A model generated the notes under the pieces. It searched no databases and was not told where the DNA came from. It saw nothing but the letters and a program-made list of their open reading frames with translations. A stretch of DNA of 64,000 nt from Cyanodermella asteris (lineage: Eukaryota > Ascomycota > Lecanoromycetes > Ostropales > Stictidaceae). Below, in pieces: positions 1 through 64,000 of this stretch. The first letter of the stretch is position 1. Each line of letters begins with the position of its first letter. Position numbers and translations under genes: made by a program. The stretch is taken from assembly GCA_900618795.1 (NCBI GenBank), contig UYJD01000005.1, positions 1,430,430 through 1,494,429 of the forward strand, written 5' to 3'.

Positions 1-1769
1 ACGGACCGTCGACCCCGAACGAGGATAATGACGATGCCTCGTCCGTCGCAACTGCCGCGACTACTGTCAAGCGCGCGTCAAAGCGCTTTTCGACGAATTC
101 ACTGTTCGAGAAGATGACCAAAGGTCGCATGTCATGGCACGCTCGTCAAGGCTCTGATGCGACCTCTGTGCAAGCTGTGGCTGACTCGCCTATTCGTGAA
201 TCTTTCCAGGCTTCGTCTATGCCGGGCTCACGAAGGGCATCAGTCGATGGAAACGGTGAGGCTGCCGTCGCATCCTCCGGTCCCAATGCCTCGCCCTCGC
301 TGTCACCCAAGCTTGCGACTGAGGTCCGACGAAACTCGCGTGGCGCAGACTACTTCTCGCAGCCCCGCTCGCCCGCGAATGGGTCTCTCCTTAGTCCAAC
401 GTCAGACGTGAAGAGCCCTGTCACCGCGATCATACCGCATTCAGAGCACGGCATTATCGAGAACGCGACCACAATCGACGGTGACCTGTCAACGGGTGTT
501 GTGGAACGTAATAAAACACCATCAGCTCTGAATCTCGAGTCGATCAAGGCCAACACCTCGAGCAGCTCGAAGGTCATGAATGCTTTCCGAACGAACGAGT
601 GGGCGAAGCACCTCGAAGGCGCCAATGAACCAGAGGAGGACAGCATCCCGATGTCCGAGCCGCCGTCGCCCCTGGAGCCACCACGTGGCGAGTCGCAGGT
701 ATCCGAGGAACCACTTGAGCAGCCTGGTCCTGAAGCAGCACCAGTTCCGACGACCAATGCCGAAGCTAGTGCGCAGTCCTCAGTTCCTTCTTCCACACCC
801 ACGCCCCCTCCTTCAGAAGAACAGGCAACCAAGGTGAGCTGGCCGAAACCGAGCTCTCGCAGGCGCATCTCGGGCAGCGTTGCTCAGTTGCCAGCCGAAA
901 TCAAGACCGCTGCCGTCTCCCGTCACTCCTCCCGTGAGAGTCGTACACCTTCTCGCATGAATGTCATGCGGTCTTCCAGCGGCTCGCGTACACGTGGCGG
1001 ACCTTTGGCACGCCAATCAACCCAGCAAGCTCTGGTCACGTCCCCAATCCACGAAGACGTCGAGGCATTCTTCCCGCCTCACGATGTCAAGAGACGATCT
1101 TCACTCGGCATCCAGCCTGACAGTCTCCTTGCTCAGCGCGAAGCGATGGTGAGCCAATCGTCCATCGTCCGCTCTGCGTCTCAAGCCTCTTCTCACCCTT
1201 ACAATGCCAACTACAGCTCTTCCCGCTTGTCAATGTCTCAGAACAACGCTCGATCATCCTCCAGCTTGTCCCGTCGTTCCTCAAACCCCGAGCAATTCAA
1301 CCTCCCGCAGCGACAACCATCGGCAGCCTCCCTCCACAGCGCGAACCAGCCTTACTCGCCCCCACCACCTGTCCGAACATACAGCCCGATCAATGTTGCG
1401 CAGCCCCTTACCCACGCCGTAGCGTCTCCGACGCCAGACCGTCCGCTGCATCACAAAAACACTGCACCGGACGAGGCGCGTCGATCAGCTATGCTCGCTC
1501 AATGGCGCACTAGTCTTGCCGGCGAGCAACAACAACGCCGAGCCAGCCAAATGAATGTCGACGTTGAAGCTGGCAAGGGTTGGCTGGACATGCAGAGGCA
1601 GCAACGTCAATACGAGCAGTACCGCAACCAGGCCGTCGGCTGGGGGACCGAGAGGACCATGAGCCCTGTAGCTGTCGTGCAAAACCCGATGCAAAGCCAG
1701 ATGGCTGCGCACGACGCTCACAGGGAGGTCTTGCGACGGATGCAAAGTAAAAGCAAGGTGAATAAATGA
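1..1769 (+). CDS. Ser/Pro-rich hypothetical protein, 5' end outside window
   Basis: The reading frame is already open at base 3 and runs without a stop to the TGA at 1767-1769, so this is the C-terminal part (588 residues visible) of a longer protein. The first in-window ATG at 114 is probably internal, because the preceding codons read as the same basic, Ser-rich protein. The chain is low in complexity, rich in Ser, Pro, Arg and Gln, with many SP and RRxS-type sites, so it is likely disordered and phosphorylated. A short segment near residue 200 (NEWAKHLEGA) and a Gln/Arg-rich, probably helical C-terminus (around residues 505-588) are the only ordered-looking parts. I do not recognise the family and assign no function. 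Coding status is well supported by length and frame. Confidence 0.75.
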   Translation, partial: GPSTPNEDNDDASSVATAATTVKRASKRFSTNSLFEKMTKGRMSWHARQGSDATSVQAVADSPIRESFQASSMPGSRRASVDGNGEAAVASSGPNASPSLSPKLATEVRRNSRGADYFSQPRSPANGSLLSPTSDVKSPVTAIIPHSEHGIIENATTIDGDLSTGVVERNKTPSALNLESIKANTSSSSKVMNAFRTNEWAKHLEGANEPEEDSIPMSEPPSPLEPPRGESQVSEEPLEQPGPEAAPVPTTNAEASAQSSVPSSTPTPPPSEEQATKVSWPKPSSRRRISGSVAQLPAEIKTAAVSRHSSRESRTPSRMNVMRSSSGSRTRGGPLARQSTQQALVTSPIHEDVEAFFPPHDVKRRSSLGIQPDSLLAQREAMVSQSSIVRSASQASSHPYNANYSSSRLSMSQNNARSSSSLSRRSSNPEQFNLPQRQPSAASLHSANQPYSPPPPVRTYSPINVAQPLTHAVASPTPDRPLHHKNTAPDEARRSAMLAQWRTSLAGEQQQRRASQMNVDVEAGKGWLDMQRQQRQYEQYRNQAVGWGTERTMSPVAVVQNPMQSQMAAHDAHREVLRRMQSKSKVNK

Positions 1770-2430
1770 GGTTAGGGTGGCACAGTCTCAGTACATCGCC
1801 TTCGTCTGTTCAACTCACTTTCACGACAAGTCCTTTCTCCGCACGCATCAAAGAAAGCTGCTCTATTTGGGGGGCCAGCCACCCACTTCAGAATCCTCTA
1901 CGACATTGGGAGCCTTCTAGTTTTCAAAGTTTTGGGCGTTCACAGCAATCACGCAACGACCTCGTTGGCCGCAATTCACAGGCCCTGTTTCAGTGTCCTT
2001 CGATATGACTTACACACGTTGACTCGCTCTACATTTAGCGAGTGTGGCAGCAGTGCTATCACAAACTGTATATAGTATGATACCCAAGCTGAAAGCGCAC
2101 ACCGTTGCACTACCAGCTTCGTTTGCAGAGCACAATAAGGCCTGTATCGATGCCTTGAACATGAGAGCAAGCGCCTTCATTCCATGTCGCCCATCTTGTA
2201 GAGTGCACATGTAAATCGCGTCCAGTATTTGTTAAGGACGTGAACGATCAAGCCTCCGACGCCCGCAGCCGCGCCCAGTAATTAAACGAAAAGGTACAAT
2301 GGTGATTGCAAGGTTTGGTAGGATGAATTCGTAATGATGACGAGATACATGCAGAAATTCGAATCCACGTAAGCGCCTCCGTGCTTCAATCTGAGCAAGC
2401 TCTCCCAGATATCCAAGCAGCGGCTCCGAC
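1770..2430. other. Convergent intergenic region
   Basis: About 660 bases lie between the 3' ends of two converging genes. They should hold both 3' untranslated regions. Short open frames here have no domain-like content. I see no RNA gene or repeat. Confidence 0.5.
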
Positions 2431-3717
2431 TCAAACAGCAGGCCCCCTACCAACCCACAGCCTAAATGATCTGAACGGACCACGCCTAGAATCCACATTC
2501 CGATACTGAAACCCGGGTCCCAGCTCCAGTTGGTTGGTACAGAAATACAACCACCCATCCAGTATCGCCGCACTATCCGCGTGCTGAATCTCCGCACTCC
2601 GGACAAGAGTCTTGACGACCAGGTCATCGCTCTTCACCAATCCGCTCCCACCAGCTGGAGTCCCATTGACTTCTTCCGTGACCTCGCTCTGATGAGTGTC
2701 GACGTAGTAAATTGCATTCTGCTCCGACGCGGTGATGTACACCCGCCCGCGATCATCGGCCGTGAAGCCCGCCTGTTCGGATCCCAGTTGACCGGGGAAC
2801 ACCACCGCATCGCGGACTTGCTGCTCGGATAGGGAGAAATTTGCGAGACCGGACTGCGGGATGTAGTAGTATCGTCGGGAAGCCAGGACGCCCCAGTAGA
2901 CGTTCCCGGACTGCAAAGCAATGCCGTCCGCGCCCGTCGCGGTCGCCTTCTTGCTCGTCCCGTTCCAGCTGTAGATCGGCTGTCCGTTGAAGCTCCCCAC
3001 GTAGCCCGGATCCGCAACCGTGTACGAGGTGTTGAAGAGACGCTTCACGGCCTGTCCGGTGCACAGATCCAGCGCGACCAGGCTGGCGGCTTTGCTGGCG
3101 TCGGTCATGAACGCGAATCCCGCCGTGCCGAGCGTGTTATTGATTCTCAAATCATTCAGATTGGTGCCATTTGCCAGAACCGCATCCGGCATCGGGTACG
3201 TCTTCATCAGCATTCTGTCAGTGACGTTGAAGGACATGATCTTTGCGCCCCCGGGTGTTGCGCTCGTCGATCCTGGTTTTACGCCGGAGTCGACGACCCA
3301 CATTGCGCCTTGCGAGTCTAGGACCACGTTCTGAACGTTGATGAAGCATGTTGAGGGATCTTGGCCCGTGGTGCAGTTTTGGATCTGGGGAGACGGCCAG
3401 GGCTCTTCGGATTCAAAATCCGTGGCTATGACCACGTTGCTGGGGGTTTGACCCGAGTTTCGTGGGTACGTCAGGTAAATGTTATGGCCACGGTCCACGG
3501 CCAGGCCGGTAGGTGGGGAGCTGCTTGAATGGATGGTTTCAAGTTTGGGCCCAATAATGGGAAAGTCTTGCGGGCAGACACCCAAAGTTCCGTTGGAGGT
3601 CCCATTCTGTACGGTTGGACATGTTGCGAAAAGGCCGTGCGATAGTACGGCAGGAAGCTGAGTGAGCAGTGCGACGCCCGTGGTCAAGAGCGGAGGTCCG
3701 AACATGATGGGATGCAA
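2431..3717 (-). CDS. Secreted Yellow/major-royal-jelly-like protein
   Basis: Intronless 428-residue protein of the MRJP/Yellow family, a beta-propeller fold found in many secreted fungal proteins whose reactions are mostly unknown. It starts with ATG at 3717 and has an N-terminal hydrophobic signal-like stretch (about residues 8-26, ending near AVLSHG). Family features in order: a propeller-entry segment (PPTGLAVD, about 67-75), blades containing MWVVDSG (about 138-145), the DLRINNT region (about 190), a Y-rich blade (about 285) and the closing segment WLYFCTNQL (about 388). Many N-x-S/T sites fit secretion. The end GRGPAV is compatible with a complete C-terminus. It is divergent from the MTFP1 homologue, with 557 bases between the two starts. 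Family assignment is confident; substrate is unknown. Confidence 0.85.
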   Translation of the reverse strand: MHPIMFGPPLLTTGVALLTQLPAVLSHGLFATCPTVQNGTSNGTLGVCPQDFPIIGPKLETIHSSSSPPTGLAVDRGHNIYLTYPRNSGQTPSNVVIATDFESEEPWPSPQIQNCTTGQDPSTCFINVQNVVLDSQGAMWVVDSGVKPGSTSATPGGAKIMSFNVTDRMLMKTYPMPDAVLANGTNLNDLRINNTLGTAGFAFMTDASKAASLVALDLCTGQAVKRLFNTSYTVADPGYVGSFNGQPIYSWNGTSKKATATGADGIALQSGNVYWGVLASRRYYYIPQSGLANFSLSEQQVRDAVVFPGQLGSEQAGFTADDRGRVYITASEQNAIYYVDTHQSEVTEEVNGTPAGGSGLVKSDDLVVKTLVRSAEIQHADSAAILDGWLYFCTNQLELGPGFQYRNVDSRRGPFRSFRLWVGRGPAV

Positions 3718-4274
3718 ATGGAGCTACAGTGACATACAGTGGAAGAATCGGCCAGCCTCAGATATGGTATATGGCACGAGAGAGATCATGGCGAAGAACA
3801 AAAGAGAATACAAAAGTATAGGCGTCTGCAGACGTCAGGAATGAAGTCATCGTGTAAGTGCTACTAGTAAGGGTGCCGTGAGGAGAAGAGCACGGCAAAA
3901 TAGGCTTGACATTCGATTATCGTTTCGTGTGGCATTCGAGCCATTCGGGTATGGGATTTCATCTCAGTCTGTGAGACGAAGAAGTACCTGCAGCTGTCTA
4001 AGTTGGTTAAGGAAAGGAGGTCAACATTTTGGCCTTCATGCAGGCCGTTGAAGGATGCCGCGTCCGCTCCTGGAGGCTCGACCATGTGACGTCGTGAGGA
4101 ACCGGGGCGTCTCATCTTCGGACCTCCACAACTAAGCTCCAAGCTTCGACCCCAGCTTCTCTTTTGCTGGACAAACGCAACCGGTTTCTGCACATTCAGC
4201 TCTGACCCTCATCGGCGTATCTTCTCGGCTACGGCATTGCCACATTTCAATTGTGGACGTCCTCGGTCAACAGG
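3718..4274. promoter_or_regulatory. Divergent promoter region (MRJP-like / MTFP1-like)
   Basis: 557 bases between two outward-facing starts. A TATA-like stretch (tatggtatat) lies at about 3764-3773, roughly 50 bases upstream of the MRJP-like start, and is a candidate core promoter for that gene. A 109-codon minus-strand open frame inside (3864-4193) has no family features and is not called. Confidence 0.4.
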
Positions 4275-5362
4275 ATGGGAGGCTCCCAGTCGAAAGAGGC
4301 TCCAGTGCCTCCACCAGCCAACCAGCTCAAGACATCAGAGACCGACAAGAAAGACGAGGACTGGAAGGCTCCTTTGAAGAGTAAGCCTCTATCAAGGGAC
4401 CTCCAGCATTTGGTCGACGACGAAGAAGAGAACGTCTGGGAGCAGATATACGAGGGCCAGTACGCACACCCACACAGCTGACCAACTTTCAGAACTTCAA
4501 ACACGTTCAGAGCTACGAATGACTGACGAGCTTTCTTCACACTTTACAGAGCTCCAGAGACGACAGACACCTCCGTCCGCTACGCTGCCTACGCAGCCCG
4601 CTTCCGCACCATACTTCTCTCCGCCCACCGCTACGTTGCCTACACCTCAGACATCGGCGAGTCCTTCCGACCCATAGCGCATCCCTACCTCGTCAAAGGT
4701 GCCTACGCCGTCTCTTGGGCCTATCTTATCGGTGATGTGTCGCACGAAGGCTACAAAGCCTACCTCCGCCAACAGCGAATTCTACACCCGGAACTTGCCT
4801 CGGGCGAGTCGGCCAAGCACGCGACCAGCGCACTCGAAGCGGTCAAACAAGGCGACGTCGGCGCGTTGACGCGGCGGGTCGGGAAAGAGGCGGAGACGAT
4901 TGCGCAGGCGACCACCGACGTTGCGACCTTGCCGGCGGGGAGTGGGCACGTTCCAGCGATTGAGGACTACAGGGCCGTGATGGCGCAGCGGGCGGTTTTC
5001 CAATCGGTGGCGAGTATGGGGCTGCCGGCGTTCACGATCCACAGTATCGTGAGGTATTCGGGGCGGGCGCTCAAGAACGCTAAGGCGCCCATCGTCCGAA
5101 CGTGGGGTCCTATCGGAGTAAGTCGATGATCGTGCTCGGGGTATTGCGGGTACTGACAAGTCACCAGCTCGGTCTTTCTGCGGTGCCTTTCCTACCGTAC
5201 ATGTTTGACAAGCCGGTCGAAGAAGCTGTCGAGTACACTTTTCATACTGCGTTCAAGTACTTCGGAGGCCCAGAAGCCGTTGGACACTCGCAAACAATCG
5301 GACAAGAACAGAAACTGGAGGACCAGAACAAGGCCAGGAAGATCCAGCATAAAGAGCTCTGA
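4275..5362 (+). CDS. Mitochondrial fission process protein 1 (MTP18) homologue
   Basis: Three exons, placed by eye: 4275-4459, 4550-5117 and 5168-5362, with GT..AG introns of 90 and 50 bases, giving 315 residues. The start is the ATG at 4275 (MGGSQSKEAP); the frame extends further upstream only through non-ATG codons. The body (VRYAAYAARFRTILL, SDIGESFRPIAHP, AYAVSWAYLIGD, then the C-terminal GLSAVPFLPYMFDKPVEEAVEY) matches the MTFP1/MTP18 family of inner mitochondrial membrane proteins, which promote mitochondrial fission in animals. It is nearly twice as long as the roughly 166-residue human protein because of an N-terminal extension and a central insertion of about 60 charged residues (HPELASGES onward). 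Role in this fungus is inferred from the family only. Confidence 0.85.
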
Positions 5363-5549
5363 ACACACGCACTTGATATACGGAAGAAGAATAGCAATAC
5401 TCTACTCGACCACAGTGATTCCCAAGCTCGACGGCAACGTATATATCAATACATATTCGCTCGTCTATCAGATGTCATCAAAATTCATAACCGCATGCGT
5501 TTGCTAGACCCGGCGGCTTGCGCAGCTGGAGCAGCAGGCGAAACCGATC

Positions 5550-5866
5550 TCAAAATCTGGGCTTGCTCTCCGGGTGGCCACGGTATCTACCGTCCTCGAT
5601 CTCGTCCACGCCCTTTGCCGCTATGCCTGCATTTTTGGCAACTCCCTCCTTCTCGCCGAACGCGCCGTCTATGGCTTGGTTGACATTGCCGCGAATCGCC
5701 TCTCCCAGGCCCTGCAAGTATGTTAGATCGCTCGGTCGGATGCGACGGGACACACAAGAAAACGTACGTGGATGCCAGTGGCTCCTTCCTTGATGGCGTT
5801 GCCAACATCTTTGCCAGTCCGAGAGGCACCGGTGTTGGTGGTGGCATTTGTGTTTGGCGCAGACAT
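5550..5866 (-). CDS. Small hydrophilic stress-type protein
   Basis: Two exons, 5768-5866 and 5550-5711, with a 56-base intron (donor GTACGT, acceptor TTGCAG), coding for 86 residues. The start MSAPNTNATT is followed by an Asn/Thr/Gly-rich segment. The second exon reads GLGEAIRGNVNQAIDGAFGE, a small Gly/Ala-rich helical pattern seen in many short fungal proteins that are upregulated by stress and loosely resemble CsbD/LEA-type proteins. There is no signal peptide, membrane segment or catalytic motif. It is convergent with the MTFP1 homologue (187 bases between stops). The clean splice and the smooth join of the two halves support a real gene. Function is unknown; the stress role is inference from composition. 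Confidence 0.65.
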
Positions 5867-6518
5867 CTTGTTGACGATAATGTGATGGCTTGAGGATGAT
5901 ATGAGTGTGGGGATGTTTACTCAAGTTTAGAAGTGAAAAGATGTGACTCGGATGGGCGAGAAGTGAGGAGGTCATGTTGAGAGTACAAAGAAGGGCATCG
6001 TTTGCTGGGTGACGCGAAATGCTCATTTGCATCATGGCATTCTTCACAATCGCCAATGACGCAGCTCCCCCGGAGAGGCAGCCCGCCGTCGGCAAGACCC
6101 GCTGCCTGCCCACGCTCTCCACCCAAGCTCGCTGGACCAACGCCGGTCGATCAGCCTTTGACAGGGGGTCCGAAAAGCGCCCCTCCTGTCACGGTCAACT
6201 TGCGCATTCGGGCGAGGGCCGCAAGCTGCGGATCACGCCAGACATGTTGGCGCTGGCGTACCTCGTCGTAGATTTGCGATAGCAGGTATCAAATGCATAC
6301 ACCAAGATAACATCGTTGGTCATCATCAATCAAGCTTCTTACCTTTGCTACTCAGAAGCACAAGGACAGCTGGAATAGACTGTCCATCCAAGCTCGTGAG
6401 GAGCATACCATTGGCAACTACTTGTCTGTATCAGTGCCGCTCTCTTGCCGTTGCCTCCAAACCTTCAATACTGCTCCCACTCACAACAAAGTTGTCATAC
6501 AGCCGGGCATTCCGCACA
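5867..6518. promoter_or_regulatory. Divergent promoter region with long ATG-less open frame
   Basis: About 650 bases between the small stress-type gene and the CoA-binding gene. The frame of the CoA-binding gene stays open through most of the right-hand part (at least 6231-6518) but has no ATG, so it is probably untranslated leader. An unseen upstream exon or a non-AUG start remains possible. Confidence 0.4.
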
Positions 6519-7044
6519 ATGGCCGCCAACAATAGCGTCAAGTGCTTCTTCTCATCGCCACATTTCGCCGTTGCCGGCGCATCTCAAGACACAGCCAAGT
6601 TTGGCTACAAAAGTAAGACCGAATCATCCTGACGCTCCGGAGCTCTCTTTAGGGGCTGAGCTGATTGACTGTCCAGTCCTCAACTGGTACGCAGTTCACA
6701 AGCTCTCTGTAACTCCCATCAATCCCAAGAGTCCCAGCATCAAGGTTGGCAGCGGCGAGGAGCTCACCACCGTAAAGTCGGTCAACGAGCTGCCAAATCC
6801 GGAGGCAACGTCACTCAGCATTGTCACACCACCGCCAGTGACCAAACAGATCCTCAGAGATGCCAAGAGTCTCGGCATCAAGGCAGTGTGGCTGCAGCCA
6901 GGAACCTACGATGAGGAAGTCCTCGAATATGCGCGAAAGGAATTCGAGGCTGGCATCGGCGGAACTGATGGAGGCGCGGGTTATGAGGGTTGGTGCGTCC
7001 TCGTAGATGGAGATGAAGGCTTGAGACAGGCGAGTCGTTTGTGA
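6519..7044 (+). CDS. CoA-binding domain protein (YccU-like Rossmann fold)
   Basis: Two exons, 6519-6612 and 6677-7044, with a 64-base intron (donor GTAAGA, acceptor GTCCAG), giving 153 residues. The join restores the family motif FGYKILNWY across the splice. The start SPHFAVAGASQDTAKFGYK is the nucleotide-binding loop of the CoA_binding_2 family. It is followed by VTPINPKSPSI, the strand SLSIVTPPPVT and the segment IKAVWLQPGTYDEEVLEYA. The family binds CoA or a related nucleotide; no reaction is established for most members. ATG 6519 is the first ATG in the frame. The codons before it (from about 6345) read like a basic, Ser-rich mitochondrial presequence but lack a start. It is convergent with PWP2, with 108 bases between stops. 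Confidence 0.8.
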
Positions 7045-7152
7045 CATGTCATCAGATCTGTACCTTGCAGACATGATCGAGCTCGTTTGGGGCAAAAAGC
7101 TCCCTGGTTTGAGTTAGAGAGGTGTGGGTGTCAAACATCTCAGAAGAATGAA

Positions 7153-9891
7153 TCACGGCGAATCCTCAACACCTTGCCATTCTTCCCAGTTCGTGTCACT
7201 GTCGCCCTCACCATTTGTGACAGCCGGTTTGGTCGTAGGTGAAGTGCCATCGACACCGTTCATTAGTAGATCAACACCCTTCTCGGGCAAAGGCTGAGCA
7301 AGAAGGAAGTCTAACGTGTAGGTATTTCCGTCTGCGAGCCTGGCGAGATCGGTGCGTATCCGCGTGATGGCCTTTTGGCAAGACCGAAGCTCTGCAGAAA
7401 AGCTACCGCTCTGTTGCTTCAGGTACGTGCCGTGTTCGCTCAACAACGCTTTCAACCATAGTAAATTGAATTCCAGGTGCGGACTGGTGTCTGACGCAAG
7501 TGCAACGTATCTGATCAATCGTGCCAAGTAGACTTTCGGCATCTCGTGAACCACAAGCTGTATGTTCGATGGAGGAACGTTCTCGTAGACCCGTCGGATC
7601 AAAGGCATCTCGTTAAGTCGGAACGCCATGATCAAGGCGAATAAGTATTCTCCGCTCTCCAGGGCCTCTATGGTGGTAGCTGGGGTTACCTCTGTGTCCA
7701 AATCGAAAGGATCGAACTGGACAACGTCGTCCAAGGAATATACCAGAAGGCCTTCGGATGAAGCGACACAAAAAGCTCGAGCTGTTGGCGAGAATGCAAC
7801 AGAAGTGACTCTGACTTCGGGTCGAGTCCTTCGTGTGGATGCGTCACCTCGGGTAGCACCTGGAAGGCTGCGATCAATGCGGTCGTCGCGGTCGGAGGCT
7901 TCGCCCTGGTCGTCAAGCAACCCGTCGGGTCCAGCTTCGGTCAGTCGACGAGAATTGAGAAACTCTTGTGTGCCATCGAGAGCCAAGTTCACAGAGACCG
8001 TGAACTTCTTCAACAATGTCCCTGACTGCACGTCGTACAGACAAAGATGTTTACTGTTGCCGCCGGCTAGCAAGCTTGTTCCATCTACGCTGTAGATGAT
8101 GGAGTTGAAGAATTTGGTTCCTGCAACCGTTGCCGCTGTTCGACGATCCGAAATGCGTCGCCCTCCAGAGACATCGCGCCGACCGTCAAGGTTTGATTCC
8201 TGGGTAGCATCGCTGATCGACCAAAACGTCAACTGTCCATCGAGAGTTGAAACGGCAATCTGTTTGCTGTCAGGGCTAACTGCCACGGCGAGGACATCGG
8301 CCTGCAGCTGGAACGGCTCGCTACTTTGACTGCGACCGAAAATTTCCCACGTCCGAATCGTGCGATCCCAGCTGCCGGTGACAAGTGTATTGCCGTCGGG
8401 AGAGAAGGCCATTGCCATGACTGGACCTTCGTGTCCGGCTAGTTGGTCAAGCAAAGCTCCAGTCTCAACCCTCCAGACCTGAACGTCAAAGGAGTCCTGA
8501 GATCCAGCACAGACCACTTCGCCGCTGGGGTCGACCGCAAGACAAGTGAACGGCAAGCGCGTAGCAGCTGTGAATGTGCGAAAAGTCCGGTACCGCACCA
8601 GGTCCCATGCTCTGACCGATCCGTCGAGACTGGCTGTGAACAATACTCGACCACGTTTTGCGAAATGGCACGCTGTGATGGCTGCCGAATGCTCGGTGAA
8701 CGTAACAACACAAAAGCCTGTCTGTACGTCCCAGAGTTTGAGTTTGCCATCATCGGCAGCCGTGACGATCTGTTGGCCGTCTGGAGAATATGCCACAGCA
8801 TTGGTCGTGTCGAAATGGCCTTGTTGCTTGAGTATATAAGATTCAGACTGCCATTCCCACACCAACAATTGGCCTAACTTGGAGGCGCCAAACGCAAGCC
8901 ATTCGCCAGACTGATTTATCTCGACAAAGTCAATTCCGGTCTGCGAAATACTAAGTTGGTGTATCTGGTTGAAATCTGGCAGCTCGTACAAGCCGAAAAG
9001 ACCATCAGAGAAGCCGACCACCATCAGATTCGACGAGCTGTGGAAAGCCGAAGACGTGACCTTGGTCTGGCTACGCATGAAAAAATTTCGCTTCACAACA
9101 CGCCAGCGCTCTGTACCCTCTCCTCGGCCACTCTCTGAAGATGTATCATCCAAATGATCAGCGGCAAGATACCCCCACTGAAATAGTGCGCCATCCTGGC
9201 TGATTGTGAAGATGGACTCTTGATCGCTGGAGAACCATGCTCCTAGGACGCTTTCTCTGTGCCCACCGAGAACAGTCGGCTCGAAGCCCTCCTCTTGAAC
9301 GAGACTCCATATCCTCACTGACAGATCCTTGCTTGTGCTCAGGAAGAAGCGAGAATCATTGGACCAGTGAAGACTAGTAACGGCGTCGTGATGACCGACG
9401 TGGGTGTGATGTTTAACGAACGGTGCAAAGCTGAGTTCGCCGTCAGCCTGAGTATCTGGTGTAGATGGCGTCTGCCAGACCTCGATCGTCCTGCCGTAGC
9501 TCACAGCAAAGTGCTTTCCTGAGGGCGAGAAGGCGAGGGCGGTGACTGATCCCTTGAAAGACAGATGGTGCAGCGCGAGGCGTCTCGGAAAGTTTGAGAG
9601 AATGGCGCGACCATCGTCGTCGACTGTAAGCAGGAGGTTCCCCCGCGGAGAAAGTGCTATGCGGGCGACGTTCTTGCGATGCGCGAATGGAAGGGTATGA
9701 GACTTGTTGTTAACGAGGTCGAAAACGGTAACACGATTGCCGACAGGCGACAGAAGACAGGTGCCATCTGGAGTGAAGAGAAGATTCCCTTTGCAGTAGA
9801 CAGTGCCTAGAAGGTTTGAGAACTAATCCACGATGTGAGCCCGGGCAAGATGCGGGCGCCGCAACGAGCTTACCTGGAAGTCCGTCTTCAT
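7153..9891 (-). CDS. PWP2: U3 snoRNP/SSU-processome WD40 protein PWP2 (UTP1)
   Basis: Two exons: a tiny first exon at 9874-9891 (six codons, MKTDFQ) and a 2670-base second exon at 7153-9822, separated by a 51-base intron, giving 895 residues. The join FQ/FSNLLGTVY and the segments LLSPVGNRVTVFDL and NNKSHTLPFAHRKN match the N-terminus of yeast Pwp2. About twelve to fourteen WD40 repeats follow (for example DGKLKLWDVQTG, DGSVRAWDLVRY, SWDRTIRTWEI). The C-terminal Utp12 domain covers about residues 724-815 (IEALESGEYLFALIMAFRLNE), and the tail is acidic. Pwp2 is a core subunit of the UTP-B complex needed for 18S rRNA maturation in the nucleolus. It is head to head with the CDC12-type septin (447 bases apart). 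Confidence 0.95.
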
Positions 9892-10338
9892 GGTTGCCAA
9901 AATATACTATTGCATAGCTGTTGTATATGAGCGGCGAAGGCCAGGATGCTGGAAAGAGAGTATACACGGCAAGGAATCTCGAGCAGCAGCGAACGGTGCA
10001 TGCAGTGCAGATTCATCGCAGAGCTTCGGGCTTGCTCGCCGCAACTTTTTTTCCGATGTGCAGAGATGCAGGAGCTCAGCCACAGCTCTGGCGGCAGAGG
10101 CTGAGGAGCTGAGGCTGAGGCTTGGGCTTTCCCCACAGGTTGGTTGATTTGATCCGTCGGGGGCGCCAAGCAGAGCCAGGGAGCAGTCGGACACTCTCGC
10201 TTTCCCCTTTCGAAAGCTCGCTGCAGCTTTTTGGTCCGGCCTGCCAACCCACAACGCTCCATTGCTCCTCGCGACCGTTGATCTCACCTCTTCTGCCTCT
10301 CTTCTGTCGCTCGTTCTACTCGAACTCCACAAGAAAAA
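9892..10338. promoter_or_regulatory. Bidirectional promoter region PWP2 / septin
   Basis: 447 bases separate the starts of two housekeeping genes. Pyrimidine-rich tracts are present near 10270-10330, just before the septin start, as is common in constitutive fungal promoters. No clear TATA box is visible. Minus-strand open frames here are fortuitous. Confidence 0.4.
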
Positions 10339-11761
10339 ATGGCGACGCCCACCTCCGAGTCCGCAGGCCCCATTGGCATTGCCAACGTGAGTTTCCCCTG
10401 GCCGCCCAGATGCCGATTCTACGCTGACACCACACCTAGTTGCCCAACCAGAGGTACATTCCAACAACTCCGGCTTCCACTGCTCCTTAGCATTGACATG
10501 ACATGATACAGGCACAAGATTGTCGCGAAGAGGGGGGCTGCCTTCACTATCATGGTATTGCGCCTTTGCACAAGGTTCTAGTCACACAAGCTCATCGAAT
10601 TGCAGGTGGCAGGCGAGTCTGGCCTTGGAAAGACTACCTTCATCAACACCCTTTTCTCGACCACCATCAAGAACTACGCCGACCACAAGAAGCGCCATGC
10701 TAAGCAGATTGACAAGACCGTCGAGATCGAGATCACCAAGGCTGAGCTCGAGGAGAAATTCTTCAAAGGTTCACTCGAACCCTGACTTGTTGTGAATGCC
10801 AGCTAACGTAGCCCAGTGCGCCTCACTGTCATCGACACTCCCGGCTTTGGCGACTACGTGAACAATCGTGATTCGTGGATGCCGATTATCGAATTCCTTG
10901 ATGACCAGCACGAGTCGTACATGTTGCAGGAACAGCAACCGAGGCGACAAGACAAGATTGACCTCCGTGTGCACGCCTGCCTCTACTTCATTCGCCCAAC
11001 TGGTCACACTCTGAAGCCTTTGGACATTGAGGTCATGAGGAGATTGAGCACCAGAGTCAACCTCATTCCTGTTGTAGCCAAGGCCGACACCCTCAGCCCT
11101 GCCGACCTCGCCAAGTTCAAGCAAAGGATTCGGGCTGTCATTGAAGCACAAGGAATCACCATCTATCAGCCGCCAATCGAGGATGACGACGAATCTGCTG
11201 CTCAGCACGCCAAGCAGCTTATGGCCGCCATGCCATTCTCCGTCATTGGTTCTGAAAAGGATGTCAAGACAGGGGATGGCCGCGTCGTCAAGGGTCGTCA
11301 GTACTCGTGGGGTATCGCCGAGGTCGAGAATGAAGACCACTGTGACTTCAAGAAGCTTCGTTCCATTCTCATCCGGACCCACATGCTGGACCTCATCCAC
11401 ACTACCGAGGAGACACACTACGAGACATATCGCGCCCAGCAGATGGAGACCCGCAAATTCGGCGAGGCTCGCCCACGCAAGCTTGACAATCCCAAGTTCA
11501 AGGAAGAGGAGGAGTTGCTGCGCAAGAAGTTCACAGAACAGGTCAAGGTTGAGGAGAACCGCTTCCGCCAGTGGGAGCAGCGACTTATCCAGGAGCGTGA
11601 CCGCTTGAACAAGGACCTCGAGTCCACTCACGCACAGTAAGTGCTTGGCTATGCTACCTACAGGTTATAGATGCTGATTATGTTACTACAGGATCAAGGA
11701 GCTCGAGGGCGAGCTGGAACAAATGCAGGGCTCCATACAGCGCAGCCATGGCAGACGTTGA
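10339..11761 (+). CDS. CDC12: Septin, CDC12/AspC group
   Basis: Six exons: 10339-10386, 10440-10453, 10512-10554, 10606-10768, 10817-11636 and 11692-11761, giving 385 residues. The second exon is only 14 bases. Joining them yields PIGIANLPNQRHKIVAKRG followed by the P-loop GESGLGKT (residues 38-45), the switch motif DTPGFGD (96-102) and the G4 motif AKAD (177-180). Then come the septin-unique element near VKGRQYSWGIAEVEN and a charged C-terminal coiled coil (about 320-380). The polybasic region just before the P-loop is present. Septins form GTP-bound heteropolymers that mark septation sites and branch points. Sequence and the short N-terminus indicate the Cdc12 group rather than Cdc3, Cdc10 or Cdc11. 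Every exon join preserves frame and family sequence. Confidence 0.93.
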
Positions 11762-12361
11762 TTCTTGGTTGTTGTTTCTCTATCAATCTCTCAAACCATT
11801 GCTTTCAGCTGGCTTCCTAGGTCTTACAGCACCGTGAACAGTTTCGGCGTTGCATGCAATACTACGGTTGGCGCAGCCGGTCTCAGCCACGGGCATTCGG
11901 TGTGTAGCAGAGAATCATTAGATACCCTAATTAAAAAGGAGCGTTATGAGTTATTTAGCAGTATAAGATATATGTATGCTGATTCGGAAAGTTGAATTTC
12001 CTCCTCACGTTGCAACTTGAATATCTCCAGTTGTCATCGGCTACGATCGGCCAAGACTAATCAAGGTTGTACGTTCGGCGACCACGAGCACCGGGATGAT
12101 TTCAAGACGAGATGCTGGCTAGGCTGGTTAGCAGCATGATTCGTGTAGATCTGCGTGAGCTCTAGATAAGCAGAACGTGGTGCCGGTTTGGATGAGCTCG
12201 GTCGATGCCTCGATGGTGAGCTGCCGTCTTGGCGCCGGGACCACCATCCGCGTCTCCAGAAATTGTGACTTGCGGCAGCGAAAATAAACTTGTACAACGT
12301 CGCGAGGCCAGAAGCTGTTCGATGAGCATGAAAGAAACCCTCTGCGATCTCGGCTAAGCTG
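11762..12361. other. Septin 3' region and LeuRS promoter
   Basis: 600 bases between two tandem plus-strand genes. The left half is AT-rich (about 11920-11990) and is probably the septin 3' untranslated region. The right half should be the promoter of the synthetase gene. I see no RNA gene or repeat. Confidence 0.45.
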
Positions 12362-15300
12362 ATGAAGCGCGCATTGGCATGGCAGTGGCCAGCATCGCAA
12401 CGGACAAGTGTCTTGAGAGCAAGACCAAACAATTTACAATGCCGCGTACTCGTCGGAGCGGTTGTATCTTCTAGATCGTTTGCAACTGGTCGAGGATCCA
12501 GGCAGGCTCCTCGCCGGCAACATGCAAATACTCAAGCATACGAACTGGATAGGGTGGCATGTCGGCAACTACGCTTCGGGAGCACAAGGGTCACATGCCC
12601 CAGGAATCACAGGAATGATGCGCAGGTGGCACCGGTGAAGGTCTCAACTATCAAGAACGAGACTAGAGGCTTTGCTTCGACAGACAGCAGCTCTGGAGGC
12701 GTTCTTGACCTGCCGAGACTTGACAAGAAATGGCAGCAAGCATGGGTATTTTCACGCGAAAGCTCTCGACATCTAGATGGAAATGCAGCCGAAACGGACA
12801 AGAGACGGAAAGCATACATCCTTCCCATGTTCCCCTATCCGTCCGGAAACTTGCACATGGGGCACATGCGGGTCTATACCATAGCTGACGTGCTATCTAG
12901 ATGGAAACAAATGTCCGGTTACAAGGTGCTGAGCCCAATGGGCTGGGACGCATTCGGTCTGCCAGCTGAGAATGCTGCTATCGAGAGAGGCGTGGAGCCT
13001 GCAGCCTGGACAGCGGGAAACATCGTGAGGATGCGGGACTTGCTCAAGGAGATGAACACCGACTTGGACTGGTCAAGAGAGTTTGCCACGTGCGATCCAT
13101 CCTTCTACAAGCACACTCAGAAGCTGTTTCTTCTCATGCTTGAGCACGGAATGGCCTACCAGGCGGAGGGTATGGTCAATTGGGACCCAATCGACAAAAC
13201 AGTGCTTGCCAACGAGCAGGTGGACAAGAATGGTTTCTCGTGGAGGAGTGGTGCCAAGGTCGAACAAAGGTCACTCAAGCAATGGTATCTTAGGGTCACT
13301 GAATACAAGCAGTCGCTGCTAGACGACCTGGACTTGCTGGCTAGGAATCAACGATGGCCGGAACGAGTATTGGAACAACAGCGCCACTGGATCGGACGGT
13401 CTGAAGGTGCGAAATTCAAGTTCATGGTCGGCTCTGTTGATCAAAATCCCCTGGATTTCCGACCCATAGAGGTTTTCACTACCCGGCCGGACACTCTACT
13501 GGGTGTGCAATTTCTAGCCATTTCTACGTCTCACCCTCTTGTGGTTGCTCGGCTACCCCACGATGCGAATCTCAGGACATTCGTGGAGCAAGCAGCGAAT
13601 GCGCCAGCAGATTCCAAGCTGGGATATCAGCTGAATGACGCAGTCGCTGTGAACCCAGCAATCACATTGCCGAAATCACCTGATACCATTTCAGCTTCGA
13701 TTCCAGTATTTGTTGCTCCCTATGTTCTTGACAACTACGGCGAAGGGGCCGTGATGGGCGTTCCTGGGCATGATGACCGCGACCATGCGTTCTGGAGGCT
13801 CAATCGTCCTGACCAATCTGTCCTGAGCGTGATTGGACCGGCTGACGGCCAAAGCCCAGCCGTGGAAGGTAGTGCCTTTACACAAGCAGGAAAACTGCTA
13901 CCAGTATGTGGTCCATATGCAGGTCTGTCCTCTTCCCAAGCTGGAGCCCAATTCGTTTCACGACTGTCAGCGAAAAAGCTGGGAGAGAAAAGCGAAACAT
14001 GGAGGCTTCGAGATTGGCTGATCAGCCGGCAAAGATACTGGGGAACTCCGATCCCCGTGGTTCACTGTGACTCGTGCGGGGTGGTTCCAGTACCTGACGA
14101 TCAGCTGCCAGTGACGCTTCCTGATTTGCCCGGAAAGGCTTTTGCGGGCAAGACGGGAAATCCGCTGGAAAAGGCGGAGGATTGGATCAAAACACCCTGT
14201 CCGACTTGCCAAAAACCAGCAAGGCGAGACACTGATACCATGGACACCTTCGTCGACTCGTCATGGTACTTTACTCGCTTTCCCGATGTCAATAACGGCA
14301 AAGAACTTTTCTCCAGGCACAGCGCCGACGCTTCTCTTCCGGTCGATATGTATATTGGTGGCGTAGAGCATGCCATTTTGCACTTGCTTTACGCTCGATT
14401 TGTATCAAAATTCCTGGCTAATATTGGTCTATGGCCACATGGTAACAAACTATCCGTTCGAGGAGAGCCGTTCGACAACCTAATTACGCAAGGGATGGTA
14501 CATGGCAAGACTTATTCCCATCCTGATACTGGACGCTTCCTCCGCCCTGACGAAGTTGACTTGAGCTTTCCTAACGAGCCAAAGATCGCCGGTACCAAGC
14601 TCACCCCGAACTTGAGCTACGAAAAGATGAGCAAGAGCAAGTACAATGGCGTCGATCCAACTTCCCTTATCCACCAATATGGCGCTGACGTTGTCCGTGC
14701 TCATACATTATTCTCGGCGCCTGTTGCTGATGTCTTAGCCTGGGATGATGCGAAAATTGTAGGCTCTTCTCGCTGGCTTAAACGCTTGTGGAAGCACATT
14801 GCCAAAGTCAGCGACAGGCTTGCAGACCATTCTGGAGTTCTCACAGAGTCGAAGGAGGTGCCCTTTTCTGATATGCAAGGTCAAGATCAGCAATCGTGGA
14901 AGTCTGTTCAGAGTCTTGTCGCTAGTATCAATCGTGCTTACGAAGAGGTCTCTCTGAACACGCTGGTATCGGATCTCATGAAGCTGACTGGGGAGCTCAT
15001 CAACAACCCTGCTCACTCCGCGATCGTCGAGTATCAGAGGACTAGTGTCATGTTGAGGGCTTTGGCGCCCGTGGCACCTGCCTTTGCAGAAGAATGCTGG
15101 GAGAAACTACATGCTCACCACCAAATCAGGCGATCCATCTTCAACGCTGCTTTTCCTGTACTCGACCAGGCTGCCGCACTTGCCGAAGAAACTCAAACTT
15201 GCACAGTCCAGGAGAATGGGAAGTTGCGATTCACGGTGGAGATTCCCATCGCTCCTCAAAACCTGGACAACCCGCACGGATGGGCAGTCGAGAAGCTTAA

Positions 15301-15400
15301 AGCGACCGAGCAAGGCGCCCGTTGGTTCCAAGAGAAAGGCGCATCATGGAAGAGAACCATTGTTGTCCGAGGAGGAAAAGTCATCAACTTTGTAAGATAG
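12362..15400 (+). CDS. NAM2: Mitochondrial leucyl-tRNA synthetase
   Basis: Intronless, 1012 residues, class I aminoacyl-tRNA synthetase that charges mitochondrial tRNA-Leu. An Arg-rich, acid-poor N-terminus of about 110 residues looks like a mitochondrial targeting and linker region. The HIGH motif is present as HMGH at residues 165-168 (within PYPSGNLHMGH), followed by GWDAFGLPAENAAI. The CP1 editing domain carries TTRPDTLLGVQF and the GAVMGVPGHDDRDHAFW segment. The class signature WLISRQRYWGTPIP and the KMSKS loop (755-759) are intact, and the anticodon-binding and C-terminal domains follow. In yeast and Neurospora this enzyme also helps splice mitochondrial group I introns. It is convergent with the ATP-grasp gene (129 bases between stops) and is probably only a neighbour of the mycosporine cluster. 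Confidence 0.96.
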   Translation: MKRALAWQWPASQRTSVLRARPNNLQCRVLVGAVVSSRSFATGRGSRQAPRRQHANTQAYELDRVACRQLRFGSTRVTCPRNHRNDAQVAPVKVSTIKNETRGFASTDSSSGGVLDLPRLDKKWQQAWVFSRESSRHLDGNAAETDKRRKAYILPMFPYPSGNLHMGHMRVYTIADVLSRWKQMSGYKVLSPMGWDAFGLPAENAAIERGVEPAAWTAGNIVRMRDLLKEMNTDLDWSREFATCDPSFYKHTQKLFLLMLEHGMAYQAEGMVNWDPIDKTVLANEQVDKNGFSWRSGAKVEQRSLKQWYLRVTEYKQSLLDDLDLLARNQRWPERVLEQQRHWIGRSEGAKFKFMVGSVDQNPLDFRPIEVFTTRPDTLLGVQFLAISTSHPLVVARLPHDANLRTFVEQAANAPADSKLGYQLNDAVAVNPAITLPKSPDTISASIPVFVAPYVLDNYGEGAVMGVPGHDDRDHAFWRLNRPDQSVLSVIGPADGQSPAVEGSAFTQAGKLLPVCGPYAGLSSSQAGAQFVSRLSAKKLGEKSETWRLRDWLISRQRYWGTPIPVVHCDSCGVVPVPDDQLPVTLPDLPGKAFAGKTGNPLEKAEDWIKTPCPTCQKPARRDTDTMDTFVDSSWYFTRFPDVNNGKELFSRHSADASLPVDMYIGGVEHAILHLLYARFVSKFLANIGLWPHGNKLSVRGEPFDNLITQGMVHGKTYSHPDTGRFLRPDEVDLSFPNEPKIAGTKLTPNLSYEKMSKSKYNGVDPTSLIHQYGADVVRAHTLFSAPVADVLAWDDAKIVGSSRWLKRLWKHIAKVSDRLADHSGVLTESKEVPFSDMQGQDQQSWKSVQSLVASINRAYEEVSLNTLVSDLMKLTGELINNPAHSAIVEYQRTSVMLRALAPVAPAFAEECWEKLHAHHQIRRSIFNAAFPVLDQAAALAEETQTCTVQENGKLRFTVEIPIAPQNLDNPHGWAVEKLKATEQGARWFQEKGASWKRTIVVRGGKVINFVR

Positions 15401-15529
15401 CCGAAATGATCAGAGAGTGTACGATAAGGTGTCTTAATACCGAACATTTATTTCATCAATTTCCAAGATCCTCCGATACGTCTCACGGATGACATCAATT
15501 TGTGAGACCAGGGCCGTCTCTATTTCACT

Positions 15530-17029
15530 TCAACATCTAAACATCTTTGCAGTGCTCACGTTTACCCTGCTCCACCACTGTCGCTTCCAGATTGACGCAA
15601 CAAACATGCCCGGCCAGTAAACGTGATAAAGCCACCACCAAGGCAAAGGATCCCAAACTTCGTATGTCCCGTCTTTCCAGAAGAGCAGGTGCTCGATGAA
15701 AATCTTGAATCCAGCGATAAGTTTCATCGGTCTCTGTCGCAATAAGAACAAGCGGAGCAATGGCAATAGTACCAGTTCAACGAGATCGTGCCCGATCCAG
15801 TAATAACGTGCAGGATCCTTGGGTGTAAGCACGTTAGCTTTGTGCGGGTGACTGGTGCCATTGGGCTGAGACGGGACAGCCGCTTGCAGATAGGCGTTGG
15901 ACATTGGCTTCCCGAGACCGTTGAACAGTACCACGGCCGTGTGGGCCCGAGGATTGCATTCGATTGGAAACAGCAACTGCTCAATGCCTTTTTCCGTACT
16001 CCTCTGATGCACGAGAAAATCAAAACTCAAATGGCCGCTCCAGTCAGCCCCGCTGCGTGCTACGAACTCGGTCGTGAACTTGAGCATCGACTCGTTTAAC
16101 GGTGAGTTCGATGGCAGAGCCACGTAGTGCATGAGCAGTTCGGAGCTCTCGCAGGCTGTGAAGGCGACGACTTCGCCCTTGACCACCAAGGCGTGAGTGC
16201 AGTACTCGCTACCTTTGACAAATTCCTGGAGCACCCACGGCTTTGTGTTTGAGATGGGGATCTTGCTGAGATGCGAATACGTCTGCGATAAAGTTCGTCG
16301 AGGAAGAAGGGTCATGTCGCCACGGGCCGAGTCGTCGACGCCGACCGACTTCATGATATACGTCTTCCGCCGCTTCGGGGCCGTGTCCAGGATCTTGTGT
16401 ACCATTGCCCGGGATGTCACGTCGTAGGTCTCCGGTACAGGCAGACCAAGCGATCGAGTGTGCGCAATGAAGCTGCTTTTCTCGTGAAGCATGCCAGTGG
16501 TTCCGGCGTCATATTGCACAGCGACGCAGCTCGTACGGCGCTCCACGACTTCTTTAGCCTGTCCGTCTTCGACTGCTGAGGCCACGCCGCTGCAGCTGAC
16601 CCATAGATCGACGCGCTCGACGGCTACGATTCCAAGCAATTCTTGAGTGTAGAAAGATGCACCATTGACCGGGTCCGGAACCGGAAGACTGTAGAATCTT
16701 TTCAGAGCTCGGGAGAATCGCCCACAAACCGGGACACCGTATGGCTCAAAATCGGCGCCGATGACCGTATGGCCAGCTTCATGAAAGAGTCGAGCGATTG
16801 CAAGCCCTTTTGACATGCCAACTCCAGTGACCAAGACTGTCTTGGGCTGGAACGAAGAATTCTGACGCGCGAGTCGTCGGCGAATGTAGTGGCGGGGAAA
16901 CGTCAGGAGCTGGAGGACGTATGTGCACAGCACAGCATAGCTGCTCAGTGGGAGCAAGGTGATGCTGAGCACTATGAGAGCGGCATTCTGGAGGAAATGG
17001 GCAGCAGCCGGAGAGCTTGACGTGAGCAT
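15530..17029 (-). CDS. MysC-like ATP-grasp ligase (mycosporine synthase)
   Basis: Intronless, 499 residues. An N-terminal hydrophobic segment (about 12-42) predicts membrane anchoring. A Rossmann-like preATP-grasp domain follows (KTVLVTGVGMSKGLAIAR, 63-80; GRFSRALKRFYSLPVPD, 103-119). The ATP-grasp domain has Lys227 in YIMKSVGVD, Glu269 in PWVLQEF, EYCTHA (275-280), Asp337 in LSFDF and the metal-binding IECNPRAH (356-363). The C-terminal part (YYWIGHDLVEL, DPLPWWWLYHVYW) also resembles cyanobacterial MysC, which activates 4-deoxygadusol with ATP and adds glycine to form mycosporine-glycine. Fungal mycosporines usually carry other amino compounds, so the acceptor here is open. It lies tail to head with the O-methyltransferase (489 bases), and the cyclase is 3.1 kb away. 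Family and pathway are confident; substrate is not. Confidence 0.88.
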   Translation of the reverse strand: MLTSSSPAAAHFLQNAALIVLSITLLPLSSYAVLCTYVLQLLTFPRHYIRRRLARQNSSFQPKTVLVTGVGMSKGLAIARLFHEAGHTVIGADFEPYGVPVCGRFSRALKRFYSLPVPDPVNGASFYTQELLGIVAVERVDLWVSCSGVASAVEDGQAKEVVERRTSCVAVQYDAGTTGMLHEKSSFIAHTRSLGLPVPETYDVTSRAMVHKILDTAPKRRKTYIMKSVGVDDSARGDMTLLPRRTLSQTYSHLSKIPISNTKPWVLQEFVKGSEYCTHALVVKGEVVAFTACESSELLMHYVALPSNSPLNESMLKFTTEFVARSGADWSGHLSFDFLVHQRSTEKGIEQLLFPIECNPRAHTAVVLFNGLGKPMSNAYLQAAVPSQPNGTSHPHKANVLTPKDPARYYWIGHDLVELVLLPLLRLFLLRQRPMKLIAGFKIFIEHLLFWKDGTYEVWDPLPWWWLYHVYWPGMFVASIWKRQWWSRVNVSTAKMFRC

Positions 17030-17518
17030 CCTGTCCTTGGCTTGCGAGCGTCAATTCGGAGTGTGGCGCTTGTTCTATTGACTCGCCATGAGGATGGAGG
17101 GGATTGCGACAGAGCACGATCAGATGTAGTCAATAGAAACGCGATTCGAAAAATGCGCTGGGACTTTCCAAGCTTCAGATGGACTTGTACGACATAACGC
17201 CAGTGCAAGCAAGATAGCCGATGTGGCAGATGGCGAGGTCGACGAATGAGGCTGGGTGGAGAGAAGGGAGTGAAAGCCGCAGTGAGCTTCTCGGCGACGT
17301 CACTTGCGCACGGACCGCTTGCCTTGTTGAGCACGAAAGGTGTCAGAGGACGTGCGCTTGTAGCTCTACGTTTCTTACGAGATTGAGGCCAAGTCATGAG
17401 ATGTAAGCACAAGTGAAGAATGGCTTCGACAATCCGGCTGACCAGCAGTGTGTTCCACTCGAAAACATTTCCCAGCGATGTGCACAAGTGGCCGGCGAGC
17501 ACGCGCTTCAAGCCCCCA
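17030..17518. promoter_or_regulatory. Promoter region of the ATP-grasp gene
   Basis: 489 bases between the O-methyltransferase stop and the ATP-grasp start, both on the minus strand. The spacing is large enough for an independent promoter. Minus-strand open frames here continue through both genes' edges in the wrong frame and are not coding. No sharp motif stands out. Confidence 0.35.
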
Positions 17519-18503
17519 TCAACCCTCTACAGCAACACATCGTGTTACTTCTACCCCATCCTGTTAATGAGATGTTAGTGCTGTTTACTTCCACCATGCT
17601 TCGCGCGCGAATAGCTTCGTTGGCTTACCGGTTCTCCTGTAGGCTCGAAGCTTTTTATGAGCTGCGATTCGTAAACGATGTTTGGGTTCCCTCTTGCTTC
17701 TTCTAGCTTTTCCTCGCCTCGTCGCTTCTGGTACTGGTTCTTCGTCCTATCCACGAAGCCCTCACGACCGTCGTTCTGCTTATCTCCCCTCGTGAGACTC
17801 TCTCTCTTCTGATCTGGCGTGCTTCGGACGTATTTGAGGTATGGAGGGTTGCCTGGGGAGATGACATTGTCCGCCGCCAGGACAGTGCCCTTGTGTATGA
17901 GCCCGAGTTCCTCGCAAAGCTTCAGGTCTGTTGTATAGGCAGGCTTGTAGTGGTCGAGAAACAACATATCGATTTGAGACAGTCGACCCTGGTCGTGGAG
18001 CGTTTTGATCGACTCGGCGCTGCTTCCAACGATGACTTTCGCGAAGCTGCCGAGTCCAGCAAGCTCCAGAAGCGACACTGTCACGGCTGCGAACGTCGGG
18101 TCCCGTTCAAGACAGAAGTAGTGCTGACCACCAGCTTTCCGTGCGGCGTTGGCGAAGAGAATTGCTGAGTAGCCGACATAGCTCCCCAGCTCAACCATGA
18201 GCTTGGGTTTTGTCTGTTCAATCAATTGAACCACTATGCGCCCCTTCTCAGTCCCGACATTCATCAGATACTTCTGCTTGCGTCCGAAATCGTCTATGGC
18301 CTGAAGGACTTTCTCGGGCTCGCCTCGCACGCTGTCGGAATGGCTGTAGACATAATGAAGCAATGCCACTTCTCTGCCGTCGTCAAACTGTTGGGCTGAT
18401 TAGCCAACGACGCTTGCGGCCAGAACTTTGTACATACAAAGCTGGTATTTTCTTCTTTCTGCTGGTATGCTTCGGTCTGATTGAAAGAATTGTCTGAAGC
18501 CAT
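17519..18503 (-). CDS. Catechol-type O-methyltransferase of the mycosporine cluster
   Basis: Three exons: 18438-18503, 17629-18387 and 17519-17560, with introns of 50 and 68 bases, giving 288 residues. The first join gives SFFDDGREVALLHYVYSHSD and the last gives FEPTGEPDGVEVTRC; both match fungal COMT-family proteins. SAM-binding motif VELGSYVGYSA (about 87-97) and acidic ERD (116-118) are present. The metal and catalytic set is complete: Asp167 and Lys170 in FLDHYKPAY, Asp195 and Asn196 in LAADNV. The expected reaction is SAM-dependent, Mg-dependent methylation of demethyl-4-deoxygadusol to 4-deoxygadusol; this is inferred from the neighbours, since the family also methylates catechols. A charged stretch of about 35 residues before NPNIVYES looks like a lineage-specific insertion. 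It is divergent from the cyclase gene. Confidence 0.87.
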
Positions 18504-20149
18504 GTTCGCGTCGATGCTATCAAGATCCAAGCGCCGTCGCTGTGTTCAAAGCAGGCTGACTTCAATTGCGGAGGCAACCGATCCCGACGCGTCAAGCTAG
18601 GTATTGGAGGATGTGTTCATGGCCGGTTCATCCACAGGAGCAGAAGCACCCTTTCTCGGAGCCGCCTCGTTCCTGTCATGTGTAAGAGTTATTTTCGCTG
18701 CGACCTTCGGAGTAGAGAGGCTCCCGCATTGGGCTCGTACATGTGCCCCGCAATGAGGCCCTTGTAAATACTCATATCCGAGTGTGATTGGCGGGCCAAG
18801 CTGGATCCCTGTAATGGTGAGCCCATGACTTTTGATGGTGTAGCGCGTGCGAGGCCTGGATTGTATGGTCCACCCAAAAGTTCAGCCCTGAACTCAACCG
18901 CCAGGGCGGCAGGGATCTTGGCTCAAGCCTGTTTACAGACGCGTCCTTACCCTATCGGGCTAGCTATCCTCTCGACTGCATCCGCGTCCTTGGGTGTGTG
19001 GTGCTTCCTTGACTTCATGACATTCTCTCTTGACAAGGGTGCTCACTGTGGCGCTGAGAATGTGCCCAGCACGCCGTAGTGGCCTGCGTTATAATTCGCA
19101 AGTGACTCGGAAGCTGAAAGCGCTGTCTCTGCCGATAGTTCCTGGACTCTTGACTGCGAGACGACATTTGTGGGCTGCGACAGGTGTCTCACAGAGGCAA
19201 GCAAAGGCTAGCGGCGAAAACCTATTATTTACGGTCCTCGCATTCTGTCCAGATGCAGTTGCTGTCTGCGAACCATTCGCTTGACGCGAAGGAATTAGCT
19301 GGACCAGGCACTGCACGTCATCCGAAGGAATGAACAGCAGTCAAGACAGAAGCCGAACTAGGTTGGTAAAAACTCATATCCCACAGCCATTGAGGTATGC
19401 GCTGATACCACTTCGGACCGCGCCCCGCCAATTTTATCAGAGCATTGCGCGGCGTGGTCAAGATCTAAGCCGTCAAGATCGGATCTTGCCAGACTGGTGG
19501 GAAATGTGTCGACAGTCTTACGAAACTTAGCACCCTGCATCTCTTGTGCCAACTGCCAACCCATACTGTTATTGGATGAAGCAGTGTGGAATCGCGGACC
19601 GGGGTAACGACTCGATTCCCGCCGTCGACAGCCCCACATGCTGAGTGCCACTCCTCCAAACAACAGGGGTTCTATACTTTTCTCTGCTTCTCAACTTCCC
19701 CCCTCGGCTTGTGGTTTCGTCAGAGATATTGCTCTGGATTTCCAGCCAAAGCCAGCGATTCAAAGCACGTCATCTGTGACTATGCAGGTTCCACCATTTC
19801 GAGCCGGATCGGCTGTTCAGGTCCGCCTGAACAGAAACAATGACCGTTGCATTTTCACCGTCTAAGCAGGTCGAACCGGTTAGCCATGTTGCCACAGCTC
19901 TCGTGCTCGGGGTACATACACGCCATGCCTGCATTATCACGTTCGTCGGCTCCGGTGGGGCATGAGCTTGAGTCGTCTGCGTACTCCAGCGGATCTGCCG
20001 TTTATTATTTAACCGAAAATCTCCAAAGAACCGTATAAGACGCGTCTGTTCCACTGTCCCTCACCCGACTATCGCTCTCCCTCCTCCCGAAACTTCCCCG
20101 TCTGTTCCGCGTCAACTGAACGTCGTTTCCCTTCCTCGCAACTTCCACG
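18504..20149. promoter_or_regulatory. 1.65 kb divergent control region of the mycosporine cluster
   Basis: The cyclase and the O-methyltransferase start outward from this 1646-base block. It contains no credible coding frame. The part nearest the cyclase has an AT-rich stretch (tttattatttaa, about 19998-20009), about 140 bases before its start and a candidate core promoter. It is followed by a pyrimidine-rich leader (20050-20140). An AGGGG stress-type pentamer occurs near 19662. Such a long shared region is unusual beside the 130-650 base gaps of the housekeeping genes to the left and suggests regulated co-expression, which is an inference. Confidence 0.5.
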
Positions 20150-21784
20150 ATGTCTGATCTCAAGGCAACAGTGCAGGAGACCAGCAATGGCTTCCACGTC
20201 GAGGGCTGGGAGAAGATCGAATACGATTTCACCTTCCTGGACGGTGCTTTCAACCCGCAGAACAATCAATTGGCACAGGAGTACCGCAAGTGGGGCCGAG
20301 TACTTGCCGTGATGGATTTCAATGTCTACAACCTCTACGGCAAGCAGATGGAGAACTACTTTAGCCACCACAACCTGGAGCTCAAGGTCCACAAGACGAA
20401 GATTGGCGAGAAGGCGAAGACAATTCCGACCTTCCTGAGCATTGCTGATTCAATGACCGAATTCGGGATCTACCGCAAAGTATCACCACCATCTCGAGCT
20501 GTTGCAAGCGGTGGCTAATCAATTCCCAGGAACCCGTTCTGGTCGTCGGCGGAGGCCTGGTTACCGATGTTGCCGGGTAAAAATCACCAAGATTGCCATA
20601 AGTCCAAGGGCCTCTACCCACCCTTGACATGCAAAGGCTTTTGTCTTGACGAATCCACTGCTAACATGCTTGTCTCTGCAGATTTGCTTGTGCCGCGTAC
20701 CGTCGCAACACAAACTTTATTCGTATTCCCACGACTGTCATCGGGCTTATCGATGCTTCGGTGTCGATTAAGGTCGCAGTCAACTACGGCAACTACAAGA
20801 ACCGTCTCGGCGCCTACCACGCGCCCCAGCATACTTTCCTCGACTTCGGCTTTCTGAGGTCGCTGCCCAAGGCACAAATTCGGAATGGGTTTGCGGAATT
20901 GATCAAGATCAGCTCCTGCGCTCACAAGCCGACGTTTGATCTGTTGGACAAGTATTGCGAGGAACTTATCAACACCGCGTTCGGCCGTGCAGACGGCGCA
21001 TCCGACGAAGTGCGCAAGGCGGCCGACCAGATCAACAGAGATGGTATCCATGAGATGTTGAAGCTCGAGACTCCCAATCTGCACGAGATCGGGCTCGACA
21101 GAGTCATCGCATACGGACACACGTGTGTTGCCAAGTGCCTCACATTTGAGACCAACGCTAACACTGCCCAGATGGTCACCGATGCACGAGCTCGTGCCAG
21201 AAACTCCGTTGCGACACGGACATGCCATCTCCATCGACATGGCATACTCCGCGACACTCGCAAACACACGCAAGATGATCTCGGATGCCGAATATCATCG
21301 TCTCCTGACGCTGTTCTCGCGCGCTGGTCTCTCAATCGATCACCCCCAGTTCGACGAGGACATCCTCGACAAGGGAACAAAGGCTATCCTCAAGACCCGT
21401 GATGGTAAGCTGCGCCTCGCAGTGCCCAACCCCATTGGCAAGTGCGTCTTCCTCAACGACGTTCCGTACGAAGAGTTGGTCGGCGCACTCCGCCAGCACA
21501 AGCAGGTCATGAAGTCGTATCCTCGTAATGGCGCTGGCGTTGAGGCATACGTTGACGCGAGTGACACTGGTTACACTGAGGGGAACGAGGACGCCAACGC
21601 AGAGCTGGCGCAGGCAGCCAAGGATGCCGGTAGCCTTAATGGCAGTATGAACGGCGCTCACATCAATGGTGGCATTGAGATGAACGGCGATGCAAATGCT
21701 GAGAAGGTTAAGGCCAAGCTGGCGAACGGAACGAACGGACTGACCAACGGTGTCAATGGTTTCACGAATGGTGGAAAGGCTTAA
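20150..21784 (+). CDS. Demethyl-4-deoxygadusol synthase-type sugar-phosphate cyclase
   Basis: Four exons: 20150-20479, 20530-20576, 20682-21122 and 21172-21784, giving 476 residues. The protein belongs to the dehydroquinate-synthase superfamily. The NAD-binding [13 protein letters not shown] lies at about 115-127, followed by [20 protein letters not shown] (about 141-160). Zinc ligands are Glu198 in AELIKIS, His272 in YGHTWSP and His288 in RHGH. The motifs [10 protein letters not shown] and GHTWSPMHEL point to the DDGS/EEVS branch rather than true AroB. DDGS converts sedoheptulose 7-phosphate into demethyl-4-deoxygadusol, the core of mycosporines; EEVS gives 2-epi-5-epi-valiolone instead. The adjacent methyltransferase and MysC-like ligase favour DDGS. 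The C-terminal 45 or so residues are an Asn-Gly-rich tail ([14 protein letters not shown]) of unknown use. All exon joins keep frame. Confidence 0.9.
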
Positions 21785-22588
21785 ATAGTTTAGCTCGGTG
21801 GACGCTAAAAGGGGAGCTAAAACAAAATCACGGTGACAAAAATGTATATCGTAACCCACCATAACACTGTTGCATCACAAGCCTCGATGGGGCCCATAAG
21901 ATCTGCATTCCATCGTGCAAGACGCAAATATACAGACTCGAAACAAGCCCTGCACGCCCCACACAGAGCTTAACACGCAAACGTCCAAGATCGTTGGCTA
22001 CCCGTCACGCCATGTATCTCGGTGCAAATTTGAAACAGCCTGACGACCGATACACCCACTCATGGTCAAAACCTCAGCCGATCTCTGTCGGGCAAGTATA
22101 TAGCGCACTCGGTAACGGCTACAGAGCCTCACCCTCAACCCCCGCGCGAGGCTGAGCTGATGCTCGACTCCAACCACCTCGATGTTTACCGGTCTGCATC
22201 AAAAGGTATCTAAGGATCGCACCTGCTCTCAAGGACAGGCGCCCCCCCCCCCCTCAAAAAAAAAAAGATATGCCAGGCTGGTGATTTCGCTTCGGCCGGC
22301 GTAGCTCCTCGTTTGCGTTGGGTCTAACGCTAGTGCTACAGACTATTCAACGTACTTGGCCTGCAGATCTGATGACGCAGACGAGTAACGCGGGAGAGCT
22401 TCGATGAGCTTGAAATTTATTATTTGTTCAGTGGTCCTGTCGTTTTTATTTCTACTTTTTTTTTTCTGTCGACAAACTTGGATCGTCTTTATCGACCGAA
22501 TCTAGATTACACGGTCTACCAGAGAGAGTCCTGGGGTCATATGTTCGAACAAGATGTGGAACTTTTCAATTGTTTGCTGTTTAGTCAT
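21785..22588. other. Convergent intergenic region with homopolymer run
   Basis: About 800 bases lie between the stops of the cyclase and the hexosaminidase. The region should hold both 3' untranslated regions. It contains a run of about twelve C followed by TC and eleven A (about 22242-22266). A T-rich tract lies at about 22430-22470. No gene is seen. Confidence 0.45.
22236..22270. repeat. Poly-C / poly-A homopolymer tract
   Basis: A run of twelve C is followed by TC and then eleven A. It lies between two convergent genes, where a length-variable simple tract is tolerated. Exact length may be unreliable because of sequencing error. Confidence 0.7.
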
Positions 22589-24310
22589 CTACAGCGTACA
22601 ATCTCCCTGGTTCTGCAAACACCAAGTCATCGTGACCGGGTTCGCACCAAATCCAAGCGCAACCAAGCGTTCCCTCAGGTCCGCCATCCTCCTCGTAACA
22701 CCCTCATCAACCCCCTTGACACCCTTAATTCCACTCCACATAATCTCCGAGCCGGCCAGCGCTCGCGGCCAGACCTTGGAATCCAGATTCACCGGGTCCG
22801 TCAATTCGTGCCAGATGTGAACCTCGCCACCGTAGAGGTTGTTGATCATTGATTCAGTCAGGTTCGTGCGCGGGTCGTACGAGTACATTTGGCGCCACGA
22901 CTTGAGCGGGTTGCAGTAGTCGGTGTACGGCGGCACGATCGCGCCGGTGCCGTCGGCCACGGCGGTCGTGTTCGGGTCCAGCCACTGGCCGTAGCCGCAA
23001 TCCATGTACCAGTTGTAGTAGTCGCCGAAGAGGGTTTTGTAGCCTGCACCGGCGACGCGGGCGATGGATTCCTGACCTTGCCATGTCTGGACGATTGTGT
23101 CGGGGGACAGCGTCAGGTTCCAGGTCACGATCATCTCTTCCCAGACCATGGGCTGGAGACCGGCGTTCTTGATTGTGGTTTGAAGGTGGGTTTTGAGCTT
23201 TTGAATCAGGGGCTGCAGGACGGCTGGGTCGTTGCTCTTCACGCTGGGATCTAAGGCGTAGGCGTTGGCGTTCACTTCGTCACCGCCGGAATTGAAACGC
23301 TTGCTGTACTTGCTGGTGCGGGGCAGAAGATCGGCGTAGACTGTATCGAAGAACTTGTAGACGTCTGGGTTGTTGAGCTGGATAGATCCACATGGAGGCT
23401 CTGCGCAGTAGGGTCCCCAGGGCTGAATGTTGAATGCTGTGACGAGGTCTGGATGGCTGTAGGCAACACTAGAAAGATGACCAGGCGAGTCGATCTCAAT
23501 GATCGGCTCAATACCACGCGCGTAAGCATAAGACATGACATCGTCAAGGTCCTCAACGGTCCAGTACAAGTGAGGAGCATAGGCACCCTTTTCGGCCAGC
23601 TCTGGCATGCTGGCGATTTCAATGGGCCATGACTGAGCATCCGTTGCGTGAATGTGAAGCTTGTTGAATTTGGCAAGCTCCATGGCATCGATCTGACGTT
23701 TGACACTGCTTGGAGGCTCCCAGTTGCGGGCAATGTCGAAATTGAATCCACGGTAGGAATAGGCCGGTCTGTCTTCCACGTGGACCGGCACAAGGTTCGT
23801 GTAGATCATGTTCGACTGGCTGCACTTGTAAAAGAGCTGAAGCAGAGATGTCAAGCCATGCATGGCGCCCTGTGGTGTGGAAGACTGAATGACCGCCGTT
23901 CCATCGCTCTTGACGTCCAATACGTACGCCTCTTCAGGATCCGTCGTATTGAAATGAGTCTTGAGCATAGGCTGCGTCTGCTCCACGGTGATGCTCTTGA
24001 GGTATGCGCCGGAAGCGTTTTGTGCGGGTTCATAGTTTGCGCCGCGTGGATAGAACTTCCATGGCACGAAGGCGGCCTTGCCAACATTCTGCTTGAAACG
24101 ATCGAATGCGCCGCTGATCAACTCAGCATCTGAAGTTGTGTTTGAGGCGCGCTTGGAGGCGCTCAATGGCTTGTAAGAAGTCTGAACGGAGGAAGGGTCA
24201 AGCCACAAAACGCCCGTCCCGTTGGTCTGCACATTGGGCGCCGGCCAGATGGCTGATACTGAGGAAATCAGGGCCAGGCCGGCAAGGATTGAAGAGGTGG
24301 GAAAGCGCAT
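22589..24310 (-). CDS. Secreted beta-N-acetylhexosaminidase, GH20
   Basis: Intronless, 573 residues from the ATG at 24310. That start gives a clean signal peptide (MRFPTSSILAGLALISSVSA); a longer frame from 24460 adds 50 residues ahead of it and is less likely. The N-terminal GH20b-type domain (about 90-200) ends at HVEDRPAYSYRGFNFDIARN. The catalytic barrel has HIHATDAQSWPIE (about 248-260) and the acid-base pair Asp344-Glu345 in SGGDEVN. WEEMIVTW, the WQGQE loop and the GGEVHIWHE segment complete the substrate pocket. Several N-x-S/T sites fit secretion. The enzyme removes terminal GlcNAc from chito-oligosaccharides during wall turnover or chitin use. It is convergent with the cyclase and there is no reason to place it in the mycosporine pathway. 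Confidence 0.93.
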   Translation of the reverse strand: MRFPTSSILAGLALISSVSAIWPAPNVQTNGTGVLWLDPSSVQTSYKPLSASKRASNTTSDAELISGAFDRFKQNVGKAAFVPWKFYPRGANYEPAQNASGAYLKSITVEQTQPMLKTHFNTTDPEEAYVLDVKSDGTAVIQSSTPQGAMHGLTSLLQLFYKCSQSNMIYTNLVPVHVEDRPAYSYRGFNFDIARNWEPPSSVKRQIDAMELAKFNKLHIHATDAQSWPIEIASMPELAEKGAYAPHLYWTVEDLDDVMSYAYARGIEPIIEIDSPGHLSSVAYSHPDLVTAFNIQPWGPYCAEPPCGSIQLNNPDVYKFFDTVYADLLPRTSKYSKRFNSGGDEVNANAYALDPSVKSNDPAVLQPLIQKLKTHLQTTIKNAGLQPMVWEEMIVTWNLTLSPDTIVQTWQGQESIARVAGAGYKTLFGDYYNWYMDCGYGQWLDPNTTAVADGTGAIVPPYTDYCNPLKSWRQMYSYDPRTNLTESMINNLYGGEVHIWHELTDPVNLDSKVWPRALAGSEIMWSGIKGVKGVDEGVTRRMADLRERLVALGFGANPVTMTWCLQNQGDCTL

Positions 24311-25867
24311 GTTGTCGCAGGTCAATGTGGGTTGTGAGCTAAGAGCTGAGCACAGCTTGCGGGGCAAGAAAGGAATATGAGAGCAGTCAAAGCTATAAAA
24401 GAAAGGCAACAGTGGGGAATGGAAGCTCTGGCAGAAGCGTGGAAGGGGAGGGTCCAACATGCAGCAACGGCATCGGTTGACAGCTACCTCTTATAGCTAC
24501 CTGGCCACCACGCTGGCATCGCTACCTAGTCACCGATTTTGTCAATAGGGTTTTCCGCCGGACGTACGACAGGGCGTCGCCTGAAGAGATTGCGATAAAT
24601 CTGCCCAGACGTCCGAATTTGCGGCTCGCTCCTGACGAGATGGCAGTTTGATCGGTCGGTGCGACGGCGTTTGAGAGCAGAAGCAAGCTCGAGGGTGCAA
24701 CGGGGGTGGATTTCCCTTGATCTCGTGTCTTCTGCCCAGCAAGGTTTCCCGGCAGCAGGTGATCATCCAGGGCCAACCAGAGATGAAGGATGTCGGAGCT
24801 GGAGCTGTGAACCTGCAGGATGCACGGTGGAAGTGGCTGACCGTCAGCATTCAAAATATGGATATGATCGCCAACTGGAGATGCGGGCAGGCCAATCAGT
24901 CGGCTCGCCCAGCTGCGGCACGGTCACGTCGTACACGGTGCAAGCAAGCTTCGACAAGAGCGTGGAAGGATCCCGGTTGCAATGACAGACTCCAGCCGAC
25001 TACAAGTATGAAGTAAGGAACTTTGCAATTAGGGACCGTGTTGCATTTGACGCAGTGCGTGCTGGAGATTACCGGTAGAAAAGACCGTTTTTGGTCGTCA
25101 GAAACAAATCATATCGCCAATCACCAAAATTCACCCATTGCGAAGCTCAATTATCCAAAGGCATCAAACGATCAACTAGACAATTGCCGGTACACATCCG
25201 AAGCCTCGTCGAGTATACAGTCCGACTTCAGTACTTCACGGTGATCCCATCTATCTATTAAAAGCTTCTACAGACTCATTCGGTATCAGTCGACATGCTG
25301 CCCGCAGCATCGATCGCTACGAGGCAAGCAGAACCTTGCCACGGGGAATGCTCGGCCTGCACTTCAACACGGTTCCGTCGAGGAGATGTTTCACATTTCG
25401 CTAAGGTCGCGTGAGCTCCAACGGACTCAGACATGACTTCAACCGCGCCCATTTCCTCACCATCTCGCAAATCACAGTCGCTGCAGATCAAGCTCAAGTA
25501 TGTCGTCCAGTGTTCACATTTCAGGCTATATACAAGCGTGACCCATCCGATCCCATATCAATCCTATCCTCATCAAATACATAAACGCCATGACCATGCA
25601 TAACGAGCGTCTCTCTTCGGAAGCATGTACGTGCGCCAGTCTCTGATCCGAGCTGGCATCAACCTCTATCATAGCGAATGTCCTCCGTCATCAAGTATGC
25701 CTGCCGTCGGGGGTATAATGCATAGACTCCTCGATCGTCGTGGCATGGTTGTGGAAATGCACGTCGGGTGCGCGGCGGCGAGCCCGGTGCTGCAGAGCCA
25801 TGGCTGCTTAGCTACGGCTTGTTGCCTTTTTATTATTATTTTTGCCGTCTCGTATCGGACGGTTAGC
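24311..25867. other. Non-coding gap, 1.56 kb
   Basis: The region lies between the start of the hexosaminidase and the stop of the CAP protein, both on the minus strand. The left end (24311-24700) should hold the hexosaminidase promoter. Open frames of about 100 codons at 24522-25016 overlap one another on both strands and show no domain character. No repeat or RNA gene was recognised. Confidence 0.4.
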
Positions 25868-26751
25868 TCAAGCCATGGCAAACATGGCGCCGACCAGTCC
25901 TGCCATCGCTGCGCCACTGTTGAGGTGTGTCCTATCCGCCGCACCGGTAAATTTGGGGAGGTTGCTGGTCTGCGCCGCTACTGTCTGTCGGATCAAGGTC
26001 TGTGTAGGAGCGTTGCTTGTCGAGGCGAGAGTTGCGCCGGGCACCAATGTTCCGACCTGTTGGTCAAAGCTGCCGATCACGTTGCCTGCTGGCTGGTATT
26101 CGCAGACCACGTACCAGCCGTGCGTGGGGCCACAGAAAGCACGACCGCAGCCGACCTGCGCAGTGTCTTTCCAGACAAGCTGTGTGAAGTGACCCGTCGC
26201 CTCAGAGAAACCTTGCGCGTTGAAGTTGTAGAGGAATCGCTCGTCGCCCCACGCTTGGCAAGTATCGGTGGTTGAGACGTAACCCTCTGCGATGTTCTCG
26301 CCATATGGACCACCCTGTAAATTCTGTCAGCGACCGATCTAGATCTCAAGACAGGGTGCCGATGCGAAATTTGCGATCAGATCTGGCACAGCAACTTGGA
26401 ACAACTCTGCCAATCGGCGTGCGTCTGAGACACTGTTTCTCGACACAAACCTGATCCGCGCGCCAAGGGCTGCAAGCGATCTCAGACAACCGGGGCCCAG
26501 CTTACCGTATGCTCGAACACGCAGCCTGAAGCTGCATTCTGCGCGTAGTTCGCGAGTGTGTCGTTCCAGGTGACGCTCTTCGCGCCGTACATGACACGAT
26601 ATGTGTTGGTCGAGTTGAGCATCTCCGTCTTGAATGTGTTGTCCACCTTGTAGGTCGGGTTGTTGCCGTCGCCAGCGTTCTGGGCAGAAGCAATCACTGC
26701 CAGGCCGAGCACGGCGGAGAGGGCCTTGCGGATGGAGAATGCTGGGGCCAT
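25868..26751 (-). CDS. Secreted CAP-superfamily (PR-1/SCP-like) protein
   Basis: Two exons, 26506-26751 and 25868-26314, with a 191-base intron (donor GTAAGC, acceptor TTACAG), giving 230 residues. A signal peptide is clear (about 1-23, ending IASAQ). The CAP domain follows: FKTEMLNSTNTYR, then VTWNDTLANYAQNAASGC, then HT/GGPYGENIAEGY across the splice. GHFTQLVWKDTAQVGCG and WYVVCEYQPAGNVIG are the classic CAP signature blocks. The C-terminus ends in a small-residue site and a hydrophobic tail (LNSGAAMAGLVGAMFAMA), which suggests a GPI anchor. CAP proteins bind sterols or fatty acids (yeast Pry proteins) or act at host interfaces; which applies here is unknown. Confidence 0.88.
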
Positions 26752-28722
26752 TATGGAAGATTGAAGGATGAAGGCGATGTTTTGTTGGAGCTCTGCGGAC
26801 TTTTGTTTGGAGCTTTCAGCTCTGCAACTAAGCAGTCTGGGCAAACTTGTGGTGGAAAGGACAGTCGAGCACGAGCTGTTGACCGGCCGTCACGTAGATC
26901 CGCACTGTTCGAACGGAAACCCGTCGAAGACCTACAAGGTCAATTGGTCACACAGCGAGAGGCTAGCCAGAGGCATCAACAAGAAGGAGAAAACAGAAGG
27001 AACCGGAGCATATACATTGGGCACAGGCGATCGACACTGGCCGAGCTTGTCACCAATCTCCACGTCCCCAGATTTTGGCTGCATGAGCCCTCGGCGCATC
27101 GGTACAGAAGAGTTGGCCGGTCTGGCTCAAGCCACATGCCGTGACGGACGCGTAATCCAGCATAGCTCCCATTGGTGGAAGGCCAGCTCTGGTAGGGAAG
27201 CGCGTGCTAGTCGAGGCTCACCGTCAGCCGTGACGCATGTGTGGCTCCGTGGCTCGGCCTGGGGACGGCGCACAGAGCCTGGAGGAGCTTGTAGAGCTGG
27301 ACACAAGGGGGCGAGGATGCGAACTGGGATTGTTGGTGTTGCAAGGATTTAGCGCTATAGCAGCAATATGAGCATGGCTTCCACTTTGGGCGCGGTTGTT
27401 ATAAGCCACGTGTATGAGTGGTCGAGAGAGAAATGAGATCAGAAAAACGGCCCACCAGGAACGGGCCATTGATTGGAGCTGGGGAGAAGCCCGCGTCCAC
27501 GGCGGGAGCTAGAGCGAAACGGAGTGTAGCCGTGGCATTGGCTTTGCGCCAACATGGCCCGAGTCAGGCGGGGATTGGACGAGTGCGGAGAAAGGTAGCA
27601 GATGCTTTCGCCGGCACCGAGGATACAGCAGTGCTGGGCGCAATCTTGCAGCCAGGTTCCTGGCGATCGTCGTTTCGGGCGTTGGGATGCTTTTCACATG
27701 TGCTTTCTGACCCGCTCCGAGCCCTCTCTGCCAGCGGGAGAAGCTCGCCAGAGCTGTTGAACGGTCAAATGCCACGGCCTCGACCATGGTGGTCTTTTGC
27801 GCTTGAAATTGACGGAAGAAGTTTGTCTTCTGCGATCCGGCGCGAGAATAATTATAGATGCGAGACGCGAGCTTGTAAGCGATGTCTGATCAGCGCTGTG
27901 CAATTATGAGAGACCGCGCCGACCATCGCCAAATTGAAGCAGCATCGACGACCGCAGCGTTTGCATGCGGAAAGCAGCACGACGATGGTGTTGTCGTGTT
28001 GTCGTGTTGTTGATCTGCAGCACATGCATCGAAGTGCTGTTCCTTGTGGATCCTCTTCGGCGGATCGTCCTTATGATGTGATCAAATGAAGAGAGCTGTG
28101 ACTGCGATCGTTCGATCTGCCGATCGAATACATCTTTTGCAATTGTTGTTTGAACGTGGTCGAGTCGAGTGTTCTTGCATGCAGGTGCGTGTCTGTACAA
28201 AGGCCGATTTCCTCGGGCGCATTCGGCTTCGGACTCGTGAGGCCGGCAGAGACATACCGACAAGACGCTCAAGCCTTCGATAGACGAAGTCGGACATCGG
28301 CACGAGTGCACTGGACAGTTAGCCACAATGCTGGAAGCCGTTGATCCGGGAGCTAGACCGCTAAGCAAGACAAACGACCGCAGTCGGACAGCTGGTCTGG
28401 GACAAAGTACCATCTCAGGTCACTGCCGACACGTTCTGGCCACACCTGAGGACTCAGCATGGACCTGAACAATGGACGACAGCATGGTCAAAGAACGAAT
28501 AACGGATCGAGCCATGGCAAGCGATTACATACAGTATTGATGCTCGAAGAATTGATACTCTGTGCAAAAGAGAAGATTGGTCTCGGCAGAAAGTTTGTGG
28601 GCGCACGCCAAGCTCGGCTTCCATCTGAAACCCCGCCTGATGCAAGATCTGCTTCAAAGGTACTCAGAACTTTTGTGACAACTGCCGGAACTTCACGCTC
28701 TGCTTCGACAGGTCCTTGCTCA
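26752..28722. other. Non-coding gap, about 2 kb
   Basis: This block lies upstream of the CAP gene and downstream of the PRO2 stop. The first few hundred bases should contain the CAP promoter. Overlapping open frames up to 194 codons (26768-27352) occur on both strands but lack family features and consistent splice structure. A short TGTCGTGT-type simple repeat lies at about 27985-28010. No gene is supported. Confidence 0.4.
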
Positions 28723-30158
28723 CTATGCCAGCGGCAGCTTCTCATGCAGCCACTTCTTTCCTCCCTCCCCATACTCGCCCGCCGTCTGCCCGCTTCCGCT
28801 GATAAGATACTTGTAGATCATTAGCCCCTCCAGGCCCACCGGGCCTCGGGCATGAATCTTGTTGGTACTAACCCCAACCTCAGTTCCGAAGCCGAACCTC
28901 ATCCCATCTGCCATTCGCGTGCTGGCGTTCCAGAACGAACACGCGTTGTCAACCCCAGCCTGGAAACGCCGAGCCACCGCCTCGTTCTGCGTCAAGATGG
29001 CGTCTGTGTGCTTGCTGCCGTGGGCGTTGATATGCGCTATGGCGAGGTCCACGGCATCGCTTGCCCCGCCTGCGCTCTTGGGCACTGTCTTGATGGCGAT
29101 TATGGTATCCAGGAACTCGGTATCGTAGTCGCTTTCGACCGATTCCTGGAGGAGGACTGCTTCGTTCTTGGGGAGTATACTAGCCAAGGCGGTTCGTGAG
29201 GCGACATCGCACCGCAGAGAGACACCCTTTCCCAGCAACGCCGAGGCGACTGCAGGCAGGATCGTGGTAAGTGCAGCTTCGTCGACTAGGAGCGTCTCGA
29301 CTGCATTGCAAGCAGCCGTATACCCGAGCTTTGCGTCCAGCAGAATCCTTACCGCCATATCTTTCTCCGCATCTTCGCAGAGATAGATGCTGCAGAGACC
29401 GTCCGCATGACCGAGGACGGGAATTTTGGTGTTGTTCTTGATGTATGTTACGAGCTCGTTGGAGCCTCGGGGAATAACCAGATCAACATGCTTGTCCAGC
29501 TTCAACAGCTCGGGAATGACATCTCTGGTGGTTACAAGCTGAATTGCACCGTTTGGTACGGTGGTGTTCTCGAGTGCTTGTGAGATGATTTGGGAGATGG
29601 CAATAAATGATTCCGTCGATTCCTTTCCTCCCTTCAAGATGGCAGCATTGCCTGATTTGATGGCCAAACTGGCAATATTCGCAATGACCTCAGGTCTCGC
29701 CTCGAATATGATCAAAAGCACACCAATGGGACACGTGACCCTCTCAAGGTCCAGTCCTTGATCGAGGCGCGTACGAAGAGTAACCTTGCCGACTGGTGTG
29801 AAGTCAGTAATCCGATGCTAAGAAGCAAAAGCTATAGGAGGTTGTTAATTCACTCACCTGGGTCCTCCAACTCCCTGACGTCTAGTATGCCCTGAAGCAT
29901 GTCCTCATATTTTCCCGGCCTCGCCAAATCTAATCGTTTGAGGACTGCCTGGCTGAGCGTCCCTTCCTTCGTCGCCTGCGTAGCCGCAACCAAATCTCGT
30001 GCATTCGCCTCCAATATCTGACCTTTGGCAGCTTTCAAAGCTTCATGAATGGCTGTAAGTGCGTCGTTCCGATCTTTCGACGGTAGCACAGCCAGTGACC
30101 GGGCTGAAATACTCGCCGCTGTGCCGACCTGTAGCGGTGTTCCAGAGGAAAGTGACAT
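28723..30158 (-). CDS. PRO2: Gamma-glutamyl phosphate reductase
   Basis: Two exons, 29858-30158 and 28723-29792, with a 65-base intron, giving 456 residues. The join restores EDPVGKVTLRTRLDQGL. The enzyme reduces gamma-glutamyl phosphate with NADPH to glutamate semialdehyde, the second step of proline synthesis. Visible family blocks are IGVLLIIFEARPEVIAN, SGNAAILKGGKE, LVIPRGSNELV and VLGHADGLC. The active-site cysteine is Cys262 in YTAACNAVETLL, and ISGSGQTAGEYG lies near the C-terminus. Length matches fungal ProA-type enzymes. The kinase partner (PRO1) is not in the window. Confidence 0.95.
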
Positions 30159-31840
30159 GTTGGAAGGGGAAAATTACAAGAGTATGTGAGTGCTGCGATC
30201 AGATCGATGTGAGCTGCGCGTTGTAGATGATGGTGGCAGGAAGATTATTTCTTTCCGCCGCAAAATTGACTATTTGCTAAGCTCGTCTGACATTGACGTG
30301 GCAAGCGTGTACAAAAATCGTATTTCCGCCTGGTCAGCAAGGCTCAGCCGTAGCAAACACTCTTCGTGCTCGTCCTCGCCTGACTGATGACTCTGCCCGC
30401 ATCGAGCCCGCTCACTGGCTGCTCCGAGATCGGAACCACGTTTGCCCGCCACCACTGAAGGCGACTTGACCTGTGCCGGCTTCAGCCACAGATACAGTCA
30501 CGTTGTGACAAGTTCAAGGTGAGCTGAATGCAGGACGGGATGCATGTCGGTGATCCTGACTTGAAGCGCTCGCGGCAAGGGCGGAGGTTTTTGTTTGCGC
30601 GGCACCTGCCAATATCTCAAGGATTAACCCACATTGCAAGTGTTATCACACTACGAGGTGAAGACTGTTCAGTGATCATGTCCGAGGGGTCTTTATCGCA
30701 GTCTGCTTCGTGACTAGCTTGTACAGCTACATCGTTACTTTTAATCGGACCCAGGCTCAAGGGGACTTGAGTCAGCGCGACAATACCTTGCGAGGCGTGG
30801 TTATGGAAACATTGCAAGGCGAAGCTTCAGCCGCAGCCGCCAGATTTGCGAGAATTCTCGAGTGCAGAGAGCCTGACTGCGAATGGTGACGAATATCGCT
30901 ATCCTACTCATCAATGACATGAAATGTCGCTCCAGATTCAGAGTCGATGAAACAATATCGGTGATCAGCGGTCCTGGTGCAGTCACATCGGTAGTGCTCG
31001 GTGCTTATCACCTCACCTAAGGTATTCAACGTGTTCTTCAATCGACATTATGACGTATCATCGCGTCGTCATTTCTTCTTTGCCAGGCGCTCCTGAGCGT
31101 AATGAGCAAGGATTGCAACTCGGTATGTACGTACTGAAGTTCAAATGGATAAATGGCTTTCGTCCTTCGGCATCTCGGAGCCACAAGGTTCCTGTGCTGA
31201 CGAAGCTATTGTGAGCCTTGTGTGATTGGCTGGTTCGCACGTAGAGCCCAAGCCCTGGCTTCTATCGCTGGAGAGCTTCATGACGTTACTTGGTTTTGCG
31301 TGTCAACGGATCATTGACAGGCGGCAACACCGGCAATCATTGGTGGACCGCCGGCGAGCTAAGAAGCTTTGTGATGATCTGCCAGCATCATGATGATGTG
31401 TCTGGCGGCGAACCAGCCCCTTCTCTGAGCTATTTCGGCCAACAAACAAGGAAGGTCTGAGATATGTCCACTAGTAGCTAGGCCCGTTCCTCCTGCAGCA
31501 GACTGTGCCATTGCTTATCATCGTTACCTGAGGTGATTTGCGAGATCGTAATTTGGGGTCTTCCTGTTTCAAGAACAGATCAAGGGTAGAGATCGACTAT
31601 TGCTTGCGTCCAGTCTTATTCATACACAAGCCCTGCGTTCGTTGATTTTTACTGTCATTTTCGGACTCCAAGGAGTCAACATGTGTACCGGAAGGCCGAT
31701 TGTTGTTGTATATATAGGCGCATAAAGCTGTTTCAAAGGAGGGTGATTTTAAAATCACTGTCAACACAAATCTGCAATTCCTCTGTTCGGATTACACAGC
31801 TCTCGATTCCAGGAATCAAGCCATCAGAGCCGTAATCGAA
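30159..31840. promoter_or_regulatory. Divergent region PRO2 / NmrA-like gene, 1.7 kb
   Basis: Two genes start outward from this block. A strong TATA box (tatatata, about 31708-31716) lies about 125 bases before the NmrA-like start. The middle (about 30500-31600) holds only short unrelated open frames. No RNA gene or repeat was recognised. Confidence 0.45.
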
Positions 31841-32767
31841 ATGTCCTCCATTGCAATAGCTGGCATCACTAGCAAGCTTGCCCTCAAGACCGTTGCCCAT
31901 CTCCTCACCAAGCCTGGCGTGACTGTTCACGGCATTGCACGCAACCCAGACAAGCTGCCCGAAAGCATCAAGTCTCATCCACATGTCAAACTTTTCACCG
32001 CGTCGGCGACCGATGTTTCAGCAATTCGCAGGGCGATCGCTGGCACCTCTGCCGCAGTCTGCTTTTACCTCGGAGGCCACGATCTGATGGTCGATGGCCA
32101 GAAAGCGCTCATTGATGCCTGCATCGCCGAGTCAGTACCCCGGTATGTCGCCTCGGACTACTCGCTCGATTACAGGGGCCTCGAGTTTGGGCAGATCCCA
32201 CCCAAGGATGCCATGAAGCATGTCCATGCTTATCTGGACGAGCGCAAAGATAAGATCAAGGGTGTGCATGTGCTCAACGGCATGTTCATGGAAATCTTCT
32301 GGTCTGTCGGTAACGTGAAGGCTGAGAATGGAGAATACGCGTTCACCCATTGGGGCGACGGCCAACAACCCATCGAAGTCACTACGTATGAAGATACCGG
32401 AAAAGTTGTTGCCGAAGCAGCTCTGGACAAGAATTCCCCTGAAGTCGTCGGTGTCTTGGGTGACCGCCTGAGCATCAAGCAGGTTGCCGCAATATTCGAG
32501 GAGGAATACGGCGTGAAGCCCGTCCTTCGAAAAGCGGGCGAGCTTCAAGAGCTGCGCACACGGTATCTGAAGAGTCTGCAAGCCGACCCCACGAACTTGT
32601 GGTCTTGGATGGGAGATTGCTACAATTACAACATGCTAGCCGGGTACGGGTATGTCCCGCAGCCCTTGACTCAGGATCGCTATGGAGTGAAGCCGATGTC
32701 ACAGAGAGATTTCTTGCGCAAGTATTCCAAGGACACCATCAGTAAAAACTATGGCCCTGCTGCATAG
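31841..32767 (+). CDS. NmrA-like NAD(P)-binding reductase
   Basis: Intronless, 308 residues. The N-terminus is a Rossmann fold: a short strand and glycine turn (IAIAGITSK), then VTVHGIARNPDKLP, with TASATDVSAIRRAI as the usual NmrA or isoflavone-reductase-type layout. The first glycine motif is looser than the classical GxxGxxG. The middle has RYVASDYSLDYRGLE, where a Tyr in the substrate region is typical of the family. It ends with a variable C-terminal substrate domain. Members are either redox-sensing regulators (NmrA) or small-molecule reductases; sequence alone does not decide. A TATA box about 125 bases upstream suggests an inducible gene. It has no functional neighbour. Confidence 0.8.
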   Translation: MSSIAIAGITSKLALKTVAHLLTKPGVTVHGIARNPDKLPESIKSHPHVKLFTASATDVSAIRRAIAGTSAAVCFYLGGHDLMVDGQKALIDACIAESVPRYVASDYSLDYRGLEFGQIPPKDAMKHVHAYLDERKDKIKGVHVLNGMFMEIFWSVGNVKAENGEYAFTHWGDGQQPIEVTTYEDTGKVVAEAALDKNSPEVVGVLGDRLSIKQVAAIFEEEYGVKPVLRKAGELQELRTRYLKSLQADPTNLWSWMGDCYNYNMLAGYGYVPQPLTQDRYGVKPMSQRDFLRKYSKDTISKNYGPAA

Positions 32768-33937
32768 GGAGGCGGTTCAGAGCCTGGAGCTGGGAAGGAT
32801 GTAAAGGGATGATAATGCACAATCGTCATTTGAGGATCTCTTTGACCATGATGAAAACACTTTCCTTGAATCGACCATGTCCAAGCATGAATCCGTTGCA
32901 ATCGGATATGTTGTTGCGGTGTAAATTCGAGAACAAAGACGTTCAAATGGAGATCAGCCGTCAAAGAAGTGCCTTGCCAATGCCGTAGTCATCCCCGATT
33001 TGAAAACCTCGAATTTGAGATGTTTTCGACAAAGAAAACCAGGTAAGCTCTTCAGACACTTTCTTAGCGACCGTTCTATCGCGGCTACGTGGCATGCTCC
33101 AAACAGTATGCAAGTCCGGCATTTTGGCTAGAAATCATTTGTGACAGACAGGCTAATCAAGACAAGTGTGCAAGGGAAGCACTAGGCTGGTATCAAAACC
33201 AAGATAGATCTCGTTAAAGGCTTGACCGTGATTATGTCAGCAGTGACTCGACCCCAGACTTATCGGCAGGTCCGCATTCCCACAACCTCAACCTGCCAGC
33301 TTGTGCTAGCTCTCCACCCATGTCTTCATCCGTCACCTCACAGTGCAGGATAGCCACAACCACGTATTTGGAAAAAGTGGCCTTGGCCTCGTGGCCTCGA
33401 TTTCGGCTTCCCGTAACAGGCCAGCACCACGTGGAATGACCTCACATCTCCTTTGTTCGTCACGGGAGCGCACGATGTTGGCGTGCGGTTCCAGACAATT
33501 TCCAATTGCCTGTTCCCCTTTGATGCTGTTCGCTTTGAGCTAAGCGCTGCCCTCTCGTTCATGTTCCGAGCACCTGGGCCCTCGCTTTCTCGCTACTAAG
33601 GTTCTCTTTCGGCCATGTTGTGCCCAGTTCGGAGATCTGCCGAGAATACCTGAGCATTGTGGCTTTTCCTTGTGGGGAGGGCCTATTTGGCATAGAATGG
33701 TCATGGAAGACGCCATGGAGCGCTTTCAAAAGACCCTAGAGCCGTCCTGGCTTCGATGGCTTCCGACTTGCTTAAACCACAGAAGCAACGTTTAGAACCT
33801 TCGACTTGACTGTCTTCGAAGCAATAAAGACTGTAAGACAAGGTCTTGTGTACGTGCATTTCATACCTATACCACAGTTGGCTCCTCGAAAGTCTTCGGC
33901 ATCACATACGAGATCCGCAAAGTCTCGTTCTTTGGGT
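32768..33937. other. Intergenic region between two tandem genes
   Basis: About 1.17 kb. The left part is the 3' region of the NmrA-like gene. The right part is the promoter and leader of the zinc-binding protein, whose frame is open back to about 33806 without an ATG. I see no RNA gene or repeat. Confidence 0.4.
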
Positions 33938-35032
33938 ATGACGAACCTTACCATGATGGGGCCGCATTCCCCTCGACAGCCATCTAAGCTGCGCATCATA
34001 TCTGAGCTTAGCTCTGAAACACCCTTCATCTCAACACCAGCCACCGGGGAACTTCGACCTCGAAAGAAAGCAGCATTCATTCCGCCTGCACCTCGGCTAC
34101 CACCAGCTTGGACATGGACATGCCATCAATGCCATAGCTCGTTCCCACTGGGGGCAACCCGCAGGTGCCTCAACGACGGCCATCGCTTCTGTGCTGGAGT
34201 AACCTACCGAAACGGTCGACCCCGCCGTCACCGCGCGTGTGGAAGCACGTTCGACTACGTGGGGTGGAAGAAGTTCAATACTTGGCGGGAAGATGCCGAC
34301 AGATTGAGCCGGATAGCCGATGCCCCGACACCAAGAAGCTTTAAGCTCAAGCTACTCGGACTGAGGAATCACAGTGCTCCTGAAGCCAGCATTCGCGAAT
34401 ACCTACCCGAAAACGACGAAAATATAAGCCCCACAAGTCCAAATAATTGTGAGCGACAGTGTAGTTTCCCATCCGAGTGTCGATGGAATCCGAAACCCAA
34501 AAAGGAGGAAAAGAAGAAAGCTGCCAAGACAGAGAAGACGGCCAGTCCAATTAGTCCAGCCAGCCCAGCGAGTCCGCCAGCTACCACGGTTGATCCGAAG
34601 GCACTTGAGGATGTCAAAGAACCTTCGCCGAAGTTGCCACAGCTGTCCAGGGATTTTCGCGCTCCTGTTTTGGACTTTGCGGCATTCAAAGCGAGGTTGG
34701 ACAGAGCCAGTGCTCGCAGGCGACACCGTGATGACCCCAGCAAACCTGAACTCCCCAAACTTCAGCTTGGGATGCCGCTACTGATGGACGTCGATTCTAT
34801 CAGCCCGACAAGTCAGCTACCAAAGAACAAGGGCATACACTTCGGCATAACGTCCGAAGAAGGGGATGCACCTAGCAGCAGCTCGCACAATCAGGAAGCT
34901 AACATGCGCGATGTCTGGGAATCTGATTTAAGTAGTGAGGACTCGAGTGACGGCGAAAATGCAGAGTTCAAGAAGGTGCTTGGGGAGGTTTTTGTGATGG
35001 AAACATTGAGCCGGACAAAATCACGCAGCTGA
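33938..35032 (+). CDS. Putative zinc-binding hypothetical protein
   Basis: 364 residues from the first in-frame ATG (33938); the frame extends upstream only through non-ATG codons, so an extra 5' exon is possible. The conserved-looking block is at about residues 59-115. It contains CHQCHSSFPLG, then CLNDGHRFCAG, then HRACGSTFDYVGW. The spacing C-x2-C, C-x4-H-x2-C, H-x2-C suggests a compact zinc-binding module. The rest is low complexity: a Lys-rich stretch (about 185-205), SPASPASP repeats and an acidic Ser-rich C-terminus. I recognise the style as a fungal conserved hypothetical, probably nuclear, but cannot name a function. Confidence 0.7.
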   Translation: MTNLTMMGPHSPRQPSKLRIISELSSETPFISTPATGELRPRKKAAFIPPAPRLPPAWTWTCHQCHSSFPLGATRRCLNDGHRFCAGVTYRNGRPRRHRACGSTFDYVGWKKFNTWREDADRLSRIADAPTPRSFKLKLLGLRNHSAPEASIREYLPENDENISPTSPNNCERQCSFPSECRWNPKPKKEEKKKAAKTEKTASPISPASPASPPATTVDPKALEDVKEPSPKLPQLSRDFRAPVLDFAAFKARLDRASARRRHRDDPSKPELPKLQLGMPLLMDVDSISPTSQLPKNKGIHFGITSEEGDAPSSSSHNQEANMRDVWESDLSSEDSSDGENAEFKKVLGEVFVMETLSRTKSRS

Positions 35033-35355
35033 GCAGCGCCTTCATACTCAAGAGGGCTAGAAAGCGGCAATCGCGTCACTAGATATGCTTTACAAATGCG
35101 GATCGATGCGAGAACATTCCAATTGCAAAATGACAAGCACTGCTTTGAAAAAGGATTCCGCTGAGTTGGATTTCGTAGATGCGTGCAGTTAATACTGCAT
35201 GTCGATGGCTATCGAGTAGCGTATCGAGATCAAAGTCGTCCGCCAAGAATTCAGAGTCCGCATTCCTGATAGTCCCAAAGCTCGAAATCGAGTTGCCCGC
35301 AACGCCGCTGGCCCGTGAGAGCGCCATCTCTTCGTAATCGTCTCGTCATAAGTCA
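35033..35355. other. Short convergent gap
   Basis: 323 bases between the stops of the zinc protein and SF3B6. An 82-codon ATG-initiated minus-strand frame (35079-35327) lies here but has no family features and is not called. Confidence 0.4.
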
Positions 35356-35885
35356 TTAGTCTATGCCATGCTGCTGCTTCAGCTTCTCCAGATTCTCTTT
35401 CCGTTCTTCAAGATCTTGACCACGATTTGTCATTTTCTCTGGTTGATGATATAATACTGTAGGCATCGTTCAGTTGGACGGACGAGGCGGAGAGGTTGAC
35501 TCAATCGTACCAACGAGGTAGCGGTTTTGAAAGTTGAAGCCATTCAACTTGTCACACGCTTGCTTCGCATCCATGACATCTTCGTATACAACGAATGCGG
35601 TGCCGCGGGTCGCATTCGAGATGCCCTGCCGAATCTGCCTGCTCGAATTTTAGCAACCATGTCCGGCGACGCGGCGTCCTGCTCATGCTGTACCTGATGG
35701 GGCCGAATTTGCCGAACAAGTCGAATAGCTCTTCGGAAGTGACGTTGTAGTTCAGGTTCTTGACGAAGAGGGCGCTGTCGCACGTCAGCACAATATCCGA
35801 GTCTATGAGAGGGTTGCCGCATCGGGCCGTGTGCGCAGCGAGCATACCGGTTGACCTCTGGGGCAAGCTTTCCACCACGACTCAT
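35356..35885 (-). CDS. SF3B6: Splicing factor 3B subunit 6 (SF3b14/p14)
   Basis: Four short exons: 35848-35885, 35694-35774, 35511-35638 and 35356-35456, with introns of 73, 55 and 54 bases, giving 115 residues. The assembled protein reads [20 protein letters not shown], then [26 protein letters not shown], then [22 protein letters not shown]. This matches the p14 family almost end to end. It is a single RRM: RNP2 is LFVKNL and RNP1 is RGTAFVVY. In the U2 snRNP, p14 sits on SF3B1 next to the branch-point adenosine. Each splice site was fixed by frame and by this match. It is head to head with the JmjC demethylase (421 bases). Confidence 0.93.
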
Positions 35886-36306
35886 GACTTGGCTGATGAG
35901 TATCGAATGAGGGGACAGGTGCGACTTGGGCAGGTTGTGCAAAGCAGCAGCACTGATGGTAGCGGTGTCTAGGTGGGAGAGTTGTAACGTGCTCGTGGAG
36001 TGTTGCGGAGGCAGCTTCGGCGGCGAGCGAGCTCAAGCGCCAAGACCACGACTTTACAACCTCCCTCGACCGACTCCGCAGGCTCGACAACATCTTCCGC
36101 CCACCACTTCCCATCGATGCCGTCTACCCTCGCAATCCAGCCGCTATATACTGTTTTCCAGCCCAGAGAATCTTCAGACAAACCTTGAAACCTCAATCGC
36201 CTGCTCGGCATGAGCTGAGCGAGGCGAGTCAGGACCCCGCCGACGCCGACGCGCCCGGCACCATTGCTCACACAGCCCAACGCATATTACCAGCGCTGCT
36301 GAAAAG
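35886..36306. promoter_or_regulatory. Divergent promoter SF3B6 / JmjC gene
   Basis: 421 bases between the two starts. A TATA-like element (ctatatac, about 36143-36150) lies about 160 bases before the JmjC gene start. Both genes are nuclear housekeeping functions, so shared constitutive control is plausible. Confidence 0.4.
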
Positions 36307-39300
36307 ATGCTTTCGCGAACGTCCTGGAAGCCGATTCAGGCTCAGAGAATTCATGCCAGATCGCCATCTCCCCCACCTTCCGATGCCGCCGACTGGTTCG
36401 AAGCGCATGAACTCGCGGCAGCAATCTCCGCACACGAAGATAGACTAACCGCCCGCAAGAGGAGGAGACAAGATACCCACCGACAAAGCATATATACATT
36501 ACACAGAGATGGATCGGCTGCAAATGGTGCGATGGATGCCCTTTCCTCGGTCGCTCTCGAGTACGGACCGCCATCGCCATACAGTCATCGACACAGTGCT
36601 TCCGCTGCGGCCGCGATTGCGGACGAGCGTCCCAGCAAGCGGGTCAAGAGTGAGAAGTACTTCTCCTCAACAGACTCCAGAGATCATGGGCGTCCTACCA
36701 CAAGCTATACTCGGCCGCCGCCAAGTCTGAATCATCCCACCACGCAGGAAGCGGAATTATTGCTCAATTTCTTCGCAACTGCTCGTGCAACCCCGTCTCA
36801 ATCATCGCCTACGACTACCGGCCATGCCCGATCAGTTTCCTTCGGCCAGTCTCCATCCTTCATCAACAGACCGCAATATCCTTCCTCTACCGAAGCCCTC
36901 CCTCATTACCCGTCCAGCTATGCTCAACCCAGCCAAGTATACGAACAAAACATGCAGCTCTCGCCCACGCTCCCTCCCTCCCAACCGCCTCCTCGTGAAC
37001 CAATCGTGCAAGCCGACGATAAGAGCATGGAAGACGCAAGCCTGGCCGCCCCAGAGAAAAATAATATCAATGGTGGTCAGGGCGCACCCCCTCAGCCCTG
37101 CTCTGGCCCAAGTGCTGAGGCACCGGCTGGGCTGCCCGCGATTCAGCATGCAAGTCGAGAGCTTCATCCCGAGGCTCCTAAGGATCTTGAACATCTAGCA
37201 AAATTCGTCGACCCCGCTCTGGGCAACCTGAATGAATCAGTCAATGTCCTGCAAAGCCAGAATGGTGGCCATCATCAATCGACAAGCCTTCATCACCAGC
37301 TTGCCGACGCAGCAGATCAAATTGACGCTATTGTCAAGCCAGAGACAACGGACGAGCAGATGCAAGACTCGACTCTCACATCCTCCAAGGTGGAGAGCCA
37401 GATTCAGAGCCAGGCTCTAGGGAACGCGGCCCTCGATGAGATTAAAAGCAGAGAGCTCAAGGAACAAATTTGCACGGCTTGCGGATTTCATCGCAACCAC
37501 CTGACGCTCGAGACTGAGAACGAAGCGACTTCGTGGATTAGTTGCGATGGGTGCGAGAAATGGTTTCACTTTGCTTGCGCAGGCTTCAAGTCCGAACGCG
37601 AAGTGCGATCGGTAGACAAGTTTCGATGCAAGACCTGCAAACCCATTTATGGCGCGACTACTTATGTTCGGAAGTCGGGGCGCGCGCACGTACCAATAGA
37701 CTACGCGGAGCTGAACCAAGGAGTTGTCAAGACCTCTGAGGAAAGCCCAGAGCACCACTATATCAAGCCGATCAAGGAGGGAACAATCAAGTTTGCACCG
37801 GAGACCTTTGCCAGAATACGACCGGAGCTGATTACGTCAGATTTCTGGTTACGAGGTGAAGGGATGCAGGAACCCGTCGTCATTCCTGCCGACTGGAACC
37901 CTCAGCCTAGGCGGATACCAAGGCCGGAAGATGCAAGCGAGGACGTCGTTGAAGACCCTGCTGACGACGCCGTGATTCATGACCAGTCGGCTCTTGAGTC
38001 TGACATGGCACCTGAATTCGAGTACCAACAGGTCCCTGACGAAGGCCAGGATGCGCTGGACATGGTCATCCCACGAGACTTGACTGTTCGTCGGGTAGCT
38101 GAGCTTTACGGACCCGAAGAAAAGCTCGAGGTCATTGACGTGAAATCACAAAATGGCGAAGACAAAAGATGGAACATGCGCAAATGGGCCGACTATTACG
38201 AAAGCGATGCTCCAAACAAGCCAGTTCGGAATGTCATCAGTCTTGAGGTATCTCAATCCAGGCTCGGCAGCTTGATCAGGCGGCCAAAAGTCGTCCGTGA
38301 TCTTGATCTTCAAGATTCAGTCTGGCCGCAAGAGCTTATCGCCAGGGGCGATTATCCCAAGGTACAGTTTTATTGCCTGATGAGCGTTGCGGATTGCTAT
38401 ACGGATTTCCATATCGATTTCGGCGGCAGCTCAGTCTACTATCATATCATCAAAGGCAAGAAGATGTTTTTCTTCATACCGCCAACGGATACGAACCTCA
38501 AGAAGTACGAGGATTGGTGCAATTCGGACGCCCAAAACTATACTTTTCTAGGCGACCAGACAAAGCTTTGTTACCGCGTTGATCTTGGACCTGGGGATAC
38601 CATGTTAATACCAGCAGGCTGGATTCACGCCGTTTGGACCCCTGAAGACAGCTTGGTAATTGGAGGCAACTTTCTCACTCGACAGAATTACCAAATGCAG
38701 ATCAAGATTACGCAGATTGAGAAAGCGACTGGCGTCAATCGCAAATTCCGCTATCCTTCGTTCCAGAAGATCATGTGGTACGCTGTTATCAAGTACTTGA
38801 CAGAAGACCCACTGCCTAAGTCTGTCGAAGATCTGCTGCTTTTTGGAAGCAAGTACGAACGAGAAGAACAGATATGGGAGGACTACGAGGCTTGGGGCGA
38901 GAACGCCGATTCTGGCCCTGGTACAGATCGGTACAATGCACGCTACTACCCGAAATGCGAATTGGATGGGCTGCCGGAATTGATAACATACATTCAGCGG
39001 ACAGCTTACATCGCAGCTGGCTATGTCACTGACGGCGTGAGTTCCGATACCAAGCGCGCTGTCCAACGCAGCATTCCCAAGGAGTATAAACAGTTCGGCA
39101 ATGAGCCAATTGACTGTGTGCGCAAGTTCGCTATGTGGTATACCTGGAAACGAGGCAACGAGTTCCTTCCTCACTGGGCGTATCCAGACTACGTACCAGA
39201 AGCAAATGCTCCCGAGGTGACACAGAAAAAGCTTAGTGCAGCGCATAAGAGGCGTCTAGAACGGGAAAAGACAATGGCTGCAGAGCGCGTCAGTGACCGA

Positions 39301-40684
39301 CCACAAAGGGAGAGAAAGCAGCCCAGTAACCTCTACAACGAGATGATGACCGAGCAAGAGAAAGCCAAGGCGACAAGCGCGCCAGGCCCTTCTGCAAGCA
39401 GTCCACCCAAGCAGGAGACCCCCGTTGCCAATGTGTTGCAAACCAGTGGCTCGCCAAACAGCAAGCAAGAAAGTCAACCCAAGAAACGCAAATCCTTGAG
39501 CGGCGTCGCCAACAGACAGCCGGCTTGCGAAGCTTGCAGACGAGGTCGAAGGGCATGCAAACACCGAGACTTGCCTCAAGAGGCGTCCAATGCCAATGCG
39601 CCCTCTGTAACTGCAGGATTCAGTCAGCCTTCTGGCACAGAAGAGATTGAGGGTGATGAGGCAGGCTCAGGTGCTGCAGGAGTAGCAGTCAGCAGAGTGC
39701 CGTCTCAGCTGCCGGATGTGCATGTTCTTGTTCCAGAGCAGGGACTCGTCGCCGCCACAGCCCAGAGTAATGGCGAGATTCTTGCCGGAGTGGCGGCGAG
39801 CGCGAATGCGCAGCTTCAGAAAGATTCCGGCACACCCGGGCGCAGCAAGGCCTGCGCCGACTGTCGCAAGAGCAAGGTGAGTTGAACGTGGTCTGTTATA
39901 CGGATGTGACAAAGTGCTAACTATTTGACAGCGTCGTTGTATACACGACGAGTTCGGAAGGCAAGATCCGATGAAGATGGCGCAGGCAGCGCAACCACGA
40001 CCGGCGGCGAAGAAGAAACGACCAAGTGATGCCAACGAGACAACTCCTCAGTCCAAGAAGCCGAAGAAGATCGCGACACCCAAACAGGCCCAACCTCTCA
40101 ACGATGCTCCGGTTGAGGGGTGGCAGCCCAACTCAGTCGCGCCGATGGCCTCAATGTCCACATCACTAACACCAGGGACGCAGCAGCCCACTCCCATTCT
40201 CCCGTCGGAGACACTGTCGCAAGCTGACGACGATGGAACATTGGCACTGGACTCAACAGATGGTGGCATCAAAACAGAGGTCCCAAGCTCGATGCCGCAA
40301 GACACATCTTCTGCCTTGGTCTCCCCTCCAGAGTCAGCGCATACGGATCATGAGCGAACGGCATCGCCGGCGCACACGCCAAGACCAACGATCGAAGGCG
40401 CTGTAGATGGCGGAAAAGGACGCGATCTCACGCCTCCAACGACAGCTTCTGCCCCGCGATCCCGGCGGCCGTCCCAAATTCCGGCAAGTCTGATAGATCC
40501 GCAGCTGGAACGAGGCCGGGCCGTGAGTACTGGAAGCTCTGATAGCAAAGTACTTGATGCCATGATCAAGCGACGAGCAAGCAGCAACACGATCAACGAT
40601 GTGGATGAGGAGACTTTGAAAGTAATCAAGGACTTGGCAGCCCAGGACAGGGGCCTCAGGCGGAGAGAGTCACGCCCTGCTTAG
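36307..40684 (+). CDS. PHD-JmjC histone lysine demethylase (JHD1/KDM2 type)
   Basis: Two exons, 36307-39876 and 39932-40684, with a 55-base intron, giving 1440 residues. A long disordered N-terminus (1-385) precedes a PHD finger (Cys389 to Cys444, with CDGCEKWFHFAC). The JmjC domain spans about 600-830. Fe(II) ligands are His702 and Asp704 in DFHIDFGG and His774 in AGWIHAVW; Lys716 in HIIKGKK is the likely 2-oxoglutarate contact. Jhd1-type enzymes remove methyl groups from H3K36. The C-terminus is charged and low in complexity but carries two near-identical C-x2-C-x6-C-x-H motifs (CEACRRGRRACKH at about 1076 and CADCRKSKRRCIH at about 1184). The second is completed across the splice. These resemble half of a Zn2Cys6 cluster. 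Confidence 0.92.
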
Positions 40685-41596
40685 CCTTCGTCAAACCTGC
40701 GAAAGGCTGTTGCCGTTGCGGTGTATTTGTTTCTTGTATAATGATTGAAATGTCCGAGGATTGTTCTGAGATGAAATTCAGAGATACCTAGGGAGGAACG
40801 AAGCTGAATTGATTGCATCGGCGTTGGGTTTTTTTTTCGGATGGGAGGCGACGGTGATTACCCCACGCTGGCTATTCGTGGCCGTCTGATATGCTATGCT
40901 TGTGTACACGAGAACGGAAAAACCATTATGACTACTTGCTTGATTGTGCATGCTTATCAGCGTCCTGAACCACTTTGAGACGGTCTATTAACGTCTAGAT
41001 TTCGACAAAGACTCAAGGCGAAAAGTCGAAAGAAGAGGATCGGAGGTCCGTTCGCATTCGACTAGGTCATATAACGAATGAAATTATCGATCAAATAAGC
41101 ACGCAGACGTAGGGCAAATGTAGCTCGTGCAGGCTTCTGAGAGCCGGGATCCTTTTCTGGAGATGAGTGGATCTCTCGTATGTTGATGTCACAGTCGGCG
41201 TCGCCAAGCCAAGTCTCACCTCTGGGGTCAATCTGCAACGCCAGCGTGACCCAGCCCGAGATGACTTTCCAGGCGTCGCCCATCACCTCCTTTTACTTCT
41301 TCCTTCGAAATACGGTCAGACTACTGATCGCCAACGTACTGCATTTACCGTCTCAGCTGGTTCTGGGACCATTATTTTACAGAGGTACATAGAGTTTACG
41401 CACAAACATCGCGTCAAGCCTCGTCCCCCAAGCCTCCGCAACTTGGCACGCCCGAGGCAACGAGCCTCTTGACCACGGCTGCGCCTCAGCAGGCCAGTCA
41501 CATCACGTCGTGACGAGGACGTGAACTTCCTCTTCCTCCGTATCCAACAAGTCTTCTTCCTCGCCACTGTTTGTCTCGACATCCTCAAGCACCAGC
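40685..41596. other. Intergenic region between tandem genes
   Basis: About 910 bases. The first 300 are AT-rich 3' region of the demethylase and include a run of nine T near 40830. The right part (41300-41596) is the promoter and pyrimidine-rich leader of the membrane protein gene. No RNA gene or repeat is seen. Confidence 0.4.
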
Positions 41597-42775
41597 ATGT
41601 CGTTCTTCCTTCGTGCCGCTCCGCCCCCGGGCCTCGACCCTCTTTCCTCCCCCGTACCCGCCACCACATTCTCCCACGACTCCGGCTCCGGCTCGAAAGA
41701 AGGCGAATGCCAGCTCCTGGGTTCCTTCTCGATCATAATCCAGGGCGCCCTCGGCGCTCTCGCCCTCCTGTCCCTGGTGTACAAGCGATGGCGCGAAAGA
41801 CCCCAACGGCCGGTCAAGATCTGGGCCTTTGACGTCTCGAAGCAGGTCGTCGGCAGCATCCTGCTGCACCTGCTCAACCTGGCCATGTCGGAGCTCAGCT
41901 CGGGGACGATGGCCAACGTCGTGGCCGCAGCTACAAAGAACGGAGGAGCCGTCGAAGCGACGGCAGATTCCGCGATGCCCGGGAACGGCGGGGCAGCGCC
42001 GACCGGGGAGGCGAGGGAGGGCACGGGTATGGCGAGATTGGTGCTGCGAGGAGCGCTGGGAGCCGTGGCGGCGTTGGGGGCGAGGGCGGAGGACGGGGAG
42101 ATGCCGCGCGGAGCGCAGAATCCGTGCAGTTTCTATCTGTTGAACTTGGCCATCGACACGACGGTCGGGATCCCGATTCTGATCACGCTGCTCAAGGTCG
42201 TCACGTCCGTTGCGCGGCAGACGCCGCTGGCCAAGCCGCAGGAATCGATCGAGTCTGGGCATTACGGGTCGCCGCCGCGCACGACGTGGTGGTTGAAGCA
42301 GTGTCTGATCTACTTTGTCGGTCTGCTGGGAATGAAGCTGTGCGTGTTTGGAATCTTCCAAATCTGTCCCTGGCTGGGTGCGGTTGGAGATTGGGCGTTG
42401 CGGTGGACGCAGGGATCCGAGGCGCTGCAGATTGTGTTTGTCATGTTTCTGTTTCCGCTCATCATGAATGCGATGCAGTACTATATCATTGATGGATTTA
42501 TCAAGGGGAAGGAAGGGAAGGAGGAGTATGCCGAGATTAGTCAGGAGGACGATGCTGCGGCTGGAGGCGAGGGAGCAGCAGACGAGGCGAGAGGCTATTC
42601 GGAGGATAATGATGTGGTCAAGGGCCCGTCTGATAGGGGGAGGCAGTCTGAAGAGAGCACTTTGTTGGGCTCCGGATCATCGGCGGCCGCTAAGAAGGGC
42701 GGGAAGAGAGATACGTCTCCTCTTTCGCATCATCACACCAGCATCTACGGCTGGCAGTCCCCTGAGGACGAGTGA
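41597..42775 (+). CDS. STIMATE/TMEM110-like multipass membrane protein
   Basis: Intronless, 392 residues. Hydrophobic segments lie at about 41-62, 78-97, 181-202, 236-258 and 276-298. The motifs KIWAFDVSKQVVGSILLH, NLAMSELSSG, FYLLNLAIDTTVGIPILI and PLIMNAMQYYIIDGFIK are those of the family that includes human TMEM110/STIMATE and fungal proteins annotated as vacuolar membrane proteins. In animals STIMATE sits in the ER and helps STIM1 at ER-plasma-membrane contacts; fungi lack STIM1, so the role here is unknown. A Gly/Ala/Glu-rich loop (about 110-170) and a hydrophilic C-terminus with SHHHTSIYGW flank the core. It is convergent with the proteasome gene (203 bases). Confidence 0.85.
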   Translation: MSFFLRAAPPPGLDPLSSPVPATTFSHDSGSGSKEGECQLLGSFSIIIQGALGALALLSLVYKRWRERPQRPVKIWAFDVSKQVVGSILLHLLNLAMSELSSGTMANVVAAATKNGGAVEATADSAMPGNGGAAPTGEAREGTGMARLVLRGALGAVAALGARAEDGEMPRGAQNPCSFYLLNLAIDTTVGIPILITLLKVVTSVARQTPLAKPQESIESGHYGSPPRTTWWLKQCLIYFVGLLGMKLCVFGIFQICPWLGAVGDWALRWTQGSEALQIVFVMFLFPLIMNAMQYYIIDGFIKGKEGKEEYAEISQEDDAAAGGEGAADEARGYSEDNDVVKGPSDRGRQSEESTLLGSGSSAAAKKGGKRDTSPLSHHHTSIYGWQSPEDE

Positions 42776-42978
42776 TCTGTACATTTGGAGAAGTGCAGTG
42801 TATAATAGCATAAAAACCTTCGGTGCTCTGACGAGATCGTTCTCTGATCTTACACGATACCTTCAGTGACCTCAATATTTGGCCCCGTATGTGCTGCTTT
42901 TGGTCATCCTAGCCATTGACGGCTGGTCATACATTTCATCTATCGCTGATTCGTAGCCACCCGGCTCCATGCAATCAC

Positions 42979-43896
42979 CTATCGATCCTCCGTCTCCTCC
43001 GCCTTCGCCAACCCATGCTCCTTCAACAGCGCATCAATCTCCTCCGCAGCCCACAAATGATGATAAACTTTCCCTTCAGGTGTCCTACCCACCGTTGCAA
43101 ACTCAATCTTCTCGCTGCTCAACTTTGTCGAATCCATAGTCTTGCTCAGCACCTTGACCGCCAACTCGCACGCGCCCTTCAGGTCGCAGTCCTCCTTGTA
43201 GTCCTGCTTCAGCAGGCTCTGCGCGCTGGCGTTATTGGCGCCCACCGACGTCGCCTTCCAGCCGCCGTAGTTGCCCGACGGGTTGGACTGGTAGAGCTGG
43301 AACTGGCGTTGAGGGTCGTAGCCGGCGTAGATGAACGAGACGCCAAAGGGCCGCAGACCTCCGTGTTGGGTGTAGCCTTGCTTGAGGTCGCAGAGGCGGC
43401 GCACGAGCTGTTCGCAGGGGATGTCTTCGTTGTACGTGAGGAGGTAGCGTTGGGCGGCGGAGCGCGCGTGGTTGATGAGGATGTTGGCGTCGGCGGTCAT
43501 GCCCGCCACGGCGCAGATCATGTTGCTGCAAAAAGGGACTTGGTCAGTAAAGGCTTCTTCATAATCGAGGACAGAGGACGGGGCCAGAGCTGGTCCTGGT
43601 GGGAGCTGGGTTTGGGTGTGGTGCTTGTGCCTAACTCATTCAGAATGTACAGCTTCTCTGCTGACGTGTCTTGCTCCAACAGCTTGCTGGTGACCTTGCG
43701 CTCGGCAGCTAGGACGATGCCATCGCTGGCGAGGATGCCTATGGCTGTTCCGGCGAGGGAGATGGCCTCGAGTGCGTATTCGACCTGGTACAGGCGGCCC
43801 TCGGGCGAGAAGATGGTGGTCTGCGAGCATCGTCAGTACGCCGCTGTGCGCAGGATTTGTGAGATTGCTTACTCTGGAATCGTAGCGTCTCGACAT
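42979..43896 (-). CDS. PRE9: 20S proteasome subunit alpha-3 (PRE9/PSMA4 type)
   Basis: Three exons: 43873-43896, 43636-43820 and 42979-43525, with introns of 52 and 110 bases, giving 251 residues. The assembled N-terminus [18 protein letters not shown] followed by QVEYALEAI is the proteasome alpha signature. The exon 2-3 join gives [46 protein letters not shown] and [13 protein letters not shown] match yeast Pre9 and human PSMA4. Alpha subunits form the outer rings and gate of the 20S core; alpha-3 is the one non-essential alpha subunit in yeast. The C-terminus is charged and short. Family assignment is very secure. Confidence 0.96.
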
Positions 43897-44733
43897 GTTG
43901 AAGTTCCTGGTGGAGTATCAAGGCGGAGGTGAGGAGGAGACGGTGGAAACGTGAGCTCTAGTTGAACTGGGGCGGGTTGGAGCTCATGAAGCTGCTTGCT
44001 CGCACTGCGGCGACATGTCTTGGCAGCATCACGCGTCCTGCCGCAGCCTGGCGATGACCAGTTTCAGCACTCCAATCACGATGCGATTACGGCAATAATG
44101 TCGTCTACACAATCGAGCGTCTGACGAGTGCATGACTATCTTTGGTCATCTCTGTTAGCATTTCCAATCAAGCGCTACACGTATAAAACTCAATCATTCC
44201 CTCTAACAGCCTCCACCTTTCACTACGCATGCAGATTTGATCAACATCCTTGTAGCATCTATCGTCTGTTGCCCTCTAGTGACAGATGAGTACTAGCACG
44301 GGCAGGGGTGTGCAAAGTAGTTCCCTTGCAATGCTACAAGTTGTTGCGTCCTGTCGAGGAAAAGTGACTTCATTTGTGTGAAGGAATCATGAAGAGGCTC
44401 AAATACTAGTAACGGTGCACTACCAAACTAAAAGTCGGTCCTCAAAAGCAATATTGGAAAATCAAATGACCCGTGGTTGTCGCTCGAACGCGCAACCCCT
44501 AGAACGCCGCTGCTTGAATGTATAAGGCAAGATCGCTCCCGCCCTATAGACCCTTCGTATCGCTGTTCGTCGTGAGTCTTCATATCATCGTGGTTAATTG
44601 ATCGTAGACGGTATAAGAAATCGCCCTTATCCATCTGGCGCTCCTAAGCGGCGGAGAGCTTAGACTGGGCCTGATCCCAGTTGGTGATAGGTGGTAGCAA
44701 TGAAGAAGCCGCGGTTCCACGGCAGTGAGCTGT
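43897..44733. other. Proteasome promoter and forkhead 3' region
   Basis: About 840 bases between two minus-strand genes. The canonical proteasome control element (GGTGGCAAA) is not seen here on either strand. No other feature was recognised. Confidence 0.4.
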
Positions 44734-47163
44734 CTAGTTGAAAGCTGTACTACTGCGCGCGCCCAGCACAGGCCGTTTGTTCTGGGACCCGCCACTTTTG
44801 TTGGGCGGTGGCGCCATATTTTCCTTATCACGACGGGCTTCTCCTATCTTCTGAAAGCCACCAGCCAGATCCAAGCCATCAGCTTTCTCCAACGGTGGCG
44901 AATTCTCCTTGTCGTCGTTGACAAAGAAGTCGAGGCCGAAGGGATCTGCAATGCTTCCTGGACCGCCCGACATGTCCTCAAAATTGAATAATAATCTGGT
45001 TGGGCTGTTGCTGACGCTCGGGAACAGTGGCTTGCCAGGGCTGGACCACTTGATGGGGCTAAGGCCTTTGCCAGGGCTGTCGAACATTGTCTTGAACGGG
45101 CTGGACATGAGCGATGTCGGCAACGTCGCCTGCAACCCGTCACCTTTCTCTGGGCTCGACAATCGTACAGGACTACCAAGGTAAGAGGGGAACGTGATTG
45201 GCGGTTTCAGGAGTGGAGTTCCGCGCGAACCAGCGATCCTACCATTAGTAATGTCGCGAAGCATTCCGCCCGGGGTGGTGGTAGAACGCGGCAGACCGGG
45301 GCGCAATGCAGAACCACGTTTGTCTGACGTTGCGCTATGACGAGATTTCAGTGGACTTTGATCATCAAAGACGTCAAAGGCGTGGCCCGGAGTAGACGCC
45401 TTGAAGCCAAATCCAGGCTGATTATATGACTTCAGATAAGGTGGTGTCATATCCAGGAATCCCATTGGCACATCATTAATGCCCTTCACGGGAGATGCGA
45501 TCAACTCCTGGACTCTGTTTCTGTGATTCTTCAACTGTGTTTCTGGCGACGGCGCAGGGAATGATATCTGCGGTGGTAGCAGGGTATTCGGGTTCAGACC
45601 AAGCGGATGCGTTTCGTCAGTGGGCCGCGTCGGCGAAGAGGACAACAGTCCAGTTGTTGAGTTGCGAGGGATACCCAAGTACGGTGCGTTCTTGCTGGGG
45701 CTGAGATCTTGCGACGAGAAGCGCATGCGCCGGATCTCATCTTCAGCACGGCCTGTTTTGGAGCGCTTCGCAATCGAATCTAGACCAGTCCGTGACGACG
45801 GCCGTCTCATTGCAGATGACTCAAGAGAAGAGTAATAGCCACTGTCATTGAGCGCAGCATTCTTTCGCTTGCGTGACCCATGGGCCGATGACAACGGATC
45901 GTTACTCGCGGCAGTGCCAGCGCGGGATCGAGCATATGGAACTGGTGGTGAGGATTTCAGCAGAGGCGAGGATGCACGGCGTGATGACGGACGCGGTATG
46001 TCCACGAGAGTCTCTTCGCCATCCTCCTCGAGTAAAGCTGGATCTGAAAGTGGGATGGTAGCATCAGATGATGGCTCAACATTCTGCCGGGGTTTGGGAA
46101 ACGTCTTCGGAGGGGCAGCCGCCGAGGTCGATAGGCGACGAGGCGCAGGAGGTGCCATAGTGCTCTGTGCAACTGTTGGCTGAGACGGCGCTGGCAGCTG
46201 TGAAGATGGATTATTCGAGGTCTGATGCGATGATGCAGGTCGACGGGTGTGCTTCTCCTCGATAAAATCGGCCATCTTAGGCGGGTCGATCACCCAGTAA
46301 TTGCCTTTCCCTGGGTCGTGGCGGGGACGCTCGACCTTGATGAACGCTTTGTGGAGCGATAGGTTGTGACGAATGCTGTTCTGCCATCCACTGGGCTGTG
46401 AACCCGTTCGGTAGTAGGCGAATGTGGCCATGATCCACTTGTAGATTTCAGCCAAGGTCAGCTTCCGGTCCGGCGAACGGAGAATGGACATCGCTATGAG
46501 CTGTGCATAGCTGAATTTGGGTTTTTTGCCATCGTCACTGAGCTCTGGCATCTCGTGTGGCTCCGGGATGCGCACTGGTGCTGGAGTCGGCGACGGCCGC
46601 GCAACCTTGGCAGGACGGTTGAAAGAGGATGAGCTATCCATCAGGAGCCGCTTGTTGTTTGAGTTGGTAACATAGTCAGGACCGGGGAATTCTGCGAAGT
46701 TATCACTATTGTATGAAGTTGGAAAGATGTTCTCCTTGTCGTGAGGGTTGTCCGAGAGCGCGAAATTGAATGTCTTGGGTGCAAGATTATGTGCATAGCC
46801 AGGTAATCGAACTGAGGGCTTCAGCTGCTTCTGGAGGTTATCTGTGGCAATTTCATCGCTCTTCGACATTGTGGGAGTGGGTAATACTGGATGTGAAGTC
46901 TGAGAAAGGCCGGTCTTCAGGGGTGGTGACGTGCCCCTAGGACCGTTTTTGGATGGAGATATGCCGGCTTGCTGCGGGATGTTCAGATTTGCATTCGTTT
47001 CCGCAAGCGGAGCCAAGACGCCGAAATTGGGCGGCAGGTCTGGCTTATTGATGAGCGGCGATGAGAGCGGCTGATGATGTGTGTCATGTAACTCTCCGTC
47101 GTTGAAGCTGTCGTTGAAGATCTTGATCGGGGTAAGCTGGGTGGAATGACGCGTCGAGCCCAT
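44734..47163 (-). CDS. Forkhead transcription factor
   Basis: Intronless, 809 residues. The winged-helix DNA-binding domain spans about 212-302. It contains [34 protein letters not shown], the recognition helix [15 protein letters not shown], and wing residues [12 protein letters not shown]. There is no FHA domain, so it is closer to the HCM1/Sep1 group of cell-cycle forkheads than to FKH1/2 or FHL1. This group drives genes for septation and late cell cycle. Flanking parts are Ser/Pro-rich with many SP and TP sites (possible CDK sites) and repeated KSYNQ-, SSP- and PGK-type short motifs near the C-terminus. Start ATG 47163 ([19 protein letters not shown]) is the first in frame. Confidence 0.93.
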
Positions 47164-48758
47164 GGTGGGCAGGCGCCGGGAGGGTATCTGCGAGGCTAGT
47201 TTCTATGCCTAAGCGTATTTGACGCGTCGCAACGCCGTTTGCTGGAGGATGGTAGCCACTGCGTGGATGGTGGTGAAGTTGTGAGTGTCGAGTGCGTGGG
47301 CGGTTGGCGTGAGAAACCCTCGGCGACGAACTCTTGATATTATACGGCGACACGGCGCGGGGCGAGGTGGTGAGTCGGAGCAGATAAAGCTGTCGCGGTG
47401 GTGGGCTCTTCGCGGTCGGAGTGTAGCAAGCAAGGGTGGTGTGAGTGCTGGGTCGACTCCTTGGTAGCTGTGCTGCAGGTCGCAGCAGGCGTGGCTTGAG
47501 TCTGGATGAGCTGGGTGTGACAGGCAATCTGCGGACAAAGAGGTGAGCAATGGAGCAGGTGCGCAAGCGAAGCCAGAGAAGCAAAGCAAGTGGCGTCGGA
47601 GAGGGTCGTGAAGCTCGTAAATACGGGTGAAGGGTGGTTGGTGAGTTGCAGATGCGAAAGGGCGTGAAGCAAAAAGGCAGCAGGCTGACGATGAATAGAG
47701 AGAGAAGCGCAGGCGAGGAAAGAAGGAAGGCGCCAAGCGTTGCGCAGCGGCAGTCGCAGCTGGGTGGGCGATCAGATCAGCGACCAAGTCCACATTTCTG
47801 CCGGCGATGCGATCGGGCAGCGGCCGCGGGGAAAAGCGATCCACTTCCAACTGTCAGAGCTCTCAGACTCTTCCGAGTCAACTTCGCTTCAGCTTCGCGT
47901 TTTCACGCGTCCGCACCTGACCTGTCTCCCAATTGGTAGCGCCCCCCCAGTCACCACCGTCCCTCGGGCGGCCTGTCCAGCAAAGCTAACAACCACTCTT
48001 CCCCTCGATTGGCTGATGGTAGCCAAGCTATCCTCGTCGCCCCACTACCGCTCGTCAGCTCGAAACTGGTCCATTGGTCAATGCCTACCTGACACGACAC
48101 CTCTCAAACGAGCTAAAACCGACACGTCCCGACATCCACGGCGCCAGTAGTCACCTCACCACGTCACTCCTACACTACGTTCCCATTGTACCGAGTAGTG
48201 CCATTCTCGACTGTGGTCTGAACAACCGTGACCCTATGAACACGTTCTCGTCTCTGCAACGAGAGAGGCTTAGCTCCAAGAGCAGTACGTTAAGGGCACG
48301 GACGAGAAGATGTGCGTGGTAGAGCGCCTGTACCTTATCTGGACACTGTTTTTCGATGATGAGGAAAAGCGACAGACACAACCGCTGACCAAGATAAGCC
48401 CATCGCCAGTGACCTCTACAGTCTCTTTTCAAAGGTGTCGGGCAGATCAAATCACAGGAATGACATAGCTCAGCAATGCATTCAAAAATGCTTGCCTTTG
48501 GCGGGTGCCGACGTAGAGGAGACGAGACCCACGACTTGACTCTACAAAGACAGACATGGTGTAGCCGCCGGAGACATGCGGACGTCGTTGAAGATTGGAT
48601 GATATCGATTCTTCGAGCTCATACCTCATTATGCCCACTTCTATACAACATCAGAAGCTCTCAACCAGTCGTGACATCGTAACGTTCTCGCGAGCCTTCG
48701 ATCCTCCTCACCAGAGAATTTGCGCTATCCATGTGCGCCATCTTGGTTCATGTACTCT
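47164..48758. other. Long upstream region of the forkhead gene
   Basis: About 1.6 kb between the forkhead start and the RAD9-like stop, both minus strand. Long leaders and promoters are common for fungal cell-cycle regulators. The right end should hold the RAD9-like 3' region. Overlapping open frames here lack domain character. No RNA gene is seen. Confidence 0.4.
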
Positions 48759-51700
48759 TCACTGCGACACCAAACGACCCAGGACCAGACTCTGCACCAC
48801 AAACTCCGGTCTCACGACCTTCACGTTGCTCTTCCATCTGATATCAAGCTCGTTGGACCCGTCAAAAACCCCGCTCTTTCTCTTTCGTCCCTTCTGACTT
48901 GAAGCTGTCGTCTCAGCCTCGTCCAGCCCGCAGATCCAGTCCCAACTGTGTTTGCCAGCCCGCAGGCACGCCTCGGCCTTTTTCCAACCCTGTGTCCACG
49001 CGACACGCGACGCGCCCATGGCAAACGCGATAAACAGGTGCGCGTCCATCTGCTTGTCCACCGCGCTTTGCGAGATCAAGATAACGTTCGCGCCGGCCAT
49101 AGGTTGAGGTCGACTTGCCAGCATCGAAGACAGTGGCCAGTGGATGGCAGATGCTGGACTGGAGTGTTGTGGTGGCAGCTCCATCACTCTGCTCTTGACT
49201 GCGCCATCCAGTACTTGGCTGTCACCGCTGGGCAGCAGATATGGCCGCCAGTCGAGCAGTTGGTCCTTGTTGATGCAGTCCCTGATCCAACAGGTCGAGA
49301 TGCATGGGATGTTCAATACAAGCGCGTGCAGGTATGTCGTCGTACGGCAATGCTTGTCGGTGAGCAAGGCTGTGAATCCGTATGTGCTGGCTTGTTCGTT
49401 GGGTACGAATGCGGCCTTGTCCATGCCATCGTTTGACTGTAGCGACTCCTTGTCTGGCATATCGAAAAGCACCCGGAAGCCGTCTGTCAAAAGGTTACCG
49501 CCATGGTTGCCGATCGCGTCCTGAAGATCCACTCGCTTTCTCTGTTCGAGGGCGGTCAAAGCAAATGCCATGCCCGAGAACAGGCCCTGCTGAAATGTGG
49601 GCGCTCGGTATGACTGCCGTAGAATACTCTCTTTCTTCATAGACGTCTTGACTCGTCGCGACTTTGAAGCCGGACTTGCGGGTGTCGAGATGGACACGCT
49701 AGGTGTCTGCGCCCTTGTGCTATTGCTATTCGCGGGATGAACATAGGTTCTGTCCTTGAGCGCATTGAATAGTGTCTGCGTCAAGTATAGCATGTTGACA
49801 GACACTTTGGCTTCGCTCTCATTGGTACCTTTCTCATCACCCTTGAGGCTGAGTCGAACCTTGGTGTAGCCGTGAATATCAGAAAAGCTCTGAATCTGTG
49901 TTGCTGGAGGTCCACAAATTTGCTTCTCCGCCAGTTCTTGGACAATGAATGTATGTTGCTTGTTATCCTTGCCATCAACCTTGACCAGGTCGCCGACCCG
50001 CAGCTCCAGGCTGCGAAGGGCCGCACTCGGTATTATAGCTTCGTTGCCGTCCTCAAAACGTACCCTTAGCTTGTTGTGCTCTGCGGGACCAAGACATCTT
50101 GCCGGGTAATAGCCTCTCTGCTGTGTACCATTGAACAACGCCCAGACCATGGTGGGTTCCGAAGCATGCTCCAGCGAAGGCATTGCAAGTCTCAGGGGCG
50201 ATTCTGTGGTATTTGCACCGCTGCCAGTTGATTGTTGGTCCATCTCTAAACGTTGTAGCTCGCGGAATGAGCCAGTTCGACGTCGCTTTCTGCTAGGCGA
50301 CAGTACAGGTTCAGATATTGTGCTTGCTGGATGTTGCTGCAAAGTGCTCTTGCTGGCAACATCTGCATCGAGCGCTGCGTCACCTGCCAGTCTCTTGCGA
50401 CGTGATGTTGACATTGGTGTGTTCGCATTCTCTTTTTCCGAATTGTTTGCTTCTGGCGTTGCCTGCATCGGTTCGTCGAGTCGTGAGAGAGGCGTCCCGC
50501 CTTCAGCCTGTCGTGCTGTGTGAAAAGTGGTTCCGTCTGTATCTCGTTCCGCAGAATCGTCAGGTGAAGACGATATCTGAACGGTGTTCGCAAACGGGAC
50601 TTGTCCTGTTGGTTTCAAAGGACCATTTCGCCTGCGCGGGGGTCTCTGTGGACTGGCTTTCACCGGAGAGTTCCCGAGCCTGTGCTGAAACTCTTCATCT
50701 TCCGCCGTGAATGCAGAGATGTCAAACTCGAAGGAGGCACTCGGCCCTAAAGGAGACTGTCGGGTTAAAATTTGCCCGAATTTCTTGGGCCGTCTCAAGG
50801 TGCGTTTTCTTTCGGGTGAGCGTTTTAATGGGGTCAGATTCGACGGCGGTTTCAACTCGCCCGCGGGGTGTGCAATCTGTGAGTCTGTTTCGGGCAAAGT
50901 TGACGGGAGCTCAGCGCTGGCGTCTGCTGGCTCAACAGGACTTGTTAGAACGTCAACAGAAGGCTCTTCTTGAACCGTAGGTAGTTCCAAATGAGACGCT
51001 GTCCGTTCTTCGCGCTGTATGCTTGCAGTGACCGCCTCTGGTCTTTGTGGGCTCGGGCTCGATGAAGGCGGCGTGGCAGTCTGCTGTGACCGTCGTGGCA
51101 ACCCGGAGCGTTTCGATTGGGAAATAGCTGGCTGTCTGTCGTTATTTGGCACAGCACCCGTAGAGTCTGGGATTTGCGACAGGGAGCCTTTGCTCGGTGG
51201 GTGCTGCCCGTCGCTGCCCAAGGGTTGCGAATTTTCGATGGCCGCCACGGCCGAGCGTGGTTGTCTCAGGCTTGATTCCGGCCGTCGATGTGTAGATTGA
51301 GATTTGGAGGACAGGTCCATGACTTGTCTTTGCTTTGCAATTGTGCGAGGCACCTGGACCTGCTGTTCAATCATTGTACCATCGTCATCCGTCTCATCGC
51401 CGCTGGCTGGATCCGGCCTGGGTGTGCTACCGACAGCCCTGTTTTCGATCAATCTTTCGCTACCACGAGCCTCGTCTGCATCAGCTAACGCCGCTGCTAT
51501 TCGCGATTCAGAAGGCGACAATTCCACGGGCGCGGTTTTTCCTGGACTTGTGTGTGGTCTTGTGTCATTTCCGCTCGCGCGTCTCCTCCCAGACAACGGC
51601 TTCTCGCGACCCAAGCTCTTCGTCCTCAGTTCGGATGGCGCACTCGCTCCAAAGCCTCCATAACTTTCTCTTGGCATTTGTCTCTGCTTCTTCCTTTCCA

Positions 51701-52841
51701 CGGGGCTGTCATCGAAGTCAAATTCGTCTTCCGAGTATACCTTGCTACCAGTACCAGGTCCTGCCGTCGGCGATGATGTTCGTCTCCTTTCCCGTTCTTC
51801 CTGCGATACAGCAAGTGGAGTATATTTGGTGTAGGGTTCAGAGTGGAGGGTCGGCGTCTCCAGTAATTTGGTAGGTGAAGAAGCTGGTGCTGTGCTCGCA
51901 TAACCGACGTCTCCAAGATGTGGTGAAGGTCTATTTGAGATGCCGTCGGAGTGAGGCGCATTAGGAAGTGGTGAAGAGAGAGCTTGTGTAGCCCCGAAAG
52001 CCTGGGTCAATGACATGGGCGCTACATTGGCTGCTGTGACGCCACCGAACGGATTGACTGGGAGGCGAGGAGTTGTTGGAGGTACTGAGCCCGGAGTTGA
52101 CAAGTCCTGGCCATTTAAAGCACGCTTTCTCCCACGTAAACTATTGGATGCCGGAGTCTTAGGTGTCTTGAAGCGTTTGTCGTCGGGAAACTGCGATGCG
52201 ATCATTGCGGTCTGAGCTGGTATGTCAAAATCCTCCTCGACAAGCTCATCTTCGTCCATATCTTCCTCTTCAACGATCGAGACTTTCTTCCCTGCCGACC
52301 TTGACCCCGTTGACAGCTGTATGTGGCCAGTTTCGTTTGTGACATAGGTGCGGTCGCCTCCGCTGACAGTCTCGTCTGAAGCCGGAGCGTTGAGAGCGTT
52401 CACCTCGGCGAGGCGGGCCTGCGCCTCGCGGAATCTATCTTCGCGCGACTTTGTCGGGCTGACATATTCGTCGATGTGCTGCGAGTACGGCTGGGTGCTC
52501 CCGGCCTTGTCGCTATCGAACGACATACTGCCCTTGCCCCGAGGGGTCGCTGGTTGCTGATGCTGTTCACGTTCTGGTCGCGAGGCGCGTGCGCGTTTGC
52601 CGAAGAGGAACTTGGACTTCGGGGTCGACTTCCGCTCGGCGGAGTCCCTTCCCGGCGACGATGGCGGGGAGGCGATCGGGCGGGGCGGAGACAACAGATG
52701 GATCTCATCGCCCTCGTCCTCGCCTTCTTGATCATCAAAGGCGGTCTGAGATGACGTTCTCTGCCGAGGACTGCTAGAACGCGTAGCGAAGCTGGTGTCC
52801 GGCAGTGTCTGGTTGGACTGAAAGCTGTCAAACTGGGCCAT
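48759..52841 (-). CDS. RAD9/Crb2-type DNA damage checkpoint adaptor
   Basis: Intronless, 1360 residues from ATG 52841 (MAQFDSFQSNQTLPDTSF). An in-frame ATG at 53000 would add 53 residues, but they look like leader. The first 880 residues are disordered and rich in SP, SQ and TQ sites, as expected for substrates of CDK and Mec1/Tel1. The C-terminal half is ordered. A Tudor-type domain begins with VWALFNGTQQRGYYPARCLG (about 895-1010) and is followed by tandem BRCT repeats (about 1085-1360; GLFSGMAFALTALEQ, CISTCWIRDCINKDQLLDW, VVRPEFVVQSLVLG). Crb2/Rad9/53BP1 proteins read methylated H4K20 and phosphorylated H2A and activate the effector kinases Chk1 or Rad53. Confidence 0.9.
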   Translation of the reverse strand: MAQFDSFQSNQTLPDTSFATRSSSPRQRTSSQTAFDDQEGEDEGDEIHLLSPPRPIASPPSSPGRDSAERKSTPKSKFLFGKRARASRPEREQHQQPATPRGKGSMSFDSDKAGSTQPYSQHIDEYVSPTKSREDRFREAQARLAEVNALNAPASDETVSGGDRTYVTNETGHIQLSTGSRSAGKKVSIVEEEDMDEDELVEEDFDIPAQTAMIASQFPDDKRFKTPKTPASNSLRGRKRALNGQDLSTPGSVPPTTPRLPVNPFGGVTAANVAPMSLTQAFGATQALSSPLPNAPHSDGISNRPSPHLGDVGYASTAPASSPTKLLETPTLHSEPYTKYTPLAVSQEERERRRTSSPTAGPGTGSKVYSEDEFDFDDSPVERKKQRQMPRESYGGFGASAPSELRTKSLGREKPLSGRRRASGNDTRPHTSPGKTAPVELSPSESRIAAALADADEARGSERLIENRAVGSTPRPDPASGDETDDDGTMIEQQVQVPRTIAKQRQVMDLSSKSQSTHRRPESSLRQPRSAVAAIENSQPLGSDGQHPPSKGSLSQIPDSTGAVPNNDRQPAISQSKRSGLPRRSQQTATPPSSSPSPQRPEAVTASIQREERTASHLELPTVQEEPSVDVLTSPVEPADASAELPSTLPETDSQIAHPAGELKPPSNLTPLKRSPERKRTLRRPKKFGQILTRQSPLGPSASFEFDISAFTAEDEEFQHRLGNSPVKASPQRPPRRRNGPLKPTGQVPFANTVQISSSPDDSAERDTDGTTFHTARQAEGGTPLSRLDEPMQATPEANNSEKENANTPMSTSRRKRLAGDAALDADVASKSTLQQHPASTISEPVLSPSRKRRRTGSFRELQRLEMDQQSTGSGANTTESPLRLAMPSLEHASEPTMVWALFNGTQQRGYYPARCLGPAEHNKLRVRFEDGNEAIIPSAALRSLELRVGDLVKVDGKDNKQHTFIVQELAEKQICGPPATQIQSFSDIHGYTKVRLSLKGDEKGTNESEAKVSVNMLYLTQTLFNALKDRTYVHPANSNSTRAQTPSVSISTPASPASKSRRVKTSMKKESILRQSYRAPTFQQGLFSGMAFALTALEQRKRVDLQDAIGNHGGNLLTDGFRVLFDMPDKESLQSNDGMDKAAFVPNEQASTYGFTALLTDKHCRTTTYLHALVLNIPCISTCWIRDCINKDQLLDWRPYLLPSGDSQVLDGAVKSRVMELPPQHSSPASAIHWPLSSMLASRPQPMAGANVILISQSAVDKQMDAHLFIAFAMGASRVAWTQGWKKAEACLRAGKHSWDWICGLDEAETTASSQKGRKRKSGVFDGSNELDIRWKSNVKVVRPEFVVQSLVLGRLVSQ

Positions 52842-54158
52842 GGTGGTCGCACAGCGACTGATCGTCAATACTGTTGGCAGGGATGAGCATCGGCATACGA
52901 GCTTTAGCAATTCGAAAGTGGAATGCTTACCTGCTTGTCTTGCCTCTTCATTCCATATCTCTACTTGTTCATCCCTTGTCCTACACCCGAGAACCTGCAT
53001 TGCGGCGTTGATTCAGTGTCAAGTGCGCAAAGCCTTCGCGTGGGCTACCACAAACTGATCTGGCTCGCGGTTTCTGGTTCGCAAGTATGTAAAAGCCCGT
53101 TCGGGCACAAACGCTTCAAGTCATGATGATAAGATGTGCTCGCGTCTGCCGATCTTCGAACGAACGGTGTTCATAGCTCAGTCACTCCTTTCAGGAACGA
53201 GCCTTCCCTTTGATGGGTTGCGTTGAGTGCCCCTTTATTCACGATTTGTGAGGCAGCTGCCAGCCGCTTCTGACGTGAACCATGTACCACTTCACTTGGA
53301 ATAATCTATCAATGCCCCCGAATGTCTTCTTCTGTGATTGACTTCTCTAGCGATCAACTCATCACTGAAAGTTCTGTGTCACCTTGCTCGTGAATGTTCT
53401 CAATTTCCTTAATTCCTTCCCTCCCTTCCTGATCGAGCAGCGCCCTCAAACCATACTTCATCATGTCCATATATATATATTTGGCCGGCAGCCCTCGTCT
53501 GTACCAGCGTAGTTTGCGCTCTTGCTCCTCAAACTCTGCATCACCTCGTTTCGGTTCAGGTCCTCCAACATCTCCTCTGCCTGTCTGTTGATCTCTGCCG
53601 CCTCATCTTTTAAGTCTCGCAGGTGCTTCTGGTGCCGTCGAACTTGCCACTGAAAAACTGCCATGGACAACGGAAATAACGCATAGCCACGCATGGCATT
53701 AGAGTCTTGACAACAAACGGCCCGAGGACAGCGTCTTTCTCAGTACAACCTTGTAGAAGCTAACCCACATGCTGAAGGAGAAGCAACGTAGGAAGCAGGG
53801 TATAATCTAATTTTTGTCTTCTTTGGCGTACCTGGCGACAGGGAGCGTTTGTATGGGACTCGAATGTGCAGTGGAAATGCCAAACTTGCTAAGGAATCAA
53901 ATCAGAGCAAAGGAAGAGGCCCGAGAGAAAACGTGCGATGGCAGTTTTGTTAGCTTCGAGAAGCGGCGCTCGAACGGTTCTGTAAGCGCACACACGTTCC
54001 CCCAACGGCTCCAGCGCATGCTTTCGACATGGGTGCGCTCTTGCAGGAATTTTCGCGCGAGCAGCCTATGCAGTCTATAAGGAGTGGAGGTTAACATTAA
54101 TCGCTATGCAAATAATTCATGGCAGACTACTATTCTCTGGTCGCAGGTCTGATAAAGT
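52842..54158. other. RAD9-like promoter and AKR 3' region
   Basis: About 1.3 kb between two minus-strand genes, apart from the doubtful small frame at 53461-53694. A short TA repeat (atatatatatat) lies at about 53469-53480. No RNA gene is recognised. Confidence 0.35.
53461..53694 (-). CDS. Possible small coiled-coil protein
   Basis: A 77-codon frame with an ATG start (53694). Its middle (HQKHLRDLKDEAAEINRQAE and onward to NRNEVMQSLR) is a strongly charged, heptad-like helix. Such a regular amphipathic helix is unusual for a chance frame. However, there is no recognised family, the last residues overlap a TA repeat, and no intron structure supports it. It may be a genuine small protein, an exon of something larger, or chance. 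Confidence 0.3.
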   Translation of the reverse strand: MRGYALFPLSMAVFQWQVRRHQKHLRDLKDEAAEINRQAEEMLEDLNRNEVMQSLRSKSANYAGTDEGCRPNIYIWT

Positions 54159-55160
54159 CTAGCCCTCGTTCAAGTGAGCAATGGCGGCCGGGTATCTCGA
54201 TCCGCTCACGACCAGCTCCTTCAACAACTGGTCAATGTCTTGCGTGTCCTCCTCCGCCAAGACGACTTCCTTTCCAAAATTCTCCTTCACCCGCTCCACA
54301 GTACTCGCTCCTGGAAGAGGCAAGACAACCTTGGGAGCGCCTTGCTTGCCCCCGAAGCCTCTGACCCAAGCCAGCGCCAACTGCGCGGGTGTGGCTTGCT
54401 TCTTTGCAGCAAGTTCCCTCACCTTGTCGACAATCTCCACGTTCTTTGGAAAGTTCTCCTCGCTGTATCGAGGAAGATGCAGGCGCATATCGCCCTCGGG
54501 CAGGTCACCGCGGCTCTTGTAACGTCCAGCGAGGAAGCCCTGGCCGAGCGGGCTATAGGCGATCAGGGGAATGTCGAGCTCAGCGCAAGCGGCCATGACA
54601 CCATTGTCGATATTGCGTGTCTCGAACATGCTGAGTTCAACCTCGACAGCAGAGATCGAATGGACCTTTGCTGCGCGTCTGATGCTGTTCGCGCTCACCT
54701 CGCTGATCCCGATGCCGCCAATCTTGCCCTCTTTGACCGCCTGAGCTAACGCGCCCAGTGTGTCCTCAATTGGTGTGGACGGGTCTACTCTTGCCGCTTG
54801 GAAGATATCAATCTTCTTGACAGATGGCGGCAGCTGGGCGAGACAGCGGTCGAGCGCCTCGATGATACCCTTGGGGCTGGCATCGATGCCCATGGTCGCC
54901 GTCATGCCGGCTTTGATGCTGAGTGTTATCTTGGCGGCATCCTCTGGATACTTTGTGAAGTAGGTATTGAGCAGAGTCAGGGAGTTCTGACCGCCGATCT
55001 TGCCGTAAAACTCGCCTCCGTTCCAGAAAGTTGCGCCAGACTCGATGGCGGCGCGCATGGCTGGTATCGCTTTGGATTCGACCTCGGCCGGGGGGAGAAA
55101 CGCGAAGGACATCAGTCCAAAGCCGGTGTGGCCTACTTCGTTGTTACAGATTTTGACCAT
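54159..55160 (-). CDS. Aldo-keto reductase, pyridoxal reductase-like (AKR8)
   Basis: Intronless, 333 residues from ATG 55160 (MVKICNNEVGHTGFGLMSF). The TIM-barrel AKR blocks are present: GATFWNGGEFYG (with the catalytic Tyr), SIKAG, VKKIDIFQAARVDP, GKIGGIGISEVSANSI, EVELSMFE, IPLIAYSPLGQGFLAGR, TPAQLALAWV and VVLPLPGAST. The pattern matches fungal pyridoxal reductases, which reduce pyridoxal to pyridoxine with NADPH. An Asn stands where many AKRs have the catalytic Asp (WNGGEFYG); this may be normal for the subgroup. A TATA box lies about 150 bases upstream. Substrate could be another aldehyde. Confidence 0.87.
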   Translation of the reverse strand: MVKICNNEVGHTGFGLMSFAFLPPAEVESKAIPAMRAAIESGATFWNGGEFYGKIGGQNSLTLLNTYFTKYPEDAAKITLSIKAGMTATMGIDASPKGIIEALDRCLAQLPPSVKKIDIFQAARVDPSTPIEDTLGALAQAVKEGKIGGIGISEVSANSIRRAAKVHSISAVEVELSMFETRNIDNGVMAACAELDIPLIAYSPLGQGFLAGRYKSRGDLPEGDMRLHLPRYSEENFPKNVEIVDKVRELAAKKQATPAQLALAWVRGFGGKQGAPKVVLPLPGASTVERVKENFGKEVVLAEEDTQDIDQLLKELVVSGSRYPAAIAHLNEG

Positions 55161-56138
55161 TTTGAACTCGTGCTGCTTGTTTGGTCCTGATAGAAGATTG
55201 CGTATAGGTTGAGATGATGACGCGGCGATGTAATTGGGATGCAATTGACGGTAAAACTTTCACAGATGTTGATGACGAAGGAAGACCTGGTATCGAAGGG
55301 AGGCGAGGGTATATATACTACCTGAACATACTACGCAGGATCCAGTCGATGCATTCATTGCCGTGCTTGGGTCATCTCAGGACGCAGACAGCGACGTGAG
55401 ACGAGGATGACCGAAAGCTGCTAACTCCACTGTCCCAGACATCGCATGAAGCCAGAAAGAGACCGGTACACACTTGGACAAGCATCAATCATAGGGAGCA
55501 ATGCCTCCGCAAGTGGTGCCTATTGCTAAGTCCAGTCCGAGGCAACCAGGAAGATGTCGTCGCTGGCGTTCGGAAGTGCAGCGGAAGTCCGTCACAGGTG
55601 GAGCCGCGACGCTATTCTGGCGAAGGTGCGGCACTGCCTCACAGTAAGTCGCGTAGAACTCATGTCAGTAGGGTGGCAAGGCTCGAAACGGGCGGCGGGG
55701 TTAGGACTCTTCCAGTCAGCGCTTGACTCCGTCTCGGTCCGCGGGCCAATGGATCCATCCCCTTTGTTCGTGCCCAAGTCGTACTCGTCAACAGGATACC
55801 TACCCACCACTGGAGATCAAATGTCTGTCCATACCTTTGTCGCGGAGATTGTGCCCGAGCATGAACAGATATGCTGGGCAGTTGCTATCGCTAAGGCCCA
55901 AATCAAGTACAGTACACCATATACTGATGGCACTGCCACGCGCGGAGAGTCTATGCAGTTGATTTGAGATTGATTGGTGATCAGTCAATGGACGTTTTTG
56001 CAGCATCAGCGATGGGCCTTGTCTACGAAAGATGGAATGGCGCAGATGTCTGACGAAATATTCAATAACGTAGACCTTGGACTACCTTGGCTCTGACGTC
56101 CCTCATCTCATGCGGGGAAGAGAAATGTTTTCACTCCG
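55161..56138. promoter_or_regulatory. Promoter region of the AKR gene; rest unassigned
   Basis: A clear TATA box (tatatata, about 55307-55315) lies about 150 bases upstream of the aldo-keto reductase start, in position for minus-strand transcription. The remaining 800 bases, up to the SulP stop, hold overlapping short frames with no domain character. Confidence 0.45.
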
Positions 56139-58493
56139 TTATACCAGGACAGCATCGTCGGGCTCGTCTCGGTATCCCCCACTCTTCTCCGCCAGATCTA
56201 ATGCTTCCTTGACGCCTTGCGTAAAATTCCTCTCTCCGCCGCAACGCTCCACAATGCCGCTGACAACCAACTGGTGCCAACACTGGCTGCGGCGGCTCGG
56301 GACCCGACAGAAGAAGACCCGCACGCCCTTCTCAAGATGCTCCTCCACAATCTCCCAAAGGACTTGTACTCCCGATCCATCAATACTGGTGACGCCATGT
56401 ATGTCGATCACAAAGTTTTTGTTGTGGTCGTCGTTGCGAACGGCTGGCAATGCCGGGTGAGCGGCGGGCGTCCCATAACGCTCCAGTCGACGGAGTCGGT
56501 TCTTCAATTCGCCCGTGTTGGCAAATGTGAGCGGCTCGGGGATTTTCACAATCAGGCAGCCTTCGATGAACTCAACCGCTTCCGGGTTGTCTTCGGCGTT
56601 TTCAAATCGATCCGCACTGCCTGGAACGCGACCTAGAATCTGGATCCGCGACTTGGTAGAATGTTTGATGACTGTCGCAATTGAGAATAGTAGACCAAGC
56701 CCAATGCCCAATTCGAGCGAGTAGAAGAACGCAGACAGAAAGATCAGTGCCATGAGTCCGAGCTCGTACCATCCTCGAATCCTTAGAAAAAACTTGATAT
56801 CGTGAGGGCATTCCTCGATCAGCGAGTAAGCCACGATGCTCACCATTGCACTAAGGACGGCTTTGGGAAGATAGTAAAAGTATGGTAGGACGGCATAGAC
56901 ACAAATGATTGTGATGACCGACAGCAGGATACTGCTCATCGGTGTCCTGCCGCCAGTCGAAGAGTTGACTTTGCTTCTTCCATAACCTCCAAAGGCCGGT
57001 AATGCCATGAAACACCCGCCAACCATGTTCGCGGCCCCGAGCGCTATAAGCTCTCGATTTGCAGAGTGTGACATGCCTTTTAGTCCACTTCTTTCGCCAT
57101 CTCCGAGCGACTTCGCCGCGACCGTCGACTCGAAAAAGCCAAGTAAGGCAATAATGAAAGACGTACTCATTGCTGCCCGCACATGTTTCATGTGAGACGG
57201 AATGATGGGAAACTGGAATGAGAAGGGAGCGCCAGTGGCAGATTTGACCTCTCCCAGGATCTCGAGACCTTTCTTGTCCCAACCAAGAGACCAAGTCAGG
57301 ACTGCCGAGAGGACCACGATTACGAAACGATCTGGAATGTAGGCAACCCAGGGACGGCGGGGTTGGACTCGTTTCTTGAGTTCCCGGCAAAACATAATAA
57401 TGGCAAAGGATCCGAAGCTCACATAGCAAGTAAGAGCATGCGCTTGCGACAGATGACTGAAGACGAACCCAAGCTTTTCGTAGCTGCTTCCATGGCTCTT
57501 ATGATGGGCCTTGGCTACTTCCAACAGGCCAGTCTCTGGCAAAAGCTGATCTGCAATAATCACAAAACCAATTGCGCTGATGAATCCACGCAGGAAAGGC
57601 CTGCTAAGAATGCTGTCAAGAAAGCCAAGGCGCATGAGTCCTCCGATGAAGATCACCAGACCAGATATGGCCGTCACCACCCCAGCAATTCTACTGTTGA
57701 GGTGTGGATCATCTTCGGTAGTGTTTCCTGTCTCAATGCTGGATCGGACGACCTCGCCGACTAAAAGGGAACCAGCTGCCTCAGGGCCGACGACCATTTG
57801 TGGACAAGTCCCGAGGAAGCCATATATCAAGGGATTGACTGCGAATGCGTACAGACCATTTATGGGCGGCAGATGTGCAAGGTTATTGGCGTAAGAAAGT
57901 GCCATGGGGATATAGAAACTGGCCATGGTGATGGCTGCGGCAAGATCTCCTTTTAGAAAAGTCAAGTTATACTGGGTGATCCATCTGAGAAAAGGGAAAT
58001 AGTATCCCAGGTACATGTACCGTTTGTTTCTCACGCCGTGCGTACTGGCCAGCCATGAGGTCGTACTCTTGTAGGGTTTCCTTCTCCCAAACGGCAGACA
58101 GTCGCTGAATTTTGACCAATACCAGTTCCATCCATTGTCTGCGTTTGCCGCGTCTCCAGCGTACGGGCCCCCGAATTCGCTGCCGGCGAGGCTTCCGTCA
58201 ATGCTCGCCGCCGGGGAGTGTCGAGCCTTTGGCGAAAAGGTCCCGTGACGGCAGTCCTCTTGACCGCAGCAACTTGGCCGTCGATTGTAATTCTCGAGTA
58301 GTGTATGAGCATGCTCCCCTCCATCAGCATGTAATAAGTCGGCCTGTGCAGTATCCTCTTCATCCTCTTCAATTGCAGGTCCGCCGTCGGACACAGGGTG
58401 TAGACCATGGTCGCGATCAATCCGAGGGCGTCTGCGATGAGAGGCCGAGCTTTCGCTCGACCTCGACGCTGAATCAATTGACCGGTCTGCCAT
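56139..58493 (-). CDS. SulP-family anion transporter with STAS domain
   Basis: Intronless, 784 residues. A 170-residue cytosolic N-terminus is acidic and includes a Cys/His patch (PSCCGQEDCRHG). The membrane core (about 170-610) starts at YLGYYFPFLRWITQYN and carries the SulP signature region MASFYIPMALSYANNLAHLPP followed by NGLYAFAVNPLIYGFLGTCP and VVGPEAAGSLLVG. The conserved block SANRELIALGAANMVGG is present. The STAS domain is at about 630-770 (VDIHGVTSIDGSGVQVLWEI). The sequence is closer to the yeast YPR003C-type SulP group than to the high-affinity sulfate permeases SUL1/2, so the substrate (sulfate or another anion) and the membrane (plasma or internal) are open. Confidence 0.9.
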   Translation of the reverse strand: MADRSIDSASRSSESSASHRRRPRIDRDHGLHPVSDGGPAIEEDEEDTAQADLLHADGGEHAHTLLENYNRRPSCCGQEDCRHGTFSPKARHSPAASIDGSLAGSEFGGPYAGDAANADNGWNWYWSKFSDCLPFGRRKPYKSTTSWLASTHGVRNKRYMYLGYYFPFLRWITQYNLTFLKGDLAAAITMASFYIPMALSYANNLAHLPPINGLYAFAVNPLIYGFLGTCPQMVVGPEAAGSLLVGEVVRSSIETGNTTEDDPHLNSRIAGVVTAISGLVIFIGGLMRLGFLDSILSRPFLRGFISAIGFVIIADQLLPETGLLEVAKAHHKSHGSSYEKLGFVFSHLSQAHALTCYVSFGSFAIIMFCRELKKRVQPRRPWVAYIPDRFVIVVLSAVLTWSLGWDKKGLEILGEVKSATGAPFSFQFPIIPSHMKHVRAAMSTSFIIALLGFFESTVAAKSLGDGERSGLKGMSHSANRELIALGAANMVGGCFMALPAFGGYGRSKVNSSTGGRTPMSSILLSVITIICVYAVLPYFYYLPKAVLSAMVSIVAYSLIEECPHDIKFFLRIRGWYELGLMALIFLSAFFYSLELGIGLGLLFSIATVIKHSTKSRIQILGRVPGSADRFENAEDNPEAVEFIEGCLIVKIPEPLTFANTGELKNRLRRLERYGTPAAHPALPAVRNDDHNKNFVIDIHGVTSIDGSGVQVLWEIVEEHLEKGVRVFFCRVPSRRSQCWHQLVVSGIVERCGGERNFTQGVKEALDLAEKSGGYRDEPDDAVLV

Positions 58494-59590
58494 TGTGGAA
58501 TCTCGGCAGCAAGCTCGGTGTCAAATGGGGGTTGCCGTTATCGGACAGGGTGCATGTTGAAATGGGAGGAGTGTGGAGAGCTCGATAGAGGGATTTGTTT
58601 CGCGATATCTATTCGGCGTCGCTTCCTTGACTACTAATGAAGGTTGAGCGGGAAGACACCTCCGTTTTTTCTCGAGCAACTGCAAGCGGAGCAGGGTTAT
58701 TTGCAGAAATCGGGAGCGGCGCGGGATTCCCTGGAGATGGTGGAGTAAAACGATGGAGGAAACAAATCAGAGATCACGTGATTGGTCGGCAAGAAGGCAC
58801 GCCGGCCGAAAGTTATCGGCAGCGCAAATCCCATGACGTCGGATTGTCGACTCCATCGATTCCTTTCACAAAGCGGCCACCGCAGCTCCCATTACGCTAT
58901 AACGTATATCTCTGCCTCAAGAGATAGTATCGCAAATACCCACGTAGCTTGCTACTCGCGTACTTAACAAGGTACTGTCATGAGTCAGTCGACAGGTCGT
59001 TGAAGAGCACGTTCAGAGGTATTCTTGTTTGTCGACTCCTGCCCACCCGCCTTGTCCAACATATTCGCGGTTTCTTGAGGGTGGCAAAATAAACATCATG
59101 CCATATAGGCAAGTAGACTGGTCAACTATGTCCCGGAAGCATCGCAAGGGCCGGCATCCGGGCTCGTCAACAGCAGGCGCATTTACTGACTCCCACCTGT
59201 CATGTCGACCATTCCCCAAGGCTTACATCAAATTCTTGTGCCACTTTTGTTCCACACCGAAAGACATCAGATAGTGACGGCAGTCCATCGAAATTACTCT
59301 ATCTGCGCATTTGAATGGCGACAAACCGGTCCCAACTCACTCCCGAGGCCGCAACAACCAGATTATTGGAAGGAGGATGCAGACTGCAGGCCGAATCCGC
59401 CATAAGTGCTTCGATCAAGCAACGCGATGGATCGACTTCCGATGAAACTGCTCGGGAGGATAAATTGGTGGCTTTCCACTTGCAAAGATGCGATTACTTT
59501 GCCACAAGCTTCAAACAATTCTACGCTACCGTCATCGCCTTTGCATTCATCCCCACCTCTGACAATAACAGGGTATATATCCTGGGCTGA
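58494..59590. other. SulP upstream region; start of accessory stretch
   Basis: About 1.1 kb holding the SulP promoter. A 91-codon ATG-initiated frame at 59315-59590 (MATNRSQLTPEAATTRLLEG) ends just before the ankyrin relic and could be its upstream part, but I cannot support it. A GGTGGCAAA sequence at about 59080 is not next to a proteasome gene. No RNA gene is seen. Confidence 0.35.
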
Positions 59591-59599
59591 GCGAGCGAG

Positions 59600-60257
59600 C
59601 GAGGATATTTCATAATTGCGAAATTATGCCTCTGCGTTGGTTCTGACGTTGACAAGCCCAGTATACCTTATAGGATGACCGCTCTCGAAGCTGCTTGCAA
59701 GGGGGGGACACAAGAAGATCGTGGACCTGCTTCTTGACAAGGGCGCGGAAATTGACGCACAAGTTGGAGCATTTACTACTGCACTACAATATGCCGCCTA
59801 TCGCGGCCATAAAGCCGTCGTCAGGCAGCTGATTGCTCGTGGTACGAATGTTAACCTTTGTTGGGCCATAGGTAACCCCCTGTACGCTGCATCGGTCAGG
59901 GAACGCACACACATCAGGGCAATATTGCTGACGGCCGGCGTCAATCCGAACTTGTGTATGGGTGATTACGCTCATCCGCTCCACGGTGCAGTACTTCACA
60001 GGCGCGAAGCAGCCATCGCGATGCTGCTGTTGTGGGAAGCAGATGTCAACAAGTACCTTGTCCGAATCGGCACTCCGTTATACCTCGCAAGAGCCTACGG
60101 GGCATATCGTTCCGCTAAAATTGTGCTCGATCGTGGTGCAGTCATAATAGCGCCTCGGGGTTACGGTCAGAAGAATCTCGACTCTACGGGACAGCATGGG
60201 GCACAATACGATCAGTATCGCGAGACAGTTGGTGCAGAAAGGGCCAATAATGTTTGA
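59600..60257 (+). pseudogene. Ankyrin-repeat protein remnant with frameshift
   Basis: Two frames join into one ankyrin protein. The first (about 59600-59706) reads KLCLCVGSDVDKPSIPYR and MTALEAACKGG. The second (about 59703-60257) continues GHKKIVDLLLDKGAEIDAQV and then more ankyrin units (TALQYAAYRGHKAVVRQLIA, NPLYAASVRERTHI, HPLHGAVLHRREAAIAML). The switch happens inside a run of seven G at 59701-59707; six would keep the frame. About five repeat units are recognisable, and repeats get poorer toward the end (stop at 60257). The 5' end is undefined: an in-frame stop lies at 59588. It could be a decayed gene fragment or an intact gene with a homopolymer sequencing error. Ankyrin proteins of this type are common in accessory fungal regions, often with NACHT domains, none of which is visible here. 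Confidence 0.6.
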
Positions 60258-61465
60258 AGGAATGCTCTATACAAGTCATCCAACCGCCGCTGTATACCAC
60301 GGCGAGCGCGGAAACATCACAGCCCTTTGATGTACTTGTTGCTGAAGGAGCGGCTACAGGTATCCGAGATGAACCTCAAGATATCATTGATCCCTGCCCT
60401 GGCTCCTCTTTCGCAGTATGCTGTTGTTGCTGATTTCCCTTTAGATGTTTCCAGACTTGATTTCTGAAAGGCTACAAAATGCAGAAAGTTGCATGAAGAA
60501 ATGTGGTCTCTTAAACAAGTCTGTGTCACGGTTGGACTCAAGGCATATGAAACAGTGGCCGCTGATCACGTTTTGTGCTTGTGCTGCGCGGGTACTTGCT
60601 GCGGTTCTACAGCCGATCAGGTAGAAAGAAAAGAAAAACAAAAATACACAACGGCTTGCTGACAACAAAACTTGGTTATCACTCTCTTCCCACCCAGATC
60701 TCTACTGACTCATGTCTTGTAGCCTCTCTGAACGACTCCTCCCGGCGTCTGTTTGCCTGTGAGTATTTTTTATGACGCCCCCATGAGGTGAATCTTTCCA
60801 TACTGACGAATTTTGAACTGCCGTCTCGATTCCACATCCATGCTTGGTGTCACTCTTTTGTGTATCCGTTGCAGTCGCTGTCCTGAGACCCGGTCATGGA
60901 TGACTTACGGACGGAGCTCTTTGCGCTAACGCCCCAATCTATGAGTTATATTTTACGGCTACGGCGCCGGGAACTTCTGCGTCGGTACGACTGTAAGTCG
61001 TCTGCTCTACGTCTCTCTCTTTGTCATCTGGTGTCGACGAGTCACGGAACGCTGATGATCTGTAACTTCTGCCTCGCAGCATCGAGACATATTTTGAGCA
61101 TCAAGCCTTTGTGGAAGTTCGAAACTGACCTTCACTTGCACTATCCCGATGCCACTTCGGCTGTCACCAAGGTGTATAACCGTGTATCGTCAGCTGCAGT
61201 CTCCTTTGTTCCGTTTCGTACATATATTGCACACACTTTGTGAGAATGTTCCGTTCTACCAGACCAGTTCCTTTTCATCAAACTCCGATCGCAACATTAG
61301 CTATTGTCTTTCTCTATTTACCCACCAATCCCTTTCGAAGCTGTGTCATTTCGAGAGATCACACATCCAGCTTGTCCGCCGGCTACCTGAGCGTTATCGC
61401 GCTTCCTAATTCTCAATACCGGCTAGCATTCGGGAGCTCCGATAAGAGTTCACTTTCTGTCCGCC
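60258..61465. other. Accessory-region gap
   Basis: About 1.2 kb between the ankyrin relic and the orphan gene. An ATG at 60896 opens a 115-codon frame (MDDLRTELFALTPQS) with a good GTAAGT donor about 97 bases later and a CTCGCAG acceptor near 61078. This could be a two-exon gene fragment or a leader of the next gene, but no family supports it. Confidence 0.35.
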
Positions 61466-62827
61466 ATGGCCGAAGGTGGCGTACGTGTGATCCATACCAA
61501 GGAACGTTATGAGGAAAAAGGCAAAATGCTCCTGAACACAAAGCTCGTGGAACTACGGAGAAACAGCCCAGTCCCTGACAGCAAGGTCTGGCAGGATTGG
61601 AGAACAATTAATGAATGCTATGATGTAGAGCACGGCACGTGGGACACGGCAGATATCCCCAACGACTTTTTCAAAGTTAAACGAAAGGCCAAACCCACCA
61701 CGAGCGAGGTCGGTTCCACATGGTGCTTTGCCATAGATCGCAGCAAGAAGGTTTTGATTTACGAAGGTTGGAGACGCCTGGGACCCTCACTCAAGTGGAG
61801 CGACGTCACCGCTGCTTGTATTGCAGGCTACTGGAGGGATACTAATGCCTTGGGAAAGCTGAGAGTGTTATGTGCACGCGACATAATCAACGACGGCTGG
61901 TTGCGCACCGTGCAAGCACTTGGTTTCAACTTCAGAGGGCCTCTCGATCAGTGCTACGACTTCGCGCCAGGCAGTGAAGGGTTCAACTGTATGCTGGGAA
62001 CTGATCTTGGCAAGGGCTCCGTATACTTGTTGGGACAGCATCACAATAAATTTCCCGACGGTACGACAATCGTGGGGATCAGCGTCAAACCCAGGCTCTG
62101 TCAGATGATGGTCCACTTTGGGGTCCCGAAGCCTCTGCCACCAACGAAAAGTTCGGGCGAAGGCAGCGGCAGTCCTGGGCTTAGCTCAGGCAAGAAGGGA
62201 ACCGGTTCATCAACGCCGAAGACGAAGGATGCTCAATACAGCAGCGATCGATACGAAAACAGATTGGCCGAAACGTCGCGGAACCTCAGGCCAATCGCAC
62301 CAAAACCGCCCACAGAGCGGCATTCGGCACACGATGGTGATATTGCCGAACTAGCAGCATTGAGTCTTGACAAAGAGACAAAGGCTTTGAAAAAAGCAAG
62401 GAAAAGTCATGGCGCTGTTGAAGATAACAAAATCATGGGAAGACAGCCATTGAACTCAAGCAAGCATAAAAAGATCTCGGGAAGATTGAAGAAGGACTGC
62501 GAGATCCCGAAAGATCCAGTAACAAATGCACACGAGGACGAACCTTGTCGGGGTTTGCCTTCTACCGCCACCGGAGCTCTGACATTGGCATCGCGAGTCT
62601 CGAGGCCAAACCCGCCAAAGCTTGTAGGAAAGTCGAAAGTCGGAGAGGTTGTTTCCGCGGCAGGATCGCCACCAGGTTTTAGTCTCTTTAAGCGAGCAGC
62701 TGTCGGCCGGGCAGCCCCAAAATCCGATACCAGCCCTACCCGTACATCCCACAGAGCAACGACAACATCAGGCAGGAAGGAACTCACTGGAACATCTTCT
62801 CACAGACGATCAGGATTGTCCAAGTGA
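61466..62827 (+). CDS. Orphan hypothetical protein
   Basis: Intronless, 453 residues, with a strong start context (CCGCCATGG). The N-terminal 230 residues look folded, with regularly spaced Trp and aromatics (VWQDWRTINECYDVEHGTWD, STWCFAIDRSKKVLIYEGWR, LKWSDVTAACIAGYW). The C-terminal 220 are Ser/Lys/Pro-rich and basic, and probably disordered and nuclear. There is no signal peptide or membrane segment. I recognise no domain. It sits beside the ankyrin relic and away from housekeeping genes, so it is likely a lineage-specific accessory gene. Long uninterrupted frame, start context and compositional split support coding status. Confidence 0.6.
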   Translation: MAEGGVRVIHTKERYEEKGKMLLNTKLVELRRNSPVPDSKVWQDWRTINECYDVEHGTWDTADIPNDFFKVKRKAKPTTSEVGSTWCFAIDRSKKVLIYEGWRRLGPSLKWSDVTAACIAGYWRDTNALGKLRVLCARDIINDGWLRTVQALGFNFRGPLDQCYDFAPGSEGFNCMLGTDLGKGSVYLLGQHHNKFPDGTTIVGISVKPRLCQMMVHFGVPKPLPPTKSSGEGSGSPGLSSGKKGTGSSTPKTKDAQYSSDRYENRLAETSRNLRPIAPKPPTERHSAHDGDIAELAALSLDKETKALKKARKSHGAVEDNKIMGRQPLNSSKHKKISGRLKKDCEIPKDPVTNAHEDEPCRGLPSTATGALTLASRVSRPNPPKLVGKSKVGEVVSAAGSPPGFSLFKRAAVGRAAPKSDTSPTRTSHRATTTSGRKELTGTSSHRRSGLSK

Positions 62828-64000
62828 CAGGGCTGAGCAGATCTCGAATTTTGCTTCTCTCGGCAGACGGTTGCAAGTCTGCCGCCGGTGGATTACGTCT
62901 CTCCTTCTGCTATACCCCTTTTCTACCTAGTTTATTCCTTCAGCTGATGTATTCACTTCTGCTATCCTCATACACTCCTTCGCTTTCAGGCTCTTCCGGA
63001 GGCGTCCTGCAATTGCATGGCCATTTACGGGCTGCGGCTCTCAGGAGGGAGCGCTCCTCTGAGGTTCTCTAGAATCCCTTCTCCCTGAACTTGTTGACTT
63101 GCGTTATGTGAGACACAAGATTGCATTGTACTTCTCCCCGTTTGCGGGGTGTGCACTCAATCGCTTGTATGGGCGTACCAAGTCCCAGGCCCAGTGAGAT
63201 CAAGAGCTGTCCGCCATTGTGAACACAAGCTCCACCGAAAGGCCGCCAACACTAGGAGCGACGCGGCTGGCAGCAGTCTGTCAGTGACGAGAGAGAGATG
63301 ACGAGCGCGACATCTCGTCCGGCGTTACTCACGTAACTTGTGAGGTAAACTTGTGCGCGGCGGGCTCGTGCAAGTCGACGTGTCACATGCCGGGTTGCAC
63401 ACTTCCTTCCGTCTTCAGCGATCCGGATGCCCAGGGAAAAGTCTGTATCCAAGAGCCGATAGCTTCCCAGTAGACGAAGGTCATGCCTGATAAGAATAGG
63501 GACTGATCCCGCACAAAAGGCAACTTTTGGGATCTATCAAGATAAAACAGCAATCTAACCTTAGCTAGCATACGGAGGCTCTTTGAGTAAGATTTCCTGA
63601 ACCTCGACAACGCGCCATTGGTCGTCGACACCAACTAACGCGCTACGTGCTTTCACGAGCTCTCTTGCACTGCAAAATGACGTGACGCAAACCTGTGGGC
63701 AAGAATGCTTGCTTTAGGTCAATATCTGACTTCGACAAGTGACTTGTAGCTGGTGCCAATGGGAGCCGGTCTCGTATGCAGTAGCCATGCTGCCCCGGCC
63801 CCTGGTCTTAGATACCAACCAGCGCCAAAAGCGACCCGACCAGGACGATCAGCTGACAATTCAGACGCTGCTGCCGCAAGCCCAACCTCCTAGTATACGA
63901 CAATCAGCGCGACGAGTTCCAGGCCTGATCCACAAAAGCTTCGTCAATCGCAACAGGCGCTCATACACTGTGGAAGTGTCGCGCCAGTGAAGACCTGCAG
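62828..64000. other. Right-end region, mostly unassigned
   Basis: The last 1.17 kb hold the 3' region of the orphan gene and overlapping short frames. The only candidate gene is the doubtful minus-strand one at 63561-63788, reported separately. Confidence 0.35.
63561..63788 (-). CDS. Doubtful small two-exon gene
   Basis: Proposed exons 63744-63788 and 63561-63692 would give 58 residues, starting MATAYETGSHWHQLQ and ending VVEVQEILLKEPPYAS. The second exon (ARELVKARSALVGVDDQW) has a protein-like composition and an acceptor after CCCACAG. The donor is weak (GTCACT), and I know no family. It may instead be the last exon of a different gene. Confidence 0.22.

Follow-up and report, generated by a model that had tools for sequence, protein, structure and literature searches.

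Genomic organization of the locus

A window of 64,000 nucleotides from the Cyanodermella asteris genome (assembly of 28.5 Mb in 25 contigs) was analyzed. Three intact genes encoding a cyclase, an O-methyltransferase and an ATP-grasp ligase were found at positions 15530-21784 of the window. The sequence-only reading had described a three-gene system here, with the ligase and methyltransferase on one strand and the cyclase divergent, and spliced gene models confirmed this arrangement. The features of the locus, in order of position, are:

15530-17029, minus strand: predicted ATP-grasp ligase of MysC-like type; 499 aa in one exon; IECNPR motif at residues 356-361 and, towards the N-terminus, a long helix at residues 7-43
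17030-17518: spacer between methyltransferase and ligase; 489 bp
17519-18503, minus strand: predicted COMT-type O-methyltransferase; three exons (18503-18438, 18387-17629, 17560-17519); 288 aa
18504-20149: intergenic region separating cyclase and methyltransferase, which are divergent; 1646 bp; presumed to be the shared promoter region of these two genes
20150-21784, plus strand: predicted DDGS-type sugar phosphate cyclase; four exons (20150-20479, 20530-20576, 20682-21122, 21172-21784); 476 aa

Each spliced model yielded a single open protein (476, 288 and 499 aa), and all five introns were of the GT-AG type with lengths of 49-105 nt. Overlapping plus-strand ORFs near 20665 and 21062 proved to be exons belonging to the same spliced cyclase. 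The trio is compact and intron-poor, the ligase being intronless.

The trio forms an island among household genes. Its neighbors on the left are a leucyl-tRNA synthetase (at 129 bp from the end of the ligase), a septin and a Dip2/Utp12 protein, and on the right a GH20 hexosaminidase. No further pathway gene was recognized among the window ORFs scanned with Pfam. The Pfam scan covered 19 ORFs out of the 25 in the window that reach 230 aa, and none of the 19 is a glucosyltransferase; four of the remaining six belong to the trio, and split genes may be missed by such a scan. A genome search returned a single match to the ligase in the whole assembly. Searching the genome for the DHQ-synthase family returned two places: the cyclase itself and, on contig C15, a large ORF that we take for AROM and that grouped with AroB in the cyclase tree.

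Identity of the cyclase

The best solved relative of the cyclase was 5tpr (494 bits, 396 residues aligned, E 4e-147, 56% identity over the aligned 5tpr segment), which we take to be the Anabaena variabilis DDGS, the entry label reading 3-dehydroquinate synthase. The EEVS ValA (4p53) scored 232 bits and DHQS structures at most 111 bits. Residues E198, H272 and H288 are presumably the metal ligands, by positions known for the superfamily. In a 46-row tree the cyclase was placed within the DDGS clade at a support of 99/98, together with 12 bacterial DDGS (12 of the 60 loci described below), 5tpr and two further actinobacterial rows, while ValA, EEVS-like rows and 24 AroB rows fell outside. Furthermore, 21 sites were compared at which 98% or more of 61 DDGS agree and three EEVS-like sequences differ; these three constitute the EEVS side of the comparison. 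The cyclase was DDGS-like at 17 of these sites, EEVS-like at one and neither at three. It also matched 24 residues of a 30-residue Phaffia DDGS signature given in PMC10057719, compared with 23 for the A. variabilis fragment; PMC4426668 names a published fingerprint of 14 residues.

Generic family models name the cyclase a DHQ synthase. Identification as an EEVS or AroB was rejected on the tree and the discriminating sites. By sequence, the cyclase is assigned as a 2-desmethyl-4-deoxygadusol synthase (DDGS), so that the DDGS/EEVS type proposed earlier can be narrowed to the DDGS side.

Bacterial loci and identity of the ligase

Bacterial and archaeal genomes were scanned with two short N-terminal patterns from a two-row alignment, which gave 196 stretches and 60 DDGS loci. 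Judged by title, every locus is cyanobacterial or actinobacterial; the set represents the catch of these patterns and not all bacterial DDGS. A single-protein bacterial scan gave 20 stretches, none of which was confirmed. A ligase homologue was located close downstream of the DDGS in all 60 loci; a methyltransferase match (E 1e-4) was present in 54 and the MysB motif in 53. The four loci inspected downstream carried ORFs that we take to be MysD-like (three loci) and NRPS-like (one locus). One search of the fungal genome found no MysD homologue, although a very divergent fungal homologue could escape it; as a control, the same query found a match in three of three DDGS-bearing bacteria. The MysD result fits a mycosporine rather than an imine MAA, a product for which either MysD or a shinorine-type NRPS-like enzyme would be expected; the genome search covered MysD.

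The fungal trio resembles the cyanobacterial and actinobacterial mysA-mysB-mysC(-mysD) operons in that homologues of DDGS and MysC lie close together. It differs in orientation, the bacterial matches lying on one strand whereas the fungal cyclase is divergent, and in its methyltransferase, which is MysB in the bacterial operons and COMT-type here.

The ligase contained no Pfam domain at E 0.001, with the ATP-grasp model absent even at E 1, and a PDB sequence search returned no ATP-grasp relative; fold prediction was therefore used. An AlphaFold2 model built on the MysC alignment had a mean pLDDT of 83 and a pTM of 0.86. In a Foldseek search the leading matches were PylC and L-amino acid ligases (E about 1e-14, TM-score about 0.4 over the query), and TM-scores against solved ATP-grasp enzymes were about 0.4-0.5 over the query. 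Against NCBIfam PRK06849 the ligase scored 203 bits, below the curated cut-off of 406, indicating a distant relative and not an equivalog match; a protein encoded at a Nostoc DDGS locus scored 583 bits. Identity to the 21 bacterial MysC aligned with the ligase was 27-33%; the ligase shares their IECNPR motif and was identical at 62 of the 118 columns invariant among them. These results point to a distant MysC relative with a predicted ATP-grasp fold, in agreement with the MysC-like ligase named in the sequence-only reading and in place of a grouping with unrelated ATP-grasp enzymes. With a score of half the PRK06849 cut-off, 62 of 118 columns and TM-scores of about 0.4-0.5, the amine used by the ligase cannot be read off.

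Identity of the methyltransferase

At the methyltransferase (METHYLTRANSFERASE) the fungal trio departs from the bacterial one. The best solved relatives were S. pombe COMT1 (5zy5, 146 bits) and other catechol O-methyltransferase chains (127-145 bits), followed by an O-methyltransferase family 3 entry at 57 bits. Identity to S. pombe COMT1 and mammalian COMT was about 41-42% over the catalytic domain. D167, K170, D195, N196 and E262 occupy what we take to be the COMT metal sites and the catalytic Lys and Glu positions, which bears out the earlier claim that all metal and catalytic residues are present. The residues are the same as in eukaryotic COMTs as far as the aligned COMT fragments reach, these stopping short of the Glu.

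In a 23-row tree, into which 14 of the 53 MysB were taken, the methyltransferase, S. pombe COMT1 and another COMT encoded by this genome formed one group (99/97), and MysB stood apart (96/90). Twelve other bacterial matches were tried for this tree, of which five gave no local hit, three were MysB and four were used. Forcing the methyltransferase together with MysB was rejected (p-AU 0.00126; several long branches were flagged by the tool). When the 53 MysB were used as queries against five subjects, 34 had their best match in a methyltransferase gene on C14 of the fungal genome, 17 in a mammalian-type COMT, two in S. pombe COMT1 and none in the cluster enzyme. Similarly, one cyanobacterial MysB searched against the fungal genome found the C14 methyltransferase best (E 2e-10) and the cluster enzyme second (2.5e-5). 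The C14 gene is unlinked to the trio.

Identification of the cluster enzyme as MysB was rejected on the tree, the p-AU value, the absence of best matches among the 53 queries and the nearer C14 gene. On sequence grounds, the enzyme is classed as COMT-type and not as an orthologue of bacterial MysB. The cyclase and ligase have bacterial counterparts, whereas the middle enzyme comes from a different stock than its bacterial operon equivalent, a point that the sequence-only reading had missed. Both the fungal methyltransferase and the bacterial MysB group match the Methyltransf_3 family, and the same reaction is therefore plausible for both. A COMT-type enzyme was also detected in one of the 13 DDGS-bearing bacterial genomes searched, on a contig other than that of its mys genes, which speaks against a simple view of the COMT type as exclusively eukaryotic.

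Comparison with known fungal and vertebrate systems

The closest parallel is the MYC cluster of Phaffia rhodozyma, described earlier in PMC5103461 and, in PMC10057719, as comprising DDGS, OMT and ATPG with DDGS opposite in direction. Both clusters consist of three genes in which DDGS diverges from adjacent same-strand OMT and ATPG. Protein lengths are nearly equal (476, 288 and 499 aa here versus 477, 284 and 500 aa in Phaffia), and the intergenic regions are of similar length (1646 and 489 bp here versus 1568 bp for IGR1 and 621 bp for IGR2), by the figures in PMC10057719. In this different fungus the exons are fewer, at four, three and one versus the 14, seven and six described for Phaffia. 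The sequence comparison with Phaffia covers the 30-residue DDGS signature, and in C. asteris the likeness is known from the genes.

According to PMC10057719, loss of any one of the three Phaffia genes abolishes mycosporines, and the ligase mutant builds up 4-deoxygadusol. Saccharomyces cerevisiae carrying two of the Phaffia genes forms 4-deoxygadusol and with all three forms mycosporine-glutaminol, while the Phaffia glucoside requires a gene outside the cluster (PMC10057719). Co-conservation of the trio, named as a check in the sequence-only reading, was thus examined in the 60 bacterial loci and, from the literature, in Phaffia. Since the layout and sizes are Phaffia-like and the pathway is proven there, the C. 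asteris trio is a new instance of the known fungal system. We hold with high confidence that it is a mycosporine (MYC) biosynthetic cluster.

PMC10057719 cites Balskus and Walsh 2010 as pointing to fungal clusters. Among ascomycetes, mycosporine-like clusters are described for most genomes of the Hypoxylaceae in PMC8403587, where they are filed under NRPS-like genes by reference to Miyamoto 2014. No ascomycete paper dissecting this trio was found by title or start of abstract in the open-licence literature. The trio is also comparable to the vertebrate and algal EEVS/MT-Ox gadusol pathway, in which a sugar phosphate cyclase and a methyltransferase give a UV-absorbing enolone; the vertebrate pathway differs in using EEVS and a fused MT-Ox with no need for an ATP-grasp ligase (PMC4426668 and PMC7826186).

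Predicted pathway and alternative readings

The reactions proposed here are drawn by analogy from Phaffia and cyanobacteria, while the families, layout and residues come from sequence and the ligase fold from prediction. DDGS would close the ring of sedoheptulose 7-phosphate to give 2-desmethyl-4-deoxygadusol. The COMT-type enzyme, with SAM and a divalent metal, would then methylate one hydroxyl of the vicinal enediol to give 4-deoxygadusol; its presumptive substrate, desmethyl-4-deoxygadusol, is suggested by the position of the gene and by Phaffia. Both this substrate and the clustering with DDGS and a ligase would set the enzyme apart from other eukaryotic COMTs. Finally, the MysC-like ligase would activate 4-deoxygadusol with ATP and join it to an amine. 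This amine is most likely glutaminol, which would yield mycosporine-glutaminol, and the glucoside may then be formed by a glucosyltransferase encoded outside the cluster at another place in the genome. Mycosporine-glutaminol absorbs UV-B, near 310 nm. The mycosporine prediction of the sequence-only reading is thus supported as to the cluster and revised as to the product, which by analogy with Phaffia is likely mycosporine-glutaminol, subsequently converted to its glucoside, in place of mycosporine-glycine.

Three other readings were weighed. Were the cyclase an EEVS or AroB-like enzyme, the trio would make a cyclitol or gadusol-type compound and no mycosporine. The DHQ synthase name given by generic models, the rank of EEVS as next nearest solved relative and the single EEVS-like site lean that way, but the placement at 99/98 with ValA and 24 AroB rows outside, along with the 17 DDGS-like sites, makes it exceedingly improbable; to our knowledge, moreover, a MysC-type ligase has no role in EEVS pathways. 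The methyltransferase might instead be an ordinary catechol O-methyltransferase whose only tie to the other two genes is its place between them, with another enzyme methylating the intermediate, as its grouping with COMTs and the closer resemblance of the C14 enzyme to MysB would allow. The C14 gene is nevertheless unlinked, two Naganishia papers name a catechol O-methyltransferase among mycosporine genes, and the place and orientation of the gene match those of the OMT in Phaffia, where mycosporines disappear once that gene is lost (PMC10057719). We consider this bystander role very improbable.

A mycosporine with another amine (glycine, alanine, serinol or glutamicol) is a more serious though still unlikely alternative. 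According to PMC5666432, known mycosporines carry several different amino acids or amino alcohols; the ligase is about 30% identical to MysC, and its comparison with the Phaffia ligase covers length and gene position. Against this, a fungal ligase that has been tested, that of Phaffia, makes mycosporine-glutaminol (PMC10057719), and the glutaminol-glucoside is reported for Ascochyta and Hortaea. A DDGS-based route to mycosporine-glutaminol remains the preferred reading.

Because the methyltransferase groups with eukaryotic COMTs and its grouping with MysB was rejected, the pathway looks mosaic in this fungus. We favor, with moderate confidence, a pathway in which DDGS and a MysC-type ligase with bacterial counterparts were joined by a recruited eukaryotic COMT that replaces MysB non-orthologously. 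Such a swap would be chemically easy because the catechol-like enediol of desmethyl-4-deoxygadusol can be chelated through the COMT metal. No passage drawing an evolutionary conclusion on the fungal methyltransferase was found in the open-licence literature. The result offers a testable account of how the pathway may have arisen in fungi, with DDGS and ligase shared with bacteria and the methyltransferase supplied by the eukaryote. The cluster further predicts that C. asteris makes a UV-B sunscreen, and the intron-poor trio could be expressed in yeast.

Homologs of the cluster methyltransferase and the cyclase tail

Features considered here are as follows.
Contig C13, 962920-963528 (C. asteris genome): second COMT-like gene
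Window 21551-21781, plus strand: C-terminal tail of the cyclase (77 residues)
Window 28726-29817, minus strand: aldehyde dehydrogenase family ORF
Window 25868-26889, minus strand: split ORFs, putative secreted CAP/PR-1 type protein
Window 2434-3723, minus strand: ORF matching the major royal jelly protein family (MRJP in Pfam, 69 bits)

The second COMT-like gene shares 42-43% identity with the cluster methyltransferase. It reads DHVED where the cluster enzyme has DHYKP, and since Glu thereby replaces the presumed catalytic Lys, its product may be inactive as a COMT. Among the 13 DDGS-bearing bacterial genomes searched, only one match to the fungal enzyme was this strong, a Mycolicibacterium COMT-type methyltransferase (L068, genome G009; 37% identity, E 1e-27), which is encoded on a separate contig from the mys genes of that genome.

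The cyclase tail extends past the region alignable to bacterial DDGS and ends in an Asn-Gly-rich stretch. The Phaffia cyclase is almost equal in total length to the tailed C. asteris protein.

Neighboring ORFs

The aldehyde dehydrogenase family ORF, located 7 kb from the trio, resembles gamma-glutamyl phosphate reductase and is probably the proline gene. The split ORFs carry motifs that we take to suggest a secreted CAP/PR-1 type protein. The major royal jelly protein family ORF was observed here in a fungus.
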